Below, in pieces: positions 1-64,000 of a stretch of DNA of 64,000 nt. A program made the translations under genes and the position numbers. Below the pieces are notes generated by a model that saw only the letters and a program-made list of their open reading frames with translations, did not search any database and had not been told where the DNA came from. Where the stretch lies: the NCBI RefSeq assembly GCF_009834515.1, contig NZ_CP019426.1, positions 1,353,501-1,417,500 on the forward strand, read 5' to 3'. Source of the stretch: Pseudomonas sp. R84. Lineage in GTDB: Bacteria > Pseudomonadota > Gammaproteobacteria > Pseudomonadales > Pseudomonadaceae. Numbering within the stretch: the first letter of the stretch is position 1; each line of letters opens with the position of its first letter.

Positions 1-360
1 GTGATGCTCCAGGGCGCTGATGACAATTTCATCGCCCGGGTGGAAAAGATGTTCCAGGCCATAGGCCAAAAGATTCAGCGCACTGGTGGCACCGTGGGTA
101 AAGATGATCTGCCCGCTGTCACCGGCATTCAGCCACTGGGCAACCTTGAGCCGACTGTCCTCGAACGCCTGCGTCGCGTGAGCCCCGGGCAGGTGTTGCG
201 CACGGTGCACATTGGCTGCGCCGTTGGCGTAGTAATGCGTCAGTGCGTCGAGCAGGGCTTGGGGTTTTTGCGTGGTGGCGGCGTTGTCCAGATAGGTCTG
301 GTCTTGCCGTTGCAGAGCGGCGATGGCCGGGAAATCGGCACGCCAGGGGGAGGGAATCAT
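1..360 (-). CDS. csdA: Cysteine desulfurase (CsdA/SufS type), 5' part only
   Basis: A PLP-dependent class V aminotransferase-fold enzyme that would take sulfur from L-cysteine for Fe-S clusters or other thio-cofactors. The first 120 codons are present on the minus strand and the rest lies beyond the window start. The visible part begins MIPSPWRADFPAIA and contains YLDNAATTQKP, the typical N-terminal YLDNAAT motif, then a THGATSALNL stretch and SALEHH near the edge, matching the S-x-x-EHHAN region of this family. The start is the ATG at 358-360; a GTG lies directly before it. It is co-directional with and downstream of dapD, as in other pseudomonads, where it is usually followed by a SufE-like partner. 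CsdA and SufS cannot be fully separated from this fragment. Confidence 0.8.
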   Translation of the reverse strand, partial: MIPSPWRADFPAIAALQRQDQTYLDNAATTQKPQALLDALTHYYANGAANVHRAQHLPGAHATQAFEDSRLKVAQWLNAGDSGQIIFTHGATSALNLLAYGLEHLFHPGDEIVISALEHH

Positions 361-407
361 CACGGTCTTTAGCCCTGGTGAAGAGGGGCGGGATGTACGC
401 CAAATCC

Positions 408-479
408 TGTAGGAGTGAGCCTGCTCGCGATGGCGTCCGTGAGGGCGCTAAAAGCATCGCGAGCAGGCTCACTCCTACA
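408..479. repeat. REPIN (paired inverted REP), type GTAGGAGTGAGCC
   Basis: Two inverted copies of TGTAGGAGTGAGCCTGCTCG (plus CGA) face each other around a short spacer, between dapD and the cysteine desulfurase gene. The same element, with small changes, occurs at about 2.0, 29.3, 36.1 and 59.9 kb in this window. Such paired REP sequences are non-autonomous and are mobilised by RAYT transposases encoded elsewhere in Pseudomonas genomes. Transcribed, it would form a long hairpin between the two genes. Confidence 0.9.
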
Positions 480-496
480 ATGGATTATCCAAGCAC

Positions 497-1531
497 TTAG
501 TTGTGAGCGTGCAGCGCTTCGTTCAGTTCGATCGCCGATTTGTGGGTTTTGCATTCCACCGCACCGGTTTCCGAATTGCGACGGAACAGCAGGTCAGTCT
601 GACCGGCCAGCTCACGCGCCTTCACGACTTTAACCAGGTTGTTGTTTTCGTCCAGCAGCGCAACCTTGGTACCGGCGGTCACGTACAGGCCCGACTCAAC
701 GGTGTTGCGGTCGCCCAACGGAATACCGATACCGGCGTTCGCGCCGATCAGGCAGCCTTCGCCGACCTTGATGACGATGTTGCCGCCGCCCGACAGGGTG
801 CCCATGGTCGAGCAACCGCCGCCCAGGTCGGAACCCTTGCCGACGAATACGCCAGCAGAAACGCGGCCTTCGATCATGCCCGGGCCTTCGGTGCCGGCGT
901 TGAAATTGATGAAGCCTTCGTGCATGACGGTGGTGCCTTCACCGACATAGGCGCCCAGACGCAGACGTGCCGCGTCAGCGATACGCACGCCAGCCGGTAC
1001 CACGTAGTCGGTCATTTTCGGGAACTTGTCCACCGAGAACACTTCCAGCAGGTCGCCACGCAGACGGGCTTCCAGTTGCATTTCCGCCAGTTCGCTCAGG
1101 TCGATGGCGCCCTGGCTGGTCCACGCTACATTCGGCAGCAGCGGGAAGATCCCGGCCAGGCTCACGCCGTGTGGCTTGACCAGACGGTGCGACAGCAGGT
1201 GCAGCTTGAGGTAGGCCTCAGGCGTCGAGGTCAGCTGTGCATCTTCAGCCAGCAGGGTGGCGACCAGCGGCTTGTGGCTTTCAGCCAGACGGGTCAGCAG
1301 CTTGCCTTGCACGGCATCGATGCCTTTCACGGCTTCGGCCAGTTGCGCAGCCTGAGCGGTAGTGAAGGTGATGGCCTGGTTGCCTTCGGTGTAACCGAGG
1401 ATCGGCGCAACTGCCGCGACCAGTTCGGCCGAAGGGTTGAGCAGTGGCTGTGCGTAGAACACTTCCAGCCACGCGCCTTGACGGTTCTGAGTGCCGACAC
1501 CAAAGGCGATGCTGAACAGGGAATTGGACAT
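497..1531 (-). CDS. dapD: 2,3,4,5-tetrahydropyridine-2,6-dicarboxylate N-succinyltransferase
   Basis: Transfers succinate from succinyl-CoA to tetrahydrodipicolinate in the lysine/meso-diaminopimelate pathway, in the cytoplasm. The 344-residue product is the long form typical of Pseudomonas, with an extra N-terminal domain (about residues 1-170). The C-terminal half shows left-handed beta-helix hexapeptide repeats, with motifs such as GAYVGEGTTVMHEGFINF and GSDLGGGCSTMG, and then IGANAGIGIPLGDRN. The start is the ATG at 1529-1531. It lies between a downstream cysteine desulfurase gene and an upstream ArsC-like gene, all on the minus strand. The next succinyl-branch enzyme, dapC, is only about 3 kb away in the same direction. 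Confidence 0.95.
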   Translation of the reverse strand: MSNSLFSIAFGVGTQNRQGAWLEVFYAQPLLNPSAELVAAVAPILGYTEGNQAITFTTAQAAQLAEAVKGIDAVQGKLLTRLAESHKPLVATLLAEDAQLTSTPEAYLKLHLLSHRLVKPHGVSLAGIFPLLPNVAWTSQGAIDLSELAEMQLEARLRGDLLEVFSVDKFPKMTDYVVPAGVRIADAARLRLGAYVGEGTTVMHEGFINFNAGTEGPGMIEGRVSAGVFVGKGSDLGGGCSTMGTLSGGGNIVIKVGEGCLIGANAGIGIPLGDRNTVESGLYVTAGTKVALLDENNNLVKVVKARELAGQTDLLFRRNSETGAVECKTHKSAIELNEALHAHN

Positions 1532-1564
1532 GTAAATACACCTCTACAAAGAGTGACGGGCTGC

Positions 1565-1927
1565 TTACTTCAGAGCGGCCGCGTAGATATCTGGCTTGAA
1601 GCCAATCAGGGTTCGGTCACCGAGATCGAGCACCGGGCGCTTGATCATCGAGGGTTGAGCGAGCATCAGTTCGATGGCTTTCGACTGGTCGAGATCGGCT
1701 TTGCGTTCGTCGTCGAGTTTGCGAAAGGTCGTGCCTGCGCGGTTCAACACCGTTTGCCAGCCATGCTCGTCACACCATTGGGTCAGGTGTTCACGGTCGA
1801 TACCGGCGGTTTTGTAATCGTGAAAGTCGTAGCTGACAGCGTGCTCATCAAGCCAGGTGCGCGCCTTTTTCATGGTGTCGCAGGCTTTGATGCCGAAAAG
1901 GTGCAACGTTTTACTTGAAACGGTCAA
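1565..1927 (-). CDS. ArsC/Spx-family thioredoxin-fold protein (YffB-like)
   Basis: A 120-residue protein of the ArsC/Spx/YffB family of small thioredoxin-like proteins. Near the N-terminus it carries FGIKACDTMKKARTW, with one active-site-like cysteine in the CDTMKKA motif typical of YffB, and in the second half IKRPVLDLGDRTLIGFKPD. Members are annotated as arsenate reductases, but YffB-type proteins are better regarded as glutathione-dependent thiol reductases of unknown substrate. I chose a TTG start (1925-1927) because AAAGGGGG lies just upstream and the homologous region begins directly after it. A longer reading runs into the REPIN at 2005-2094 and is unlikely. The gene precedes dapD with a 33 bp gap and may be co-transcribed with it. 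Confidence 0.8.
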   Translation of the reverse strand: MTVSSKTLHLFGIKACDTMKKARTWLDEHAVSYDFHDYKTAGIDREHLTQWCDEHGWQTVLNRAGTTFRKLDDERKADLDQSKAIELMLAQPSMIKRPVLDLGDRTLIGFKPDIYAAALK

Positions 1928-2004
1928 GGAATTGCCCCCTTTACAGGTGCTGGAGAAAAATGGTGTCGGATTATGCCATGACCCTTCGGTGAATACGCAA
2001 AACC

Positions 2005-2094
2005 TGTGGGAGCGAGCCTGCTCGCGAAGGGGCCATATCAGGCGACATCGATATTGAATGATCCACCGCATTCGCGAGCAGGCTCGCTCCCACA
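2005..2094. repeat. REPIN, type GTGGGAGCGAGCC
   Basis: Inverted arms starting TGTGGGAGCGAGCCTGCTCG enclose a roughly 40 bp spacer. It sits in the divergent gap between the ArsC-like gene and the antiporter gene. The arms differ from the 408-479 copy by A/G and T/C substitutions, so at least two sequence subtypes coexist in the window. Confidence 0.9.
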
Positions 2095-2198
2095 AGGGAC
2101 TGCAATCCGGCAGCTGCGACATAGGTGCAACGGTCAGACGCATCCTAAGCGGCTAATATGGCAGTTCAACGCTGTCGATTGTCTGAGATTTCCGCTTT

Positions 2199-3833
2199 AT
2201 GCAAACTGCTTACACCGTCCTGATCCTGCTGATGCTGGTCAGTGTCTCGCGGCTGGTCGGACGGGTCATCCCGTTGCCACTGCCGCTGGTACAAATCGCC
2301 GCTGGCGCATTGCTCGCCTGGCCGACCTTGGGTCTGCATGTGGCGCTCGATCCCGAATTATTCCTGTTTCTGTTCCTGCCGCCCCTGCTGTTTTCCGATG
2401 GCTGGCGCATGCCCAAGCGTGAGTTCTGGAACCTGCGCGGGCCGATCCTCACGCTGGCAGTGGGGTTGGTGCTGTTCACCGTGGTCGGCGCCGGGTACTT
2501 CATTCATTGGTTGTTGCCGTCCATTCCACTGCCGGTGGCTTTCGCCCTGGCGGCGGTGTTGTCGCCGACGGACGCCGTGGCGGTGTCGGCCATTTCGCAA
2601 AACCGCCTGCCGACCCCGCTGATGCATATATTGCAGGGCGAGGCGCTGATGAATGATGCCTCGGGTCTGGTGACCTTCAAGTTCGCACTGGCAGCGGCCA
2701 TCACGGGCGTGTTCTCGCTGACCAATGCCAGTCTGACCTTTGTCGTGGTGGCGCTCGGCGGATTGGCGGTCGGTGTGGCCTTGAGCTGGCTGGTAGGGCG
2801 CTTGCGGGCGTGGATGATCGCTCGTGGCTGGGATGACCCGGCTACCCATGTGGTGTTCATGTTGCTGCTGCCGTTCGCTGCCTATGTGCTGGCGGAGCGG
2901 CTTGGTGTGTCGGGCATCCTTTCGGCTGTGGCGGCGGGGATGATGCAGAGCTGGCTCGATCTGCTGCCCCGCCAGACCAGCACCCGCTTGCTCAATCGCA
3001 GCGTCTGGTCACTGTTGGAGTTCGCCTTCAACGGTCTGATTTTCTTGCTGCTGGGCCTGCAATTGCCCGACATCATCAAAGCCGTGGTCAGCCACGAGCC
3101 GACCTTGTGGCCGACGTTGTTTTATCGCTGCCTGGATGTCGTGGCGATTTTCCTCACGTTGGTATTGCTGCGGTTTTTCTGGGTGCAGAGCATCTGGCGC
3201 TTGTCGGTGTTGCTGCGACGTTTGCGCGGCAAGGGTGAGCTGACACAAGTACCGACCGCGCGCTCCTGTTGGTTGCTGACCGTCGGCGGCGTGCGCGGCG
3301 CGGTGACGCTGGCGGGCGTGATGTCGGTGCCGATGTTGCTGGGTGCCGACGCCTTCCCGGAGCGCGACCTGCTGATCTTCATCGCTGCCGGGGTGATTCT
3401 GTTGTCGCTGATTTCGGCGTGCATCGCACTGCCTCTGCTGTTGCGCGGTATCGAAAAGAGCCCGGATGACAAGCGGCGTCAGGAAGTGCGCGATGCCTGG
3501 CGCAAAACCGCGGAAGCGGCGATTCATGCGCTCGAAACAGAAGAAACGACTCCGCAGGATGCTGCTCAAGCCGCTCTGTCGGCCGAGTTGAAGGCGCGGA
3601 TCATGTCCGAGTATCGCCATCAGCTCGATGTTTTCAATGATTCCGCCGAAGCCCAGGCCTTGGCTTTCCAGATGGATCTGCTTGAGCGCCGCCTGCGCTT
3701 GAAGGCGCTAAGGGCGCAGCGTCTGGAACTGTATAGCCTCAGTCGTCATCACCAGATAGGTGATGACGTGCTCAGAGAAGTGTTGGCCGATCTGGACTTG
3801 AGTGAAGCCAATCTGGGGCAGGTCAAGTCGTAG
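2199..3833 (+). CDS. Na+/H+ antiporter, CPA1 (NhaP/YjcE-like) family
   Basis: An inner-membrane cation/proton exchanger. The 544-residue product has about 12 hydrophobic segments over residues 1-420, then a charged cytoplasmic tail rich in Arg, Glu and Leu that could form a coiled coil. CPA1 hallmarks are LSPTDAVAVSAIS (about residue 120) and EALMNDASGLVTFK (about residue 148), which contains the Asn-Asp pair used in transport. RGAVTLAGVMSVP lies in a late transmembrane segment. Transported ions (Na+, Li+ or K+) cannot be told from sequence. The gene stands alone on the plus strand. It ends 24 bp from the convergent metalloprotease gene. Confidence 0.88.
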   Translation: MQTAYTVLILLMLVSVSRLVGRVIPLPLPLVQIAAGALLAWPTLGLHVALDPELFLFLFLPPLLFSDGWRMPKREFWNLRGPILTLAVGLVLFTVVGAGYFIHWLLPSIPLPVAFALAAVLSPTDAVAVSAISQNRLPTPLMHILQGEALMNDASGLVTFKFALAAAITGVFSLTNASLTFVVVALGGLAVGVALSWLVGRLRAWMIARGWDDPATHVVFMLLLPFAAYVLAERLGVSGILSAVAAGMMQSWLDLLPRQTSTRLLNRSVWSLLEFAFNGLIFLLLGLQLPDIIKAVVSHEPTLWPTLFYRCLDVVAIFLTLVLLRFFWVQSIWRLSVLLRRLRGKGELTQVPTARSCWLLTVGGVRGAVTLAGVMSVPMLLGADAFPERDLLIFIAAGVILLSLISACIALPLLLRGIEKSPDDKRRQEVRDAWRKTAEAAIHALETEETTPQDAAQAALSAELKARIMSEYRHQLDVFNDSAEAQALAFQMDLLERRLRLKALRAQRLELYSLSRHHQIGDDVLREVLADLDLSEANLGQVKS

Positions 3834-3857
3834 TGAAAGACCGTCCCTGATGGCGCT

Positions 3858-4613
3858 TCATGGTCGCTCGCAGGAGCCGTCGTCAGGGATTTCGATCGGG
3901 TAGAAATGCGCGGCTATGCGTTTGTCTTCCCAACTGATTTCGGTGTTCATCGGTACTTCGAATTTTCCATCGGTCAGTTCCTTTTCGACAGGGTAATGCA
4001 TGATGGATGTTGGATCGTACCCGGTGACGGTGGTCTGCTCGGTTATCGGTGTGAAGATGTTCAGGTCCACTTTCTCCTTATCCATTCCCCATTTTTCTGC
4101 GTATTCCTTATAGACCTTTGGTTTGTTCCAGGGGATGTTTGCATCCGGGTGCAAGTGCTCGTGATGTAATCCGAGAACATGACCAAATTCGTGCAATACC
4201 ACTGTGCGGAAATCGGAATCTGCCGGTCGCGCGGATATGAACATGGTTGGCTCTCCCGCAGCGACTGTTAGTGCATCAGTTCCAATTTGAGATGCATTTT
4301 CAGTGGTGTTGGTTTTTATTCGGATTATGCCGTCTTTGCGGTCAATGAAACTAAAGGTGAGACTGACATAATCAGCCCATTCCCATATATGTTTTTTTAT
4401 CGCGTCTTTCAGCGCGGCGGGGGGATTGTCCAGGAACGAAATGGTCAGGTGACGGTTCGGTTGCCAGCACTTTGCGTTGATGGCCATTGTTCGTGAGGAC
4501 AGGCCTGAGCCGGAGGTATACGAAATGTTTTTAGGATTTTCATTGATGGCTGCTCGAAAGCTGGCGATGGGGTCATCTATTTCAAGTTTCAGACACGGCT
4601 TGGTTTTATACAT
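3858..4613 (-). CDS. Astacin-like zinc metalloprotease (HExxHxxGxxH, Met-turn)
   Basis: A predicted metzincin protease of 251 residues. Zinc-binding HEFGHVLGLHHEH lies at residues 141-153 (H141, E142, H145, H151), and SIMHY at 203-207 matches the Met-turn of astacins (M12A). No signal peptide or transmembrane segment is visible at the N-terminus (MYKTKPCLKLEID), and no type I secretion repeats are seen, so its location and export route are unclear. The ATG at 4611-4613 is preceded by AAAAGGA at good spacing; a TTG two codons upstream is also possible. The gene is clearly richer in A/T than its neighbours and sits between convergent and co-directional housekeeping genes. This suggests acquisition by transfer. 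Substrate unknown. Confidence 0.75.
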   Translation of the reverse strand: MYKTKPCLKLEIDDPIASFRAAINENPKNISYTSGSGLSSRTMAINAKCWQPNRHLTISFLDNPPAALKDAIKKHIWEWADYVSLTFSFIDRKDGIIRIKTNTTENASQIGTDALTVAAGEPTMFISARPADSDFRTVVLHEFGHVLGLHHEHLHPDANIPWNKPKVYKEYAEKWGMDKEKVDLNIFTPITEQTTVTGYDPTSIMHYPVEKELTDGKFEVPMNTEISWEDKRIAAHFYPIEIPDDGSCERP

Positions 4614-4674
4614 AATCAATTCCTTTTGAGATTTAATCAGTTTTTATAGGGTGTTTGTTTTTCTCGAGGGTGTC

Positions 4675-4702
4675 TACAAGTTCAATAGGTCGTGAACTTG
4701 TC
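4675..4702. terminator. Inverted repeat upstream of the metalloprotease gene
   Basis: ACAAGTTCA and TGAACTTGT form perfect 9 bp arms around an 8 bp loop in the AT-rich gap between dapC and the metalloprotease gene. It could be an operator or a weak terminator; there is no long T run. Confidence 0.35.
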
Positions 4703-4802
4703 TTGTTTGATACGTTATCGTTGTTGCGGAGGGTAAGTTATTTGTTTGCGTGTAGATGAGTAAAGCGATGCGTTGTAAGTTGGGGTTTCTGTAATATGGA
4801 AG

Positions 4803-4827
4803 TCCGCACCAGATTGCCTGGTGCGGA
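4803..4827 (-). terminator. Stem-loop after dapC
   Basis: TCCGCACCAG and CTGGTGCGGA pair around a 5 bp loop, just after the dapC stop codon. The strong stem lacks a clear U-tract on the minus strand, so it may stabilise the 3' end rather than terminate efficiently. Confidence 0.5.
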
Positions 4828-4837
4828 TATTTGAAAG

Positions 4838-6037
4838 TTACTCTTGGCGAGTAATGAAGGCGCGAATCCGTTCGGCGGCTTCGACGCACTCTGCCAGCGG
4901 CGCAACCAGCGCCATGCGCACGCGACCGGCACCAGGATTGACGCCGTCGACGTCGCGGGAGAGATAAGAACCCGGCACCACGGTCACGTGCTCCTGCTCG
5001 AACAGATCGCGGCAGAACGCGGCGTCGTCGCCTTGCACGTTCGGCCAAAGATAAAAGCTGCCATCCGGACGCTGCACGTCCATCACCGGGCTGAGGATCT
5101 CCAGCACCGCATCGAACTTCTCGCGATACAGCGCACGGTTGGCGCGCACATGCACTTCGTCATTCCACGCCGCCACGCTGGCCAGTTGCGTTTGTACCGG
5201 CATCGCACAGCCGTGGTAGGTGCGATACAGCAGGAAGCCTTTGAGAATGTCGGCATCACCGGCGACAAAACCCGAGCGCAGGCCTGGCAGGTTGGAGCGC
5301 TTGGACAGGCTGTGGAATACCACGCAACGCTTGAAGTCCTTGCGGCCCAGTTCGACGCAGGCCGTCAGCAGACCCGGCGGCGGGGTTTGTTCATCGAAGT
5401 ACAGTTCGCTGTAGCACTCGTCGGCGGCGATCACGAAGTCGTACTCGTCGGCCAAAGCGATCAGCTTTTTCAGGGTGTCGACCGGGATCAATGCGCCCGT
5501 CGGGTTGCCCGGCGAGCAGAGGAACAGGATCTGGCAGCGTTTCCAGATGTCTGGCGAAACGGCATCGAAATCCGGGTTGAAACCGTTCTCGTCGAGGCAC
5601 GGCAGGTAGTGCGGTTTTGCCCCGGCAAGGAATGCGGCGCCTTCGTAGATCTGGTAGAACGGGTTCGGGCTGACCACCAGTGCGTCATCGCCACGATTGA
5701 CCACGGTCTGGGTGAATGCGAACAACGCTTCACGAGTGCCATTGACCGGCAACACGTTGCGCGCCGGATCGATCCAGCCGCTTGGCACGCCGAAACGACG
5801 CTCGCACCAGCCGCCAATGGCTTCACGCAGGGCGGGGATGCCGAGGGTGGTCGGATACACCGCCATCTGATCCAGGCTGTTGGCCAGCGCTTCGGCGACA
5901 AAGCTTGGCGAGCGGTGTTTCGGCTCGCCGATCGACAGGGCGATCGGGCGTTTGTCCGGGTTCGGCGTCACGCTGCCGAGCAGAGCGCGGAGCTTTTCGA
6001 ACGGGTACGGCTGGAGCTGGTTCAGAGCGTTGTTCAT
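4838..6037 (-). CDS. dapC: Succinyldiaminopimelate transaminase
   Basis: A PLP-dependent fold type I aminotransferase that forms N-succinyl-LL-2,6-diaminopimelate for lysine and peptidoglycan synthesis. The 399-residue product has LSIGEPKHRSPSFV near residue 35, SPGNPTGALIP near 175, AADECYSELYF near 204 and FHSLSKRSNLPGLRSG, where K246 is the expected Schiff-base lysine. Residues and length fit the DapC group of Pseudomonas. The start is the ATG at 6035-6037. It follows glnD by 43 bp on the same strand and is probably co-transcribed with it. Confidence 0.92.
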   Translation of the reverse strand: MNNALNQLQPYPFEKLRALLGSVTPNPDKRPIALSIGEPKHRSPSFVAEALANSLDQMAVYPTTLGIPALREAIGGWCERRFGVPSGWIDPARNVLPVNGTREALFAFTQTVVNRGDDALVVSPNPFYQIYEGAAFLAGAKPHYLPCLDENGFNPDFDAVSPDIWKRCQILFLCSPGNPTGALIPVDTLKKLIALADEYDFVIAADECYSELYFDEQTPPPGLLTACVELGRKDFKRCVVFHSLSKRSNLPGLRSGFVAGDADILKGFLLYRTYHGCAMPVQTQLASVAAWNDEVHVRANRALYREKFDAVLEILSPVMDVQRPDGSFYLWPNVQGDDAAFCRDLFEQEHVTVVPGSYLSRDVDGVNPGAGRVRMALVAPLAECVEAAERIRAFITRQE

Positions 6038-6080
6038 TGGGGCTGGGTCTCTCGCAAAGCCATTTGAATCCGGGGCGCCA

Positions 6081-8783
6081 TCAGATACTGATGCGCGACA
6101 ATTTGATATCGGGTTCCTGATTAACGCTCAGTTGCTCAACGATCGCATCCTGCAAACGGCTGCACAGCAACGGGTCGGACAACGGTTGGTTGTGGGCGTC
6201 GGTGATGAAAAACACGTCTTCCACCCGCTCGCCGAGGGTCGCAATCTTGGCGTTCTGCAGCGACAGGTCGAATTCGAGAAAAATCCCGCCGATCCTTGCC
6301 AGCAATCCCGGGCGATCGGGTGCGGTCAATTCCAGCACGGTCACCGGACGCTGCGCATCGTTGTGAATCGTGACCTGCGGCGCAAAGGCGAAATGCTTGA
6401 GCTGGCGCGGCACCCGGCGCTGGATGATCGTCGGGTAGTCATCCGGGTTGCGCAGCGCTTCGGTCAGGCCTTCGCGGATCTGTTTGACCCGCGTCGGGTT
6501 GTCGCCGATGGACTCGCCTTCGTTGTCGAGCACGATGTAGGTGTCGAGGGTGAACTGGCTGCTCAAGGTGATAACCCGGGCGTCATGAATGTTCAGGTTG
6601 AGCTGATCCATCGCCGCCACGGTCACCGCGAAGAAGTCGTGCTGATCCGGTGCATAAATGAAGATCTGTGTGCCGCCCTCGAATTCGCGCTGGGTGGTTT
6701 CCTTGATCAGCACCAATGGCCCGCCATCGACCGGTTGCTGCAGGATCGCATCACTGTGCCAGGCCACGTCACCAGCGGTATGGCGCAGGAAATAGTCATC
6801 GCCCAACTGCGCCCACAATTGCTCCACGTCGTCCGGGTCGGTGCCGCCGCGCACCAGAATGTCCAGCGCAGCACTCTGGGTCTGGCGGATCTGCTCTTCG
6901 CGATCGACCGGGTTTTCCAGGCCGCGACGCAAGGCGCGCTTGGTCTCGGTGTAGAGCTGGCGCAACAGGCTGGCGCGCCACGAATTCCACAGCGTCGGGT
7001 TGGTCGCGTTGATGTCGGCCACGGTCAGCACGTACAGATAGTCGAGACGGGTTTCATCGCCGACCGCCTGAGCGAAATCGTGAATCACCTGTGGGTCGGA
7101 CAAATCCTTGCGCTGGGCGGTGGTCGACATCACCAGGTGGTTCTGCACCAGCCAGACGATCAGGCGGCTGTCCCACACCGGCAACTGATGACGCTGGCAG
7201 AACGCCTCGGCATCGACCGCGCCGATCTCCGAGTGATCGCCGTGCCGGCCCTTGCCGATATCGTGGTACAGACCGGCCATGTAGATCAGTTCGGGTTTGG
7301 GCAGCTTGGCCATCAGCTTGGCGGCCAGCGGAAATTTCTCCGAGACCTGGGTGTACTGCAATTTGCGCAGATGCTTGATCAGGTTCAGCGTGTGCGCATC
7401 GACCGTATAGATATGGAACAGGTCGTGCTGCATCTGCCCGACGATGAAACCGAATTCCGGCAGATAACGCCCGAGAATGCCGTAACGGTTCATCCGCCGC
7501 AGGTTGCGGTGGATGCCGATCTTGCACTTGAACAGCTCGATGAACAGGCTGGTGTTACGAATATCGTTGCGGAAGTTGTCGTCGATCAGGTGACGGTGCT
7601 CGCGCAGCAGGCGAATGGTATCGGCGCGTACGCCTTTGATTTCCGGCTGCTGGGCCATCAGCACGAAAATCTCGAGCATGGCGAAAGGGGTGCGGCGGAA
7701 CACGTTGTCGTTGCGTGCCTCGATATAGCCGTCGTGGAGTTGGAAGCGCGAGTTGATCGGCTGCGGCGGCGCTTCGTCCTCCGGGGCGAGGATGACTTCC
7801 TCGAAATGCTGGATGATCAGGTCGCTGAGCTGGGCGATGCTCATGACCACGCGGAAATACTGCTGCATGAAGTTTTCGACCGCCTGTTTGGCGTCGTCAC
7901 CCTCAAAACCGAGCAGCCCGGCAATGGTGCGCTGATGATCGAACAGCAAACGGTCTTCGGAGCGACCGGCGAGCATGTGCAGGGCGTAGCGCACTTTCCA
8001 GAGGAATTCCTGAGAGGAGGCGAGCAACGCGTTTTCACTCTCGACCAGGAATCCTTCGCCAGCGAGGGCGCGCAGGTTAAGAGTGCCGTACTGACGTCGG
8101 GCCACCCACAGAATCGTCTGAATATCCCGCAGTCCGCCGGGCGAGCCCTTGACGTTGGGTTCCAGGTTGTATTCGGTGTCGTTGTATTTATGGTGGCGGG
8201 CCTTCTGCTCGGCGCGCTTGGCCAGGAAGAACTCCTTGGCCGGCCACATGTGTGCGGTGCTGGTGACGTCGAGCATGCGCTGGCGCAGGCGTTCGGGACC
8301 GCAGATCGTGCGGCTTTCCATCAGGTTGGTGACGATGGTCAGGTCGGCGCGGGCCTCTTCGGCGCATTCATCGACCGAGCGTACGCTCTGGCCGACTTCC
8401 AGGCCGATGTCCCACAGCAGCGTCAGAAAACGCTCGATGGAGTCGCGGAAAACTTCGTGATCGGCGCTGTCCAGCAGGATCAGCAGGTCGATGTCGGAAT
8501 ACGGGTGCAGCTCACCGCGGCCGTAGCCGCCAACCGCGACCAGCGCGATGTCGGCGTCTTCGCTCCAGTTGAACTGCTCCCAGGCCTTTTGCAGGATGTT
8601 GTCGACGAACCAGGCACGGTCTTCGATCAGGCGGCGAATGTCGCGACCCTGGCGAAAACGTGTGTCGAGGACCTCGCGAGCCTGGCGGATCGCCTTCTTG
8701 AACGCCGCGATAGGACTCGCTTTAAGGGCCAGTTCAGCCTGGAACTGGCCGCGGTCGAAGAGTTCGGGATCCACCTGCGGCAT
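6081..8783 (-). CDS. glnD: [Protein-PII] uridylyltransferase / uridylyl-removing enzyme
   Basis: The nitrogen-status sensor that adds UMP to PII (GlnB/GlnK) when glutamine is low and removes it when glutamine is high. The 900-residue product has the expected domain order. The nucleotidyltransferase has [17 protein letters not shown] at residues 85-101 (D97 and D99 as metal ligands). An HD domain around residue 505 contains [17 protein letters not shown]. Two C-terminal ACT domains lie at about 690-770 and 800-890, the glutamine-binding part; the second includes [15 protein letters not shown]. The start is the ATG at 8781-8783. The gene lies between map and dapC, the usual Pseudomonas arrangement. 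Confidence 0.95.
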
Positions 8784-8824
8784 CGATTGGCTTTCCTTCT
8801 ATAAGGCTGGGAGCGTTGTCTGGA

Positions 8825-9607
8825 TCAGGCCGAGATGCGCGGAATGGTGTCATCCGCGCGCAGGGTGAAGATCTCGTAACCGGTGTCGGTGACCAGCAGG
8901 GTGTGTTCCCACTGCGCCGAGAGCTTGCGGTCTTTGGTGATCGCGGTCCAGCCGTCGCCCAGCACTTTGGTGTCGGCCTTGCCCTGGTTGATCATCGGCT
9001 CGATGGTGAAGGTCATGCCGGCCTTCAGTTCCATGCCGGTGCCGGCGCGGCCGTAGTGGAGAATCTGCGGCTCTTCGTGGAAGACCTTGCCGATACCGTG
9101 ACCGCAGAACTCGCGAACCACCGAGAAACCGTTCTTCTCGGCGTGCTTCTGGATCACTTCGCCGATGTCGCCGAGGCGGCAGCCAGGTTTGACGATTTCG
9201 ATCGCCTTGTACATGCATTCCTGAGTGATCTGCGACAGGCGCTCGGCCCAGACCGGCACTTCGCCGACGTGGAACATGCGGCTGGTGTCACCGTGGTAGC
9301 CGTCTTTGATCACGGTGACGTCGATGTTCAGGGTGTCGCCGTTTTTCAGCGGCTTGTCGTTCGGGATGCCATGGCAGACCACGTGGTTGATCGAGGTGCA
9401 GATCGACTTCGGGTAGCCTTTGTAGTTGAGCGGGGCAGGGATGGCTTGCTGCACATTGACGATGTAGTCGTGGCAGATCTGGTTCAGCTCATCGGTGGTG
9501 ACGCCCGGTTTGACATGTTCGGCAATCATTTCCAGCACATCGGCGGCCAGTTTGCCGGCGACGCGCATGCCAGCGATGTCCTCGGGGGTTTTGAGGTTGA
9601 CGGTCAT
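8825..9607 (-). CDS. map: Methionine aminopeptidase type I
   Basis: Removes the initiator methionine from nascent proteins. The 260-residue protein starts MTVNLKTPEDIAGMRVAGKL and carries the type I metal-ligand motifs: NIDVTVIKDGYHGDTSRMF (two Asp), CGHGIGKVFHEEPQIL (His) and GMTFTIEPMIN (Glu), with a second Glu in QWEHTLLVTDTGYE. I placed the start at the ATG at 9605-9607, preceded by GAGAGAG. A longer reading frame upstream has no homologous sequence and crosses the divergent rpsB promoter region. map and rpsB are divergent neighbours, as in many gammaproteobacteria. Confidence 0.95.
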   Translation of the reverse strand: MTVNLKTPEDIAGMRVAGKLAADVLEMIAEHVKPGVTTDELNQICHDYIVNVQQAIPAPLNYKGYPKSICTSINHVVCHGIPNDKPLKNGDTLNIDVTVIKDGYHGDTSRMFHVGEVPVWAERLSQITQECMYKAIEIVKPGCRLGDIGEVIQKHAEKNGFSVVREFCGHGIGKVFHEEPQILHYGRAGTGMELKAGMTFTIEPMINQGKADTKVLGDGWTAITKDRKLSAQWEHTLLVTDTGYEIFTLRADDTIPRISA

Positions 9608-9811
9608 ACAGGCTCTCTCTGCGCTCGGCGGCGCTTGCTGATACGAATAGGGTGGCAGGTGTGCGTTTTGCGACCCTGAAAAACGCGATTCTAACAGACG
9701 CACGGCGCAATTCAGCGCCCGCATGCATCGCTTCTCTCTATACAATGGTGCGTTCGGGGCCGATTCCAAGGGGGCTGCGCCCATGTCCTTGGTGCGGATA
9801 CAGATTCCGGG

Positions 9812-9846
9812 TTCCGTTTCTGCGCACTCTGTGGTATAAAATGCGC
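9812..9846 (+). promoter_or_regulatory. Probable sigma-70 promoter of rpsB-tsf
   Basis: TATAAA at 9835-9840, extended to TATAAAAT, is a good -10 element. A weak -35 (TTCCGT, 9812-9817) lies 17 bp upstream. It would give a leader of about 130 nt before rpsB. The 373 bp map-rpsB gap holds nothing else I recognise apart from the leader. Confidence 0.5.
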
Positions 9847-9847
9847 C

Positions 9848-9980
9848 GCTTTCCGGGGATACCCCGAAAAGCTTAAATCCACACACGTGTCGACACGATG
9901 ACCTGGGTGCTTTTGGCTTTATGCCACTGGTTGGTCATTGGGATACGTGGAGGCCAAACCCGACTTATTAAGGAACTATC
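9848..9980 (+). ncRNA. Long rpsB 5' leader, probable S2 autoregulatory element
   Basis: About 130 nt between the predicted transcription start and rpsB holds no gene but has structure, for example the CGGGG-ATA-CCCCG hairpin near 9854. In gammaproteobacteria the rpsB leader is known to bind ribosomal protein S2 for feedback control of rpsB-tsf. This assignment comes from position and structure only; I have not folded the RNA. Confidence 0.45.
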
Positions 9981-10718
9981 ATGTCCCAAGTCAATATGCG
10001 CGATATGCTGAAGGCCGGTGTGCACTTCGGTCACCAAACCCGTTACTGGAATCCGAAAATGGGTAAGTACATTTTCGGCGCGCGTAACAAGATTCACATC
10101 ATCAACCTTGAAAAAACCCTGCCAATGTTCAACGAAGCTCTGACTTTCGTAGAGCGTCTGGCCCAGGGCAAAAACAAGATTCTGTTCGTCGGCACCAAGC
10201 GTTCCGCTGGCAAGATCGTTGCTGAAGAAGCAGCACGTTGCGGTTCGCCGTACGTCGATCACCGCTGGTTGGGCGGCATGCTGACCAACTTCAAAACCAT
10301 TCGTGCTTCCATCAAGCGTCTGCGTGACCTTGAAGTTCAAGCCGAAGACGGTACTTTCGCCAAGCTGACCAAGAAAGAAGCGCTGATGCGCTCCCGTGAT
10401 CTTGAGAAGCTGGATCGTTCGCTGGGCGGCATCAAGGACATGGGCGGTCTGCCAGACGCACTGTTCGTGATCGACGTTGACCACGAGCGCATCGCGATCA
10501 CCGAAGCCAACAAGCTGGGCATCCCGGTAATCGGCGTTGTCGACACCAACAGCAGCCCGGAAGGCGTTGACTACATCATCCCAGGCAACGATGACGCAAT
10601 CCGCGCTATCCAGTTGTACATGGGTTCGATGGCTGACGCAGTGATCCGTGGTCGCAACAATGTTGCTGGCGGCACTGTAGAATTCGCAGCTGAAGAAACT
10701 CAGGCTGCAGCTGAGTAA
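9981..10718 (+). CDS. rpsB: 30S ribosomal protein S2
   Basis: The structural small-subunit protein needed for binding S1 and for start-site recognition. The 245-residue product begins [20 protein letters not shown], the standard bacterial S2 N-terminus, and contains [13 protein letters not shown] and [18 protein letters not shown], both S2 signatures. AAGGA is 6-7 bp before the ATG. Codon use is strongly biased, as expected for a highly expressed gene. tsf follows after an intrinsic terminator, so EF-Ts is probably made from read-through or a second promoter. Confidence 0.98.
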
Positions 10719-10746
10719 TTAACGCCCTGGCGTTGACTCAGTAAGC

Positions 10747-10772
10747 AAAAAGGGGGCTTGGCCCCCTTTTTG
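10747..10772 (+). terminator. Intrinsic terminator/attenuator between rpsB and tsf
   Basis: AAAAAGGGGGC-TTG-GCCCCCTTTTT is a near-perfect hairpin with a T run on both strands, about 30 bp after the rpsB stop. It would cut down transcription into tsf, a known feature of rpsB-tsf operons. Confidence 0.9.
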
Positions 10773-10921
10773 CCACCTCGAAAACCAATTGTTGGCGCCC
10801 ACTTGTGGCAGCGCCCGCCCTGTATTTGTAACGTGCAGCGGCTACAAACGGGTTCGGGACGAATTGAACGCCCGTTCGATCGGGTGGAATGGTTGAAAAC
10901 CTATCCAAGAGGAATTTGAAA

Positions 10922-11785
10922 ATGGCAGCAATTACTGCAGCGTTGGTTAAAGAACTGCGCGAGCGTACCGGCGAAGGCATGATGGATTGCAAGAAAGCCC
11001 TGGAAAAGGCTGACGGCGACATCGAAAAAGCCATTGATGACATGCGTGCTTCGGGCGCAATCAAGGCTGCCAAAAAAGCTGGCAACGTTGCCGCTGAAGG
11101 CGCCATCGCTCTGAAAGAAGACGGCAAATCTGCTGTTCTGCTGGAAGTGAACTCGCAGACCGACTTCCTGGCTCTGCAGGACGACTTCAAGGCATTCGTT
11201 GCTGAAAGCATCGAAAAAGCCTTCGCTGACAAGCTGACTGATGTTGCTCCGCTGATCGAAGCTCAAGAAGCTGCTCGCCTGGTGCTGGTCGGCAAGGTTG
11301 GCGAAAACGTCAACATCCGTCGTCTGGTTCGCGTAGAAGGCGACGTTGTTGGTGGCTACCTGCACGGCAACAAGATCGGTGTTGCAGTTGTTCTGAAAGG
11401 CGGTAACGTTGAACTGGCCAAAGACATCGCTATGCATGTAGCGGCCAGCAACCCTGAGTTCCTGCTGCCATCGGAAGTTTCGGCTGAAGCTATCGAACGC
11501 GAAAAAGCTGTGTTCCTGCAGTTGAACGAAGAAAAAATCAAAGGCAAGCCAGAAAACATTGTTGAAAATATGGTCAAGGGCCGTATCAGCAAGTTCCTGG
11601 CTGAAGCAAGCCTGGTTGAGCAGGCGTTCGTCAAGAACCCTGAAATCAAGGTTGGCGAACTGGCAAAGAAAGCCGGTGCTGAAATCGTTTCCTTCACCTA
11701 CTTCAAAGTAGGCGAAGGCATCGAGAAGCCGGTCGACAACTTCGCTGAAGAAGTTGCTGCCCAGCTGGCTGCCGCCAAGCAGTAA
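10922..11785 (+). CDS. tsf: Translation elongation factor Ts
   Basis: The guanine nucleotide exchange factor for EF-Tu. The 287-residue product starts MAAITAALVKELRERTGEGM, with the N-terminal UBA-like domain and the DCKKALEKADGD signature, followed by the conserved SQTDFLALQ (TDFV-like motif contacting EF-Tu). I used the ATG at 10922 (AAGAGGAATTTGAAA upstream) because it gives the canonical N-terminus; the frame is open 33 bp further upstream. Confidence 0.98.
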   Translation: MAAITAALVKELRERTGEGMMDCKKALEKADGDIEKAIDDMRASGAIKAAKKAGNVAAEGAIALKEDGKSAVLLEVNSQTDFLALQDDFKAFVAESIEKAFADKLTDVAPLIEAQEAARLVLVGKVGENVNIRRLVRVEGDVVGGYLHGNKIGVAVVLKGGNVELAKDIAMHVAASNPEFLLPSEVSAEAIEREKAVFLQLNEEKIKGKPENIVENMVKGRISKFLAEASLVEQAFVKNPEIKVGELAKKAGAEIVSFTYFKVGEGIEKPVDNFAEEVAAQLAAAKQ

Positions 11786-11808
11786 GACGGTTTTTCAACT
11801 GTCGCCCG

Positions 11809-11843
11809 AAAGAGGCTGCCCGCTTACGCGCGCAGCCTCTTTT
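11809..11843 (+). terminator. Terminator after tsf
   Basis: AAAGAGGCTGC and GCAGCCTCTTTT pair around a short loop, 24 bp after the tsf stop, with a T-run tail. It separates rpsB-tsf from the pyrH operon. Confidence 0.85.
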
Positions 11844-11994
11844 CAGATGGGGGAGCCAGTTTTTAATTGGTTTCCACTTGGAACTGACTTACAAAGCCAT
11901 GTTCCGATGGCGCTGAAGCAGTGCCAAGCTAGAGTGAACGCCAGCTGTAAACAGCTCGCAAAGAATTTTAAATACGCCGCAGGAGAGATTCGCA

Positions 11995-12738
11995 ATGGCT
12001 CAGCAGGGCAGTGGTTATCAGGCTCGCTATAAACGCATTCTACTCAAGCTTAGCGGCGAGGCCCTGATGGGCTCGGAAGAGTTCGGGATCGATCCAAAAG
12101 TACTGGATCGCATGGCGCTGGAAGTCGGCCAGCTGGTCGGTATCGGCGTACAGGTCGGTCTGGTGATCGGCGGCGGCAACCTGTTCCGTGGCGAAGCCTT
12201 GAGCAAAGCCGGTATGGATCGGGTCACAGGCGACCACATGGGCATGCTGGCCACTGTGATGAATGCCTTGGCCATGCGCGATGCGCTGGAGCGTGCCAAT
12301 ATCTCGGCCATCGTTATGTCGGCCATTTCCATGGTTGGCGTGACCGATCACTACGATCGCCGCAAAGCCATGCGTCATCTGAACTCCAAAGACGTCGTGA
12401 TCTTCGCAGCCGGTACCGGCAACCCGTTCTTCACCACGGATTCGGCAGCCTGCCTGCGTGCAATCGAAATCGATGCCGACGTCGTGCTCAAAGCGACCAA
12501 GGTCGATGGCGTTTACACCGCGGACCCGTTCAAAGACCCGCATGCCGAGAAGTTCGATCATCTGACTTATGATGAAGTACTGGATCGCAAGCTGGGCGTA
12601 ATGGATCTGACCGCTATCTGCCTGTGCCGCGATCACAAAATGCCGCTGCGCGTATTCAACATGAACAAACCAGGTGCCCTGCTGAACATCGTCCATGGCG
12701 GCGCTGAAGGCACCCTGATCGAGGAAGGTCAACAATGA
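11995..12738 (+). CDS. pyrH: UMP kinase
   Basis: Phosphorylates UMP to UDP in pyrimidine synthesis as a hexameric amino-acid-kinase-family enzyme. The 247-residue product has [15 protein letters not shown] at the N-terminus, GGGNLFRG (phosphate binding) near residue 55, [19 protein letters not shown] near 140 and [13 protein letters not shown] near 165. AGGAGAG precedes the ATG. Its stop overlaps the frr start by 4 bp (ATGA), indicating translational coupling. It heads the operon running through the lipid and outer-membrane genes. Confidence 0.97.
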
Positions 12739-13292
12739 TCAACGAAATCAAAAAAGACGCTCAAGAGCGCATGCAAAAATCCCTGGACTCTCTGGCCCAT
12801 GCATTCGGCCAGATTCGTACAGGCAAGGCTCACCCAAGCATCCTGGGCAGCGTGATGGTGCCTTACTACGGCACTGACACCCCGCTGAGCGGCGTTGCCA
12901 ACGTCACCGTGAAAGACTCGCGCACCCTGCAGGTCGTGGCTTTCGAGCGCAACATGCTCGCAGCCGTCGACAAGGCAATCCAGAGCGCCGGTCTGAACCT
13001 CAACCCGACCAACCTGGGTGAGTTGCTGTTGATCCCTATGCCGGCCCTCACCGAGGAAACGCGTAAAGGTTTCACCAAGCAGGCGCGTAGCGCTGCTGAA
13101 GACGCGCGTGTTGCCGTGCGCAATATTCGTCGTGATGCCTTGGGCGAGCTCAAGAAACTGGTCAAGGACAAGGAAATCAGCGAAGACGAAGAGCGTCGTG
13201 CCATCGCTGATATCGATAAGCTGACCAAAGAATCCGAGGCCCAGATCACCAAGGCCACGGACGAGAAAGAAAAAGACCTGATGGCCGTATAA
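12735..13292 (+). CDS. frr: Ribosome recycling factor
   Basis: Splits post-termination ribosomes together with EF-G. The 185-residue product has the standard length, starts [17 protein letters not shown] and contains [10 protein letters not shown] and the C-terminal helix [17 protein letters not shown]. It overlaps pyrH by 4 bp and is followed by uppS after 14 bp, as in most proteobacteria. Confidence 0.98.
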
Positions 13293-13306
13293 GGGTCGAG
13301 CTTTAA

Positions 13307-14062
13307 ATGGACAAGACCAAGCAGACTGCGCCGTCCGCGGTGCCGCGCCATGTCGCGATCATCATGGATGGCAACAATCGCTGGGCGAAAAAACGCTTTA
13401 TGCCGGGTGTCGCCGGGCATAAAGCGGGTGTGGATGCTGTGCGGGCCGTGATCGAGGTGTGTGCCGAGGCCAAGGTCGAAGTGCTCACCCTGTTCGCGTT
13501 TTCCAGTGAGAACTGGCAGCGTCCGGCCGATGAAGTCAGTGCCTTGATGGATCTGTTCTTCAAGGCCTTGCGTCGTGAAGCCAAGCGCCTCAACGACAAC
13601 AACATCAGCCTGCGTATCATCGGCGATCGTTCGCGCTTTCATCCGGAGCTTCAGGCAGCAATGCGTGAAGCCGAAGCGATGACGGCGGGTGCGAACCGGT
13701 TCATCCTGCAGATCGCTGCCAATTACGGCGGTCAGTGGGATATTGCACAGGCTGCCCAGCGTCTGGCGCGTGAAGTCCAGGCCGGGCACCTGCGCCCGGA
13801 AGACATTACCCCGGATCTGCTGCAAACCTGTCTGGCGACCGGCGATCTGCCATTGCCGGACCTGTGCATCCGTACCGGTGGCGAACACCGCATCAGCAAC
13901 TTCCTGCTGTGGCAACTGGCTTACGCCGAGTTGTACTTCTCCGACCTGTTCTGGCCGGACTTCAAACACGATGCCATGCGCAATGCGCTGGCCGATTTCG
14001 CTTCACGCCAGCGTCGCTTCGGTAAAACGAGCGAGCAGGTTGAAGCTGGAGCCCGGGTTTAA
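13307..14062 (+). CDS. uppS: Undecaprenyl pyrophosphate synthase
   Basis: The cis-prenyltransferase that makes the C55 lipid carrier for peptidoglycan and O-antigen. The 251-residue product has HVAIIMDGNNRWAKKR at the N-terminus with the catalytic Asp, then TLFAFSSENWQRP, and DLCIRTGGEHRISNFLLWQ at the C-terminal substrate site. Its stop shares one base with the cdsA start. It uses isoprenoid precursors from the pathway that includes dxr, two genes downstream, and ispD/ispF elsewhere in the window. Confidence 0.97.
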   Translation: MDKTKQTAPSAVPRHVAIIMDGNNRWAKKRFMPGVAGHKAGVDAVRAVIEVCAEAKVEVLTLFAFSSENWQRPADEVSALMDLFFKALRREAKRLNDNNISLRIIGDRSRFHPELQAAMREAEAMTAGANRFILQIAANYGGQWDIAQAAQRLAREVQAGHLRPEDITPDLLQTCLATGDLPLPDLCIRTGGEHRISNFLLWQLAYAELYFSDLFWPDFKHDAMRNALADFASRQRRFGKTSEQVEAGARV

Positions 14063-14868
14063 TGCTTAAACAACGAATCATCACTGCACTGATCCTGCTG
14101 CCGATTGCCTTGTGCGGGTTTTTCCTGCTGGAAGGCTCCGGTTTTGCCTTGTTTATCGGTCTGGTCGTGACTTTGGGGGCGTGGGAATGGGCGCGTCTGG
14201 CAGGCTTCACCGGGCAAGCGTTCCGCGTGGGTTTTGCCGCCGTGGTCGCGTTCATGCTGTTTATCATGTACATCCTGCCCGGGCTTGCCCCGTGGGTGCT
14301 GGGTGCTTCTGTGCTGTGGTGGGCGGTGGCAACATGGCTGGTGCTGACCTATCCACATTCCAGCGTGCATTGGTCTAGCGCCGCTACCAAGCTGGTCATC
14401 GGTCTGTTGATTCTGCTACCGGCCTGGCAAGGCCTGGTGCAGATCAAGCAGTACCCGCTGGGTAACTGGCTGATCATGGCTGTGATGGTGCTGGTCTGGG
14501 GTGCCGATATCGGGGCTTATTTCTCCGGTCGCAAATTCGGCAAGCGCAAGCTGGCCCCGCAAGTCAGTCCGGGCAAAAGCTGGGAAGGCGTATACGGTGG
14601 CCTGGCGTTGAGTCTGGTGATTACCGCCATTGTCGCGTTTGTCCGCGACTGGACCGTCGCCGAGTTGCTTAAAGGCTTGATTGGCGCTGCGCTGATCGTC
14701 TTTATCTCCGTGGTTGGCGACCTGACCGAAAGCATGTTCAAGCGTCAGTCCGGCATCAAGGACAGCAGTAACCTGCTGCCTGGTCATGGCGGCGTACTTG
14801 ATCGTATCGACAGCCTGACAGCGGCCATCCCGGTGTTTGCCGTGCTGCTGTGGATGGCTGCGCCGTGA
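14062..14868 (+). CDS. cdsA: Phosphatidate cytidylyltransferase (CDP-diglyceride synthase)
   Basis: An inner-membrane enzyme forming CDP-diacylglycerol from phosphatidic acid and CTP for phospholipid synthesis. The 268-residue product has about 7-8 hydrophobic segments. Near the C-terminus it has the family signature [13 protein letters not shown] followed by [15 protein letters not shown]. It overlaps uppS by 1 bp and dxr by 4 bp (GTGA), so translation is tightly coupled. Confidence 0.96.
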
Positions 14869-16055
14869 GTCGTCCTCAACAGATCACCGTTCTGGGTGCG
14901 ACCGGCTCGATCGGTCTGAGTACGCTGGATGTCATTGCCCGCCATCCTGAGCGTTATCAGGTGTTCGCGCTGAGTGGCTTCACGCGCCTGACTGAGCTTT
15001 TCGCCCTGTGCGTGCGTCACGTGCCGCAATTTGCCGTGGTGCCGGAAGCTTCCGCCGCGCGCGGTTTGCAAGATGATTTGCGTGCCGCCGGTTTACCGAC
15101 CCGTGTGCTGGTGGGGGAGGAGGGCCTGTGTCAGGTCGCTGCTGCTCCGGAAGTCGATGCAGTGATGGCGGCGATCGTTGGTGCGGCAGGGCTGCGTCCC
15201 ACCCTGGCGGCTGTCGAAGCGGGCAAGAAGATTCTTCTGGCCAATAAAGAGGCGCTGGTGATGTCCGGCGCTCTGTTCATGCAGGCAGTGCGCAAGAGTG
15301 GTTCGGTGCTGCTGCCGATCGATAGCGAGCACAACGCGATTTTTCAGTGCATGCCACAGGATTTTGCCCGTGGATTGAGTTCGGTCGGTGTCCGTCGGAT
15401 TTTACTCACAGCCTCTGGTGGTCCGTTCCGACAGACGCCGATGAGTGAGCTGGCGCATGTTTCACCAGAGCAGGCGTGTGCTCACCCGAACTGGTCCATG
15501 GGGCGCAAGATTTCGGTCGATTCGGCCAGCATGATGAATAAAGGTCTCGAGCTGATCGAGGCCTGTTGGTTGTTTGATGCCAAGCCTTCGCAGGTCGAGG
15601 TGGTGATTCACCCGCAGAGCGTGATTCACTCGCTGGTCGATTATGTCGATGGCTCGGTGCTGGCGCAGTTGGGTAATCCCGACATGCGCACGCCGATCGC
15701 CAATGCCCTGGCCTGGCCGCAGCGCATTGATTCCGGCGTGGCACCGCTGGATTTGTTTGCTGTGGCGCGTCTGGACTTCGAAGCGCCCGATGAAGAGCGT
15801 TTCCCTTGTCTGCGTTTGGCACGGCAAGCTGCCGAGGCGGGTGACAGTGCTCCGGCGATGCTGAACGCAGCCAACGAAGTGGCGGTGGCGGCGTTTCTCG
15901 ACGGACGGGTTCGTTACCTGGAAATCGCGAGTATCATCGAAGAAGTCTTGAGCCTCGAGCCGGTCGTAGCATTGGCGGATCTCGATGCCGTATTTACGGC
16001 AGACGCCAAGGCGCGAGTTCTGGCCGAACAGTGGTTGAAGCGCCACGATCGATAG
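14865..16055 (+). CDS. dxr: 1-deoxy-D-xylulose 5-phosphate reductoisomerase
   Basis: The committed step of the MEP isoprenoid pathway, using NADPH to form 2-C-methyl-D-erythritol 4-phosphate. The 396-residue product has [17 protein letters not shown] (NADPH-binding) at the N-terminus, [30 protein letters not shown] (metal ligands Asp and Glu) and [14 protein letters not shown] (Glu). The GTG start at 14865 overlaps the cdsA stop and gives the usual N-terminus; an ATG 15 bp upstream inside cdsA is less likely. ispD and ispF of the same pathway are at 35.4 and 39.4 kb. Confidence 0.96.
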
Positions 16056-16109
16056 AATTTGCTACACAATGGCTACACGCGGCACTGAACAGGATTGCGG
16101 AGAAAGTAG

Positions 16110-17462
16110 ATGAGCGCGCTCTATATGATTGCCGGCACCCTGATCGCCTTGGGTGTGCTGGTCACCTTTCACGAATTCGGCCACTTCTGGGTCGCGCGTC
16201 GCTGTGGCGTCAAGGTTCTACGTTTCTCCGTGGGCTTTGGCATGCCGTTGTTGCGCTGGCACGACAAGCAGGGCACCGAGTTTGTGGTTGCCGCGATTCC
16301 GCTGGGTGGCTACGTCAAAATGCTCGATGAGCGTGAGGGCGAAGTCCCGGTCGATCAGCTTGATCAATCGTTCAACCGCAAATCCGTGCGTCAGCGTATC
16401 GCCATTGTTGCGGCCGGCCCCATTGCCAATTTTCTCTTGGCGCTGGTGTTCTTCTGGGTGTTGGCGATGCTCGGCAGCGAGCAGGTGCGTCCGGTCATCG
16501 GTGCGGTTGAATCCGGCAGTATCGCCGCCAGTGCCGGTTTGAACGCGGGTGAGGAGATCGTCGCTATCGATGGAGAGCCGACTACCGGTTGGGCGGCCGT
16601 CAATCTGCAGTTGGTCCGGCGCCTGGGCGAAAGCGGTTCTCTGCAGTTGCTGGTGCGTGAGCAGGGTTCGACAGCGGATTCGCCGCGTGAACTGAAGCTG
16701 GATAACTGGCTTAAAGGTGCTGATGAGCCAGACCCGATCCGCTCTTTGGGTATTCGTCCGTGGCGCCCGGCTTTGCCACCGGTGCTTGCCGAACTTGATC
16801 CGAAAGGTCCGGCCCAGGCTGCTGGTCTGAAGACCGGTGATCGCCTGTTGGCACTCGACGGCCAGGCGCTGAATGACTGGCAGCAGGTGGTCGATACGGT
16901 TCGTACGCGTCCTGATACCAAAATCATGCTGCGCATCGAGCGCGACAGTGCTCAAATCGACGTCCCTGTTACTCTGGCGGCGCGCGGTGAAAGCAAATCG
17001 CCAAGCGGATATCTGGGTGCAGGTGTAAAAGCGATCGACTGGCCGCCGGAGATGATTCGTGAGGTCAGTTACGGGCCTCTGGCTGCCATTGGCGAGGGTG
17101 CCCGTCGCACTTGGACCATGAGCATTCTGACGCTCGATTCGCTAAAGAAAATGCTGTTCGGCGAGCTCTCGGTAAAAAACTTGAGTGGACCGATAACCAT
17201 TGCTAAAGTGGCGGGCGCTTCTGCCCAGTCGGGCGTCGCTGATTTCCTGAATTTCCTTGCTTATCTGAGTATTAGCCTGGGCGTTCTGAATTTGCTGCCC
17301 ATTCCTGTACTGGATGGGGGGCATTTGTTGTTTTATCTGATCGAGTGGGCGCGTGGTCGTCCCTTGTCGGATCGGGTGCAAGGTTGGGGGATACAGATCG
17401 GTATCAGTTTGGTGGTCGGGGTGATGTTGCTAGCTCTGGTCAACGATCTGGGTCGACTGTAA
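16110..17462 (+). CDS. rseP: Site-2 zinc metalloprotease of the envelope stress response
   Basis: An inner-membrane protease that cleaves the anti-sigma factor (MucA/RseA) within the membrane to release AlgU/RpoE. The 450-residue product has HEFGH at residues 21-25 in the first transmembrane segment. Two central PDZ domains follow at about 120-200 and 220-290, and the C-terminus holds the third motif LLPIPVLDGGHLLFY with the zinc-ligand Asp. AGGATTGCGGAGAAAG precedes the ATG. It sits directly before bamA, the outer-membrane assembly gene, the conserved order in gammaproteobacteria. Confidence 0.96.
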   Translation: MSALYMIAGTLIALGVLVTFHEFGHFWVARRCGVKVLRFSVGFGMPLLRWHDKQGTEFVVAAIPLGGYVKMLDEREGEVPVDQLDQSFNRKSVRQRIAIVAAGPIANFLLALVFFWVLAMLGSEQVRPVIGAVESGSIAASAGLNAGEEIVAIDGEPTTGWAAVNLQLVRRLGESGSLQLLVREQGSTADSPRELKLDNWLKGADEPDPIRSLGIRPWRPALPPVLAELDPKGPAQAAGLKTGDRLLALDGQALNDWQQVVDTVRTRPDTKIMLRIERDSAQIDVPVTLAARGESKSPSGYLGAGVKAIDWPPEMIREVSYGPLAAIGEGARRTWTMSILTLDSLKKMLFGELSVKNLSGPITIAKVAGASAQSGVADFLNFLAYLSISLGVLNLLPIPVLDGGHLLFYLIEWARGRPLSDRVQGWGIQIGISLVVGVMLLALVNDLGRL

Positions 17463-17482
17463 CGCTTCGCTGAATTGCGAAT

Positions 17483-17508
17483 CTGCCGCATTTTGCGGCA
17501 GTTTGTTT
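17483..17508 (+). terminator. Hairpin between rseP and bamA
   Basis: CTGCCGCA-TTT-TGCGGCAG followed by TTTGTTT is a short intrinsic-terminator-like hairpin in the 74 bp gap. It probably tunes read-through into bamA. Confidence 0.65.
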
Positions 17509-17536
17509 ATTGCCAGTTGGAATAAGAAAGGACTTC

Positions 17537-19912
17537 ATGAAACGTCTGCTGCTAACTGCGGTTCTCACCGTATTGATGATCGCCGAAGTTCACGCCGAGT
17601 CCTTCACTATCTCTGATATTCGCGTCAATGGCCTCCAGCGGGTCTCCGCGGGTAGCGTCTTTGGTGCCTTGCCGTTGAACGTCGGTGAGCAGGCGGATGA
17701 TCGTCGCCTGGTGGAATCCACTCGTGCGTTGTTCAAAACCGGTTTCTTTCAAGATATCCAGCTGGGCCGCGAAGGCAACGTTCTGGTAATCACGGTCGTT
17801 GAACGCCCGTCGGTCGCCAGTATCGAGATCGAAGGCAACAAAGCGATCTCCACTGAAGACTTGATGAAAGGTCTCAAACAGTCTGGTCTGGCTGAGGGCG
17901 AGATCTTCCAGCGCGCCACCCTCGAAGGTGTGCGTAACGAGCTGCAACGTCAGTACGTCGCGCAAGGCCGCTACTCGGCTACCGTTGATACCGAAGTGGT
18001 GTCGCAGCCGCGTAACCGTGTTGGTCTGAAAGTGAAGATCAACGAAGGTACCGTTGCGGCCATTCAGCACATCAACGTGGTGGGCAACACGGTTTTCCCC
18101 GAGGAAGACCTGACCGACCTGTTCGAGCTGAAAACCACCAACTGGTTGTCGTTCTTCAAGAACGACGACAAGTACGCCCGTGAAAAGCTTTCCGGTGACC
18201 TGGAGCGTCTGCGTTCCTACTATCTGGACCGTGGCTATATCAACATGGATATCGCTTCGACCCAGGTTTCCATCACCCCGGACAAGAAGCACGTCTACAT
18301 CACTGTCAACGTCACCGAAGGCGAGAAATACACCGTTCGTGACGTCAAACTCAGCGGTGACCTGAAGGTTCCTGAAGATCAGGTCAAGTCCCTGCTGCTG
18401 GTGCAGAAAGGCCAAGTGTTCTCGCGCAAGCTGATGACCACCACGTCCGAGCTGATCACACGTCGTCTGGGTAACGAGGGCTACACCTTCGCCAACGTCA
18501 ACGGCGTACCTCAGCCGCATGATGATGACCACACCGTCGATATCCTGTTTGCTGTTGATCCGGGCAAGCGTGCCTACGTCAACCGCATCAACTTCCGTGG
18601 CAACACCAAGTCCGAGGACGAAGTGCTGCGTCGTGAAATGCGTCAGATGGAAGGTGGCTGGGCTTCGACCTACCTGATCGACCAATCCAAGACTCGTCTT
18701 GAGCGTCTGGGCTTCTTTAAAGAGGTCAACGTTGAAACCCCGGCTGTGCCAGGTGTCGACGACCAGGTTGACGTGAACTATGCAGTTGAAGAACAGGCTT
18801 CCGGTTCGATTACCGCCAGTGTCGGTTTCGCCCAGAGTGCCGGTCTGATCCTCGGTGGTTCGATCACCCAGAACAACTTCCTCGGTACTGGTAACCGCGT
18901 CAGCATCGGCCTGACCCGTAGCGAATATCAAAGCCGCTACAACTTCGGCTACGTTGACCCCTACTGGACCGCCGATGGCGTGAGCCTGGGTTACAACGCG
19001 TTCTATCGCACCACTGACTACAAAGACCTCGACGTCGATGTAGCAAGCTATGCGGTAGACAGCCTGGGTGCCGGCGTCAACGTTGGCTACCCGATCAGCG
19101 AAACTTCGCGTCTGACCTTTGGCCTCTCGGTTCAACAGGACGAGATCAAGACCGGTACCTACACCGTTGACGAGATTTTCGACTTCGTTAACAAGGAAGG
19201 CGACAAGTACCTGAACTTCAAGGCGTCAGCCGGCTGGTCCGAATCGACACTGAACAAAGGCGTACTGCCGACCCGCGGCCGTTCCCAGAGCCTGACCCTG
19301 GAAACCACCGTGCCGGGCAGCGACCTTTCGTTCTACAAACTTGATTACCGCGGCCAGCTGTTCCAGCCGATCAGCGAGAACTACACCCTGCGTCTGCACA
19401 CCGAATTGGGTTATGGCGACGGTTACGGCGGGACTGACGGCTTGCCGTTCTATGAAAACTACTATGCTGGTGGTTTCAACTCGGTTCGTGGCTTCAAGGA
19501 CAGCACACTCGGTCCACGCAGTACGCCAAGCCGTGGCACAAACCCGGGTACGCGTCTTGACCCGGATCAGGATCCGCTGCCGTTCGGTGGTAACGTTCTG
19601 ATCCAGGGTGGTGTCGAGGTTCTGTTCCCGCTGCCATTCGTGAAAGATCAGCGCTCCCTGCGGACTTCGGTATTCTGGGATGTGGGTAACGTATTTGACT
19701 CGCAGTGCAAGGACACTACCAATGCCAACGGCTCGTCGTCGAACACCAAGTGCAACGACATCAGCCTGAGCAACATGGCCAGTTCCGTGGGTGTGGGTGT
19801 GACCTGGGTCACCGCACTGGGTCCTCTGAGCTTCGCGTTGGCCATGCCGATCAAGAAGCCGGATGAGGCTGAAACTCAAGTGTTCCAATTCTCCCTCGGC
19901 CAGACGTTCTAA
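17537..19912 (+). CDS. bamA: Outer membrane protein assembly factor BamA
   Basis: The essential insertase for outer-membrane beta-barrel proteins. The 791-residue precursor has a signal peptide (MKRLLLTAVLTVLMIAEVHA), five POTRA domains over about residues 22-420, and a 16-strand barrel. The barrel includes the lid-loop motif FNSVRGFKDSTLG, and the chain ends in phenylalanine (SLGQTF), the usual barrel signature. The ATG at 17537 follows AGAAAGGACTTC; a GTG 27 bp upstream would add residues before the signal peptide. Skp, which delivers barrel proteins, is encoded 45 bp downstream. Confidence 0.97.
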   Translation: MKRLLLTAVLTVLMIAEVHAESFTISDIRVNGLQRVSAGSVFGALPLNVGEQADDRRLVESTRALFKTGFFQDIQLGREGNVLVITVVERPSVASIEIEGNKAISTEDLMKGLKQSGLAEGEIFQRATLEGVRNELQRQYVAQGRYSATVDTEVVSQPRNRVGLKVKINEGTVAAIQHINVVGNTVFPEEDLTDLFELKTTNWLSFFKNDDKYAREKLSGDLERLRSYYLDRGYINMDIASTQVSITPDKKHVYITVNVTEGEKYTVRDVKLSGDLKVPEDQVKSLLLVQKGQVFSRKLMTTTSELITRRLGNEGYTFANVNGVPQPHDDDHTVDILFAVDPGKRAYVNRINFRGNTKSEDEVLRREMRQMEGGWASTYLIDQSKTRLERLGFFKEVNVETPAVPGVDDQVDVNYAVEEQASGSITASVGFAQSAGLILGGSITQNNFLGTGNRVSIGLTRSEYQSRYNFGYVDPYWTADGVSLGYNAFYRTTDYKDLDVDVASYAVDSLGAGVNVGYPISETSRLTFGLSVQQDEIKTGTYTVDEIFDFVNKEGDKYLNFKASAGWSESTLNKGVLPTRGRSQSLTLETTVPGSDLSFYKLDYRGQLFQPISENYTLRLHTELGYGDGYGGTDGLPFYENYYAGGFNSVRGFKDSTLGPRSTPSRGTNPGTRLDPDQDPLPFGGNVLIQGGVEVLFPLPFVKDQRSLRTSVFWDVGNVFDSQCKDTTNANGSSSNTKCNDISLSNMASSVGVGVTWVTALGPLSFALAMPIKKPDEAETQVFQFSLGQTF

Positions 19913-19957
19913 GCGTCTGACCCAAGATAACGACAATGGATTTTGTAGGAGTGCATC

Positions 19958-20461
19958 GTGCGTAAGTTGACTCAATTGGTTCTCCTGGCCTCCTTGATGG
20001 TGGCAGGCCCGGCATTTGCCGACATGAAAATTGCCGTTCTGAACTATCAGATGGCCTTGCTGGAATCCGACGCTGCGAAAAAGTACGCCGTGGATGCCGA
20101 GAAGAAGTTCGGTCCGCAACTGACCAAGCTGAAAACCCTGGAAAGCAGCGCCAAGGGTATTCAGGATCGTCTGATGGCCGGTGGCGACAAAATGCAGCAA
20201 GGTGAACGTGAGCGTCTGGAGCTGGAATTCAAGCAAAAGGCCCGTGACTTCCAGTTCCAGTCCAAGGAGCTGAACGAAGCCAAAGCTGTTGCCGACCGAG
20301 AAATGCTCAAGCAACTGAAGCCGAAACTGGATAGCGCAGTGGAAGAAGTCATCAAGAAAGGTGGTTTTGATCTGGTGTTCGAGCGTGGTGCAGTGATCGA
20401 TGTCAAACCTCAGTACGACATCACGCGCCAGGTTATCGAGCGCATGAATCAGCTGAAGTAA
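19958..20461 (+). CDS. skp: Periplasmic chaperone Skp/OmpH
   Basis: A trimeric periplasmic holdase for unfolded outer-membrane proteins. The 167-residue precursor has a signal peptide (MRKLTQLVLLASLMVAGPAFA), then MKIAVLNYQMALLESDAAKK and a long charged helical region (about 45-120) forming the tentacles. The GTG start at 19958 is preceded by GTAGGAG. It is 3 bp from lpxD. Confidence 0.94.
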   Translation: MRKLTQLVLLASLMVAGPAFADMKIAVLNYQMALLESDAAKKYAVDAEKKFGPQLTKLKTLESSAKGIQDRLMAGGDKMQQGERERLELEFKQKARDFQFQSKELNEAKAVADREMLKQLKPKLDSAVEEVIKKGGFDLVFERGAVIDVKPQYDITRQVIERMNQLK

Positions 20462-20464
20462 CCC

Positions 20465-21520
20465 ATGACCGTGACTATCAAGCTCGGCCAGTTGGCCGAG
20501 TTCCTCGGCGCCACCCTGCGTGGCGACCCTGAGACGAAAATTACTGGGCTAGCCACTTTGCAAGAGGCTGGCCCAGCTCAGTTGAGCTTTCTGGCAAACC
20601 CTCAATATCGCAAATACCTCCCCGGCTCGCAGGCCGCTGCATTGCTGCTCAAAGAGGCCGATGCCGAAGGTTTTGCCGGTAATGCGTTGGTGGTGCCGGA
20701 TCCTTACCTGGCTTACGCGCGAATCTCGCATCTGTTCGATCCCAAGCCAAAAGCCGCTGCGGGTATCCATCCGTCGGCGGTCATTGCGCCTGACGCAGTG
20801 GTTGATCCAACCGCCAGCATCGGCCCATTCGTGGTGATCGAGGCCGGTGCGCGGATCGCGGCAAACGTGGCATTGGGCGCGCATTGCTTCATCGGCGCGC
20901 GCAGTGAAATCGGCGAAGGCGGTTGGCTAGCGCCCCGCGTAACGCTGTATCACGACGTGCGGATCGGCAAGCGCGTGGTTATCCAGTCCGGTGCCGTGCT
21001 CGGCGGCGAAGGTTTCGGTTTCGCCAACGAAAAAGGCATCTGGCAGAAAATCGCCCAGATCGGTGGCGTGACCATCGGCGACGATGTCGAGATTGGCGTG
21101 AACACCGCCATCGACCGCGGTGCGTTGGCCGATACCGTGATCGGCAATGGCGTTAAGCTCGACAACCAGATCCAGATCGCCCACAACGTTCAGGTCGGTG
21201 ATCACACCGCCATGGCCGCGTGTGTTGGCATTTCCGGTAGCACCAAAATCGGCAAGCATTGCATGCTGGCCGGTGGTGTCGGTCTGGTCGGCCACATTGA
21301 TATTTGCGACAACGTTTTCCTGACCGGGATGACCATGGTGACCCACTCGATTACCGAGCCGGGTGCCTATTCTTCCGGTACAGCCATGCAACCGGCGGCC
21401 GAATGGCGCAAAAGCGCGGCCCGCATTCGTCAGCTCGATGACATCGCGCGACGTTTGAAACAGCTGGAAAAGCGCGTAGGGGAAGTGACCCCTGACGGCA
21501 ATGCTTCATCAGATGGCTGA
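20465..21520 (+). CDS. lpxD: UDP-3-O-(3-hydroxyacyl)glucosamine N-acyltransferase
   Basis: The third step of lipid A synthesis. The 351-residue product has the N-terminal uridine-binding domain ([19 protein letters not shown]). Left-handed beta-helix hexapeptide repeats follow over about residues 100-310 (for example [16 protein letters not shown]), and [15 protein letters not shown] contains the expected catalytic His. A C-terminal helix with [10 protein letters not shown] ends the protein. It belongs to the skp-lpxD-fabZ-lpxA-lpxB block. Confidence 0.96.
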
Positions 21521-21626
21521 TACCATTTCCATATCAAGTGTGCACAGCCTCTAGACTGCCTCCTTGATTTGCTAGAGGAGTGCGCGTCAGTCGCGCTCCC
21601 AATCTTTACATAGGCTTCCCCCCGAA

Positions 21627-22067
21627 ATGATGGACATCAACGAGATTCGCGAATACCTGCCTCACCGTTACCCGTTCCTGCTGGTGGATCGGGTGGTGGA
21701 ACTGGACACTGAAGGCAAGCGCATTCGCGCCTACAAGAATGTCAGCATCAATGAACCGTTCTTCAATGGTCACTTCCCTGCGCATCCAATCATGCCGGGC
21801 GTGCTGATCATCGAAGCGATGGCTCAGGCTGCCGGGATCCTCGGTTTCAAAATGCTTGATGTGAAGCCTGCCGACGGCACGCTTTACTACTTCGTCGGCT
21901 CCGACAAGCTGCGCTTCCGTCAGCCGGTGTTGCCGGGCGATCAGTTGATCCTTGAAGCCAAGTTCATCAGCTGCAAGCGTCAGATCTGGAAGTTCGAATG
22001 CCAGGCTTCGGTCGACGGCAAGCCAGTCTGCTCCGCTGAAATCATCTGCGCGGAACGCAAGCTATGA
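21627..22067 (+). CDS. fabZ: 3-hydroxyacyl-[acyl-carrier-protein] dehydratase
   Basis: Dehydrates 3-hydroxyacyl-ACP in fatty acid elongation and balances 3-hydroxyacyl flow between phospholipids and lipid A. The 146-residue product has the hot-dog-fold active site [20 protein letters not shown], with catalytic His and Glu. Two adjacent ATG codons at 21627 and 21630 could serve as start. It follows lpxD after 106 bp and overlaps lpxA by 4 bp. Confidence 0.97.
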
Positions 22068-22840
22068 GTTTGATTGACCCTCGCGCAATCATCGATCCGT
22101 CGGCCGTTCTGGCTGATGGCGTCGAGGTCGGCCCGTGGTCGATCATCGGCGCAGGTGTGGAAATCGGCGAGGGTACCGTGATCGGGCCGCATGTCATCCT
22201 CAAAGGCCCGACCCGCATCGGCAAGCACAATCGCATCTACCAGTTTTCCTCGGTAGGCGAAGACACGCCCGATCTGAAGTACAAAGGCGAAGAAACCCGT
22301 CTGGTGATCGGTGACCACAATGTCATCCGTGAAGGCGTGACGATCCACCGTGGCACCGTTCAGGACCGTTCGGAAACCACGCTGGGCGATCACAACCTGA
22401 TCATGGCTTACGCTCACATCGGGCATGACAGTGTCATCGGTAACCACTGCATTCTGGTCAACAACACGGCGTTGGCCGGCCATGTGCATGTGGATGACTG
22501 GGCGATCCTCTCCGGGTTCACCCTTGTTCACCAGTATTGCCACATTGGCGCCCACAGCTTTTCCGGCATGGGCACCGCCATCGGCAAGGACGTTCCGGCG
22601 TTCGTCACCGTGTTCGGCAACCCTGCCGAAGCGCGCAGCATGAACTTCGAAGGCATGCGCCGTCGCGGTTTCAGCGAGGACGCGATCCACACCCTGCGTC
22701 GCGCTTACAAAACCGTCTATCGCCAAGGCCTCACGGTCGAGCAGGCACTGGCCGAACTGGTCGAACCTGCTGCGCAGTTCCCGGAAGTCGCGATATTCCG
22801 TGACTCCATTCAGTCGTCGACTCGCGGCATCACTCGCTGA
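22064..22840 (+). CDS. lpxA: UDP-N-acetylglucosamine O-acyltransferase
   Basis: The first step of lipid A synthesis. The 258-residue left-handed beta-helix protein has hexapeptide repeats such as [28 protein letters not shown] and [15 protein letters not shown] with the catalytic His, and a helical C-terminus. The ATG overlaps the fabZ stop (ATGA). lpxB starts 2 bp after the stop. Confidence 0.97.
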
Positions 22841-22842
22841 TC

Positions 22843-23973
22843 ATGGCCAATCTGCGTATTGCGCTGGTGGCAGGTGAAGCTTCCGGTGACATTCTCGGCG
22901 CCGGTCTCATGCGCGCGCTCAAGGTGCAGCATCCAGCCGTCGAGTTCATCGGCGTCGGCGGCCCGTTGATGCAGGCCGAAGGCCTGACGTCCTACTTTCC
23001 CATGGAGCGCTTGTCGGTCATGGGGCTGGTGGAAGTCCTCGGTCGGTTGCGCGAGCTGCTTAAGCGCCGCAAGGACCTGATCGCCACGCTGATCGCCGAG
23101 AAGCCGGATGTGTTCATCGGTATCGATGCGCCGGATTTCAACCTCAATATCGAACTCAAGCTGCGTCAGGCCGGGATCAAGACCGTGCATTACGTCAGCC
23201 CTTCGGTATGGGCATGGCGGCAGAAACGGGTGCTGAAGATTCGCGAAGGCTGCGATCTGATGTTGACGCTGCTGCCGTTCGAAGCAAAATTCTACGAAGA
23301 GAAAGGCGTGCCGGTGCGGTTCGTTGGCCACACACTGGCCGACACCATTCCGCTGGAGGCCGATCGTGCTGCGGCGCGTGCCGAGCTGGGCTTGCCTGAC
23401 GGCCCGCTGGTGGCGTTGATGCCCGGCAGCCGTGGCGGCGAAGTGTCTCGACTGGGTGTGCTGTTCCTTGATACTGCCGAACGTCTGCGTGCGATGCGCC
23501 CGGGTTTGCGCTTTGTCATTCCGTGCGCCAATGCCGAACGCCGCGCGCAGCTTGAAGAGCTGCTCGCAGGCCGGGATCTGCCGGTGACCCTGCTCGATGG
23601 CAAATCGCATCTGGCTCTGGCTGCGTGCAACGCCGTGTTGATCGCCTCCGGCACCGCCACCCTTGAAGCACTGTTGTACAAGCGGCCGATGGTCGTGGCG
23701 TACCGTTTGGCACCGCTGACGTTCTGGATTCTGAAGCGGATGGTCAAGAGCCCGTACGTGTCCTTGCCGAATCTGCTGGCCCAGCGACTGCTGGTTCCAG
23801 AATTATTGCAGGATGATGCAACAGTCGAGGCGCTGGCACAGACCCTGTCGCCATTGATCGAAGGCGGCGAAGAACAGACGCGCGGCTTTGATGAGATTCA
23901 CCGCACGCTGCGGCTGGATGCCTCCAATCAGGCGGCGGACGCCGTCCTTAACCTGATCGGTCAGACACGATGA
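22843..23973 (+). CDS. lpxB: Lipid-A-disaccharide synthase
   Basis: A GT19 glycosyltransferase joining UDP-2,3-diacylglucosamine and lipid X. The 376-residue product has [19 protein letters not shown] at the N-terminus, [26 protein letters not shown] and, in the C-terminal half, [14 protein letters not shown] 4 bp overlap couples it to rnhB. The stem with lpxD, fabZ and lpxA completes the early Raetz pathway here. Confidence 0.96.
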
Positions 23974-24611
23974 GCAAGACAAGCATGCAGATGGGCCTGG
24001 ATTTCACTCTGGTCGCCGAAGTCGAAGAACTGGTCGCCGGTGTCGATGAAGTCGGTCGTGGTCCGTTGTGCGGTGCCGTGGTCACGGCGGCGGTGATCCT
24101 CGATCCGAATCGGCCGATCCTGGGCCTCAACGACTCGAAAAAACTCACTGAAGCCAAGCGTGAAAAGCTCTACGACGAGATCATCGAGAAATCCCTGAGC
24201 TGGTGCATCGCTCGCGCCGAAGTCGAAGAAATCGACGAGCTCAACATTCTCCACGCGACCATGCTGGCCATGCAGCGTGCAGTGGCCGGCCTGCACATTC
24301 AGCCGAAGCTGGCGATGATCGACGGCAACCGCTGCCCGCAATTGCCGATGCGTGCCGAAGCGGTCGTGCAGGGCGACGGCAAGGTTCCAGCCATCGCTGC
24401 CGCATCGATTCTGGCCAAAGTCAGCCGCGATCGCGAAATGGCCGCCTTCGAATTGATCTACCCGGGTTACGGCATCGGTGGCCATAAAGGCTACCCGACG
24501 CCCGTTCATCTGGAAGCGTTGGTGCGTCTTGGCCCGACGCCGATTCACCGGCGCTCGTTCGCCCCGGTGCGTCAGGCTTATGAAGCGCTCGAAGGCCTGA
24601 CACAGGTTTAG
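23970..24611 (+). CDS. rnhB: Ribonuclease HII
   Basis: Cuts RNA in RNA-DNA hybrids and removes single ribonucleotides from DNA. The 213-residue product has [18 protein letters not shown], giving the first Asp-Glu of the DEDD active site, then the GLNDSKKL motif and [10 protein letters not shown] (Asp). The N-terminal 15 residues before [12 protein letters not shown] may be longer than needed, but the ATG overlaps the lpxB stop in the usual way. Confidence 0.95.
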
Positions 24612-24635
24612 TCGCAAGGCTGATGTTTTGTTCGA

Positions 24636-24662
24636 GGCCCGGTACAATCCGGGCCTTGTTGT
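24636..24662 (+). terminator. Terminator between rnhB and dnaE
   Basis: GGCCCGG-TACAAT-CCGGGCC followed by TTGTTGT makes a 7 bp GC stem, 25 bp after rnhB. It may partly isolate dnaE from the lipid A genes. Confidence 0.75.
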
Positions 24663-24687
24663 CTCTATGTAACTGGACAGGATCACT

Positions 24688-27600
24688 ATGCCGGCTTCAT
24701 TCGTTCATCTACGCCTGCACACTGAATACTCCCTGGTCGATGGGCTGGTGCGGATCAAGCCACTGGTCAAGGCGCTGACGGCCATGAACATGCCGGCGGT
24801 CGCGGTCACCGACCAGAACAACATGTGTTCTCTGGTCAAATTCTATAAAAACACCATGGGCGCAGGCATCAAGCCGATCTGCGGCGCCGACCTGTGGCTG
24901 TCGAACAAGGATCCGGACGCACCGCTGAGCCGGCTCAGCCTGTTGGTGATGAACGCCAAGGGCTATCGCAACCTCACCGAGCTGATCTCGCGCGGATTCA
25001 TCGAAGGCCAGCGCAACGGCATGATCATTGTCGAGCGTGAATGGGTTGCTGAAGCCAACGAAGGCTTGATCATGCTGTCCGCCGCCAAAGAAGGCGAGAT
25101 CGGCATGGCCATGATTGGCGGCAACCCGGCAGAAGCCGAAGTGCTGGCGCGGGAATGGATGGCGGTGTTCCCGGATCGCTTCTATCTGGAAATCCAGCGC
25201 ACCAATCGTCCTAACGATGAAGAACAACTGCACGGTGCCGTCGCACTTGCCGACAAACTTGGCGCGCCTCTGGTGGCGACCAACGATGTACGTTTCATCA
25301 AGCAGGAAGACTTCGCCGCCCACGAAACCCGCGTATGCATCGGTGAGGGCCGCGCCCTCGACGATCCGCGGCGTTCGAAGAATTACAGCGATCAGCAATA
25401 CCTGAAAAGCGCCGAGGAAATGATCGAGCTGTTCAGCGATATTCCTGACGCGATTGAAAACACCGTCGAGATCGCCAAGCGCTGCAATATCGAAGTCAAA
25501 CTGGGCACGCACTTTTTGCCCAACTTCCCGATTCCTGATGGTATGACCATCGACGAATACTTCCGTAAAGTCTCCTTCGACGGTCTCGAAGAACGCTTGT
25601 CGGTGCTGCTACCCAAAGACACCACCGAAGACTACGAAGCCAAGCGTCAGGTCTACGTCGACCGCTTGAATTTCGAGCTGGATATCATCATCCAGATGGG
25701 CTTCCCCGGCTACTTCCTGATCGTTATGGACTTTATCCAGTGGGCCAAGAACAACGGCGTACCGGTAGGTCCGGGCCGTGGGTCGGGTGCCGGGTCGCTG
25801 GTGGCCTACGTGCAGAAGATCACCGACCTCGACCCGCTGGAATACGACCTGCTGTTCGAACGTTTCCTTAACCCGGAACGGGTATCGATGCCCGACTTCG
25901 ACGTCGACTTCTGCATGGACGGTCGTGACCGCGTGATCGATTACGTGGCCGAGAAGTACGGCCGCAACGCGGTAAGCCAGATCATCACCTTCGGTTCCAT
26001 GGCCGCAAAAGCGGTGGTGCGTGACGTGGCGCGGGTGCAGGGCAAGTCCTATGGCCTGGCGGATCGTCTGTCGAAGATGATTCCGTTCGAAGTCGGTATG
26101 ACCCTGGAAAAAGCCTACGAGCAGGAAGAAATCCTCCGTGACTTCATCAAGGTCGATGAAGAGGCTGCGGAAATCTGGGAGATGGCGCGCAAGCTCGAGG
26201 GCGTCGTGCGTAACGTCGGTAAACACGCTGGTGGTGTGGTGATCGCGCCGACCAAGCTGACCGACTTCTCGCCGATCTATTGCGATGAGGCCGGCGACGG
26301 TCTGGTAACCCAGTTCGACAAGGACGACGTTGAAGCGGCCGGTCTGGTGAAGTTCGACTTCCTCGGTCTGCGTACGCTGACGGTGATCGACTGGGCGCTG
26401 AAGACCATCAACCGCGACCGCGCCAAGGTCAACGAACCGCCGCTGGATATTGCGTTTATCCCGCTGGACGACAAACCGACGTACTCGTTGTTGCAGAAAG
26501 CTGAAACCACCGCGGTGTTCCAGCTTGAATCGCGCGGCATGAAAGAGCTGATCAAAAAGCTCAAGCCCGACTGCCTCGAAGACTTGATCGCACTGGTGGC
26601 CCTGTTCCGTCCGGGCCCGCTGCAGTCCGGCATGGTGGATGACTTCATCAACCGTAAGCACGGTCGCGCCGAACTGGCGTACCCGCACTCGGACTACCAG
26701 TACGAAGGCCTCAAGCCTGTTCTGGCGCCGACTTACGGCATCATCCTGTATCAGGAACAGGTGATGCAGATTGCTCAGGTCATGGCCGGTTACACCCTCG
26801 GCGGTGCAGACATGCTGCGTCGGGCGATGGGTAAGAAAAAACCCGAAGAAATGGCCAAGCAACGCGGCGGTTTCATTGAGGGTTGCAAGACCAACAATAT
26901 CGACGCCGACCTCGCCGGTAACATTTTCGACCTGGTGGAAAAATTCGCCGGTTACGGCTTCAACAAGTCTCACTCCGCTGCTTACGGTCTGGTGTCGTAC
27001 CAGACCGCTTGGCTGAAAACCCATTACCCGGCGCCGTTCATGGCCGCGGTACTGTCGGCGGACATGCACAATACCGACAAGGTCGTGACCTTGATCGAAG
27101 AAATTCGCACCATGAAGCTGCGCCTCGACGCGCCGGATGTGAATACTTCGGAATTCAAGTTCACGGTGAATGATGAGGGCCGGATCATCTATGGCCTGGG
27201 CGCGATCAAAGGCGTAGGCGAGGGGCCGGTTGAGGCGATCACTGAGGCGCGTCTGGCGGGGCCGTTCAAGGATCTGTTCGATTTCTGCGCCCGGGTCGAC
27301 CTCAAGCGCATCAACAAACGCACGCTCGACGGCTTGATCCGCAGCGGCGCTCTGGATCGCCTTGGCCCGTACTTCCACGATGAGCAAAAAGCCTACCAAG
27401 CCAACATCGACCGCAACCGCGCGGTGCTGCTGACAGCCATGGAAGAGGCGATCAAGGCCGCCGAACAAACTGCACGCACTCAGGACAGCGGGCACTCGGA
27501 CCTGTTCGGTGGACTGTTCGTCGAAGAAGACGCTGACGTTTACGCCAACCATCGCAAGGCCAAGGAGTTGACGCTCAAGGAGCGGCTCAAAGGGGAGAAA

Positions 27601-28209
27601 GACACCCTGGGCCTGTACCTGACCGGTCACCCGATTGATGAATACGAAGGTGAAATCCGTCGTTTCGCCCGCCAGCGCATCATTGATCTGAAACCGGCGC
27701 GTGATACCCAGACCGTAGCGGGCATGATCATTGCGCTGCGGGTCATGAAGAACAAGAAGGGCGACAAGATGGGGTTCATCACCCTGGATGACCGCTCTGG
27801 ACGCATCGAGGCCTCGCTGTTTTCCGAGTCGTTCCATGCGGCGCAGTCGTTGTTGCAGACTGACGCGATGGTGGTCGTCGAAGGCGAGGTCAGCAATGAC
27901 GACTTCTCCGGCGGCCTGAAGCTGCGGGTCAAGCGCGTGATGAGCATGGAAGACGCCCGGACCAACCTCGCCGAAAGCCTGCGCCTGAAGCTGCAAACCC
28001 AGGACCTGAAAGGCGATCAGCTACGCTGGTTGGGTGATTTGCTCAAGCGTCATCGCGGCGCGTGCCCGGTGACCATGGAGTACACCAGCCCGGATGCGAA
28101 GACCTTGCTGCAGTTTGGCGAGACCTGGCGGATCGACCCGGCAGATGCGTTGATTCAAGCACTGCGTGACCAGTTCGGGCGAGACAACGTCTTCCTCCAA
28201 TACCGTTGA
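24688..28209 (+). CDS. dnaE: DNA polymerase III alpha subunit
   Basis: The replicative polymerase. The 1173-residue product starts SFVHLRLHTEYSLVDGLV, the PHP domain (residues 1-280). The palm has MPDFDVDFCMDGRDRV with catalytic D403 and D405. The fingers and beta-binding regions follow, with FNKSHSAAYGLVSY near residue 760 and an OB-fold near 990-1070 (TVAGMIIALRVMKNKKGDKM). Length and order match the DnaE1 class of gammaproteobacteria. Confidence 0.98.
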   Translation: MPASFVHLRLHTEYSLVDGLVRIKPLVKALTAMNMPAVAVTDQNNMCSLVKFYKNTMGAGIKPICGADLWLSNKDPDAPLSRLSLLVMNAKGYRNLTELISRGFIEGQRNGMIIVEREWVAEANEGLIMLSAAKEGEIGMAMIGGNPAEAEVLAREWMAVFPDRFYLEIQRTNRPNDEEQLHGAVALADKLGAPLVATNDVRFIKQEDFAAHETRVCIGEGRALDDPRRSKNYSDQQYLKSAEEMIELFSDIPDAIENTVEIAKRCNIEVKLGTHFLPNFPIPDGMTIDEYFRKVSFDGLEERLSVLLPKDTTEDYEAKRQVYVDRLNFELDIIIQMGFPGYFLIVMDFIQWAKNNGVPVGPGRGSGAGSLVAYVQKITDLDPLEYDLLFERFLNPERVSMPDFDVDFCMDGRDRVIDYVAEKYGRNAVSQIITFGSMAAKAVVRDVARVQGKSYGLADRLSKMIPFEVGMTLEKAYEQEEILRDFIKVDEEAAEIWEMARKLEGVVRNVGKHAGGVVIAPTKLTDFSPIYCDEAGDGLVTQFDKDDVEAAGLVKFDFLGLRTLTVIDWALKTINRDRAKVNEPPLDIAFIPLDDKPTYSLLQKAETTAVFQLESRGMKELIKKLKPDCLEDLIALVALFRPGPLQSGMVDDFINRKHGRAELAYPHSDYQYEGLKPVLAPTYGIILYQEQVMQIAQVMAGYTLGGADMLRRAMGKKKPEEMAKQRGGFIEGCKTNNIDADLAGNIFDLVEKFAGYGFNKSHSAAYGLVSYQTAWLKTHYPAPFMAAVLSADMHNTDKVVTLIEEIRTMKLRLDAPDVNTSEFKFTVNDEGRIIYGLGAIKGVGEGPVEAITEARLAGPFKDLFDFCARVDLKRINKRTLDGLIRSGALDRLGPYFHDEQKAYQANIDRNRAVLLTAMEEAIKAAEQTARTQDSGHSDLFGGLFVEEDADVYANHRKAKELTLKERLKGEKDTLGLYLTGHPIDEYEGEIRRFARQRIIDLKPARDTQTVAGMIIALRVMKNKKGDKMGFITLDDRSGRIEASLFSESFHAAQSLLQTDAMVVVEGEVSNDDFSGGLKLRVKRVMSMEDARTNLAESLRLKLQTQDLKGDQLRWLGDLLKRHRGACPVTMEYTSPDAKTLLQFGETWRIDPADALIQALRDQFGRDNVFLQYR

Positions 28210-28348
28210 CCGGCGAGTGCCATCATTGCGCTCGCCCGCCACCTGAATTTTTAATCTCGACCTCAGCGCGCCTCTCCCTTAAGGTAGGGCGCGAATAGAC
28301 AACCGGCCGACCCAAGCTCATTTGGGACACGACCCAAGACGGACGCCT

Positions 28349-29296
28349 ATGAACCCGAATTTTCTAGATTTCGAACAGCCGATCGCCGACCTGCAAGCCA
28401 AGATCGAAGAGTTGCGCTTGGTCGGTAATGACAATTCGCTGAATATCGGCGATGAGATCTCCCGCCTGCAGGACAAGAGCAAGACGCTGACCGAAGACAT
28501 CTTCGGCAAGCTGACCAGCTGGCAGATCGCACGCCTGGCGCGTCACCCGAAACGCCCGTACACCCTGGACTACATCCAGCACATCTTCACCGAGTTCGAC
28601 GAACTGCACGGCGACCGTCACTTCTCTGACGACGCAGCAATCGTTGGCGGCATCGCCCGTCTGGAGGATCAGCCGGTGATGATCATCGGTCACCAGAAAG
28701 GCCGCGAAGTGCGCGAGAAGGTGCGCCGCAACTTCGGCATGCCACGTCCGGAAGGCTACCGCAAGGCATGCCGTCTGATGGAAATGGCCGAGCGTTTCAA
28801 AATGCCGATCCTGACCTTCATCGACACCCCGGGTGCCTACCCGGGTATTGACGCTGAAGAGCGTAACCAGAGCGAAGCGATTGCCTGGAACCTGCGCGTG
28901 ATGTCGCGCCTGAAGACCCCGATCATCGCCACCGTTATCGGTGAAGGTGGTTCCGGTGGTGCACTGGCTATCGGTGTCTGCGATCAATTGAACATGCTGC
29001 AATACTCGACCTACGCGGTGATCTCGCCAGAAGGTTGCGCTTCGATTCTGTGGAAAACCGCCGAAAAGGCGCCTGATGCTGCTGAGGCGATGGGCATCAC
29101 CGCTGAGCGCCTGAAAGGCCTGGGCATTGTCGACAAGGTGATTGGCGAGCCTCTGGGCGGCGCGCACCGTGATCCGGCTGCCGCCGCTGCATCGATCCGT
29201 GCCGAGCTGAGCTCGCAACTGGCGATGCTGAAGAAGTTCGATAACGAAGCGCTGTTGAAGCGCCGTTATGATCGACTGATGAGCTACGGTCTCTAA
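28349..29296 (+). CDS. accA: Acetyl-CoA carboxylase carboxyltransferase subunit alpha
   Basis: Forms malonyl-CoA with AccD, the first step of fatty acid synthesis. The 315-residue product begins [20 protein letters not shown] and has the crotonase-like motifs [20 protein letters not shown] and [17 protein letters not shown]. The ATG at 28349 gives the family N-terminus; the frame is open 27 bp upstream but with a TTG only. It follows dnaE after 139 bp, the usual Pseudomonas order. Confidence 0.97.
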
Positions 29297-29313
29297 GTCG
29301 AGCGCAATACCCC

Positions 29314-29403
29314 TGTAGGAGTGAGCCTGCTCGCGATGAGGGTGTAACATTCAACCAATGTGTTGGCTGTCACACCGCTATCGCGAGCAGGCTCACTCCT
29401 ACA
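29314..29403. repeat. REPIN, type GTAGGAGTGAGCC
   Basis: Inverted TGTAGGAGTGAGCCTGCTCG arms lie between accA and tilS. They overlap the apparent 5' extension of the tilS frame, which argues that tilS starts at 29429. Confidence 0.9.
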
Positions 29404-29428
29404 TTTGTTTTGGGGCAAAGAGTTAAAT

Positions 29429-30757
29429 ATGGGTCAGTCCATGATTGATTTGCCTTCCCGGCTGTTGCTTAACCTTGAGCCTTGGCGCAATGCCGCTCAT
29501 TGGCGCATCGCGTTTTCCGGTGGTCTTGATTCCACCGTCCTGCTGCATCTGCTTGCCTCTCTGGCAAAATCTGAATCCCTCCCTGCGCTAAGCGCCATCC
29601 ATATCCATCACGGCCTTCAGGCTGCGGCTGATGCGTGGCCACAACACTGCCAGTCTGTCTGCGATGCGTTGGGGGTGCCGTTGCTGATTGAGCGGGTGAG
29701 GGTGCAACCGGGCGCGAGTCTGGAGCGGGCGGCGCGGAATGCGCGATACGCCGTGTTCTGTGCGCTGACGCAAGCCAATGACGTGTTGCTCACTGGCCAG
29801 CATCGTGATGATCAAGCGGAAACGCTGTTGTTTCGATTCATGCGTGGTGCGGGTGTGCGCGGATTGGCGGGGATGCCCAAGCAGCGACCAGTCGGGCAGG
29901 GCACACTGATTCGTCCGTTACTGGATGTCTCTCGTTCCGAGCTGGAAGCGTATGCGCAGGCTCATCACTTGAACTGGATCGAAGACCCATCGAATCAGGA
30001 TCGGCAGTTCTCGCGCAATTACCTGCGGCATCAGGTCATGCCGTTGCTGAGCGAGCGCTGGCCGCAAGCGCAGACAAGCATGGCTCGCAGTGCCGCGCAT
30101 CTGCGTGAGGCACAGGGTCTGCTCGATGAGTTGGCGCAGATCGATCTGGCAACCGCCGCCACCGCGCATGGTTTCGAATGGCTGGGGCTGCCGTCGCTGG
30201 AACTGGCGCCGCTGGCTGTGCTGTCTGCCGCCCGCCAACGCAACGCCCTCAGTCACTGGCTGGAACCAATGACTCGCTTACCCGACACCGACCATTGGTC
30301 GGGTTGGACAAATCTGTGTGATGCCGCTGCTGATGCGGTACCGGTCTGGCGTCTGGCCGACGGCGAGTTACACCGCAGCGCCGGACGCCTCTGGTGGCTC
30401 AGCGGCTACTGGCTGCGCACGCCGATGATCGGCGGCGACTGGCAGACGCCGGCGTCAGCGCTACGCTTGGCCGATAATGGTCGTGTCGCGTTCAGCGGGC
30501 AGAGCCCTGTCGGGCCGTTGCGCATTGCCTATCGTCAGGGTGGCGAAGTCATGCATCTGGCGGATCGCGGTCACCGTGATCTCAAGCGCCTGCTCAATGA
30601 GCGCGCGGTGCCGGGCTTCGTGCGTGGCAGATTGCCGCTGCTGTTTCGTGACGATGAATTGCTCGCGGTGGCGAACCTGCCGGGACTTGATGGCCCTGCG
30701 CAGGACGGCTGGAAATTGCATTGGCTGCCAACAGACGAAGATCAAGGTTTGAGCTGA
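29429..30757 (+). CDS. tilS: tRNA(Ile)-lysidine synthase
   Basis: Converts C34 of the tRNA-Ile CAU anticodon to lysidine, so it reads AUA. The 442-residue product has the PP-loop IAFSGGLDSTVLLHLLAS near the N-terminus and GQHRDDQAETLLFRFMRG around residue 130. The two TilS C-terminal domains follow; REGGEV-like RQGGEVMHLADRGHRDLK lies near residue 370. I chose the ATG at 29429 because upstream codons fall in the REPIN. Confidence 0.94.
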   Translation: MGQSMIDLPSRLLLNLEPWRNAAHWRIAFSGGLDSTVLLHLLASLAKSESLPALSAIHIHHGLQAAADAWPQHCQSVCDALGVPLLIERVRVQPGASLERAARNARYAVFCALTQANDVLLTGQHRDDQAETLLFRFMRGAGVRGLAGMPKQRPVGQGTLIRPLLDVSRSELEAYAQAHHLNWIEDPSNQDRQFSRNYLRHQVMPLLSERWPQAQTSMARSAAHLREAQGLLDELAQIDLATAATAHGFEWLGLPSLELAPLAVLSAARQRNALSHWLEPMTRLPDTDHWSGWTNLCDAAADAVPVWRLADGELHRSAGRLWWLSGYWLRTPMIGGDWQTPASALRLADNGRVAFSGQSPVGPLRIAYRQGGEVMHLADRGHRDLKRLLNERAVPGFVRGRLPLLFRDDELLAVANLPGLDGPAQDGWKLHWLPTDEDQGLS

Positions 30758-31010
30758 AAGGAGCATTCCGGTAGACTACGCTCCCTTCTTGATACAACTT
30801 CTGTGGATTCGCCTGAATTGCAGGAGTTGCCGATTACCAAGCAGTCTTTGCTGGGCGATTCCAAAAAATGTGTAGCGAGCAACGTACCGGTGTTTCACCT
30901 GCCGGTCTGTCCCAACGCGGCGGTTTTTTTGAAAGGTGCACTGTGATTAATGCAGGTGATCGGGGGCTTCGGCCTTCCTTCGCTTTCCCCGGCGGCTCGT
31001 ACCGCTTTAA

Positions 31011-34961
<3,951 letters not shown>

Positions 34962-35041
34962 GTACAAATCGATGGAAGGACACCGGATTGTGTCGAAAAA
35001 GTCGTGACAGCGATGGATTTGCCACTAATCTGATGCCTTAA

Positions 35042-35075
35042 CAGCACAAGCCTGGGTCTTCCAGGCTTCGTGCTA
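35042..35075 (+). terminator. Stem-loop after eno
   Basis: AGCACAAGCCTGG and CCAGGCTTCGTGCT pair around a 5 nt loop about 80 bp after eno. The stem is strong but the U-tract is missing, so termination efficiency is uncertain. Confidence 0.5.
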
Positions 35076-35132
35076 TCAGATGCTTCAAAGTTTTGGCGTG
35101 GCTGTCTTTTTTCACTGGATACCTGATATTCG

Positions 35133-35411
35133 ATGCGCAGTCCTTACTGGTTGTTTCTCGTTTTGCTCTTGCTACTGGCCGGTCTGCAGTACCGCCTGTG
35201 GGTGGGCAATGGCAGTCTGGCGCAAGTCGCCGAGCTGAATCAGCAGATTGCTGATCAACACGCCGAGAACGAAGGTTTGCTGGAGCGCAACCGAGTGATG
35301 GACGCTGAAGTCAGCGAGTTGAAAAAGGGCATGGAGACCGTTGAAGAGCGGGCTCGTCACGAACTGGGCATGGTCAAGGACGGCGAAACCCTTTACCAGT
35401 TGGCCCAATGA
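35133..35411 (+). CDS. ftsB: Cell division protein FtsB
   Basis: A bitopic divisome protein that forms the FtsQLB complex. The 92-residue product has a short N-terminus, one transmembrane helix (about residues 4-22, YWLFLVLLLLLAGLQYRLWV) and a periplasmic coiled coil (about 28-70). Near the end ERARHELGMVKDGETLYQ matches the family's conserved C-terminal motif. It overlaps ispD by 4 bp, the usual ftsB-ispD pairing. Confidence 0.93.
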   Translation: MRSPYWLFLVLLLLLAGLQYRLWVGNGSLAQVAELNQQIADQHAENEGLLERNRVMDAEVSELKKGMETVEERARHELGMVKDGETLYQLAQ

Positions 35412-36115
35412 TCAATTCCCTGCCGGCCTTCTGGGCCGTGATTCCTGCCGCGGGCATCGGTGCCCGAATGGCCGCGGACCGTCCCAAGCAATACCTGCAA
35501 CTGGGCGGGCGCACAATTCTCGAACACAGCCTCGGCTGTTTCCTCGATCACCCAAGCCTTAAAGGGCTGGTGGTCAGTCTTGCGGTTGATGATCCTTACT
35601 GGCCGAACCTGGCCTGCGTCAGCGATCCGCGAATTCAACGCGTTGAAGGCGGGGCCGAGCGCTCCGGCTCGGTACTCAATGCCTTGCTGCATTTGCATGC
35701 GCAGGGTGCCGATGATGAGGATTGGGTGCTGGTGCACGATGCGGCACGGCCGAATCTGAGTCGTGAAGATCTCGACAAGTTACTGGATGAGCTGGCGGAT
35801 GATCCGGTGGGCGGTTTGCTCGCGGTGCCGGCGCGCGACACGTTGAAGCGGGTCGACAAGCACGGTCGGGTTGTTGAGACAGTGGATCGCAGCGTGATCT
35901 GGCAGGCGTATACGCCGCAGATGTTCCGCCTGGGTGCGTTGCATCGGGCGCTGGCGGACAGTCTGGTTGCTGATGCTGTGATTACCGATGAGGCTTCGGC
36001 TATGGAGTGGGCAGGTCTCAAGCCGCGTCTGATTGAAGGGCGGGCGGATAACCTCAAGGTGACCCGGCCTGAAGATCTGGAGTGGTTGCGCCAGCGTTGG
36101 GCGAATCGCCGCTGA
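35408..36115 (+). CDS. ispD: 2-C-methyl-D-erythritol 4-phosphate cytidylyltransferase
   Basis: The third step of the MEP isoprenoid pathway. The 235-residue product has the CTP-binding region VIPAAGIGARMAADRPKQYL, VLVHDAARPNLS and a TPQMFRLGAL stretch, all typical of IspD. It overlaps ftsB. ispF follows 3.3 kb away, with the formaldehyde genes inserted between them. Confidence 0.96.
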   Translation: MINSLPAFWAVIPAAGIGARMAADRPKQYLQLGGRTILEHSLGCFLDHPSLKGLVVSLAVDDPYWPNLACVSDPRIQRVEGGAERSGSVLNALLHLHAQGADDEDWVLVHDAARPNLSREDLDKLLDELADDPVGGLLAVPARDTLKRVDKHGRVVETVDRSVIWQAYTPQMFRLGALHRALADSLVADAVITDEASAMEWAGLKPRLIEGRADNLKVTRPEDLEWLRQRWANRR

Positions 36116-36140
36116 GTGCAGTGGCGCTTTTCTGATTGCA

Positions 36141-36233
36141 TTCGTGAGCAGGCTCGCTCCCACATTTGATTTGCGCCTGACCCCAAATTTGCATTCACCG
36201 CCGATCCCCTGTGGGAGCGAGCCTGCTCGCGAA
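36141..36233. repeat. Inside-out REP pair
   Basis: Two REP arms lie in the gap between ispD and the LysR gene, but in the opposite order to the other copies: first TTCGTGAGCAGGCTCGCTCC, then GTGGGAGCGAGCCTGCTCGC. Thus their conserved 5' ends face each other. The first arm has a base change (TTCGTG for TTCGCG). Confidence 0.85.
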
Positions 36234-36258
36234 AGCGATAGTTCAGGCAACCCATCAC

Positions 36259-38384
<2,126 letters not shown>

Positions 38385-38391
38385 AAGCAGC

Positions 38392-38473
38392 CCCAAGTTA
38401 CAAGCTTCAAGCTGCAAGCAAAGGCGCTTTTGCCTTTTCTTGAAGCTCGAAGCTTGCCACTTGCAGCTGGGAG
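38392..38473. repeat. Imperfect inverted AAGCTTCAAGCTGCAAGC repeat between frmA and fghA
   Basis: The 96 bp gap is filled by AAGCTTCAAGCTGCAAGC and a facing GAAGCTCGAAGCTTG with TTGCAGCT, so the transcript can fold back on itself. Dispersed repeats of this AGCTTCAAGCTGCAAG type are common between Pseudomonas genes. They are distinct from the REPINs. Confidence 0.6.
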
Positions 38474-38480
38474 AATCCCC

Positions 38481-39326
38481 ATGAGTCTGGAAAACATCTC
38501 CTGTCAGAAAAGTTTCGGCGGTTGGCACAAGCGTTATCGCCATCGCTCCGACGTGCTCGGTTGCGACATGGTGTTCGCCGTCTACCTGCCACCGCAAGCG
38601 GAGCAGGGCAGCAAGCTGCCGGTGTTGTACTGGTTGTCGGGCCTGACCTGCACCGATGAGAACTTCATGCAGAAGGCCGGCGCGATGCGCATGGCTGCCG
38701 AACTGGGTTTGATCATCGTTGCGCCGGACACCAGTCCGCGCGGTCCTGATGTGCCGGGCGATCCGGATGGCGCGTGGGATTTCGGCCTCGGCGCCGGGTT
38801 CTATCTGAATGCCACGCAGGAACCTTGGTCGCGCCACTATCGGATGCATGACTATGTCGTGCAGGAATTGCCTTCGCTGGTTGAAGCGCATTTCCCAGCT
38901 TCTGATAAACGCAGCATCAGCGGCCACTCGATGGGCGGCCACGGAGCGTTGGTCTGCGCATTGCGAAATCCAGGGCGCTATCAATCGGTGTCGGCGTTCT
39001 CGCCGATCAACAACCCGATGGATTGCCCATGGGGTCAAAAAGCGTTCTCGCGTTACCTGGGCGAAGATCGTTCGAAGTGGAAAGAGTGGGATGCCTGTGC
39101 GCTGATCGCCGAAGTGGACGAAAAACTGCCGCTGCTGGTCGATCAAGGCGATCGCGACGACTTCCTCGCCACTCAGCTCAAACCTGAAGCCTTGCAACAA
39201 GCGGCAAAACAAGCGGGCCATCCGCTGACATTGCGCCTGCAACCGGGCTACGACCACAGCTATTTCTTCATCTCAAGCTTCATAGACGACCACTTGCAGC
39301 ATCACGCACGCGCCCTGCGCGGTTAA
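38481..39326 (+). CDS. fghA: S-formylglutathione hydrolase
   Basis: Releases formate and glutathione in formaldehyde detoxification. The 281-residue alpha/beta hydrolase has [15 protein letters not shown] with the nucleophilic Ser, [11 protein letters not shown] (Asp) and [13 protein letters not shown] (His), matching esterase D/FrmB. It partners with frmA upstream. The TAA stop overlaps an in-frame ATG of the ispF reading frame. Confidence 0.95.
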
Positions 39327-39339
39327 TGCAGGTAGAATC

Positions 39340-39370
39340 ACGCCCTGACAAAAATCGGGGCGTTTTTTTT
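39340..39370 (+). terminator. Terminator abutting the ispF start
   Basis: ACGCCC and GGGGCGT form a short stem followed by eight T residues, ending at the base before the ispF ATG. It ends the frmA-fghA transcript. Its 3' arm holds the only plausible ribosome binding site (GGGGCG) of ispF. Confidence 0.8.
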
Positions 39371-39844
39371 ATGCGTATTGGCCACGGCTATGATGTGCAC
39401 CGTTTCGCTGAAGGCGATTTCATCACTCTGGGCGGCGTGCGCATTGCACACAGCTTCGGGCTGCTCGCTCATTCCGACGGTGACGTCCTGCTGCACGCCT
39501 TGAGCGATGCCTTGCTCGGCGCTGCGGCGCTGGGTGATATCGGCAAACACTTCCCGGACACCGACCCGCAATTCAAGGGCGCCGACAGCCGTGCGCTGCT
39601 GCGGCATGTGGTCGCACTGATCCACGCCAAAGGCTGGAAAGTCGGCAACGTCGACAACACCATCGTTGCCCAGGCGCCGAAAATGGCCCCGCATATCGAA
39701 TCGATGCGCGCGCTGATCGCGGCGGATCTTCAAGTTGAGTTGGATCAAGTGAACGTGAAAGCTACCACCACCGAAAAGCTTGGCTTTGTCGGTCGCGAAG
39801 AAGGCATTGCCGTGCACTCCGTTGCCTTGTTGCTGCGCGCATGA
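39371..39844 (+). CDS. ispF: 2-C-methyl-D-erythritol 2,4-cyclodiphosphate synthase
   Basis: The fifth step of the MEP pathway. The 157-residue product begins [16 protein letters not shown] with the zinc-binding Asp-x-His, then [18 protein letters not shown] and, near the end, [13 protein letters not shown]. The usual start is 39371, but no clear Shine-Dalgarno lies before it apart from GGGGCG inside a terminator stem. An ATG at 39326, overlapping the fghA stop, would add 15 residues. It overlaps truD by 4 bp. Confidence 0.95.
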
Positions 39845-40886
39845 ATGAACTGCAATTGCTCGGCCCACGGGCCTATGGCGAACCCCTCGGCAGTGCGGTA
39901 CTGAAAGCCATCGCTGAAGATTTTCAGGTCGATGAAGTCCTCGATATCCCGTTTAGCGGCGACGGTGAACACCTGTGGATCTGGGTCGAGAAACGCGGCC
40001 TCAACACTGAAGAAGCCGCACGGCGTATCGCCAAGGCCGCCGGCGTGCCATTGCGCACCGTCAGCTATGCCGGCCTCAAGGATCGTCAGGCGCTGACCCG
40101 CCAATGGTTCAGCGTGCAATTGCCGGGCAAGGCCGATCCGGACCTGTCGGCGGCGGAAAACGACACGCTGAAAATCCTCAAGACCACTCGCCACAAGCGC
40201 AAGCTGCAACGCGGCGCGCATTCGGCCAATGGTTTCACCTTGCGCCTGACTCAGTTCACTGGCGACAGAGACGCGATTGAACAGCGTCTGCAACTGATCG
40301 CCAAGCAAGGCATCCCCAATTATTTCGGCGCCCAGCGTTTCGGCCATGACGGCGGCAACGTCGTTGATGCGCGTGCGTGGGCGGCGCGCAAAGCCTTGCC
40401 GGAGCAGCGCAATGTGCGTTCGCGCCTGCTCTCTACCGCGCGCAGCTTCCTGTTCAACAAAGTACTGGCGGCGCGTGTTGCCGATGGTACTTGGCAAAAA
40501 GCTCAGGTCGGCGATTTGCTGGCGTTCACCGACAGCCGTAGTTTTTTTCCGGCCGGTGAAGCTGAATGCAGCGACCCGCGTCTGGCGATTCTCGATCTGC
40601 ACCCGACCGGTCCGCAGTGGGGCGAAGGTGACTCGCCGACCGCGGGCGTTGTCCATGATCTGGAGCAGGCGATTGCCGCCGATGAAGCAGAGCTGCGCGA
40701 TTGGTTGATTAACGCCGGTATGAGTCACGAACGTCGCATCCTGCGGCTGCCCATTGGCGGGTTGACGTGGCATTATCCCCAGCCTGACATTCTGCAACTG
40801 GAATTCGTCCTCCCGGCCGGATGCTTCGCTACCGTATTGGTGCGCGAACTCGTTGATCTGGTGCCGGTGGGGCAGACGGACAGCCC

Positions 40887-40899
<13 letters not shown>
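39841..40899 (+). CDS. truD: tRNA pseudouridine(13) synthase
   Basis: Isomerises U13 in tRNA-Glu. The 352-residue product has the family active-site segment [17 protein letters not shown] with the catalytic Asp, then [18 protein letters not shown], and [16 protein letters not shown] in the C-terminal part. It overlaps ispF by 4 bp and surE by 13 bp, so these genes are co-translated. Confidence 0.95.
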
Positions 40900-42313
<1,414 letters not shown>

Positions 42314-42525
42314 GCATTTGTTTACGCGCGCTGAATTCCTTTCGTTCGCCTGTGTCTTACTCCGGCAGCGATGGTTTAAACGCAGCAGACTGTCCACTTG
42401 CAAACGTGTGCGCGACGCGATTTCGCTTCATTAAAGGTAAAGCCGATTCGGCCCGTTATACTTGCGACACCTGATGCCGGCATCCGGCATTTCACATTTT
42501 TCAGCCACCACAAAGGGAGCGGCGG

Positions 42526-43407
42526 GTGAGTCTCACAGTCATTGCGCAGCGTATGGGTAACACGAGCTTTCAGCGCCTGGTGACTGGCCTTGTCTTGAGC
42601 ACCTTGCTGGTCGGTTGCTCCAGCACCAAATCGAGCAATGTCCGGGTGGTCGATCGCAACAGCGCGGTGGCCCAGCGTCCTACGGTGACGACCGGGCAGT
42701 ATGTAGTCCGTCCCGGAGATACGATGTTTTCGATCGCATTTCGCTACGGCTGGGACTACAAAGCCCTCGCTGCCCGGAACAATATTCCTACGCCGTATAC
42801 GATCCATCCGGGTCAGACAATTCGCTTCGATGGCCGTACCGGTTCAACGCCGACGGCGGTGGTGAGCAACAGCAGTTCTTCGCCTTCTTCGTCGAGCAAA
42901 ACCACGGTAATCCGGCGTCAGGCAAATGGCACGACGACCACCACAACCACGGGTTCTGCTGGCAGTTCTGCGGGCGTTGCACCGTCCGTCGCCAACAAGC
43001 AGGCACCTGCTCCACTGCCTCCTGCAGGCCCGGCCCCGACCGGCTGGGGATGGCCATCTAATGGCATTCTGATTGGAAAATTCTCTTCAAACGGTAGTTT
43101 GAATAAAGGAATTGATATCGCCGGAGATTTGGGACAGCCTGTTTTAGCTGCGTCTGATGGGACGGTGGTATACGCCGGGAGTGGCTTAAGGGGCTACGGC
43201 GAATTAGTCATCATCAAACACAGCGAAACCTACGTCAGTGCCTACGGCCATAACCGCAGGCTGTTGGTTCGGGAGGGACAGCAGGTCAAGGTCGGACAGA
43301 CAATTGCCGAAATGGGGTCAACGGGTACAGACCGGGTGAAACTGCATTTTGAGATTCGCCGCCAAGGTAAACCTGTGGATCCGTTGCAGTTCCTGCCAAG
43401 ACGTTGA
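42526..43407 (+). CDS. nlpD: Lipoprotein NlpD: LysM and degenerate LytM domains
   Basis: An outer-membrane lipoprotein that activates the amidase AmiC at the septum. The 293-residue precursor starts at GTG (42526). It has a lipobox LLVGC near residue 32, LysM at about 60-103 (YVVRPGDTMFSIAFRYGW), a Ser/Thr-rich linker at about 105-165, and a C-terminal LytM/M23 fold at about 175-290. The first metal-binding His of active M23 enzymes is replaced (LNKGIDIAG has Asn where His is usual), so it is an activator rather than a hydrolase. The main rpoS promoter usually lies inside this gene. Confidence 0.93.
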   Translation: MSLTVIAQRMGNTSFQRLVTGLVLSTLLVGCSSTKSSNVRVVDRNSAVAQRPTVTTGQYVVRPGDTMFSIAFRYGWDYKALAARNNIPTPYTIHPGQTIRFDGRTGSTPTAVVSNSSSSPSSSSKTTVIRRQANGTTTTTTTGSAGSSAGVAPSVANKQAPAPLPPAGPAPTGWGWPSNGILIGKFSSNGSLNKGIDIAGDLGQPVLAASDGTVVYAGSGLRGYGELVIIKHSETYVSAYGHNRRLLVREGQQVKVGQTIAEMGSTGTDRVKLHFEIRRQGKPVDPLQFLPRR

Positions 43408-43513
43408 TTTGTAAGCCAGCCTGTTCCGTCGCGTAGAGGGGACAGGCTCCAGCGCTGCCAAGGATAAAGGCGTCGCTTGAGCTTGGGGTCGAACTCACCA
43501 AAGGACTATAACA

Positions 43514-44524
43514 ATGGCTCTCAGTAAAGAAGTGCCGGAGTTTGACATCGACGATGAGGTTCTCCTTATGGAGGCCGGCATCGATTCGGAATCTTCGATG
43601 TCGAATGATGAAGGGGCTGCTCCACCTTCCGTTCGTTCCAAATCCAAACACTCCGCTTCACTTAAACAACATAAGTACATCGATTACACGCGTGCACTTG
43701 ATGCCACGCAGTTGTATCTCAACGAAATCGGTTTTTCCCCATTGCTCTCCCCGGAGGAAGAAGTTCATTTTGCGCGCTTGTCGCAAAGTGGCGATCCGGC
43801 CGGGCGCAAGCGCATGATTGAAAGTAACCTGCGGCTGGTGGTAAAAATCGCCCGGCGTTACGTCAATCGGGGGCTGTCGCTGCTGGATCTGATCGAAGAG
43901 GGCAACCTCGGGCTGATCCGGGCGGTGGAAAAGTTCGATCCCGAGCGCGGCTTCCGCTTCTCGACCTACGCGACCTGGTGGATTCGTCAGACCATCGAGC
44001 GCGCGATCATGAATCAGACCCGGACCATCCGGTTGCCGATCCATGTGGTCAAGGAGCTCAACGTGTACCTGCGGGCTGCACGGGAGCTGACGCAAAAACT
44101 CGACCACGAACCTTCACCCGAAGAAATCGCCAACCTGCTGGAAAAACCGGTGGGGGAGGTCAAGCGCATGCTGGGCCTGAACGAGCGGGTTTCTTCGGTC
44201 GACGTCTCGCTGGGTCCGGATTCGGATAAAACCCTGCTGGACACCCTCACCGATGATCGCCCGACTGATCCTTGTGAACTGCTGCAGGATGACGACCTGT
44301 CGCAGAGCATCGATCAATGGCTGTCGGAGCTGACCGACAAGCAGCGCGAAGTGGTTGTACGCCGCTTCGGCCTGCGCGGTCATGAGAGCAGTACGCTGGA
44401 AGATGTAGGCCTGGAGATCGGCCTGACCCGGGAACGGGTACGGCAGATCCAGGTGGAGGGCCTCAAGCGCCTTCGTGAAATCCTCGAGAAGAATGGCCTG
44501 TCGAGCGAGTCGCTGTTTCAGTAA
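43514..44524 (+). CDS. rpoS: RNA polymerase sigma factor RpoS
   Basis: The stationary-phase and general-stress sigma factor. The 336-residue product has region 1.2 ([15 protein letters not shown]), region 2 ([20 protein letters not shown] and [14 protein letters not shown]), region 3 and region 4 with the helix-turn-helix [16 protein letters not shown]. The acidic N-terminus ([15 protein letters not shown]) is the Pseudomonas form. It is followed by a terminator and then rsmZ. Confidence 0.98.
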
Positions 44525-44545
44525 GCGCCTCACACGTCCGCCCGC

Positions 44546-44575
44546 AAAAAGCCCCGACTGGTTCGGGGCTTTTTG
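44546..44575 (+). terminator. Terminator of rpoS
   Basis: AAAAAGCCCCGACTGG... pairs AAAAAGCCCCGA with TTCGGGGCTTTTT 22 bp after the rpoS stop: a classic intrinsic terminator. Confidence 0.92.
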
Positions 44576-44660
44576 TTGGCCTGGATTTGTTGGCTATCTC
44601 TTGCATCCCTGTTAACTGCCGGACGTACGGTCGGCAATTCCATCGTTTGTAGTCTCGCGC

Positions 44661-44678
44661 TGTAAGCCTTGGCTTACT
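44661..44678 (+). promoter_or_regulatory. GacA upstream activating sequence of rsmZ
   Basis: TGTAAGCCTTGGCTTACT matches the conserved TGTAAGN6CTTACA-type palindrome that GacA needs to activate rsm small RNA genes. Its centre lies about 181 bp before the predicted rsmZ start, the distance known for Pseudomonas rsmZ. The 527 bp rpoS-fdxA gap holds this site, rsmZ and terminators; otherwise it is AT-rich with no gene. Confidence 0.85.
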
Positions 44679-44850
44679 CTTTCGTAAGTGTTCACTATTT
44701 TTACAAGACGGCAGACGTCGATTAGCTTCGGTGTTCTTATTTAACTTATTGATTTATATATTTATTTTTTAATGTGAAGTGCTTATTACAGCGCTTCTGC
44801 GGTCTCCGTGCCGATTGCTCTGGCCGGGGAATTCTCTAGTATCTGGGTTG

Positions 44851-44980
44851 TGTCGACGGACAGACACGCCCTTCAAGGAAGAGGGGAATGGACATCGCAG
44901 GACGCGATTCATCAGGACGATGAAAAGGAATACAGGGAATAGGGAAAAAATGTGGGCGGGTCATACCGCCCCTTTTTTTT
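44851..44980 (+). ncRNA. rsmZ: Small regulatory RNA RsmZ
   Basis: A decoy RNA that binds RsmA/RsmE and frees target mRNAs for translation under Gac control. It lies between rpoS and fdxA, its standard place. It starts TGTCGACGGACAGACACGCC and has at least six GGA motifs, several in hairpin loops (for example TCGCAGGACGCGA and TCATCAGGACGATGA). It ends in GGGCGG-GTCATA-CCGCCC with eight T. A -10-like CTAGTAT lies about 10 bp upstream of the predicted start. Confidence 0.92.
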
Positions 44981-45005
44981 GCCCGCAGAAAAGCAAAATG
45001 CGGAA

Positions 45006-45034
45006 AGCAAAAAGGCCCGCAAGGGGCCTTTTCA
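45006..45034 (-). terminator. Terminator of fdxA
   Basis: AAAAAGGCCCGC-AA-GGGGCCTTTT (with a mismatch near the loop) lies about 20 bp after the fdxA stop. It is A/T-flanked on both sides, so it can act in both directions between rsmZ and fdxA. Confidence 0.8.
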
Positions 45035-45051
45035 TTCGAGCGCGTGGCAGA

Positions 45052-45375
45052 TCAGCGTTCGAGATCTTTGATCTTGCCTTTGACGCCATCCCACTCTTCG
45101 GCATCCGGCAGCGATTCTTTCTTCTCGGTGATGTTCGGCCAGATTTCAGCCAGATCAACGTTCAGTTGAATGAACTCCTGCATCTCTTCCGGAACTTCGT
45201 CCTCGGAGAAGATAGCTACAGCCGGGCATTCCGGTTCGCACAGGGCGCAGTCGATGCACTCATCCGGGTGAATCACCAGGAAGTTCGGGCCTTCGTAAAA
45301 GCAGTCCACCGGACAGACTTCTACGCAGTCGGTGTACTTGCACTTGATGCAGTTGTCGGTGACGACGAAGGTCAT
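45052..45375 (-). CDS. fdxA: Seven-iron ferredoxin (3Fe-4S and 4Fe-4S)
   Basis: A low-potential electron carrier of the FdxA type. The 107-residue product starts [20 protein letters not shown], followed by CPVDCFYEG and [17 protein letters not shown], with cysteine spacing of a 3Fe-4S plus a 4Fe-4S cluster. A C-terminal extension typical of proteobacterial FdxA ends the chain. The ATG at 45373-45375 gives the family N-terminus; an upstream reading adds unrelated basic residues. Its neighbours rpoS/rsmZ and mutS are conserved. Confidence 0.96.
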
Positions 45376-45538
45376 TTCTAATTTTCTCCTCAGGCGGCGG
45401 CAGCGTTGCCCCTTCACGGTTGGGGTCGCCAGGTTCGGGAGCGATATCTGCTGGCCAGGCTATTAGCCAGCAGCATCCCAAACCGCGCGAGATTCTAACA
45501 GCTTGAAGCCGTTTGCGTTATATCCGCTTCTTCAGTGC

Positions 45539-48121
45539 TTATATCCGGTTCTTCAGTGCATAGAGCATTTCGAGCGCACGACGCGGGGTCAGGTCATCCA
45601 GATCCAGTTTAGCCAGCTCATCAAGCACGGGGTGCGGCAGGCTGGCGAACATGTCGCTTTGTTGTGGCGTCGCCGGTTTGTCCTTGGCGGCGGGTTTCGG
45701 CGCTTCATGCGGCAAAGCGGTTTCTTCCAGTCGGCTCAGGTGCTCGCGGGCACGCACGATCACTTCGCTCGGCACACCGGCCAGTTGCGCTACTGCCAGA
45801 CCGTAACTCTGACTGGCAGGGCCGGGCAGCACGTGGTGCAGGAACACGATGCGTTCGTTGTGCTCGGTGGCGTTGAGGTGGACGTTGGCCACCAGTGGCT
45901 CAGCTTCCGGCAACACGGTCAGTTCGAAGTAGTGCGTAGCGAACAGCGTATAGGCGCGCAAATGAGCCAGGCGCTCGGCTGCAGCCCAGGCCAGCGACAG
46001 GCCGTCAAAAGTGCTGGTGCCGCGACCGACTTCGTCCATCAGCACCAGGCTGCGCTCGGTGGCGTTGTGCAGGATGTTGGCGGTTTCGCTCATTTCGACC
46101 ATGAAGGTCGAACGGCCACCCGCGAGGTCATCGCTGGAGCCGATACGGGTGAAGATGCGGTCGACCAGCGACAGTTCGCAACTGGCTGCCGGTACGAAGC
46201 TGCCGATATGCGCCAGCAGCACGATCAGTGCGGTTTGGCGCATGTAGGTGGATTTACCGCCCATGTTCGGGCCGGTGATCACCAGCATGCGCGTGTTGTC
46301 ATCGAGGCTCAGGTCGTTGGCCACGAACGGCGTGGTCAGCACTTGCTCGACCACCGGGTGACGACCCTGGGAGATGCGCATGCACGGCTCGCTGACGAAG
46401 CGCGGGCAGTTCAGGTCGAGGTTCAGCGCACGCTCGGCAAGGTTGCTCAACACGTCGAGTTCGGCCAGCGCACCGGCGGTGTCCTGCAGCGGTGGCAACT
46501 GGCTGATCAGGTCCTCCAGCAGCGCTTCGTACAGCATCTTCTCGCGGGCGAGGGCGCGGCTCTTGGCCGACAGCGCCTTGTCTTCGAATTCTTTCAGCTC
46601 AGGCGTTATGAAGCGTTCGGCACCTTTCAGCGTCTGGCGACGGATGTAATCCGCCGGGGCGGATTCGGCCTGCTTGCTCGGCAGTTCGATGAAGTAGCCG
46701 TGAATGCGGTTGTAGCCGACTTTCAGATGGCTCAGGCCGGTGCGGGCTTTCTCGCGGGCTTCGAGATCGATGAGGAACTGACCGGCGTTTTCGCTCAGCG
46801 ATTGCAGTTCATCGAGTTCGCTGTCGTAACCGGTTTTCAACACGCCGCCGTCACGGATTACCGCCGGCGGGTTATCGATGATGGCTTTCTCCAGCAGCGC
46901 CGCCAGTTCCGGGTAAGTGCTGGTGGTGGTCGCCAGACCTTGCAGGTGCGGCGCTTCCAGATCGGTCATCGCCACTTGCAGTTCAGGCAGTGCGCCAAGG
47001 GCGTCGCGCAGCCGGGCAAGGTCACGAGGACGCGCGTTGCGCAGGCCGATTCGCGCGAGAATTCGCTCGATGTCGCCGATTTCCTTGAGCTGTGGTTGCA
47101 GCTTTTCGAAACGGTAGCGATCAAGCAGGCAAGTGATCGAGGTCTGGCGCGCCAGCAATACCGTCAGATCGCGCAACGGGCGATTCAACCAACGGGTCAG
47201 CAAGCGGCTGCCCATGGCGGTCTGGCAGCGATCGACCACCGATTGCAGGGTATTGTCGCGGCCACCGGCGAGGTTGGTGTCGAGTTCAAGATTGCGGCGG
47301 CTCGCACCGTCCAGCACCACGGTGTCATCCAGGCGTTCGTGGCGCAGGCTGCGCAGATGGGGCAGGGCGGTGCGCTGGGTTTCCTTGGCGTAGGCCAACA
47401 GGCAACCGGCAGCGCCGATGGCCAGGGTCAGGTTCTCGCAGCCAAAGCCCTTCAGGTCTTGGGTGGAGAACTGCTGGCAAAGGCTTTTCAGTGCTGAGTC
47501 ACGCTCGAAATCCCACGGCGCACGACGACTGACGCCACGGCGTTTTTCCGCTGGCAGGTCCCTCGGCCAGTCATCCGGGATCAGCAACTCAACCGGATTG
47601 ATCCGCTCCAGTTCCGCGAGCAGGTTCTCCCAGCCTTTGATTTCCGACACGCTGAAACTGCCGCTGGTGATGTCCAGCACGGCCAGACCGAACAGGCGCT
47701 CGTCACCCAGCAGGGCGGCAATCAGGTTGTCGCGGCGCTCATCGAGCAGCGCCTCATCACTGACCGTCCCAGGGGTGAGGATGCGCACTACCTGACGTTC
47801 CACCGGGCCTTTGCTGGTTGCCGGGTCGCCGACCTGCTCGCAGATCACCACCGACTCGCCAAGCTTCACCAGCTTCGCCAGATAGCCTTCAGCCGCGTGG
47901 TAAGGAATGCCACACATCGGAATCGCCTGCCCCGCCGACTGCCCGCGCGCGGTCAGCGTGATGTCGAGCAACTTGGCCGCCTTCTTCGCGTCTTCGTAGA
48001 AGATCTCGTAGAAGTCGCCCATGCGGTAGAACATCAGCTGATCCGGGTGCTGATTCTTCAGGCGCCAGTACTGCTGCATCATCGGAGTGTGGGAGGACAG
48101 GTCGGAGACGGCTTTATTCAT
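45539..48121 (-). CDS. mutS: DNA mismatch repair protein MutS
   Basis: Recognises mismatches and recruits MutL. The 860-residue product has the N-terminal mismatch-binding domain with [15 protein letters not shown] (F-x-E motif: FYEIF), the connector, core and clamp domains. The ATPase has [18 protein letters not shown] (Walker A) and [20 protein letters not shown] (Walker B and signature). The ATG at 48119-48121 is preferred; a TTG 15 bp upstream is possible and neither has a clear ribosome site. It marks the left border of the tailocin locus. Confidence 0.97.
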
Positions 48122-48261
48122 CGGATTGTCAGGCAACTCGTTAAAAGATGTAGGGCAAAAGCGGGGGCATCAGCCAGGCTTTCGCGCGATGGGCGCAAGG
48201 TTACCATGGGCGGTCTGCCGGACGCAGGCATCGCAGCCGGGTGACGGTTTTCTTCACCGAA

Positions 48262-48300
48262 AGGTGTATTTATGCACGATTTATGCAAATCAGCATTTGT
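48262..48300 (+). promoter_or_regulatory. Putative autoregulatory operator of the tailocin repressor
   Basis: Direct copies of TTATGCA (in ATTTATGCACGATTTATGCA) and the inverted CAAAT-CAGC-ATTTG lie 25-60 bp before the repressor start. Similar ATGCAT half-sites occur in the downstream tailocin promoter, so the repressor probably binds both. Confidence 0.5.
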
Positions 48301-48323
48301 CTTCATTAAAAACTTCAAGCACT

Positions 48324-49067
48324 ATGCGCGTTATGCAAAAACGCAACGTAGCCTCCGTCTTAAGAGCACTGCTCGACCAGCACGGGATCTCCCCCACGGA
48401 GCTCCACCGTCGCACCGGCGTGCCTCAATCCACTCTCTCGCGGATCCTCAGCGGGAAGATCGTCGATCCCTCGGATAAACACATCTCGAAGATCGCCGAG
48501 TACTTCGCCGTGAGCACCGATCAATTGCGCGGGCGCGCAGATGTCGCGCCGTCGGCCGGAGCCGCGCGTGATGACGTACACGCGGAACTCAAGGACATAA
48601 TGCTGTGGGACGACGATACGCCGGTCGATGATGACGAAGTATCGGTGCCGTTCCTTCGCGAGGTTGAATTGGCAGCAGGATCAGGAAGATTCGTCATCGA
48701 AGAGAGCGAGCGCTCTAGCCTGCGCTTCGGCAAGCGTAGCCTGCGCCATAACGGCGTGCAGTTCGATCAGGCCAAATGCGTGACAGTGCGCGGCAACAGT
48801 ATGCTACCGGTGTTGCGTGATGGCGCCACCGTTGGTGTGAATGCGGGCAAGTGCGGGATCGGCGACATCATTGATGGCGACCTGTACGCGATCAATCACA
48901 ACGGCCAGTTGCGCGTGAAGCAACTCTATCGCCTGCCGACCGGCATTCGTCTGCGCAGCTTCAATCGCGATGAGCATCCGGACGAAGACTACAGCTTCCA
49001 GGAAATCCAGGAAGAGCAGATCGTCATCCTCGGTCACGTCTTCTGGTGGGGCATGTACGCCCGCTAA
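48324..49067 (+). CDS. prtR: PrtR/LexA-type self-cleaving repressor of the tailocin
   Basis: Predicted to keep the tailocin genes off until DNA damage triggers RecA-assisted self-cleavage. The 247-residue product has an XRE helix-turn-helix (about 20-50, TELHRRTGVPQSTLSRIL) and a C-terminal S24 peptidase domain. That domain has Ser159 in RGNSMLPVLRDG, Lys199 in QLRVKQLYR and a probable Ala118-Gly119 cleavage site in ELAAGSGRF. An ATG at 48333 (MQKRNVAS) is an alternative start. A terminator follows. No PrtN-like activator is seen next to it, unlike P. aeruginosa, so direct repression of the promoter at 49198 is likely. Confidence 0.85.
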   Translation: MRVMQKRNVASVLRALLDQHGISPTELHRRTGVPQSTLSRILSGKIVDPSDKHISKIAEYFAVSTDQLRGRADVAPSAGAARDDVHAELKDIMLWDDDTPVDDDEVSVPFLREVELAAGSGRFVIEESERSSLRFGKRSLRHNGVQFDQAKCVTVRGNSMLPVLRDGATVGVNAGKCGIGDIIDGDLYAINHNGQLRVKQLYRLPTGIRLRSFNRDEHPDEDYSFQEIQEEQIVILGHVFWWGMYAR

Positions 49068-49086
49068 CCACACCGACTTCAGATAA

Positions 49087-49111
49087 GCCCGCCAATCGGC
49101 GGGTTTTTTTT
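49087..49111 (+). terminator. Terminator of the repressor gene
   Basis: CCCGCC-AATC-GGCGGG followed by eight T, 20 bp after the repressor stop. It separates the repressor transcript from the tailocin promoter. Confidence 0.9.
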
Positions 49112-49153
49112 CGCCTTGATGAAACCGCCAAACCCTTGAGTTGCGGGGCTTCC

Positions 49154-49226
49154 ATGCATCTGCGCATTTCAAATGCATAAATAAATGCATTTACGCATTG
49201 ACTGGATATGCATACATGCATATCCT
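49154..49226 (+). promoter_or_regulatory. Tailocin promoter with palindromic operator array
   Basis: TTGACT (49198-49203) and TATCCT (49221-49226), 17 bp apart, form a good sigma-70 promoter. The spacer and -10 are covered by a perfect palindrome, GGATATGCAT-AC-ATGCATATCC (49204-49225). Just upstream is AAATGCAT-6 bp-ATGCATTT (49171-49192) plus further ATGCAT/GCGCAT/ACGCAT motifs at 49154, 49162 and 49193. Binding of the upstream repressor here would block RNA polymerase; the binding itself is inferred. Confidence 0.7.
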
Positions 49227-49477
49227 TGCCACCAAGCCGCTCGACAAAGCGGCTGGCAAGAAAGCTCTTTAGTTCCACAAGAACAGGCAGCGATGAACCG
49301 GCCTCAACGGTTCAGAGGGTTGGCAACTGACCCGGGTGTGCAGCGTAAAGCACCAGAAGCAGTTATCCGGCGGGCAGGGACCGCGGTCGGAAAAACAATT
49401 TGAATGGACTCGTACCGCGCCAGTAGCGCCGAACAGTCAACTTCCTTCTTGGACACAGGATTTGAAGGAAGGCGAAG
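49227..49477 (+). other. Structured leader of the tailocin transcript
   Basis: About 250 bp without a conserved gene between the promoter and the first terminator. It contains GAACCG-GCCTCAA-CGGTTC near 49296 and an 8 bp hairpin CTTCCTTC/GAAGGAAG at 49441-49471. A 36-codon open frame (49293-49403) is inside. With the terminator that follows it could act as an attenuator or yield a separate short RNA. Confidence 0.5.
49293..49403 (+). CDS. Possible 36-residue leader peptide
   Basis: An open frame starting ATG after AGGCAGCG, giving a basic peptide (MNRPQRFRGLATDPGVQR and so on) that ends GTAVGKTI. It is the only small frame in the leader with a plausible start. I recognise no family. It could be a leader peptide, a remnant of an older gene, or noise. 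Confidence 0.25.
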   Translation: MNRPQRFRGLATDPGVQRKAPEAVIRRAGTAVGKTI

Positions 49478-49530
49478 GAGCGCATTACTGAAAAGCCCGG
49501 TGCATCGCCGCCGGGCTTTTTGGAATGCCT
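49478..49530 (+). terminator. Intrinsic terminator in the tailocin leader, repeat copy 1
   Basis: AAAAGCCCGG (49491-49500) pairs exactly with CCGGGCTTTT (49511-49520), flanked by GAGCGCATTACTG on the left and TGGAATGCCT on the right. The whole 53 bp unit recurs at 50489-50540. It lies between the promoter and all tailocin genes, so RNA polymerase must read through it. Confidence 0.8.
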
Positions 49531-49584
49531 ACCGGAAGTTTTCACGCCACTCACCTGAAATGACCACACATTGAGGAATACCCG

Positions 49585-49989
49585 ATGAATCTCTACGCAT
49601 TGGTTGAATACAACAAAGTTGTCCAATTGAAGGAAAGCGAAGTCCGTCCTGATGCACCTGCTTCGCCAACGTCCGTATGGGTCGATGTAACCGGTAGTAC
49701 AGACATGCGCGTGGGTTGGGGGGCGACGTTCAATGGCATCTGGTTATTCTCGCCGCCCACGGATGAAGACTTGCGTAACGAAGCCGAACAACAGAAATGG
49801 CAACTGCTGAATACGGGCGCCAACTGGCTGCTGCTCAACTCGCTTCAGTTCAAAGTTGATCTCGGTATCGCCACAACGCAAGACCAGGCTCGATTGCTGA
49901 CTCACAAGCAGTATTGCATTGACGTCAGCGACATCGATAAGCAGCCGGGTTATCCGGCAAACATCGTCTGGCCGGTAGCACCGTACTGA
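49585..49989 (+). CDS. Tail fibre assembly-like protein, copy A
   Basis: A 134-residue protein with features of the phage tail-fibre assembly (Tfa) group. The C-terminus reads KQYCIDVSDIDKQ...PGYPANIVWPVAPY, like the Y-R-x-x-L-R-D...P-x-x-VVWPV-P ending of Tfa proteins, and the N-terminus (MNLYALVEYNKVVQLKE) resembles their first strand. Tfa proteins help fibres trimerise or stay at the tip. It is the first gene after the leader terminator, far from the fibre gene at 54118. It is a paralogue of the next gene: both have LQ[FY]K[VL]DLGIAT. A clear ribosome site (GAGGAATACCCG) precedes it. Confidence 0.6.
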   Translation: MNLYALVEYNKVVQLKESEVRPDAPASPTSVWVDVTGSTDMRVGWGATFNGIWLFSPPTDEDLRNEAEQQKWQLLNTGANWLLLNSLQFKVDLGIATTQDQARLLTHKQYCIDVSDIDKQPGYPANIVWPVAPY

Positions 49990-50039
49990 CAAACACACCA
50001 AGCCATTTCGCTCAAGAATTAGCCAAAAAGGAAATTTGA

Positions 50040-50462
50040 ATGAATCGTTATGCACTCACAATTACGGCCATGGGTTACACCGTGGTTCTACAAGTAGTGG
50101 ACATTGATGGCGAGGCGCCAGCCGTACCGGTAAGTGAACCAAGTGCTTCATGGCGCGATGTCACCGGTAACGAAACCGTTCAACCGGGAATGAAACTGGT
50201 GTGGGGGCCTTCTGGAAATGAATTTGTTGAAACGACGGTTCCGGAGCAGCAGTTGTTTACGAGCGGTCGCATAGAACTCCGGTTGGACGACGCAACACGC
50301 TGGCTGAAATTCAACCCTTTGCAATACAAGTTGGACCTCGGTATCGCCACTGCGGCTGATGAGGCCACATTGGTAGCCTACAAGCAGTACTTCATCGCTG
50401 TCGGCGAAGTGAAAAACCAGAACACATTTCCAATCATCAACTGGCCGGCCGCGCCCTTCTGA
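50040..50462 (+). CDS. Tail fibre assembly-like protein, copy B
   Basis: A 140-residue paralogue of the preceding gene, sharing LQYKLDLGIAT, a KQYFIAV stretch and a WPAAPF ending, with a divergent N-terminal half (MNRYALTITAMGYTVVLQVV). It is 50 bp after copy A with AAAAAGGAAATTTGA before the ATG. It is followed by the second copy of the 53 bp terminator unit. The arrangement points to a tandem duplication. Which fibre, if any, each serves is unknown. Confidence 0.6.
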   Translation: MNRYALTITAMGYTVVLQVVDIDGEAPAVPVSEPSASWRDVTGNETVQPGMKLVWGPSGNEFVETTVPEQQLFTSGRIELRLDDATRWLKFNPLQYKLDLGIATAADEATLVAYKQYFIAVGEVKNQNTFPIINWPAAPF

Positions 50463-50488
50463 TCGCCATTTTCAAAACCTGTCTGCGG

Positions 50489-50540
50489 GAGCGCATTACT
50501 GAAAAGCCCGGGCCACAGCGCCGGGCTTTTTGGAATGCCT
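50489..50540 (+). terminator. Intrinsic terminator, repeat copy 2
   Basis: The same GAGCGCATTACTG-AAAAGCCCGG ... CCGGGCTTTT-TGGAATGCCT unit as 49478-49530, differing only in the hairpin loop and one base of length. It separates the fibre-assembly-like pair from the holin. Confidence 0.8.
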
Positions 50541-50602
50541 GCCTGAGAGAAACCGATTGAACCCAACACATACCCTTCATCCATCACACCAGGAGGCGTG
50601 AC

Positions 50603-50941
50603 ATGACAAACGAGCAACAAGCGTTGGCGGACATGCCGATCTGGCTGGTCATCCTTCTTGCCGTCGTCGGCGGGGTGTCCGGCGAAATGTGGCGCGCCGA
50701 CAAGGAGGGCGCACGTGGCTGGCCGCTGCTGCGCCGTCTGGCCCTGCGCTCCGGCGCCTGCATGATCTGCGGCGTGTCGGCGATCATGTTGCTGTATGCC
50801 GCCGGCATGTCGATCTGGGCGGCTGGCGCGTTCGGTTGCCTGACAGCGATGGCTGGCGCCGACGTCGCCATCGGGTTGTACGAACGCTGGGCCGCCAAGC
50901 GCATCGGCGTCTGCGACGTCCCGCCGCGCGACCAACCTTAA
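50603..50941 (+). CDS. Holin
   Basis: Forms the membrane pore that releases tailocin particles upon cell lysis. The 112-residue product has hydrophobic segments at about 13-26, 52-70 and 72-90 with a charged C-terminus, a size and layout like the holins of R-type pyocin clusters. AGGAGGCG precedes the ATG. The endolysin is not in the window; in R-pyocin clusters it lies after gene D. Confidence 0.75.
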   Translation: MTNEQQALADMPIWLVILLAVVGGVSGEMWRADKEGARGWPLLRRLALRSGACMICGVSAIMLLYAAGMSIWAAGAFGCLTAMAGADVAIGLYERWAAKRIGVCDVPPRDQP

Positions 50942-51012
50942 CCCTGACTGTTTGTCCATGCCGCCCTTTGGGCGGCAGGACTGCGCGTGGACGATCGAAA
51001 AGGAGGTCATGT

Positions 51013-51534
51013 ATGCCCACACCGATCCAGCAGCCGTCGCAACTGTTCACAGCCATCGCGACGACGCTGCGCAACACTGCCGGACTCAACCTCAACGTCG
51101 GCAATCACGATGATTTCACTGCGCCGGGCGATCAGGCCTGGGTGTTGATCGACTTCGACCGGAATGGGACTGGAGTGCGCGCCGCTGACGGACGAATTGC
51201 GCATGCCATGACGTTGTCCCTGCAAGTCATTCCGGCCCTTTCTGCCAGCGCATTTGCAGCATGCGATCTGACCGCTGTGCTGAAAAACCTGATCACCGAC
51301 AACGGCTGGAACTTGCCCGGTGATCAATGCGATCTGCCAGTGAATATCGATGGCTTGCCGTCATTACTCATTCGCGCCGATCAGCAATACAAAGCCTGGA
51401 CGCTGACGTTCAGCCAGACTCTTTACCTCGGCCCGACCTTGCTCGACGATCCGCTGGGCATCCCGAAATTCGCCCGCACCTGGGAAGTCAGCAACATCGA
51501 CGACCCCGACCAATACACCACGCTGGAGGCCTGA
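51013..51534 (+). CDS. Phage-tail protein of unknown role, possible tail terminator
   Basis: A 173-residue protein between holin and baseplate V, the place of PA0615 in the R2 pyocin cluster. It begins MPTPIQQPSQLFTAIATTLR and has WTLTFSQTLYLGP near the end. No catalytic motif or membrane segment is seen. Its size suits a tail terminator or completion protein, but I recognise no family with certainty. AAGGAGG lies before the ATG; gene V starts 3 bp after its stop. Confidence 0.6.
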   Translation: MPTPIQQPSQLFTAIATTLRNTAGLNLNVGNHDDFTAPGDQAWVLIDFDRNGTGVRAADGRIAHAMTLSLQVIPALSASAFAACDLTAVLKNLITDNGWNLPGDQCDLPVNIDGLPSLLIRADQQYKAWTLTFSQTLYLGPTLLDDPLGIPKFARTWEVSNIDDPDQYTTLEA

Positions 51535-51537
51535 CCG

Positions 51538-52146
51538 ATGTTCGACGCATTACTGCGTATGCAGCTGGGTCCGATCATCGAACGCCTGGCCGAAATGGAA
51601 GCGGAAATCGACGACCTGCACCGCCGTGCTGAAAGCTTCTGCCGCATCGGCATTTGCCAGAGCGTCGACGCTGCGAGCAACACCTGTCAGGTCAGTCACG
51701 GTGGTTTGCTGACGCCGGCCATCAAGTTTTTCAACCCCAGCGCCGGCGCACAAAGCGAGTCGCGGATTCCAACAGTGGGTGAACAGTGTCTGTTGTTCAA
51801 CTACGGCAGCGGCGAAAGCGGCGCGCAATCTGTGGCGCTGTTCGGTCTGAACAGTGATCGTTTTCCACCCACCGCCACCGTACCGACGCTGACCCGCCGA
51901 GTGCATGTCGATGGCAGCGAAAGCGGTTACGACGACGCCTCGCACACTCTGCACTGGCAAAACGGCCCGGCAGCCTTCAGCGGTTCGCGCGAATCGCTGG
52001 AGCTGAGCATCGGCCCGGCCCGGTTAGCGATGACACCACAACTGATCACCCTGCAACTCGGTGCAGTCGGCCTGACCATTGACGCTTCGGGCGTGCACTT
52101 CAGCGGCCCATTGGTCGATCACCAGGGCCGCGTCATCAGCCCCTGA
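51538..52146 (+). CDS. Baseplate assembly protein V (spike)
   Basis: The central membrane-piercing spike of contractile tails, P2 gpV type. The 202-residue product has an N-terminal helical part with FDALLRMQLGPIIERLAEME, an OB-fold region (CRIGICQSVDAASNTCQVSH, PTVGEQCLLFNYGSGE) and a C-terminal repetitive beta region ending in LTIDASGVHFSG, like the spike helix. The order V-W-J-I follows. Confidence 0.88.
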   Translation: MFDALLRMQLGPIIERLAEMEAEIDDLHRRAESFCRIGICQSVDAASNTCQVSHGGLLTPAIKFFNPSAGAQSESRIPTVGEQCLLFNYGSGESGAQSVALFGLNSDRFPPTATVPTLTRRVHVDGSESGYDDASHTLHWQNGPAAFSGSRESLELSIGPARLAMTPQLITLQLGAVGLTIDASGVHFSGPLVDHQGRVISP

Positions 52147-52160
52147 TTCAAGAGCCTCCC

Positions 52161-52493
52161 ATGATCGGAATCGATAGAGACAGCGGGGCCACGGTCGACG
52201 ACTGGCTGCAGTTTGTGCAGCGCGCGACCCGGGCCCTGACTACGCCGCTGGGCACCCGGCAAAAAAGGCCCCTGTATGGCTCGTTGATCCCCACGCTGCT
52301 GGGGCAGAACCTCGGTGACGACGTTCTGCTTCTAGCCCAGAGCTACGCGGCGCAAGCCTTCTACAACAAGCAAAACGGCATTGACGATTTTCAGCCGCAA
52401 GTGATCGTCGCCAGTCGTCAGGGTGCCGGCCTGTTGTTGCGGTTCGCCGGTACCTGGAAAAACCGTCAACAAACCTTCGAGGTCGTGACATGA
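52161..52493 (+). CDS. Baseplate wedge protein W (gp25-like)
   Basis: A 110-residue protein of the gpW/T4 gp25 family, a sheath-initiating baseplate wedge part. It starts MIGIDRDSGATVDDWLQFVQ and contains TPLGTRQKRPLYGS, the conserved T-P-x-G-x-R-x-x-R-P-x-[FY]-G-[ST] motif. It overlaps J by 4 bp. Confidence 0.9.
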   Translation: MIGIDRDSGATVDDWLQFVQRATRALTTPLGTRQKRPLYGSLIPTLLGQNLGDDVLLLAQSYAAQAFYNKQNGIDDFQPQVIVASRQGAGLLLRFAGTWKNRQQTFEVVT

Positions 52494-53485
52494 GCATGTT
52501 GATCCCCGGCCAGAACCAATTGGCCGAACCCGCGCTGATCACCGTTGAAGCCTTCGAAGACCTGCTCGCCGAATTCAAGGCTTTTGTCATTGAATACGTC
52601 GGCGCGCGCTCGCCGGACAGTGCCGCGAAACTCACGACCAGCCTGGACAACGAAAGCGAACTGCTGACCTTGGCGCTTGAAGCTTTCTGTGTGCGGCTGC
52701 AAACCCACGAGCGCAAATACAACGCTCGCATCAAACAGATGCTGGCGTGGTGGGCGACTGGCAGCAACCTTGATGCGCGGCTGGCGGACATGGGCCTTGA
52801 GCGGCAGTTGCTTGATCCCGGCGACCCCGCAGCATTTCCGCCGGTGCCAGCGATCTACGAAAGTGACGACGACGCCCGCCTGCGTTATTACCTGGCGCCA
52901 CACGCCCCGGCGGCGGGCTCGCGGATGCAGTATCGCCGCGAAGTTTTCACCCTTGGCGAGCGTCCCACGGTGCAGGTCGAATCCACCGAGGCAGGTGTGG
53001 TGAACGTCACTTACACCTTCGACCCGGACGGTCTCGCTGCGCAGGTCAAGGATGGCAATGCTCGGCGTACCGCGCCGGGCGAGGTGCAGGTCACAGTGCT
53101 GTCCCGCGACGACGATGGCACGCCTTCCCAGGCATTGCTTGACGGCGTTCGTCAGCACTTCGCACGGCCTGATGTACGACCGGAAACCGACCTTGTCATG
53201 GTCAAGGCAGCCGATATTCAGCGCTACAAGATTCGCGTGGTCGCCAAGATCAATTCCGGCCCCGATTCGGGCCTGACCAAAGTCGCCGCGCAACAACAAT
53301 TGCAGGCTTACGCTGACAGTTGCCATCGTCTCGAAGGTCGGGTTGATCCGAGCTGGATCGACTACACGCTGCACAGTGCCGGCGCCGTGCAATTGCAGAT
53401 TCTCGAACCGCTGGCGCCGATCGTGACTACGGCGTTTCAAGCGCCGTATTGCACGGCGGTCGAGGTTGAGGTGCTGACGCTATGA
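52490..53485 (+). CDS. Baseplate assembly protein J
   Basis: The 331-residue wedge protein of the P2 gpJ/T4 gp6 family. It contains ARLADMGLERQLLDPGD and SDDDARLRYYLAP near the middle, and the core VEVEVLTL at the end. It overlaps W by 4 bp and I by 4 bp, which supports stoichiometric co-translation of the wedge. Confidence 0.88.
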   Translation: MSMLIPGQNQLAEPALITVEAFEDLLAEFKAFVIEYVGARSPDSAAKLTTSLDNESELLTLALEAFCVRLQTHERKYNARIKQMLAWWATGSNLDARLADMGLERQLLDPGDPAAFPPVPAIYESDDDARLRYYLAPHAPAAGSRMQYRREVFTLGERPTVQVESTEAGVVNVTYTFDPDGLAAQVKDGNARRTAPGEVQVTVLSRDDDGTPSQALLDGVRQHFARPDVRPETDLVMVKAADIQRYKIRVVAKINSGPDSGLTKVAAQQQLQAYADSCHRLEGRVDPSWIDYTLHSAGAVQLQILEPLAPIVTTAFQAPYCTAVEVEVLTL

Positions 53486-54117
53486 GTGAGAAAACTCAGC
53501 GTCCGACGCTGCTGCCGGCCAACAGCTCGGCACTCGAACGAGGCCTGGATCTGGGCTTTGGCGCACTGCTTGATCGCATCGCGCCGCCGTTCCCCGAACT
53601 GATGAACCCGAGCGAAACACCGGTCGCATTCTTGCCTTATCTGGCAGCGGATCGCGGTGTCGCCGAATGGAGCACCGCCGCACCGGAAGCGGAAAAACGC
53701 CTGACCGTTGAACTGGCCTGGCCTACCGCGCGTCAGGCCGGCACTCGCAAGGCGCTGGAAAACGCCGCCAAGGGTTTGCAATTGCGCCCGGAAATCCGCG
53801 CCTGGTACGAACAGACGCCGCCCGGTGCGCCTTACAGCTTTTCCGTACGAGCCTTCAGCGACCAACCCTACAGCGAAGAAATCGACGCCCGTCTCGACCG
53901 ACGTCTGGCCGATGCCAAGAGCGAACGGGATGTGCTGACGGTCTCGGTTGGCTTGAGCGCTTTCGGCAATCACGTCATCGGCGCCGCGACGTTCTGTGGC
54001 GAGCTGACCACGGTTTATCCAGTGTTCATCGAAGGGCTCGAAACCTCGGGAGAGGCGTTCATGGCTGCCGGCATGTACACCGTCGAAACATCCACAATTT
54101 ATCCTCAGGGGGCCTGA
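53482..54117 (+). CDS. Tail protein I (baseplate-fibre connector)
   Basis: The 211-residue P2 gpI-type protein that links baseplate and fibres. It contains LLPANSSALERGLDLGFG and LPYLAADRGVAEWS, both typical of gpI, and ends where the fibre gene starts, with no gap (TGA directly followed by ATG). Confidence 0.9.
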   Translation: MSEKTQRPTLLPANSSALERGLDLGFGALLDRIAPPFPELMNPSETPVAFLPYLAADRGVAEWSTAAPEAEKRLTVELAWPTARQAGTRKALENAAKGLQLRPEIRAWYEQTPPGAPYSFSVRAFSDQPYSEEIDARLDRRLADAKSERDVLTVSVGLSAFGNHVIGAATFCGELTTVYPVFIEGLETSGEAFMAAGMYTVETSTIYPQGA

Positions 54118-56892
54118 ATGGCTGACTATTACACCCTGCTTACCAACGCAGGGATTGCCTACGAAACAGCGTGCAAGGCTGCGGGCACGCCGATCAAGCT
54201 GACACAGATTTCCGTCGGCGATGGCGGCGGCTCGGTCTACAATCCGGCCGCGACCGCCATCGCGCTGAAACGCGAAGTCTGGCGCGGGCCGCTCAATGCG
54301 CTGTTCCAGGACGAGAAGAACCCGAGCTGGCTGCTCGCCGAAGTGACCATTCCGCCGGATGTTGGCGGCTGGTATGTGCGGGAAGCGGGGCTGTGGACTG
54401 ATACCGGGATTCTCTACGCCATCGTCAAATATCCGGAGTCGTTCAAACCGGTGCTGGCGACGTCGGGTTCGGGTAAAGAGTTTTATATCCGCTCGATTTT
54501 CGAGACCAGCAATGCGTCCTTGGTGACGTTGTTGATTGATGACACCGTTGTTAAGGCCACGCGTGCCTGGGTCATGAGTTATCTCGCCGAAGAACTCGGC
54601 AAGCTGGATGGTAAGCAGTCGGTGCGTGTTGCGGCATCCACCAACATCGTGTTGAACGGTGCGCAGCAAATTGACGGCGTCGCAGTGATTGCTGGCGACC
54701 GCGTGCTTGTTGCGAACCAGACGCTGGCCAAGGACAACGGCCTGTGGATCGTCGGCAATGGCGACTGGGTGAGGGCAACGGATGCCAATAGCAGCGCCAA
54801 GGTCACACCGGGGCTGACAGTGATGGTGGAGGAGGGCACGGCGAGCGGTGATTCGCTGTGGCACCTCACCACCAATGCGCCGATTACCCTCGGCACGACT
54901 GCGCTGACGTTCAAGATGCTGGCCGGTCGCACCGGGATTGCTGCCGGGACTTACAAGAGTTTGACGGTTGATGAATATGGTCGCGCTACTGCGGGTGCAA
55001 ACCCGGAGACGCTGGCAGGATTTGGCATCAAGGATTCGTACAACAAGGCTGAAGTCGAAGCGCTGATTGCCAAGGCGTCGGCGTTGCCGGTGGGATCGAT
55101 CGTCGCGTTTCCGGTTGATTCGCCGCCGCCGGGTTTTCTGGAACTGGATAACAGCGTCAAGAGCAGCGCGACTTACCCGGACTTGAGTGCTTACCTGGGC
55201 GGCAAGTTCAACAAGGGTGATGAAGGTACAGGGAATTTCCGTTTGCCTGAAACGCGTGGGGAGTTTTTGCGCGGTTGGGATCATGGACGAGGGGTGGATG
55301 CTGGCCGAGGTCTCGGCAGCTGGCAGGCCGACGACAACAAGTCGCATGCTCATACCGTCACCCGCATGCAGGCATTCGCCAATGCGACCGGCAGTAATCC
55401 GAGTGCCGTAGTGGTAGATAACGGCAATACGGCCGTAATAACCAATTTCGCGGCTGGCTTCAACAGTTCTGGTGGCGCGGAGGCACGTCCCCGCAACATC
55501 GCCGTCATGTGGTGCATCAAAGCCTGGAACGCCCCGGTCAATCAGGGAACCATCGATGTCGCCGCGCTGGCCAAGGAAGTCGAACGGCTCAAATCCGCCG
55601 TTCCGATTGGCGCTGTTCTGGCATTCCCGACGGGTATTGTCGCTCCCGGTTATCTGGAACTGGATGGCAGTGTGCAGAGCATTGCGACTTATCCGGATCT
55701 GGCCGCCTATCTCGGCGCTGTCTATAACAAAGGCAATGAAGGTGCGGGCAACTTCCGATTGCCCGACTCGCGCGGGGAGTTTCTGCGTGGTTGGGATCAC
55801 GGGCGTGGTGCTGATCCAGGAAGAGCAATCGGCAGTTGGCAGAAGGGCAGTATTGCTGCAATCGATACCAATATTCCGGCCACGCAGACGATTGCCTCCA
55901 ATCTCGCTGATTATGAGGCCTCAAGGATTCGAACCGGTTATGACAGCGGTGACCCGACGCTTTACGCCGGCGTAACACTCATGGGCGTGAATCCTCAGGC
56001 GAACTTCCCATTGCCCGGCGGCCCTGAGGTCACTTATGGCATCACCAGGCCGAACAACCTGGCGGTGATGTGGTGCATCAAAGCCTGGAATGCACCGATC
56101 AATCAAGGAAGTATCGACATCGCTGCATTGGCTGCAGATATCAAAAGCTGGCGTCTCAACGGTGCCGAGGTCGGCGCAACTCGTAATTTGCGAGTATCGC
56201 TACCCACAGCAGCATCGCTTGCAACACTCACGGCTGATCAGTTGATTGCTGAGCAACCCGGTATCGGTCAATACAAATTGTCGAGCGTCAATCTATCTAT
56301 AGATTTGACGACTATTGGTGCTGGTGGGATGGATGTCGGAGTTGCCCCGGCGCTCGGCAGTGTCGGGATTTACGTTATCTATAACCCAGTGCTGCGTATT
56401 GCCAAGCTACTCGGCGTCAATGCGTCCTCGGCGTTGATTCCTGAGGTTTATTCCGGCGCTTACATGCCGGCCGGATACACCGCAAGCGCGCTGGTCAGCG
56501 TTTGGCAAACCGACACCAATCGATTGATGGTTACCGGTGTCCAGCACCAACGCCTGATATCCATCCCCAGAGCGCAAGTCTTGTCTAACGGGGCGTCTTT
56601 GACATGGACTCCTGTTTCCCTGGCGTCGATTGTTCCGAAAAACGCGAAATCCGTCGGCGGGTATGTTCACTACATCAGCAGTGCTGAAAACGCTGGGGGT
56701 GGTTATCTGGGACTTGCTTCTGATGCGGTGGGGACTGGATTAAAAACTGTCGGTATTGGCGGGATGCTGGGGTTGGGGGTTCTCGGTTCATTCTCCGACC
56801 TGGTAATGACCACGCCACAAACGATTCACTACATCCTGGACTCAATTTTGTCTCGAGCTAATTCCGTCCATATTTCCCAATACACGTTTTAG
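54118..56892 (+). CDS. Tail fibre protein with two tandem collar domains
   Basis: The receptor-binding fibre that decides which strains are killed. The 924-residue product begins with a DUF3751-type fibre N-terminus (about 1-155) that attaches to gpI. A shaft follows with IDGVAVIAGDRVLVANQ, then NPETLAGFGIKDSYNKAEVE. Two homologous tail-collar domains come next, at about 322-490 (VGSIVAFPVDSPPPGFLELD) and 495-670 (IGAVLAFPTGIVAPGYLELD). Each has a GNFRLP...GEFLRGWDHGRG signature and an IAVMWCIKAWNAP-like end. A unique C-terminal tip (about 680-924) is unlike any family I know. Confidence 0.85.
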   Translation: MADYYTLLTNAGIAYETACKAAGTPIKLTQISVGDGGGSVYNPAATAIALKREVWRGPLNALFQDEKNPSWLLAEVTIPPDVGGWYVREAGLWTDTGILYAIVKYPESFKPVLATSGSGKEFYIRSIFETSNASLVTLLIDDTVVKATRAWVMSYLAEELGKLDGKQSVRVAASTNIVLNGAQQIDGVAVIAGDRVLVANQTLAKDNGLWIVGNGDWVRATDANSSAKVTPGLTVMVEEGTASGDSLWHLTTNAPITLGTTALTFKMLAGRTGIAAGTYKSLTVDEYGRATAGANPETLAGFGIKDSYNKAEVEALIAKASALPVGSIVAFPVDSPPPGFLELDNSVKSSATYPDLSAYLGGKFNKGDEGTGNFRLPETRGEFLRGWDHGRGVDAGRGLGSWQADDNKSHAHTVTRMQAFANATGSNPSAVVVDNGNTAVITNFAAGFNSSGGAEARPRNIAVMWCIKAWNAPVNQGTIDVAALAKEVERLKSAVPIGAVLAFPTGIVAPGYLELDGSVQSIATYPDLAAYLGAVYNKGNEGAGNFRLPDSRGEFLRGWDHGRGADPGRAIGSWQKGSIAAIDTNIPATQTIASNLADYEASRIRTGYDSGDPTLYAGVTLMGVNPQANFPLPGGPEVTYGITRPNNLAVMWCIKAWNAPINQGSIDIAALAADIKSWRLNGAEVGATRNLRVSLPTAASLATLTADQLIAEQPGIGQYKLSSVNLSIDLTTIGAGGMDVGVAPALGSVGIYVIYNPVLRIAKLLGVNASSALIPEVYSGAYMPAGYTASALVSVWQTDTNRLMVTGVQHQRLISIPRAQVLSNGASLTWTPVSLASIVPKNAKSVGGYVHYISSAENAGGGYLGLASDAVGTGLKTVGIGGMLGLGVLGSFSDLVMTTPQTIHYILDSILSRANSVHISQYTF

Positions 56893-56901
56893 GGGATACC
56901 C

Positions 56902-57411
56902 ATGTTGAGAGCGTACTCAAAAGAGGGAACAGCCTTTCGAGGTGTCGCCCCTGATTGGCCATTGGCAGAGGGTGAAATTCTTTTTGACCATGAACCTTCT
57001 GAAAAAGAACTGGAAGACGCCTTTGGTTTCGCTTCTGGCGAATTGGTAAAAAGCCGCCTGTTGACCTTGATTACTGCAGAACGATTCCGCCGAGAAGGTT
57101 CGGGGGTCGTGGTCGAGGGTGTGGCTATCGATACTTCCCGAGACAGCCAGTCGCTGATTGCTGGAATGGCGGTTTCTGCGATGTTGAACCCTGCTTATCA
57201 ATGCAGTTACAAGGCTGTGGACGGCTTTGTCGAACTGACTGCTTCGCAAATTCTTGCTGTAGCAACGGCTGTTCGGTCTCATGTTCAGACTTGCTTTGAC
57301 CGGGAAAGGGCTCTGTCGGAAAGCGTTGTTGCCGGCACCTACACCGATGCCATGCTCAAGGACGGTTGGCCAGACCAGCCCCCAGTTGCACCCGCCTCAG
57401 CACTTCAATAA
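56902..57411 (+). CDS. DUF4376-type protein, likely fibre-associated
   Basis: The 169-residue product contains a DUF4376-like region at about residues 50-140 (ITAERFRREGSGVVVEG, DGFVELTASQILAVATA, CFDRERAL), common in proteins encoded after tail fibres. The N-terminal 50 residues (MLRAYSKEGTAFRG) are not shared with the next chaperone. It starts 9 bp after the fibre stop. It probably assists fibre folding. Base composition is closer to the fibre tip than to the sheath. Confidence 0.65.
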   Translation: MLRAYSKEGTAFRGVAPDWPLAEGEILFDHEPSEKELEDAFGFASGELVKSRLLTLITAERFRREGSGVVVEGVAIDTSRDSQSLIAGMAVSAMLNPAYQCSYKAVDGFVELTASQILAVATAVRSHVQTCFDRERALSESVVAGTYTDAMLKDGWPDQPPVAPASALQ

Positions 57412-57435
57412 ACGCCCCACACCGTGGGACGTTTC
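57407..57435 (+). terminator. Weak terminator-like hairpin after the DUF4376 gene
   Basis: AAACGCCCCAC and GTGGGACGTTT pair with one bulge around a 3 nt loop, overlapping the stop codon. Only a short T run follows. Confidence 0.4.
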
Positions 57436-57494
57436 CATATCTGGCCACCCAAGCGGTGCCTTAGAGTCGTTACTTATCAAACAAGGAAGAACCT

Positions 57495-57917
57495 ATGTTT
57501 TATGCACCCTCCACGGGCGGTTTTTACGATCCCACCTTTCATACCGAAATTCCAAGCGATGCAGTTGAAATCTCTCAGGAGTACTGGCTCGAGTTATTGA
57601 ACGGGCTGTCTACCGGCAAGATGATTGTCATGAATGAAAATAACTATCCAGTGCTGGTTGATCGGCCGGGGCCAACACCAGCGGAACTTGAGAGCATTGA
57701 GCGCTACTGGCGCAAACAGCAGATCGCGCTCACTGATCCCGTGGTCAACCGTCACCGTGACGAGGTGGACCGTTGGCCGACCCAGCTGACCCCGGCGCAA
57801 TACATTGAGTTGCAGACCTATCGCCACGTGCTGCGCATCTGGCCGGTCGGCGGTGAGTTGCCCTTGAGCGAACACCGCCCGGCAGCGCCGGAATGGCTCG
57901 CTAGCCTGCCTGAATAA
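57495..57917 (+). CDS. Phage tail assembly chaperone (fibre chaperone)
   Basis: The 140-residue product begins MFYAPSTGGFYDPTFH and has EISQEYWLELLNGLSTGK, both usual in the N-terminal part of fibre chaperones. RHRDEVDRWPTQLTPAQYIE and PEWLASLPE lie in the C-terminal part. It resembles the chaperones encoded beside R-pyocin fibres. AAGGAAG precedes the ATG and a strong terminator follows. Confidence 0.7.
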   Translation: MFYAPSTGGFYDPTFHTEIPSDAVEISQEYWLELLNGLSTGKMIVMNENNYPVLVDRPGPTPAELESIERYWRKQQIALTDPVVNRHRDEVDRWPTQLTPAQYIELQTYRHVLRIWPVGGELPLSEHRPAAPEWLASLPE

Positions 57918-57945
57918 AAACGCCCCGCACTGACGGGGCGTTTTC
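57916..57945 (+). terminator. Terminator after the fibre module
   Basis: AAAACGCCCCG-CACTGA-CGGGGCGTTTT is a 10+ bp near-perfect stem with a T tail, at the stop of the chaperone gene. Confidence 0.9.
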
Positions 57946-57967
57946 TTATCCGCTGATCAGCAACTGA

Positions 57968-57998
57968 TAGCCCCTTGTTGAAACCAGGGGGCTTTTTC
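57968..57998 (+). terminator. Second terminator before the sheath genes
   Basis: TAGCCCCTTG (right-hand partner CCAGGGGGCT) plus TTTTT lies 20 bp after the previous hairpin, so two terminators stand in tandem between fibre and sheath modules. Confidence 0.75.
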
Positions 57999-58016
57999 GT
58001 CTTTGGAGAAACCCGA

Positions 58017-58202
58017 ATGGCAACCCGCCAAACCTACACCGTGCTCGTCCCATTCCCCACCGGCGGTGGGCACTGGTCGAGCATCGGTCAAGACCTTGAT
58101 CTGCTCGACGTCGAGGCCAGTGCCTTGCACTTCGCCGGTCGACTGGAACTGAAAACCCCAACCACCCAGGCCAAAAAGGCCGCTGCCAAGAAGGCTGACT
58201 GA
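58017..58202 (+). CDS. Small phage protein before the sheath gene
   Basis: A 61-residue protein beginning MATRQTYTVLVPFPTGGGHW and ending in a lysine/alanine-rich tail (KKAAAKKAD). GGAG lies 9 bp before the ATG and the sheath gene starts 2 bp after its stop. I do not recognise a family; position suggests a tail-related accessory role. Confidence 0.6.
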   Translation: MATRQTYTVLVPFPTGGGHWSSIGQDLDLLDVEASALHFAGRLELKTPTTQAKKAAAKKAD

Positions 58203-58204
58203 CT

Positions 58205-59371
58205 ATGGCTGAGGTTCTGAACTTCGAGCACAACGGCATTACCGTCAATGCCACCGAATCCCCCGAGGCCATGGGTGGCCTGGGTGACAACGTCATCGGC
58301 CTGGTCGGCACCGCGCCGAAAGCCGATCCGCTGATTCCGCGTAACGCACCGTTCCGCATCAACAGTTTCACCACCCACGCGCTGCTCGATCCGACCGGTT
58401 CGGAAGAGGGCACCCTGTACCACGCGGTTTACCAGATCCTCAAAGTGGTCAAGGTGCCGGTTTACGTGGTCATCGTCGAGGCGGGTGCGACCCCGGCCGA
58501 CACCGTCAACAACGTGATCGGCGGCGTCGATCCACTGACCGGCCGCAAGCTCGGTCTGGCCGCGCTGGGCAGTGTCCCGGAAGACCTGACCATCATCGGC
58601 GCGCCGGGCTTCACCGGCACCAAAGCTGTGGCCAGCGAGTTCGCCTCGTTCGGCAAGCGCATCAAGGCCCGTGTGGTGCTGGATGGCAAGGACGCCTCGG
58701 TTGCCGATCAAGTGTTGTACAGCCAGGAACTCGGCGGCGCCGACCTCGGTTTCGACCGTTGCCTGGTGGTGCACAACATGCCGGCCGTGTACTCGAAAGC
58801 GGCGAAGAAAAACGTCTTCCTGTCGCCTTCCAGCCTGGCGATTGCCGCACTGGCCAAGGTCAAGCAGTGGGAGAGCCCGGGCAACCAGGTGACCTACGCC
58901 GAAGACGTTTCGCGGGTCGTTGAGTACAACATTCTCGACACCTCCACCGAAGGCGATCTGCTCAACCGCTACGGCGTCAGCTACTACGCCCGCACCGTGC
59001 TCGGCGGCTTCTCGCTGCTGGGCAACCGCTCGATCACCGGCAAGTTCATCAGCTACGTCGGCCTCGAAGATGCGATCAGCCGCAAGCTGGTCAAGGCCGG
59101 CCAGAAAGCCATGGCCAAGAACCTCACCAAGTCCTTCATGGATCAAGAGGTCAAGCGCATCAACGACTGGCTGCAAACCCTGGTCGCCGACGAAACCATC
59201 CCTGGCGGCAGCGTGTATCTGCACCCGGAACTGAACAGCGTCGAGAAGTACAAGAACGGCACCTGGTATGTGGTCATCGACTACGGCCGCTACGCGCCAA
59301 ACGAACACATGGTTTATCAACTCAACGCCCGCGATGAAATCATCGAGCAGTTCCTGGAGGACGTTCTCTAA
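58205..59371 (+). CDS. Tail sheath protein (FI)
   Basis: The contractile sheath subunit. The 388-residue product has the N-terminal arm VTAT-like NGITVNATESPEA, a GLVGTAPKADP motif typical of gpFI-type sheaths, and a conserved C-terminal domain with ISYVGLEDAISRKLVKAGQK and YELNA-like YQLNARDEIIEQFLEDVL. It shares one base with the tube gene. Confidence 0.95.
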   Translation: MAEVLNFEHNGITVNATESPEAMGGLGDNVIGLVGTAPKADPLIPRNAPFRINSFTTHALLDPTGSEEGTLYHAVYQILKVVKVPVYVVIVEAGATPADTVNNVIGGVDPLTGRKLGLAALGSVPEDLTIIGAPGFTGTKAVASEFASFGKRIKARVVLDGKDASVADQVLYSQELGGADLGFDRCLVVHNMPAVYSKAAKKNVFLSPSSLAIAALAKVKQWESPGNQVTYAEDVSRVVEYNILDTSTEGDLLNRYGVSYYARTVLGGFSLLGNRSITGKFISYVGLEDAISRKLVKAGQKAMAKNLTKSFMDQEVKRINDWLQTLVADETIPGGSVYLHPELNSVEKYKNGTWYVVIDYGRYAPNEHMVYQLNARDEIIEQFLEDVL

Positions 59372-59877
59372 TGTTTACCAACCGCGTAAGACAGGCCATC
59401 GCGGCCACCCTCCAAGGCCTGCCGTTGTCGGCGACTGTTGAAGAATTCACCCCGCCGAAAATTGATTTCGACATGGAAAGCATGACGGGCGGGCGTTTCA
59501 TCGTCGAGGAGATGGCCAAGAGTGCAAAGCCGCTCAATGCGCAGATCAAATTGCAAGGCACCGGTGCTGAAGTGTTGCTGGCGATGGGCGTGAAACTGGG
59601 CGACGACATCCTGCTGAACGTGCGTGAAGCCGGTCAGGATCAGGACGGCAATACCTGGTTCACCTACCACACCATCGGCGGCAAGCTCAAAACCATGGGC
59701 GAAGACGCAATCAAAATGGGCGGCAAGGCTCTGACGACGCTGGACTTCTCCTGCCGCACCTACAACCGCCTGGAAAACGGCATTCCGGTGATCGACATCG
59801 ACGTGCGTACCCAGAAGTTCGTCCTCAACGGCGTCGACATCCTCGGTGATGCGCGTCGTGCGGTGCTGATGCCGTAA
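59371..59877 (+). CDS. Tail tube protein (FII)
   Basis: The inner tube subunit. The 168-residue product has EFTPPKIDFDMESMTGGRF near residue 25, a VLLAMGVKLGDDILLNVREA stretch and the YNRLENGIPVIDIDVRTQKF C-terminal motif of P2 gpFII. It is overlapped by 1 bp with the sheath gene and made in a similar amount. Confidence 0.95.
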   Translation: MFTNRVRQAIAATLQGLPLSATVEEFTPPKIDFDMESMTGGRFIVEEMAKSAKPLNAQIKLQGTGAEVLLAMGVKLGDDILLNVREAGQDQDGNTWFTYHTIGGKLKTMGEDAIKMGGKALTTLDFSCRTYNRLENGIPVIDIDVRTQKFVLNGVDILGDARRAVLMP

Positions 59878-59896
59878 CCCGTTACACCGCAAAACC

Positions 59897-59985
59897 TGTG
59901 AGAGCGAGCCTGCTCGCGAAGCCTTTGGCACATTCAACATCAATGTGACTGAACGACCGCTTTCGCGAGCAGGCTCACTCCCACA
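59897..59985. repeat. REPIN inside the tailocin operon
   Basis: Inverted arms starting TGTGAGAGCGAGCCTGCTCG lie in the 168 bp gap between tube and tail-assembly genes. The left arm has a GAGAG variant and the right arm reads GGCTCACTCCCACA. A stable hairpin here may change relative amounts of tube and downstream proteins. Confidence 0.9.
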
Positions 59986-60045
59986 GTGGGCCAGTGTGAC
60001 TGGCAGAAATTGAGTAACCCCCAAGAATCACCAAGGAATTCATAC

Positions 60046-60627
60046 ATGTCGTGGATGCCACCCCAGCATGACCTGCTGTCGCCGATCACCGGCGACGATG
60101 GTTCGCAGATCAACCAGATCCAGCTCAAGCCACTGTTCTACGCCGCACAGAAAGAAGCGCTGGAACGCGCCGGCGATGACGAAGACGATCAGTTCTTCGA
60201 GCTGGCGCTGCTCGCCACTGGCCTGTCGGTCAAAGAACTCGACCAGCTCAAGCGCCCGGACTACGTGAGCATCGCCCAGTACGTGCACGAGATGTCGACA
60301 CGCCCTGCGTCGTACTTTCTCGACCAGGTCGAAGACGCGCAAAAGTCCGACGATCCCGATCAGGTGCAACTGCTGCAACCGCTCGCCGTAACCGGCCGCA
60401 CCGTGACCTCGCTGAGCCTGGAAATGCCTGTGCTGCGCGCCACCAAAGTGATGAAGAAACTGAAAACGGCCAAGGAACGCGCCGAGTTCATCACCGCCCA
60501 CTGCACCGGTCTGATGATCCCTGATCTGGCTCACTTGAGCGTCCCGGACTGGACGCAATTGCAGGTGCGTATCGACGATTTTTTAAACCAGCCGGCGGCC
60601 TACTTTCGGAACGCGACATCGAAGTAA
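60046..60627 (+). CDS. Tail assembly chaperone, P2 gpE-like, zero-frame product
   Basis: Helps load tape measure protein and tube subunits. The 193-residue zero-frame product starts MSWMPPQHDLLSPITGDDGS and contains RATKVMKKLKTAKERAEFIT. AAGGAATTCATAC precedes the ATG. Near its 3' end a T TTT TTA slippery heptamer is followed by a -1 frame that stays open for 54 codons (next entry), the gene structure used for the gpE/gpE+E' pair of P2-like tails. Confidence 0.88.
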   Translation: MSWMPPQHDLLSPITGDDGSQINQIQLKPLFYAAQKEALERAGDDEDDQFFELALLATGLSVKELDQLKRPDYVSIAQYVHEMSTRPASYFLDQVEDAQKSDDPDQVQLLQPLAVTGRTVTSLSLEMPVLRATKVMKKLKTAKERAEFITAHCTGLMIPDLAHLSVPDWTQLQVRIDDFLNQPAAYFRNATSK

Positions 60628-60749
60628 TCCTCGATATCGTCCCGCTCATTTACCCGGTAAGTGAAGCGGAGATTCTGGAATGGGACGCCGAAAAGGCGTT
60701 GCGCCGCTACGACATAGCGATCACTCGCCTTGGCGTGAAACAGGAGTAG
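60585..60749 (+). CDS. -1 frame extension (E'), translated as frameshift fusion
   Basis: The slippery heptamer TTTTTTA lies at 60579-60585. In the -1 frame the next codons read KPAGGLLSERDIEVILDIVP and end VKQE at TAG 60747-60749, a 54-codon extension with coding-like composition and no own start. The fusion would be about 234 residues. It ends 6 bp before the tape measure ATG, and the gap would otherwise be empty. The frameshift itself is inferred. Confidence 0.75.
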   Translation, partial: KPAGGLLSERDIEVILDIVPLIYPVSEAEILEWDAEKALRRYDIAITRLGVKQE

Positions 60750-60755
60750 AGCGGC

Positions 60756-63143
60756 ATGGCAGAAACAAGGTATTCGCCAATGCTGGCCAGCGCGAACAGC
60801 AGCGTCGGGTTCAGCAACGCTGGCTTGGCAGTTGAGAAGTCCGCATTTGACGTTATTGCCAATCCACTGGCGGAGTTGAAGCTCGCGGTCGTGACCGCCA
60901 GTCAGGACATCCGGTTATTGATCAAGGAGCAGATCAAGCTTCGGGAAGTCATGGTCGCGCTGCAATCGCTGTCGAAGGCCAGTTCGCCAACGTCGGCGCC
61001 AGTAAGTGCGCCGAAGTCGAAACTCACGACCGAGATCGAACAGCGTCAGCCTCCCGCGTTTCTGCAGTCGACCATGGCGCTTCAAACGGCCATGGCCAGG
61101 CTAAAACAAGTGCCGGGCATGGACGGCGATCTCAAGAGCATGGAGATCGCCAACCTGGCAATGGCCGGTGAAAAAACGGTGGCAGGCAGTGGTGCGACCG
61201 CGGTTAGCCTGGCCGAGGTCGAATATGCCGCGGGCAAATCCGGGGTAGGCGCCAATCTCACTGGCGACACAAAGGAACAGGAACTGCTGGATTTCGGCCG
61301 TGATGCCGCCACGAACGCGACAGCGTTTGGCATTGAACTGAAGGCCGCTGGAGAAATGCTGACGGTCTGGAGAACCTCGCTCAAGCTTGATCGCGCGCAG
61401 GCTCAAAGCTTGGCCGACGCCAGTATTCATCTCGGGAAGAATTCGCTGAAAGCGACCGCAGCCGACATCGGCTCGGTGGTACAGAGTTCTGGCGAAACAG
61501 GAGTCGCGGCGGGTATTGCACCTGAGCAACTGGCTGCTCTTGCGGCCGCTTTGCTCAACGCAGATGTGGACACGTCTGGCGCCGCTACATCGGTGAAAAG
61601 CATCAGCGCTGCGCTGGCCAAAGGTGCCAAAGGCTCGGTCGCCGAGCGTGCAGCCTGGGCAACACTTGGACTCCAGCCGGACAAGCTCAACGAGGATGTG
61701 CCGCAAACCGTTTTCAAGGCACTCGAGGCTCTTAAACAAAAGCCGGCGAGCCAACAATCGGCACTGATCAAGACGTTGTTCAACGGTGATGAAGGCGTCA
61801 GCAAACTGCTGGATAAACCCCAGGATGTCGACAAGACATTTGCGTTGCTGACCGCGAGAAAACCGCTCGATCCACAGACCGAGTTGCTGAAGAGGCTATC
61901 GACCGGCAGCGACGGTTTGCATCAATTGATGGCGGAACCTGCTGAAGCGACGTTCTCGCCGGTTCCCCTTCAGGGACCGACCCAAAGTACCGAGCCGCAA
62001 TACAAAGGTGCGGTGCAGAGATCAGCCGATCCGGCTGGCGGCAGTCCTCAGCAAAGCTGGAACGCTTACGACGCCAGTAGAAACCGTTTGGCGACAGCGG
62101 TCGCTCCGGATGCGCAAACGCTGGACTCCCTCACCAATACATTGAACTGGGCGGCGGAGAAGGCCGAGGCAAACCCGAAAGTCGCTACGTCTCTGACTAT
62201 TGCGGCGGCGGGGCTTACGGCGTTTGTGGGGGCGTTGCTGGCAAAGGCCGCTGATAATTTCGTTGGCAAGCTTGTGAAGGGCATCGCAACGAAACTGCCG
62301 AAGGGACTTGGCAAATGGATTGCGGATATCGATGTTGCCGGCGATAGCGGTAAGCCCGTTGAAAACTCGCCATTTGATGAGCCAAACCCAAAAAAGCCTA
62401 CCCAGAGAAAGGGTGGAGGCCTGAAACCACGCAGGGTGAGCCTCGGTTCTTTGACCCAGCGAAAGAGCCATCAACCACTGATTGGTTCCGGCAGCTCTGC
62501 AGCTCGCAATCCTCTCATTCGTCAGCCCTCAGCGTGGCCCGCAAGCATGACGGCATTCTCCGGCTCATCGGGCGCCAGCCCAATGCACGCCGCGCCGCTG
62601 TCCGACTCCTACGCCAAGGCCGGCGCGCTGCTGGCCAAAAAAGCGCCGCCGCTGCGCCTGCTCAGCGCAGGATATGAACTGGTCAATGGTGTGATGCACG
62701 GGGACACGCGTTCAGTGGTGTCATCCGGTGCTTCGTTGGCCGGGTCTTCAGCGGGCGCCGCTGTCGGTGCCGCGCTTGGCACGCTGATTCTGCCTGGCGT
62801 GGGTACTGCAATTGGCGGGTGGCTCGGAAGCATGGCGGGGGGAGCCATCGGTGAGTCGCTGGGCGACAAGCTGGGGACCCAAGTCGATCGTCTTGACGCG
62901 CCAGCTCAGGTCAGCAAGGACCTGATCGCGACCTCGGCGACCTCCGCGATCCCGGCCACCACAGCCGCCAGCCAGCCTGTCACGTTCAACTCAACGATTC
63001 AGATCAATGGCCAGGATCTGGCCAGCGCCCAGGCGCTCGCCAATCTGGTGGTACAAACAACCATGGGGCAGTTGGGTCAAATCATGCCAACCAATCTCCT
63101 CGCCACCCGCCGTGACGCAGCCCTGACCGATGGAGTCGCCTGA
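60756..63143 (+). CDS. Tail tape measure protein
   Basis: Sets tail length and lines the tube. The 795-residue product is mostly alpha-helical and rich in Ala, Lys and Leu. It has a hydrophobic segment at about residues 475-497 (SLTIAAAGLTAFVGALLAK) and a glycine-rich hydrophobic stretch at about 655-705 (GASLAGSSAGAAVGAALG and GTAIGGWLGSMAGGAIGES), as in P2 gpT-type proteins. At about 3 bp per 1.5 angstrom of helix it would give a tail near 120 nm, in the R-pyocin range. It overlaps gene U by 1 bp. Confidence 0.9.
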   Translation: MAETRYSPMLASANSSVGFSNAGLAVEKSAFDVIANPLAELKLAVVTASQDIRLLIKEQIKLREVMVALQSLSKASSPTSAPVSAPKSKLTTEIEQRQPPAFLQSTMALQTAMARLKQVPGMDGDLKSMEIANLAMAGEKTVAGSGATAVSLAEVEYAAGKSGVGANLTGDTKEQELLDFGRDAATNATAFGIELKAAGEMLTVWRTSLKLDRAQAQSLADASIHLGKNSLKATAADIGSVVQSSGETGVAAGIAPEQLAALAAALLNADVDTSGAATSVKSISAALAKGAKGSVAERAAWATLGLQPDKLNEDVPQTVFKALEALKQKPASQQSALIKTLFNGDEGVSKLLDKPQDVDKTFALLTARKPLDPQTELLKRLSTGSDGLHQLMAEPAEATFSPVPLQGPTQSTEPQYKGAVQRSADPAGGSPQQSWNAYDASRNRLATAVAPDAQTLDSLTNTLNWAAEKAEANPKVATSLTIAAAGLTAFVGALLAKAADNFVGKLVKGIATKLPKGLGKWIADIDVAGDSGKPVENSPFDEPNPKKPTQRKGGGLKPRRVSLGSLTQRKSHQPLIGSGSSAARNPLIRQPSAWPASMTAFSGSSGASPMHAAPLSDSYAKAGALLAKKAPPLRLLSAGYELVNGVMHGDTRSVVSSGASLAGSSAGAAVGAALGTLILPGVGTAIGGWLGSMAGGAIGESLGDKLGTQVDRLDAPAQVSKDLIATSATSAIPATTAASQPVTFNSTIQINGQDLASAQALANLVVQTTMGQLGQIMPTNLLATRRDAALTDGVA

Positions 63144-63526
63144 TGAAACAACAAATGGCATTAGGCAGCTTCATCTTCGGCCTGTCGCGCCAATTTGCGT
63201 ACCACACGTTGTTGCGCAAGTCCGATGGCGGCTGGAGCGAAATACAGATTCTCACCAGCAAACCGAAATCCAGCCAGACCGGCCAGAAGTCGGAAACCCT
63301 GACCATCACCGGCAAATCGATGTACGCCGTGGCCATGGATCGGCTCGATGAATTGCGCGCCTTGCAGGCACTGCGCATACCGCTGCCATTGATTGACGGC
63401 ATCGGTCGCAACTGGGGTCTGTGGCGGATCAACAACGTTCAGGAAACCCAAAGCCAGATCATCGATGACGGTACGGCGATGGTGGTCGATTGGGTTATTG
63501 AATTGGCGGAGTTCAACAATGCGTAA
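63143..63526 (+). CDS. Tail protein U
   Basis: The 127-residue P2 gpU-type protein found in baseplate/tail completion. It contains LGSFIFGLSRQFAYHTLLR near the start and LDELRALQALRIPLPLIDG, with a conserved VDWVIELAEF end. The order T-U-X-D is that of P2 and R-type pyocins. It overlaps X by 8 bp. Confidence 0.9.
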   Translation: MKQQMALGSFIFGLSRQFAYHTLLRKSDGGWSEIQILTSKPKSSQTGQKSETLTITGKSMYAVAMDRLDELRALQALRIPLPLIDGIGRNWGLWRINNVQETQSQIIDDGTAMVVDWVIELAEFNNA

Positions 63527-63731
63527 GGTTCGAAGTGTGGCCGGTGATTCGGTGAATCTGCTGCTCTACCGCGAAACCGGGCGCAGCGATGATGCCGCTG
63601 AAGAAGCCCTGTGGAAACTCAACCCGACCCTGGCTGAACACGGCCCGGTTCTGCCCGCTGGTATCTGGGTCGTGCTGCCTGAACTCGACAGCAAACCCGC
63701 CGCGATCAAAGCGCTCACGGCTTGGGATTAA
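63519..63731 (+). CDS. Tail protein X (LysM-like)
   Basis: The 70-residue P2 gpX-type protein with a LysM-like fold: RSVAGDSVNLLLYRETGRSD, then EALWKLNPTLAEHGPVLPAG and a VVLPEL end. The ATG at 63519 lies inside gene U. The next gene D starts 9 bp downstream after AAGGAGG. Confidence 0.9.
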   Translation: MRKVRSVAGDSVNLLLYRETGRSDDAAEEALWKLNPTLAEHGPVLPAGIWVVLPELDSKPAAIKALTAWD

Positions 63732-63740
63732 GGAGGTTGT

Positions 63741-64000
63741 ATGGCATTGGGTTTTACCCCGGTCGTGCAGATTTATGGCGCAAACGCGGATCTGCTCAAC
63801 CAGCGTCTGATCAGTTGGGAACACATTGATGCAGCCGGTATCGAGTCGGATCAACTGACCCTGACCATTGATCTGGAAGGCCTCGAAGGGCTGCCAAATC
63901 TGGGCGGGAAAATCGGCCTGCTGGTGGGTTACCTGGAAATGGAAGAGATGGTCGACAAGGGCCAGTTCAAAGTCACTCGCCTGACACCGACGCTGTTTCC
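63741..64000 (+). CDS. Late control protein D (hub), 5' part
   Basis: The first 86 codons of a P2 gpD-type protein, beginning MALGFTPVVQIYGANADLLN, which forms the baseplate hub around the spike. The window cuts it. In complete clusters it is followed by endolysin genes and then cinA-recA. AAGGAGG precedes the ATG. Confidence 0.9.
   Translation, partial: MALGFTPVVQIYGANADLLNQRLISWEHIDAAGIESDQLTLTIDLEGLEGLPNLGGKIGLLVGYLEMEEMVDKGQFKVTRLTPTLF

What the first reader, a model, noticed from the sequence alone, without database searches (positions are those of the whole stretch)
60579..60749. Programmed -1 frameshift site in the tail assembly chaperone gene
TTTTTTA sits in the right register (T TTT TTA) about 40 bp before the zero-frame stop. 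The -1 frame then stays open for 54 codons with coding-like residues and ends 6 bp before the tape measure gene. This fits the conserved G/GT and E/E+E' frameshift of long-tailed phages, and would be missed by normal gene calling.
Basis: partly seen in the sequence, partly recalled or inferred. Interest (0 to 1): 0.75.

Follow-up and report, generated by a model that had tools for sequence, protein, structure and literature searches.

The report
Frameshift site in tailocin chaperone gene
A gene that helps build a phage-tail-like weapon of a Pseudomonas very probably makes a second, longer protein by letting some ribosomes slip back one base, as phage P2 does; the slip site is kept in nearly every relative examined, so it is a solid new case of a known mechanism.

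Summary
E (60046-60627, PF10109 tail assembly chaperone) carries T TTT TTA in register at 60579-60585, 39 nt before its stop; the -1 frame stays open for 54 codons to 60749, 6 bp before the tape-measure ATG. Alone this is weak (such a heptamer in 1.2% of codon shuffles, such an open frame in 13%), but conservation is decisive: T TTT TTN in 317 of 319 scored loci of tailocins and phages (the 2 misses are one place), and a -1 extension under purifying selection (dN/dS 0.16, no stops) with homologues in Halomonas, Vibrio and Aeromonas phages. It is the P2-type E/E+E' -1 frameshift, in the first of two tandem R-tailocins at the mutS-cinA/recA hotspot. No product was measured. New member of a known kind, with particular features that are directly testable.

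The parts
58205..59371 (+). tail sheath gene
   Evidence: phrog_23 tail sheath 7.3e-71
59371..59877 (+). tail tube gene
   Evidence: PF04985 Phage_tube 4.2e-21
60046..60627 (+). E: tail assembly chaperone, zero frame, 193 aa, two tandem PF10109 domains
   Evidence: PF10109 58.7 bits, phrog_166 2.1e-53; the halves match PF10109 separately at 27.2 and 36.2 bits, cut-off 25, and each other (BLAST 6.5e-7, hhalign 7.7e-6)
60563..60567 (+). Shine-Dalgarno-like AGGTG, 11 nt 5' of the heptamer (candidate stimulator, function inferred)
   Evidence: strongest of 290 positions for anti-SD pairing in 202 T6A loci, second in 55 T6G loci; rank 1 of 52 windows for excess over codon resampling in both sets
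60579..60585 (+). slippery heptamer T TTT TTA
   Evidence: T TTT TTN in 317 of 319 loci; codons TTT TTA in 194 of 194 T6A sequences with a 54-residue extension
60582..60588 (+). second, overlapping in-register heptamer T TTA AAC
   Evidence: AAC or AAT follows TTA in all 202 distinct T6A loci; not formed in T6G relatives
60585..60749 (+). E' extension in the -1 frame, 54 codons plus TAG
   Evidence: phrog_18887 2.5e-28; dN/dS 0.16, no stops in 600 pairs; homologues in 16 phage records
60756..63143 (+). tape measure gene
   Evidence: PF10145 1.5e-17, phrog_794 3.1e-54

Best explanation
[quoted passage not shown] Most ribosomes make E (193 aa). A minority slip back one base while TTT and TTA (or TTA and AAC) are in the P and A sites and make E+E' (234 aa). 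By analogy with lambda G/GT and P2 E/E+E', E and E+E' coat the tape measure and the E' part recruits the tube protein, so that the tube grows to the length set by the tape measure. Shown here: site, register, conservation, coding nature and homology of the -1 extension, gene order. Inferred: that slippage happens, its rate, which heptamer is used, that the SD-like element stimulates it, and the chaperone role.
For: Register and coordinates. Chaperone family for E, between tube and tape measure. Of 355 loci examined, 320 hold an E' homologue and 319 could be scored: T TTT TTA 250, T TTT TTG 64, T TTT TTT 3, other 2; distinct sequences 202/55/3/1 of 261. Phe codons upstream are TTT in 42 of 288 but 261 of 261 at the slip P codon; Leu is TTA in 25 of 2161 upstream but the slip A codon is TTA in 203 of 261. 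The Asp codon that must end in T for the heptamer is GAT in 192 of 192, the Asp before it GAC in 189 of 194. E' beyond the E stop: dN/dS 0.16 and no stop pairs in the -1 frame, stops in both other frames. Phages whose E is 23-37% identical keep heptamer and extension. The -1 frame of the window is open only 20 codons upstream and holds no ATG, GTG or TTG there or in its first 15 codons. The P2 record annotates the same arrangement as a -1 frameshift, at TTTTTTG.
Against: No protein, reporter or ribosome-profiling data. No downstream RNA structure beyond shuffles in the window (z -0.2, -1.3, -0.5 for three stretches 3' of the site and 0.2 for one spanning it), though P2 is reported to lack one too (PMC3091744, passages). 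E' resembles P2 E' only weakly (hhalign 59%, E 9e-5). 14 of 14 distant chaperones of other Pseudomonas elements (27-32% identity) have no in-register X XXY YYZ in the last 150 nt, and 1 of 10 class-level chaperones has none, so a frameshift is not universal in the wider family. 2 of 319 scored loci, one place, have lost the site.
Confidence: 0.93

Rival explanations
1. The shift occurs mainly at the overlapping heptamer T TTA AAC rather than at T TTT TTA, giving DFLN-PAGG instead of DFLK-PAGG.
For: T TTA AAY is in register in all 202 distinct T6A loci; TTA is a rare Leu codon here (25 of 2161) yet is invariant in 194 T6A sequences, although T TTT TTG would keep the first heptamer.
Against: T6G relatives, Aeromonas and Vibrio phages and P2 have only T TTT TTN, so the first heptamer is the conserved one; Asn (AAC/AAT) also follows TTG in 40 of 55 distinct T6G loci, so the second heptamer may be a by-product. 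A to G would also change K to E in the fusion, so retention of A may be a protein effect.
Confidence: 0.12
2. RNA polymerase slips on the T run and a share of mRNAs carry one extra U, so that ribosomes reach the -1 frame without slipping.
For: A homopolymer run is present; transcriptional slippage is a known recoding route (title and passages of PMC5009743).
Against: The run is exactly 6 in 257 of 261 distinct loci, 7 in 3, and broken in 1; 6 is short for polymerase slippage (recalled) and the run does not grow. The register, the SD-like element and the rare TTA codon would have no role in it.
Confidence: 0.04
3. E' is a separate small gene with its own start, as phrog_18887 and one phage record treat it.
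For: A GTG at codon 14 of E' exists in 71 of 261 distinct loci; the record of Vibrio phage ST2-2pr lists a separate gene.
Against: That codon is GTA in the window and in 136 of 194 T6A sequences; the window's -1 frame has no start codon near its beginning; conserved residues (G4, L7, S8, D11) lie upstream of it.
Confidence: 0.01
4. Chance heptamer and a non-functional -1 frame.
For: Single-sequence chance is not tiny: 1.2% and 13%.
Against: Conservation and purifying selection.
Confidence: 0.005

Closest known systems
Phage P2 E/E+E' (-1 frameshift at TTTTTTG)
   Same: Same position between tube (FII) and tape measure (T), same Pfam family PF10109, same T6 heptamer class and register, extension reaching the tape-measure start
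   Different: E is a tandem duplicate of the P2 gpE domain (193 against 91 aa); wobble A instead of G, which forms a second heptamer; E' only weakly alike; SD-like element 11 nt upstream, in P2 an AGGTGG 4 nt upstream
Hapunavirus phages VP882 and phiHAP-1
   Same: E of similar length (195 and 224 aa) and homologous over 93-96% of the query, homologous E' (59-61% identity over 46 residues), T TTT TTG at the same place
   Different: Phages with terminase and capsid genes (VP882); T6G, no second heptamer; their first E half stays below the Pfam cut-off (22.5 and 17.6 bits)
Phage lambda G/GT
   Same: Principle: chaperone plus -1 extension next to the tape measure (PMC5009743, passages)
   Different: Other slippery sequence (GGGAAAG, recalled) and unrelated protein sequence (recalled); not tested here
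Pseudomonas R-tailocins at mutS-cinA/recA (P. protegens CHA0 tailocins #1 and #2)
   Same: Same insertion site and two R-tailocins, each with its own tape measure (PMC7815802, passages)
   Different: The word frameshift does not occur in the held main text of PMC7815802; its supplement was not seen

Membership tests
P2-type E/E+E' tail assembly chaperone frameshift | Gene lies between tube and tape measure | tested here: met
P2-type E/E+E' tail assembly chaperone frameshift | E belongs to PF10109 | tested here: met
   58.7 bits against cut-off 25
P2-type E/E+E' tail assembly chaperone frameshift | T6 heptamer in register X XXY YYZ near the end of E | tested here: met
P2-type E/E+E' tail assembly chaperone frameshift | Open -1 frame overlapping E and ending at the tape-measure start | tested here: met
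P2-type E/E+E' tail assembly chaperone frameshift | Heptamer and -1 frame conserved among relatives | tested here: met
   317 of 319 scored loci; not in 14 of 14 distant chaperones of another element
P2-type E/E+E' tail assembly chaperone frameshift | E' homologous to P2 E' | tested here: inconclusive
   hhalign probability 59%, E 9e-5
P2-type E/E+E' tail assembly chaperone frameshift | Fusion protein is made, at a low fixed ratio | not testable with these tools
   needs reporter or proteomics
P2-type E/E+E' tail assembly chaperone frameshift | Both products act in tail assembly and are absent from the particle | not testable with these tools
   needs genetics
R-tailocin (headless) | Lies in the known insertion hotspot with regulator, holin, baseplate, fibre, sheath, tube and tape measure | tested here: met
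   (mutS, cinA, recA recognised by me from their sequence)
R-tailocin (headless) | No packaging or capsid genes | tested here: inconclusive
   VP882-type terminase: 0 matches in the own genome, while it rings in 22 of 24 T6G virus records; other terminases and capsid genes not searched

The most novel reading that the evidence does not exclude
The tailocin lineage uses a composite recoding site: an SD-like stimulator 11 nt upstream plus two overlapping heptamers (T TTT TTA and T TTA AAY), fixed when the wobble base changed from G to A shortly before phage tails were turned into headless weapons, and this resets the E : E+E' ratio for an assembly pathway without heads.
Probability: 0.2. Interest if true: 0.55.

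Novelty: new member of a known kind. Interest (0 to 1): 0.36.

Why it matters
In 8 of the 9 annotated phage records read the extension is not annotated at all, so the E+E' subunit is likely to be missing from protein lists for this class of particle. A natural series (P2 single-domain E with T6G, Hapunavirus E with T6G, tailocins with T6A followed by AAY, the neighbour tailocin with T6C) makes the question of how slip-site strength is tuned to tail assembly directly testable with reporters.

Tried and rejected
Rejected: an independent start for E' (no start codon near its beginning in the window); chance. Transcriptional slippage as the main route is judged unlikely (run length 6 in 257 of 261) but not excluded. 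Downstream hairpin: none beyond shuffles in four folds of the window; of 8 loci folded (mononucleotide shuffles only) some stretches fold well (z -4.2 in L311, -3.7 in L174, -3.2 in L173, -2.2 in L193), not followed, and dual coding makes conservation there hard to read. T6A as a hallmark of domestication: a VP882-type terminase is in 22 of 24 T6G and 1 of 26 T6A records, but the tree needs only 3 changes for A and puts a T6A record with terminase (L311, with L341) as sister of the tailocin clade, so the association is mostly one event, probably before head loss; virus records may be fragments. These 50 records were the part, under the cap, of 70 that I had picked as long; 6 T6G and 14 T6A of the 70 were left out. 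SD-like element in 26 distant loci: beats all 9 control windows in only 8, so it is well supported only in Pseudomonas and near phage relatives; shared ancestry and the conserved L-Q-x-R residues weaken it. PDB by sequence: no match; by fold: nothing significant, HK97 chaperone 2ob9 at E 3.6; viral models: a tail assembly chaperone first, E 4.6e-6. Rfam: three microRNA matches below threshold to an inverted repeat, taken as chance.

Full report
What is there. The window ends inside a tail operon. Upstream lie mutS (45539-48136, minus strand) and a PrtR/LexA-like repressor (48087-49067; S24 peptidase plus helix-turn-helix), then a holin, baseplate genes, fibre, sheath, tube, E, tape measure and a gpU-like gene. 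The chromosome beyond the window holds a second sheath and chaperone, and then cinA and recA (mutS, cinA and recA recognised by me from their sequence, not by a family search). This fits the mutS-cinA/recA hotspot with two tandem R-tailocins, as described for P. protegens CHA0 (PMC7815802, passages). No tool named the window's genus; that it is Pseudomonas rests on its nearest named relatives.

The observation. E runs from ATG 60046 to TAA 60627. T TTT TTA lies at 60579-60585 in the frame of E. The -1 frame from 60585 reads 54 residues to TAG 60749; the tape measure starts at 60756. A second canonical heptamer, T TTA AAC, lies at 60582-60588 in the same register and leads into the same frame; the two products differ by one residue, K or N. 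On its own the find is modest: T TTT TTN in register in 244 of 20000 codon shuffles, any X XXY YYZ in 7456 of 20000, and a 54-codon frame open in 645 of 5000 shuffles.

Conservation. E was sought in 398 genomes of the genus (116 with a match) and in IMG/VR (80 of 299 kept); E' was sought in GTDB genomes (80 of 108 kept) and IMG/VR (80 of 407 kept). Of 16 phage records with E' I fetched 10. From the genus I took 30 loci automatically, 40 further close places by hand and 14 distant ones; other close places were not read. Of the 355 loci then held, 320 encode E' and 319 could be scored: T TTT TTA 250, T TTT TTG 64, T TTT TTT 3, and 2 (L110 and L190, one place in one genome) where the run is shortened and the frame of E is lost; intact copies exist elsewhere. 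The 35 loci without E' are one contig end (L045), one upstream fragment (L189), 14 distant chaperones (L175-L188) and 19 class-level hits. Without duplicates the count is 202/55/3/1 of 261.

Codon choice shows what is selected. Upstream in E, Phe is TTT in 42 of 288 and Leu is TTA in 25 of 2161; at the slip site the P codon is TTT in 261 of 261 and the A codon TTA in 203 of 261. In 194 T6A sequences with a 54-residue extension, TTT TTA never varies; the preceding Asp is GAT in 192 of 192 (2 sequences have another residue) while the Asp before it is GAC in 189 of 194. In 600 random pairs of these 194 sequences, the part of E' beyond the E stop has dN/dS 0.16 with no stop codons; the two other frames have 1763 and 795 codon pairs with stops. 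The -1 frame therefore codes for protein, and the window offers no start codon near its beginning.

Relatives. E is 23-37% identical to proteins of Halomonas phage phiHAP-1, Vibrio phage VP882 and several Aeromonas and Vibrio phages, E' 40-61%. The 9 annotated records fetched have T TTT TTG (6) or T TTT TTT (3) at the same place; the tenth, an unannotated faecal record (MT838535, E 77%, E' 87% identical), has T TTT TTA. None of the 9 joins the two frames. Phage P2 has TTTTTTG, a 91-aa E and an annotated -1 fusion. Of 19 class-level phrog_166 hits, 10 could be placed, and 9 of these have an in-register T TTT TTN with an open -1 frame of 49-61 codons. Against this, 14 of 14 distant chaperones of another Pseudomonas element have no in-register heptamer near the end.

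E is a tandem duplicate. The two halves match PF10109 separately (27.2 and 36.2 bits, cut-off 25) and each other (25% identity, 6.5e-7; hhalign 7.7e-6), and the model shows the order strand-strand-helices twice (mean pLDDT 76, 14 sequences, second half less sure). In VP882 the second half passes the cut-off (38.8) and the first does not (22.5); P2 E is a single unit.

SD-like element. AGGTG (60563-60567) lies 11 nt 5' of the heptamer, near the spacing of the dnaX stimulator (spacing recalled; the element is named in PMC3711429, passage). In 202 T6A loci this is the strongest anti-SD position of 290; in 55 T6G loci it is second to one position downstream. Against codons drawn at random for the same residues it ranks first of 52 windows in both sets. 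In 26 more distant loci it beats all 9 control windows in 8. Codon draws ignore relatedness, so this is a lead, not proof. No downstream hairpin stands out in the window, though a few relatives fold well.

Phage against tailocin. Of 50 long virus records, the VP882 terminase is in 22 of 24 with T6G and 1 of 26 with T6A; the window's genome has no match. The tree (138 rows, quick method, long branches meeting) needs 4 changes for the three heptamer states, 3 for A alone; a T6A record with terminase (L311), with L341, is sister to the tailocin clade. The base change thus probably came before loss of the head. Every one of 202 distinct T6A loci has AAC or AAT next.

Known or new. The mechanism is known: P2 (TTTTTTG) and P2-like phages (PMC3091744 and PMC3931495, passages), lambda G/GT and wide conservation in long-tailed phages (PMC5009743, passages). 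The primary papers (Christie 2002, Xu 2004) were seen only as references. For Pseudomonas R-tailocins I saw no description in searches (listings, and the passages cited); most subscription journals are not held. I therefore file it as a new member of a known kind, with a two-domain E, an overlapping heptamer and an SD-like element as its particular features.

Noticed in passing
L191 (G000:C1:1417401-1437400), window coordinate about 67840, beyond the window: The second tailocin next door has its own PF10109 chaperone (98 aa, single domain) with T TTT TTC in register and a 54-residue -1 extension that reaches the start of the next long ORF (662 aa, presumed tape measure, no Pfam match).
   Followed up: partly
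window 59896-59986: A REP-like inverted repeat (25-nt arms, 92% complementary, 41 nt apart) sits between the tube gene and E in the middle of the tail operon (the name REP is recalled).
   Followed up: no
L110 and L190 (one place in one genome): A copy in which the T run is shortened and E ends early while the E' frame is intact; sequencing error or decay not decided.
   Followed up: no
L175-L188: Distant chaperones of another Pseudomonas element have no in-register slippery heptamer in the last 150 nt in 14 of 14; the one read further (L178) looks internally repeated too. How they make an extended form, if at all, is unexplained.
   Followed up: partly
PHROG family phrog_18887 (window 60624-60746): A 41-residue family of unknown function that matches residues 14-54 of the -1 extension, as if it began at a GTG that is not conserved.
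   Followed up: yes
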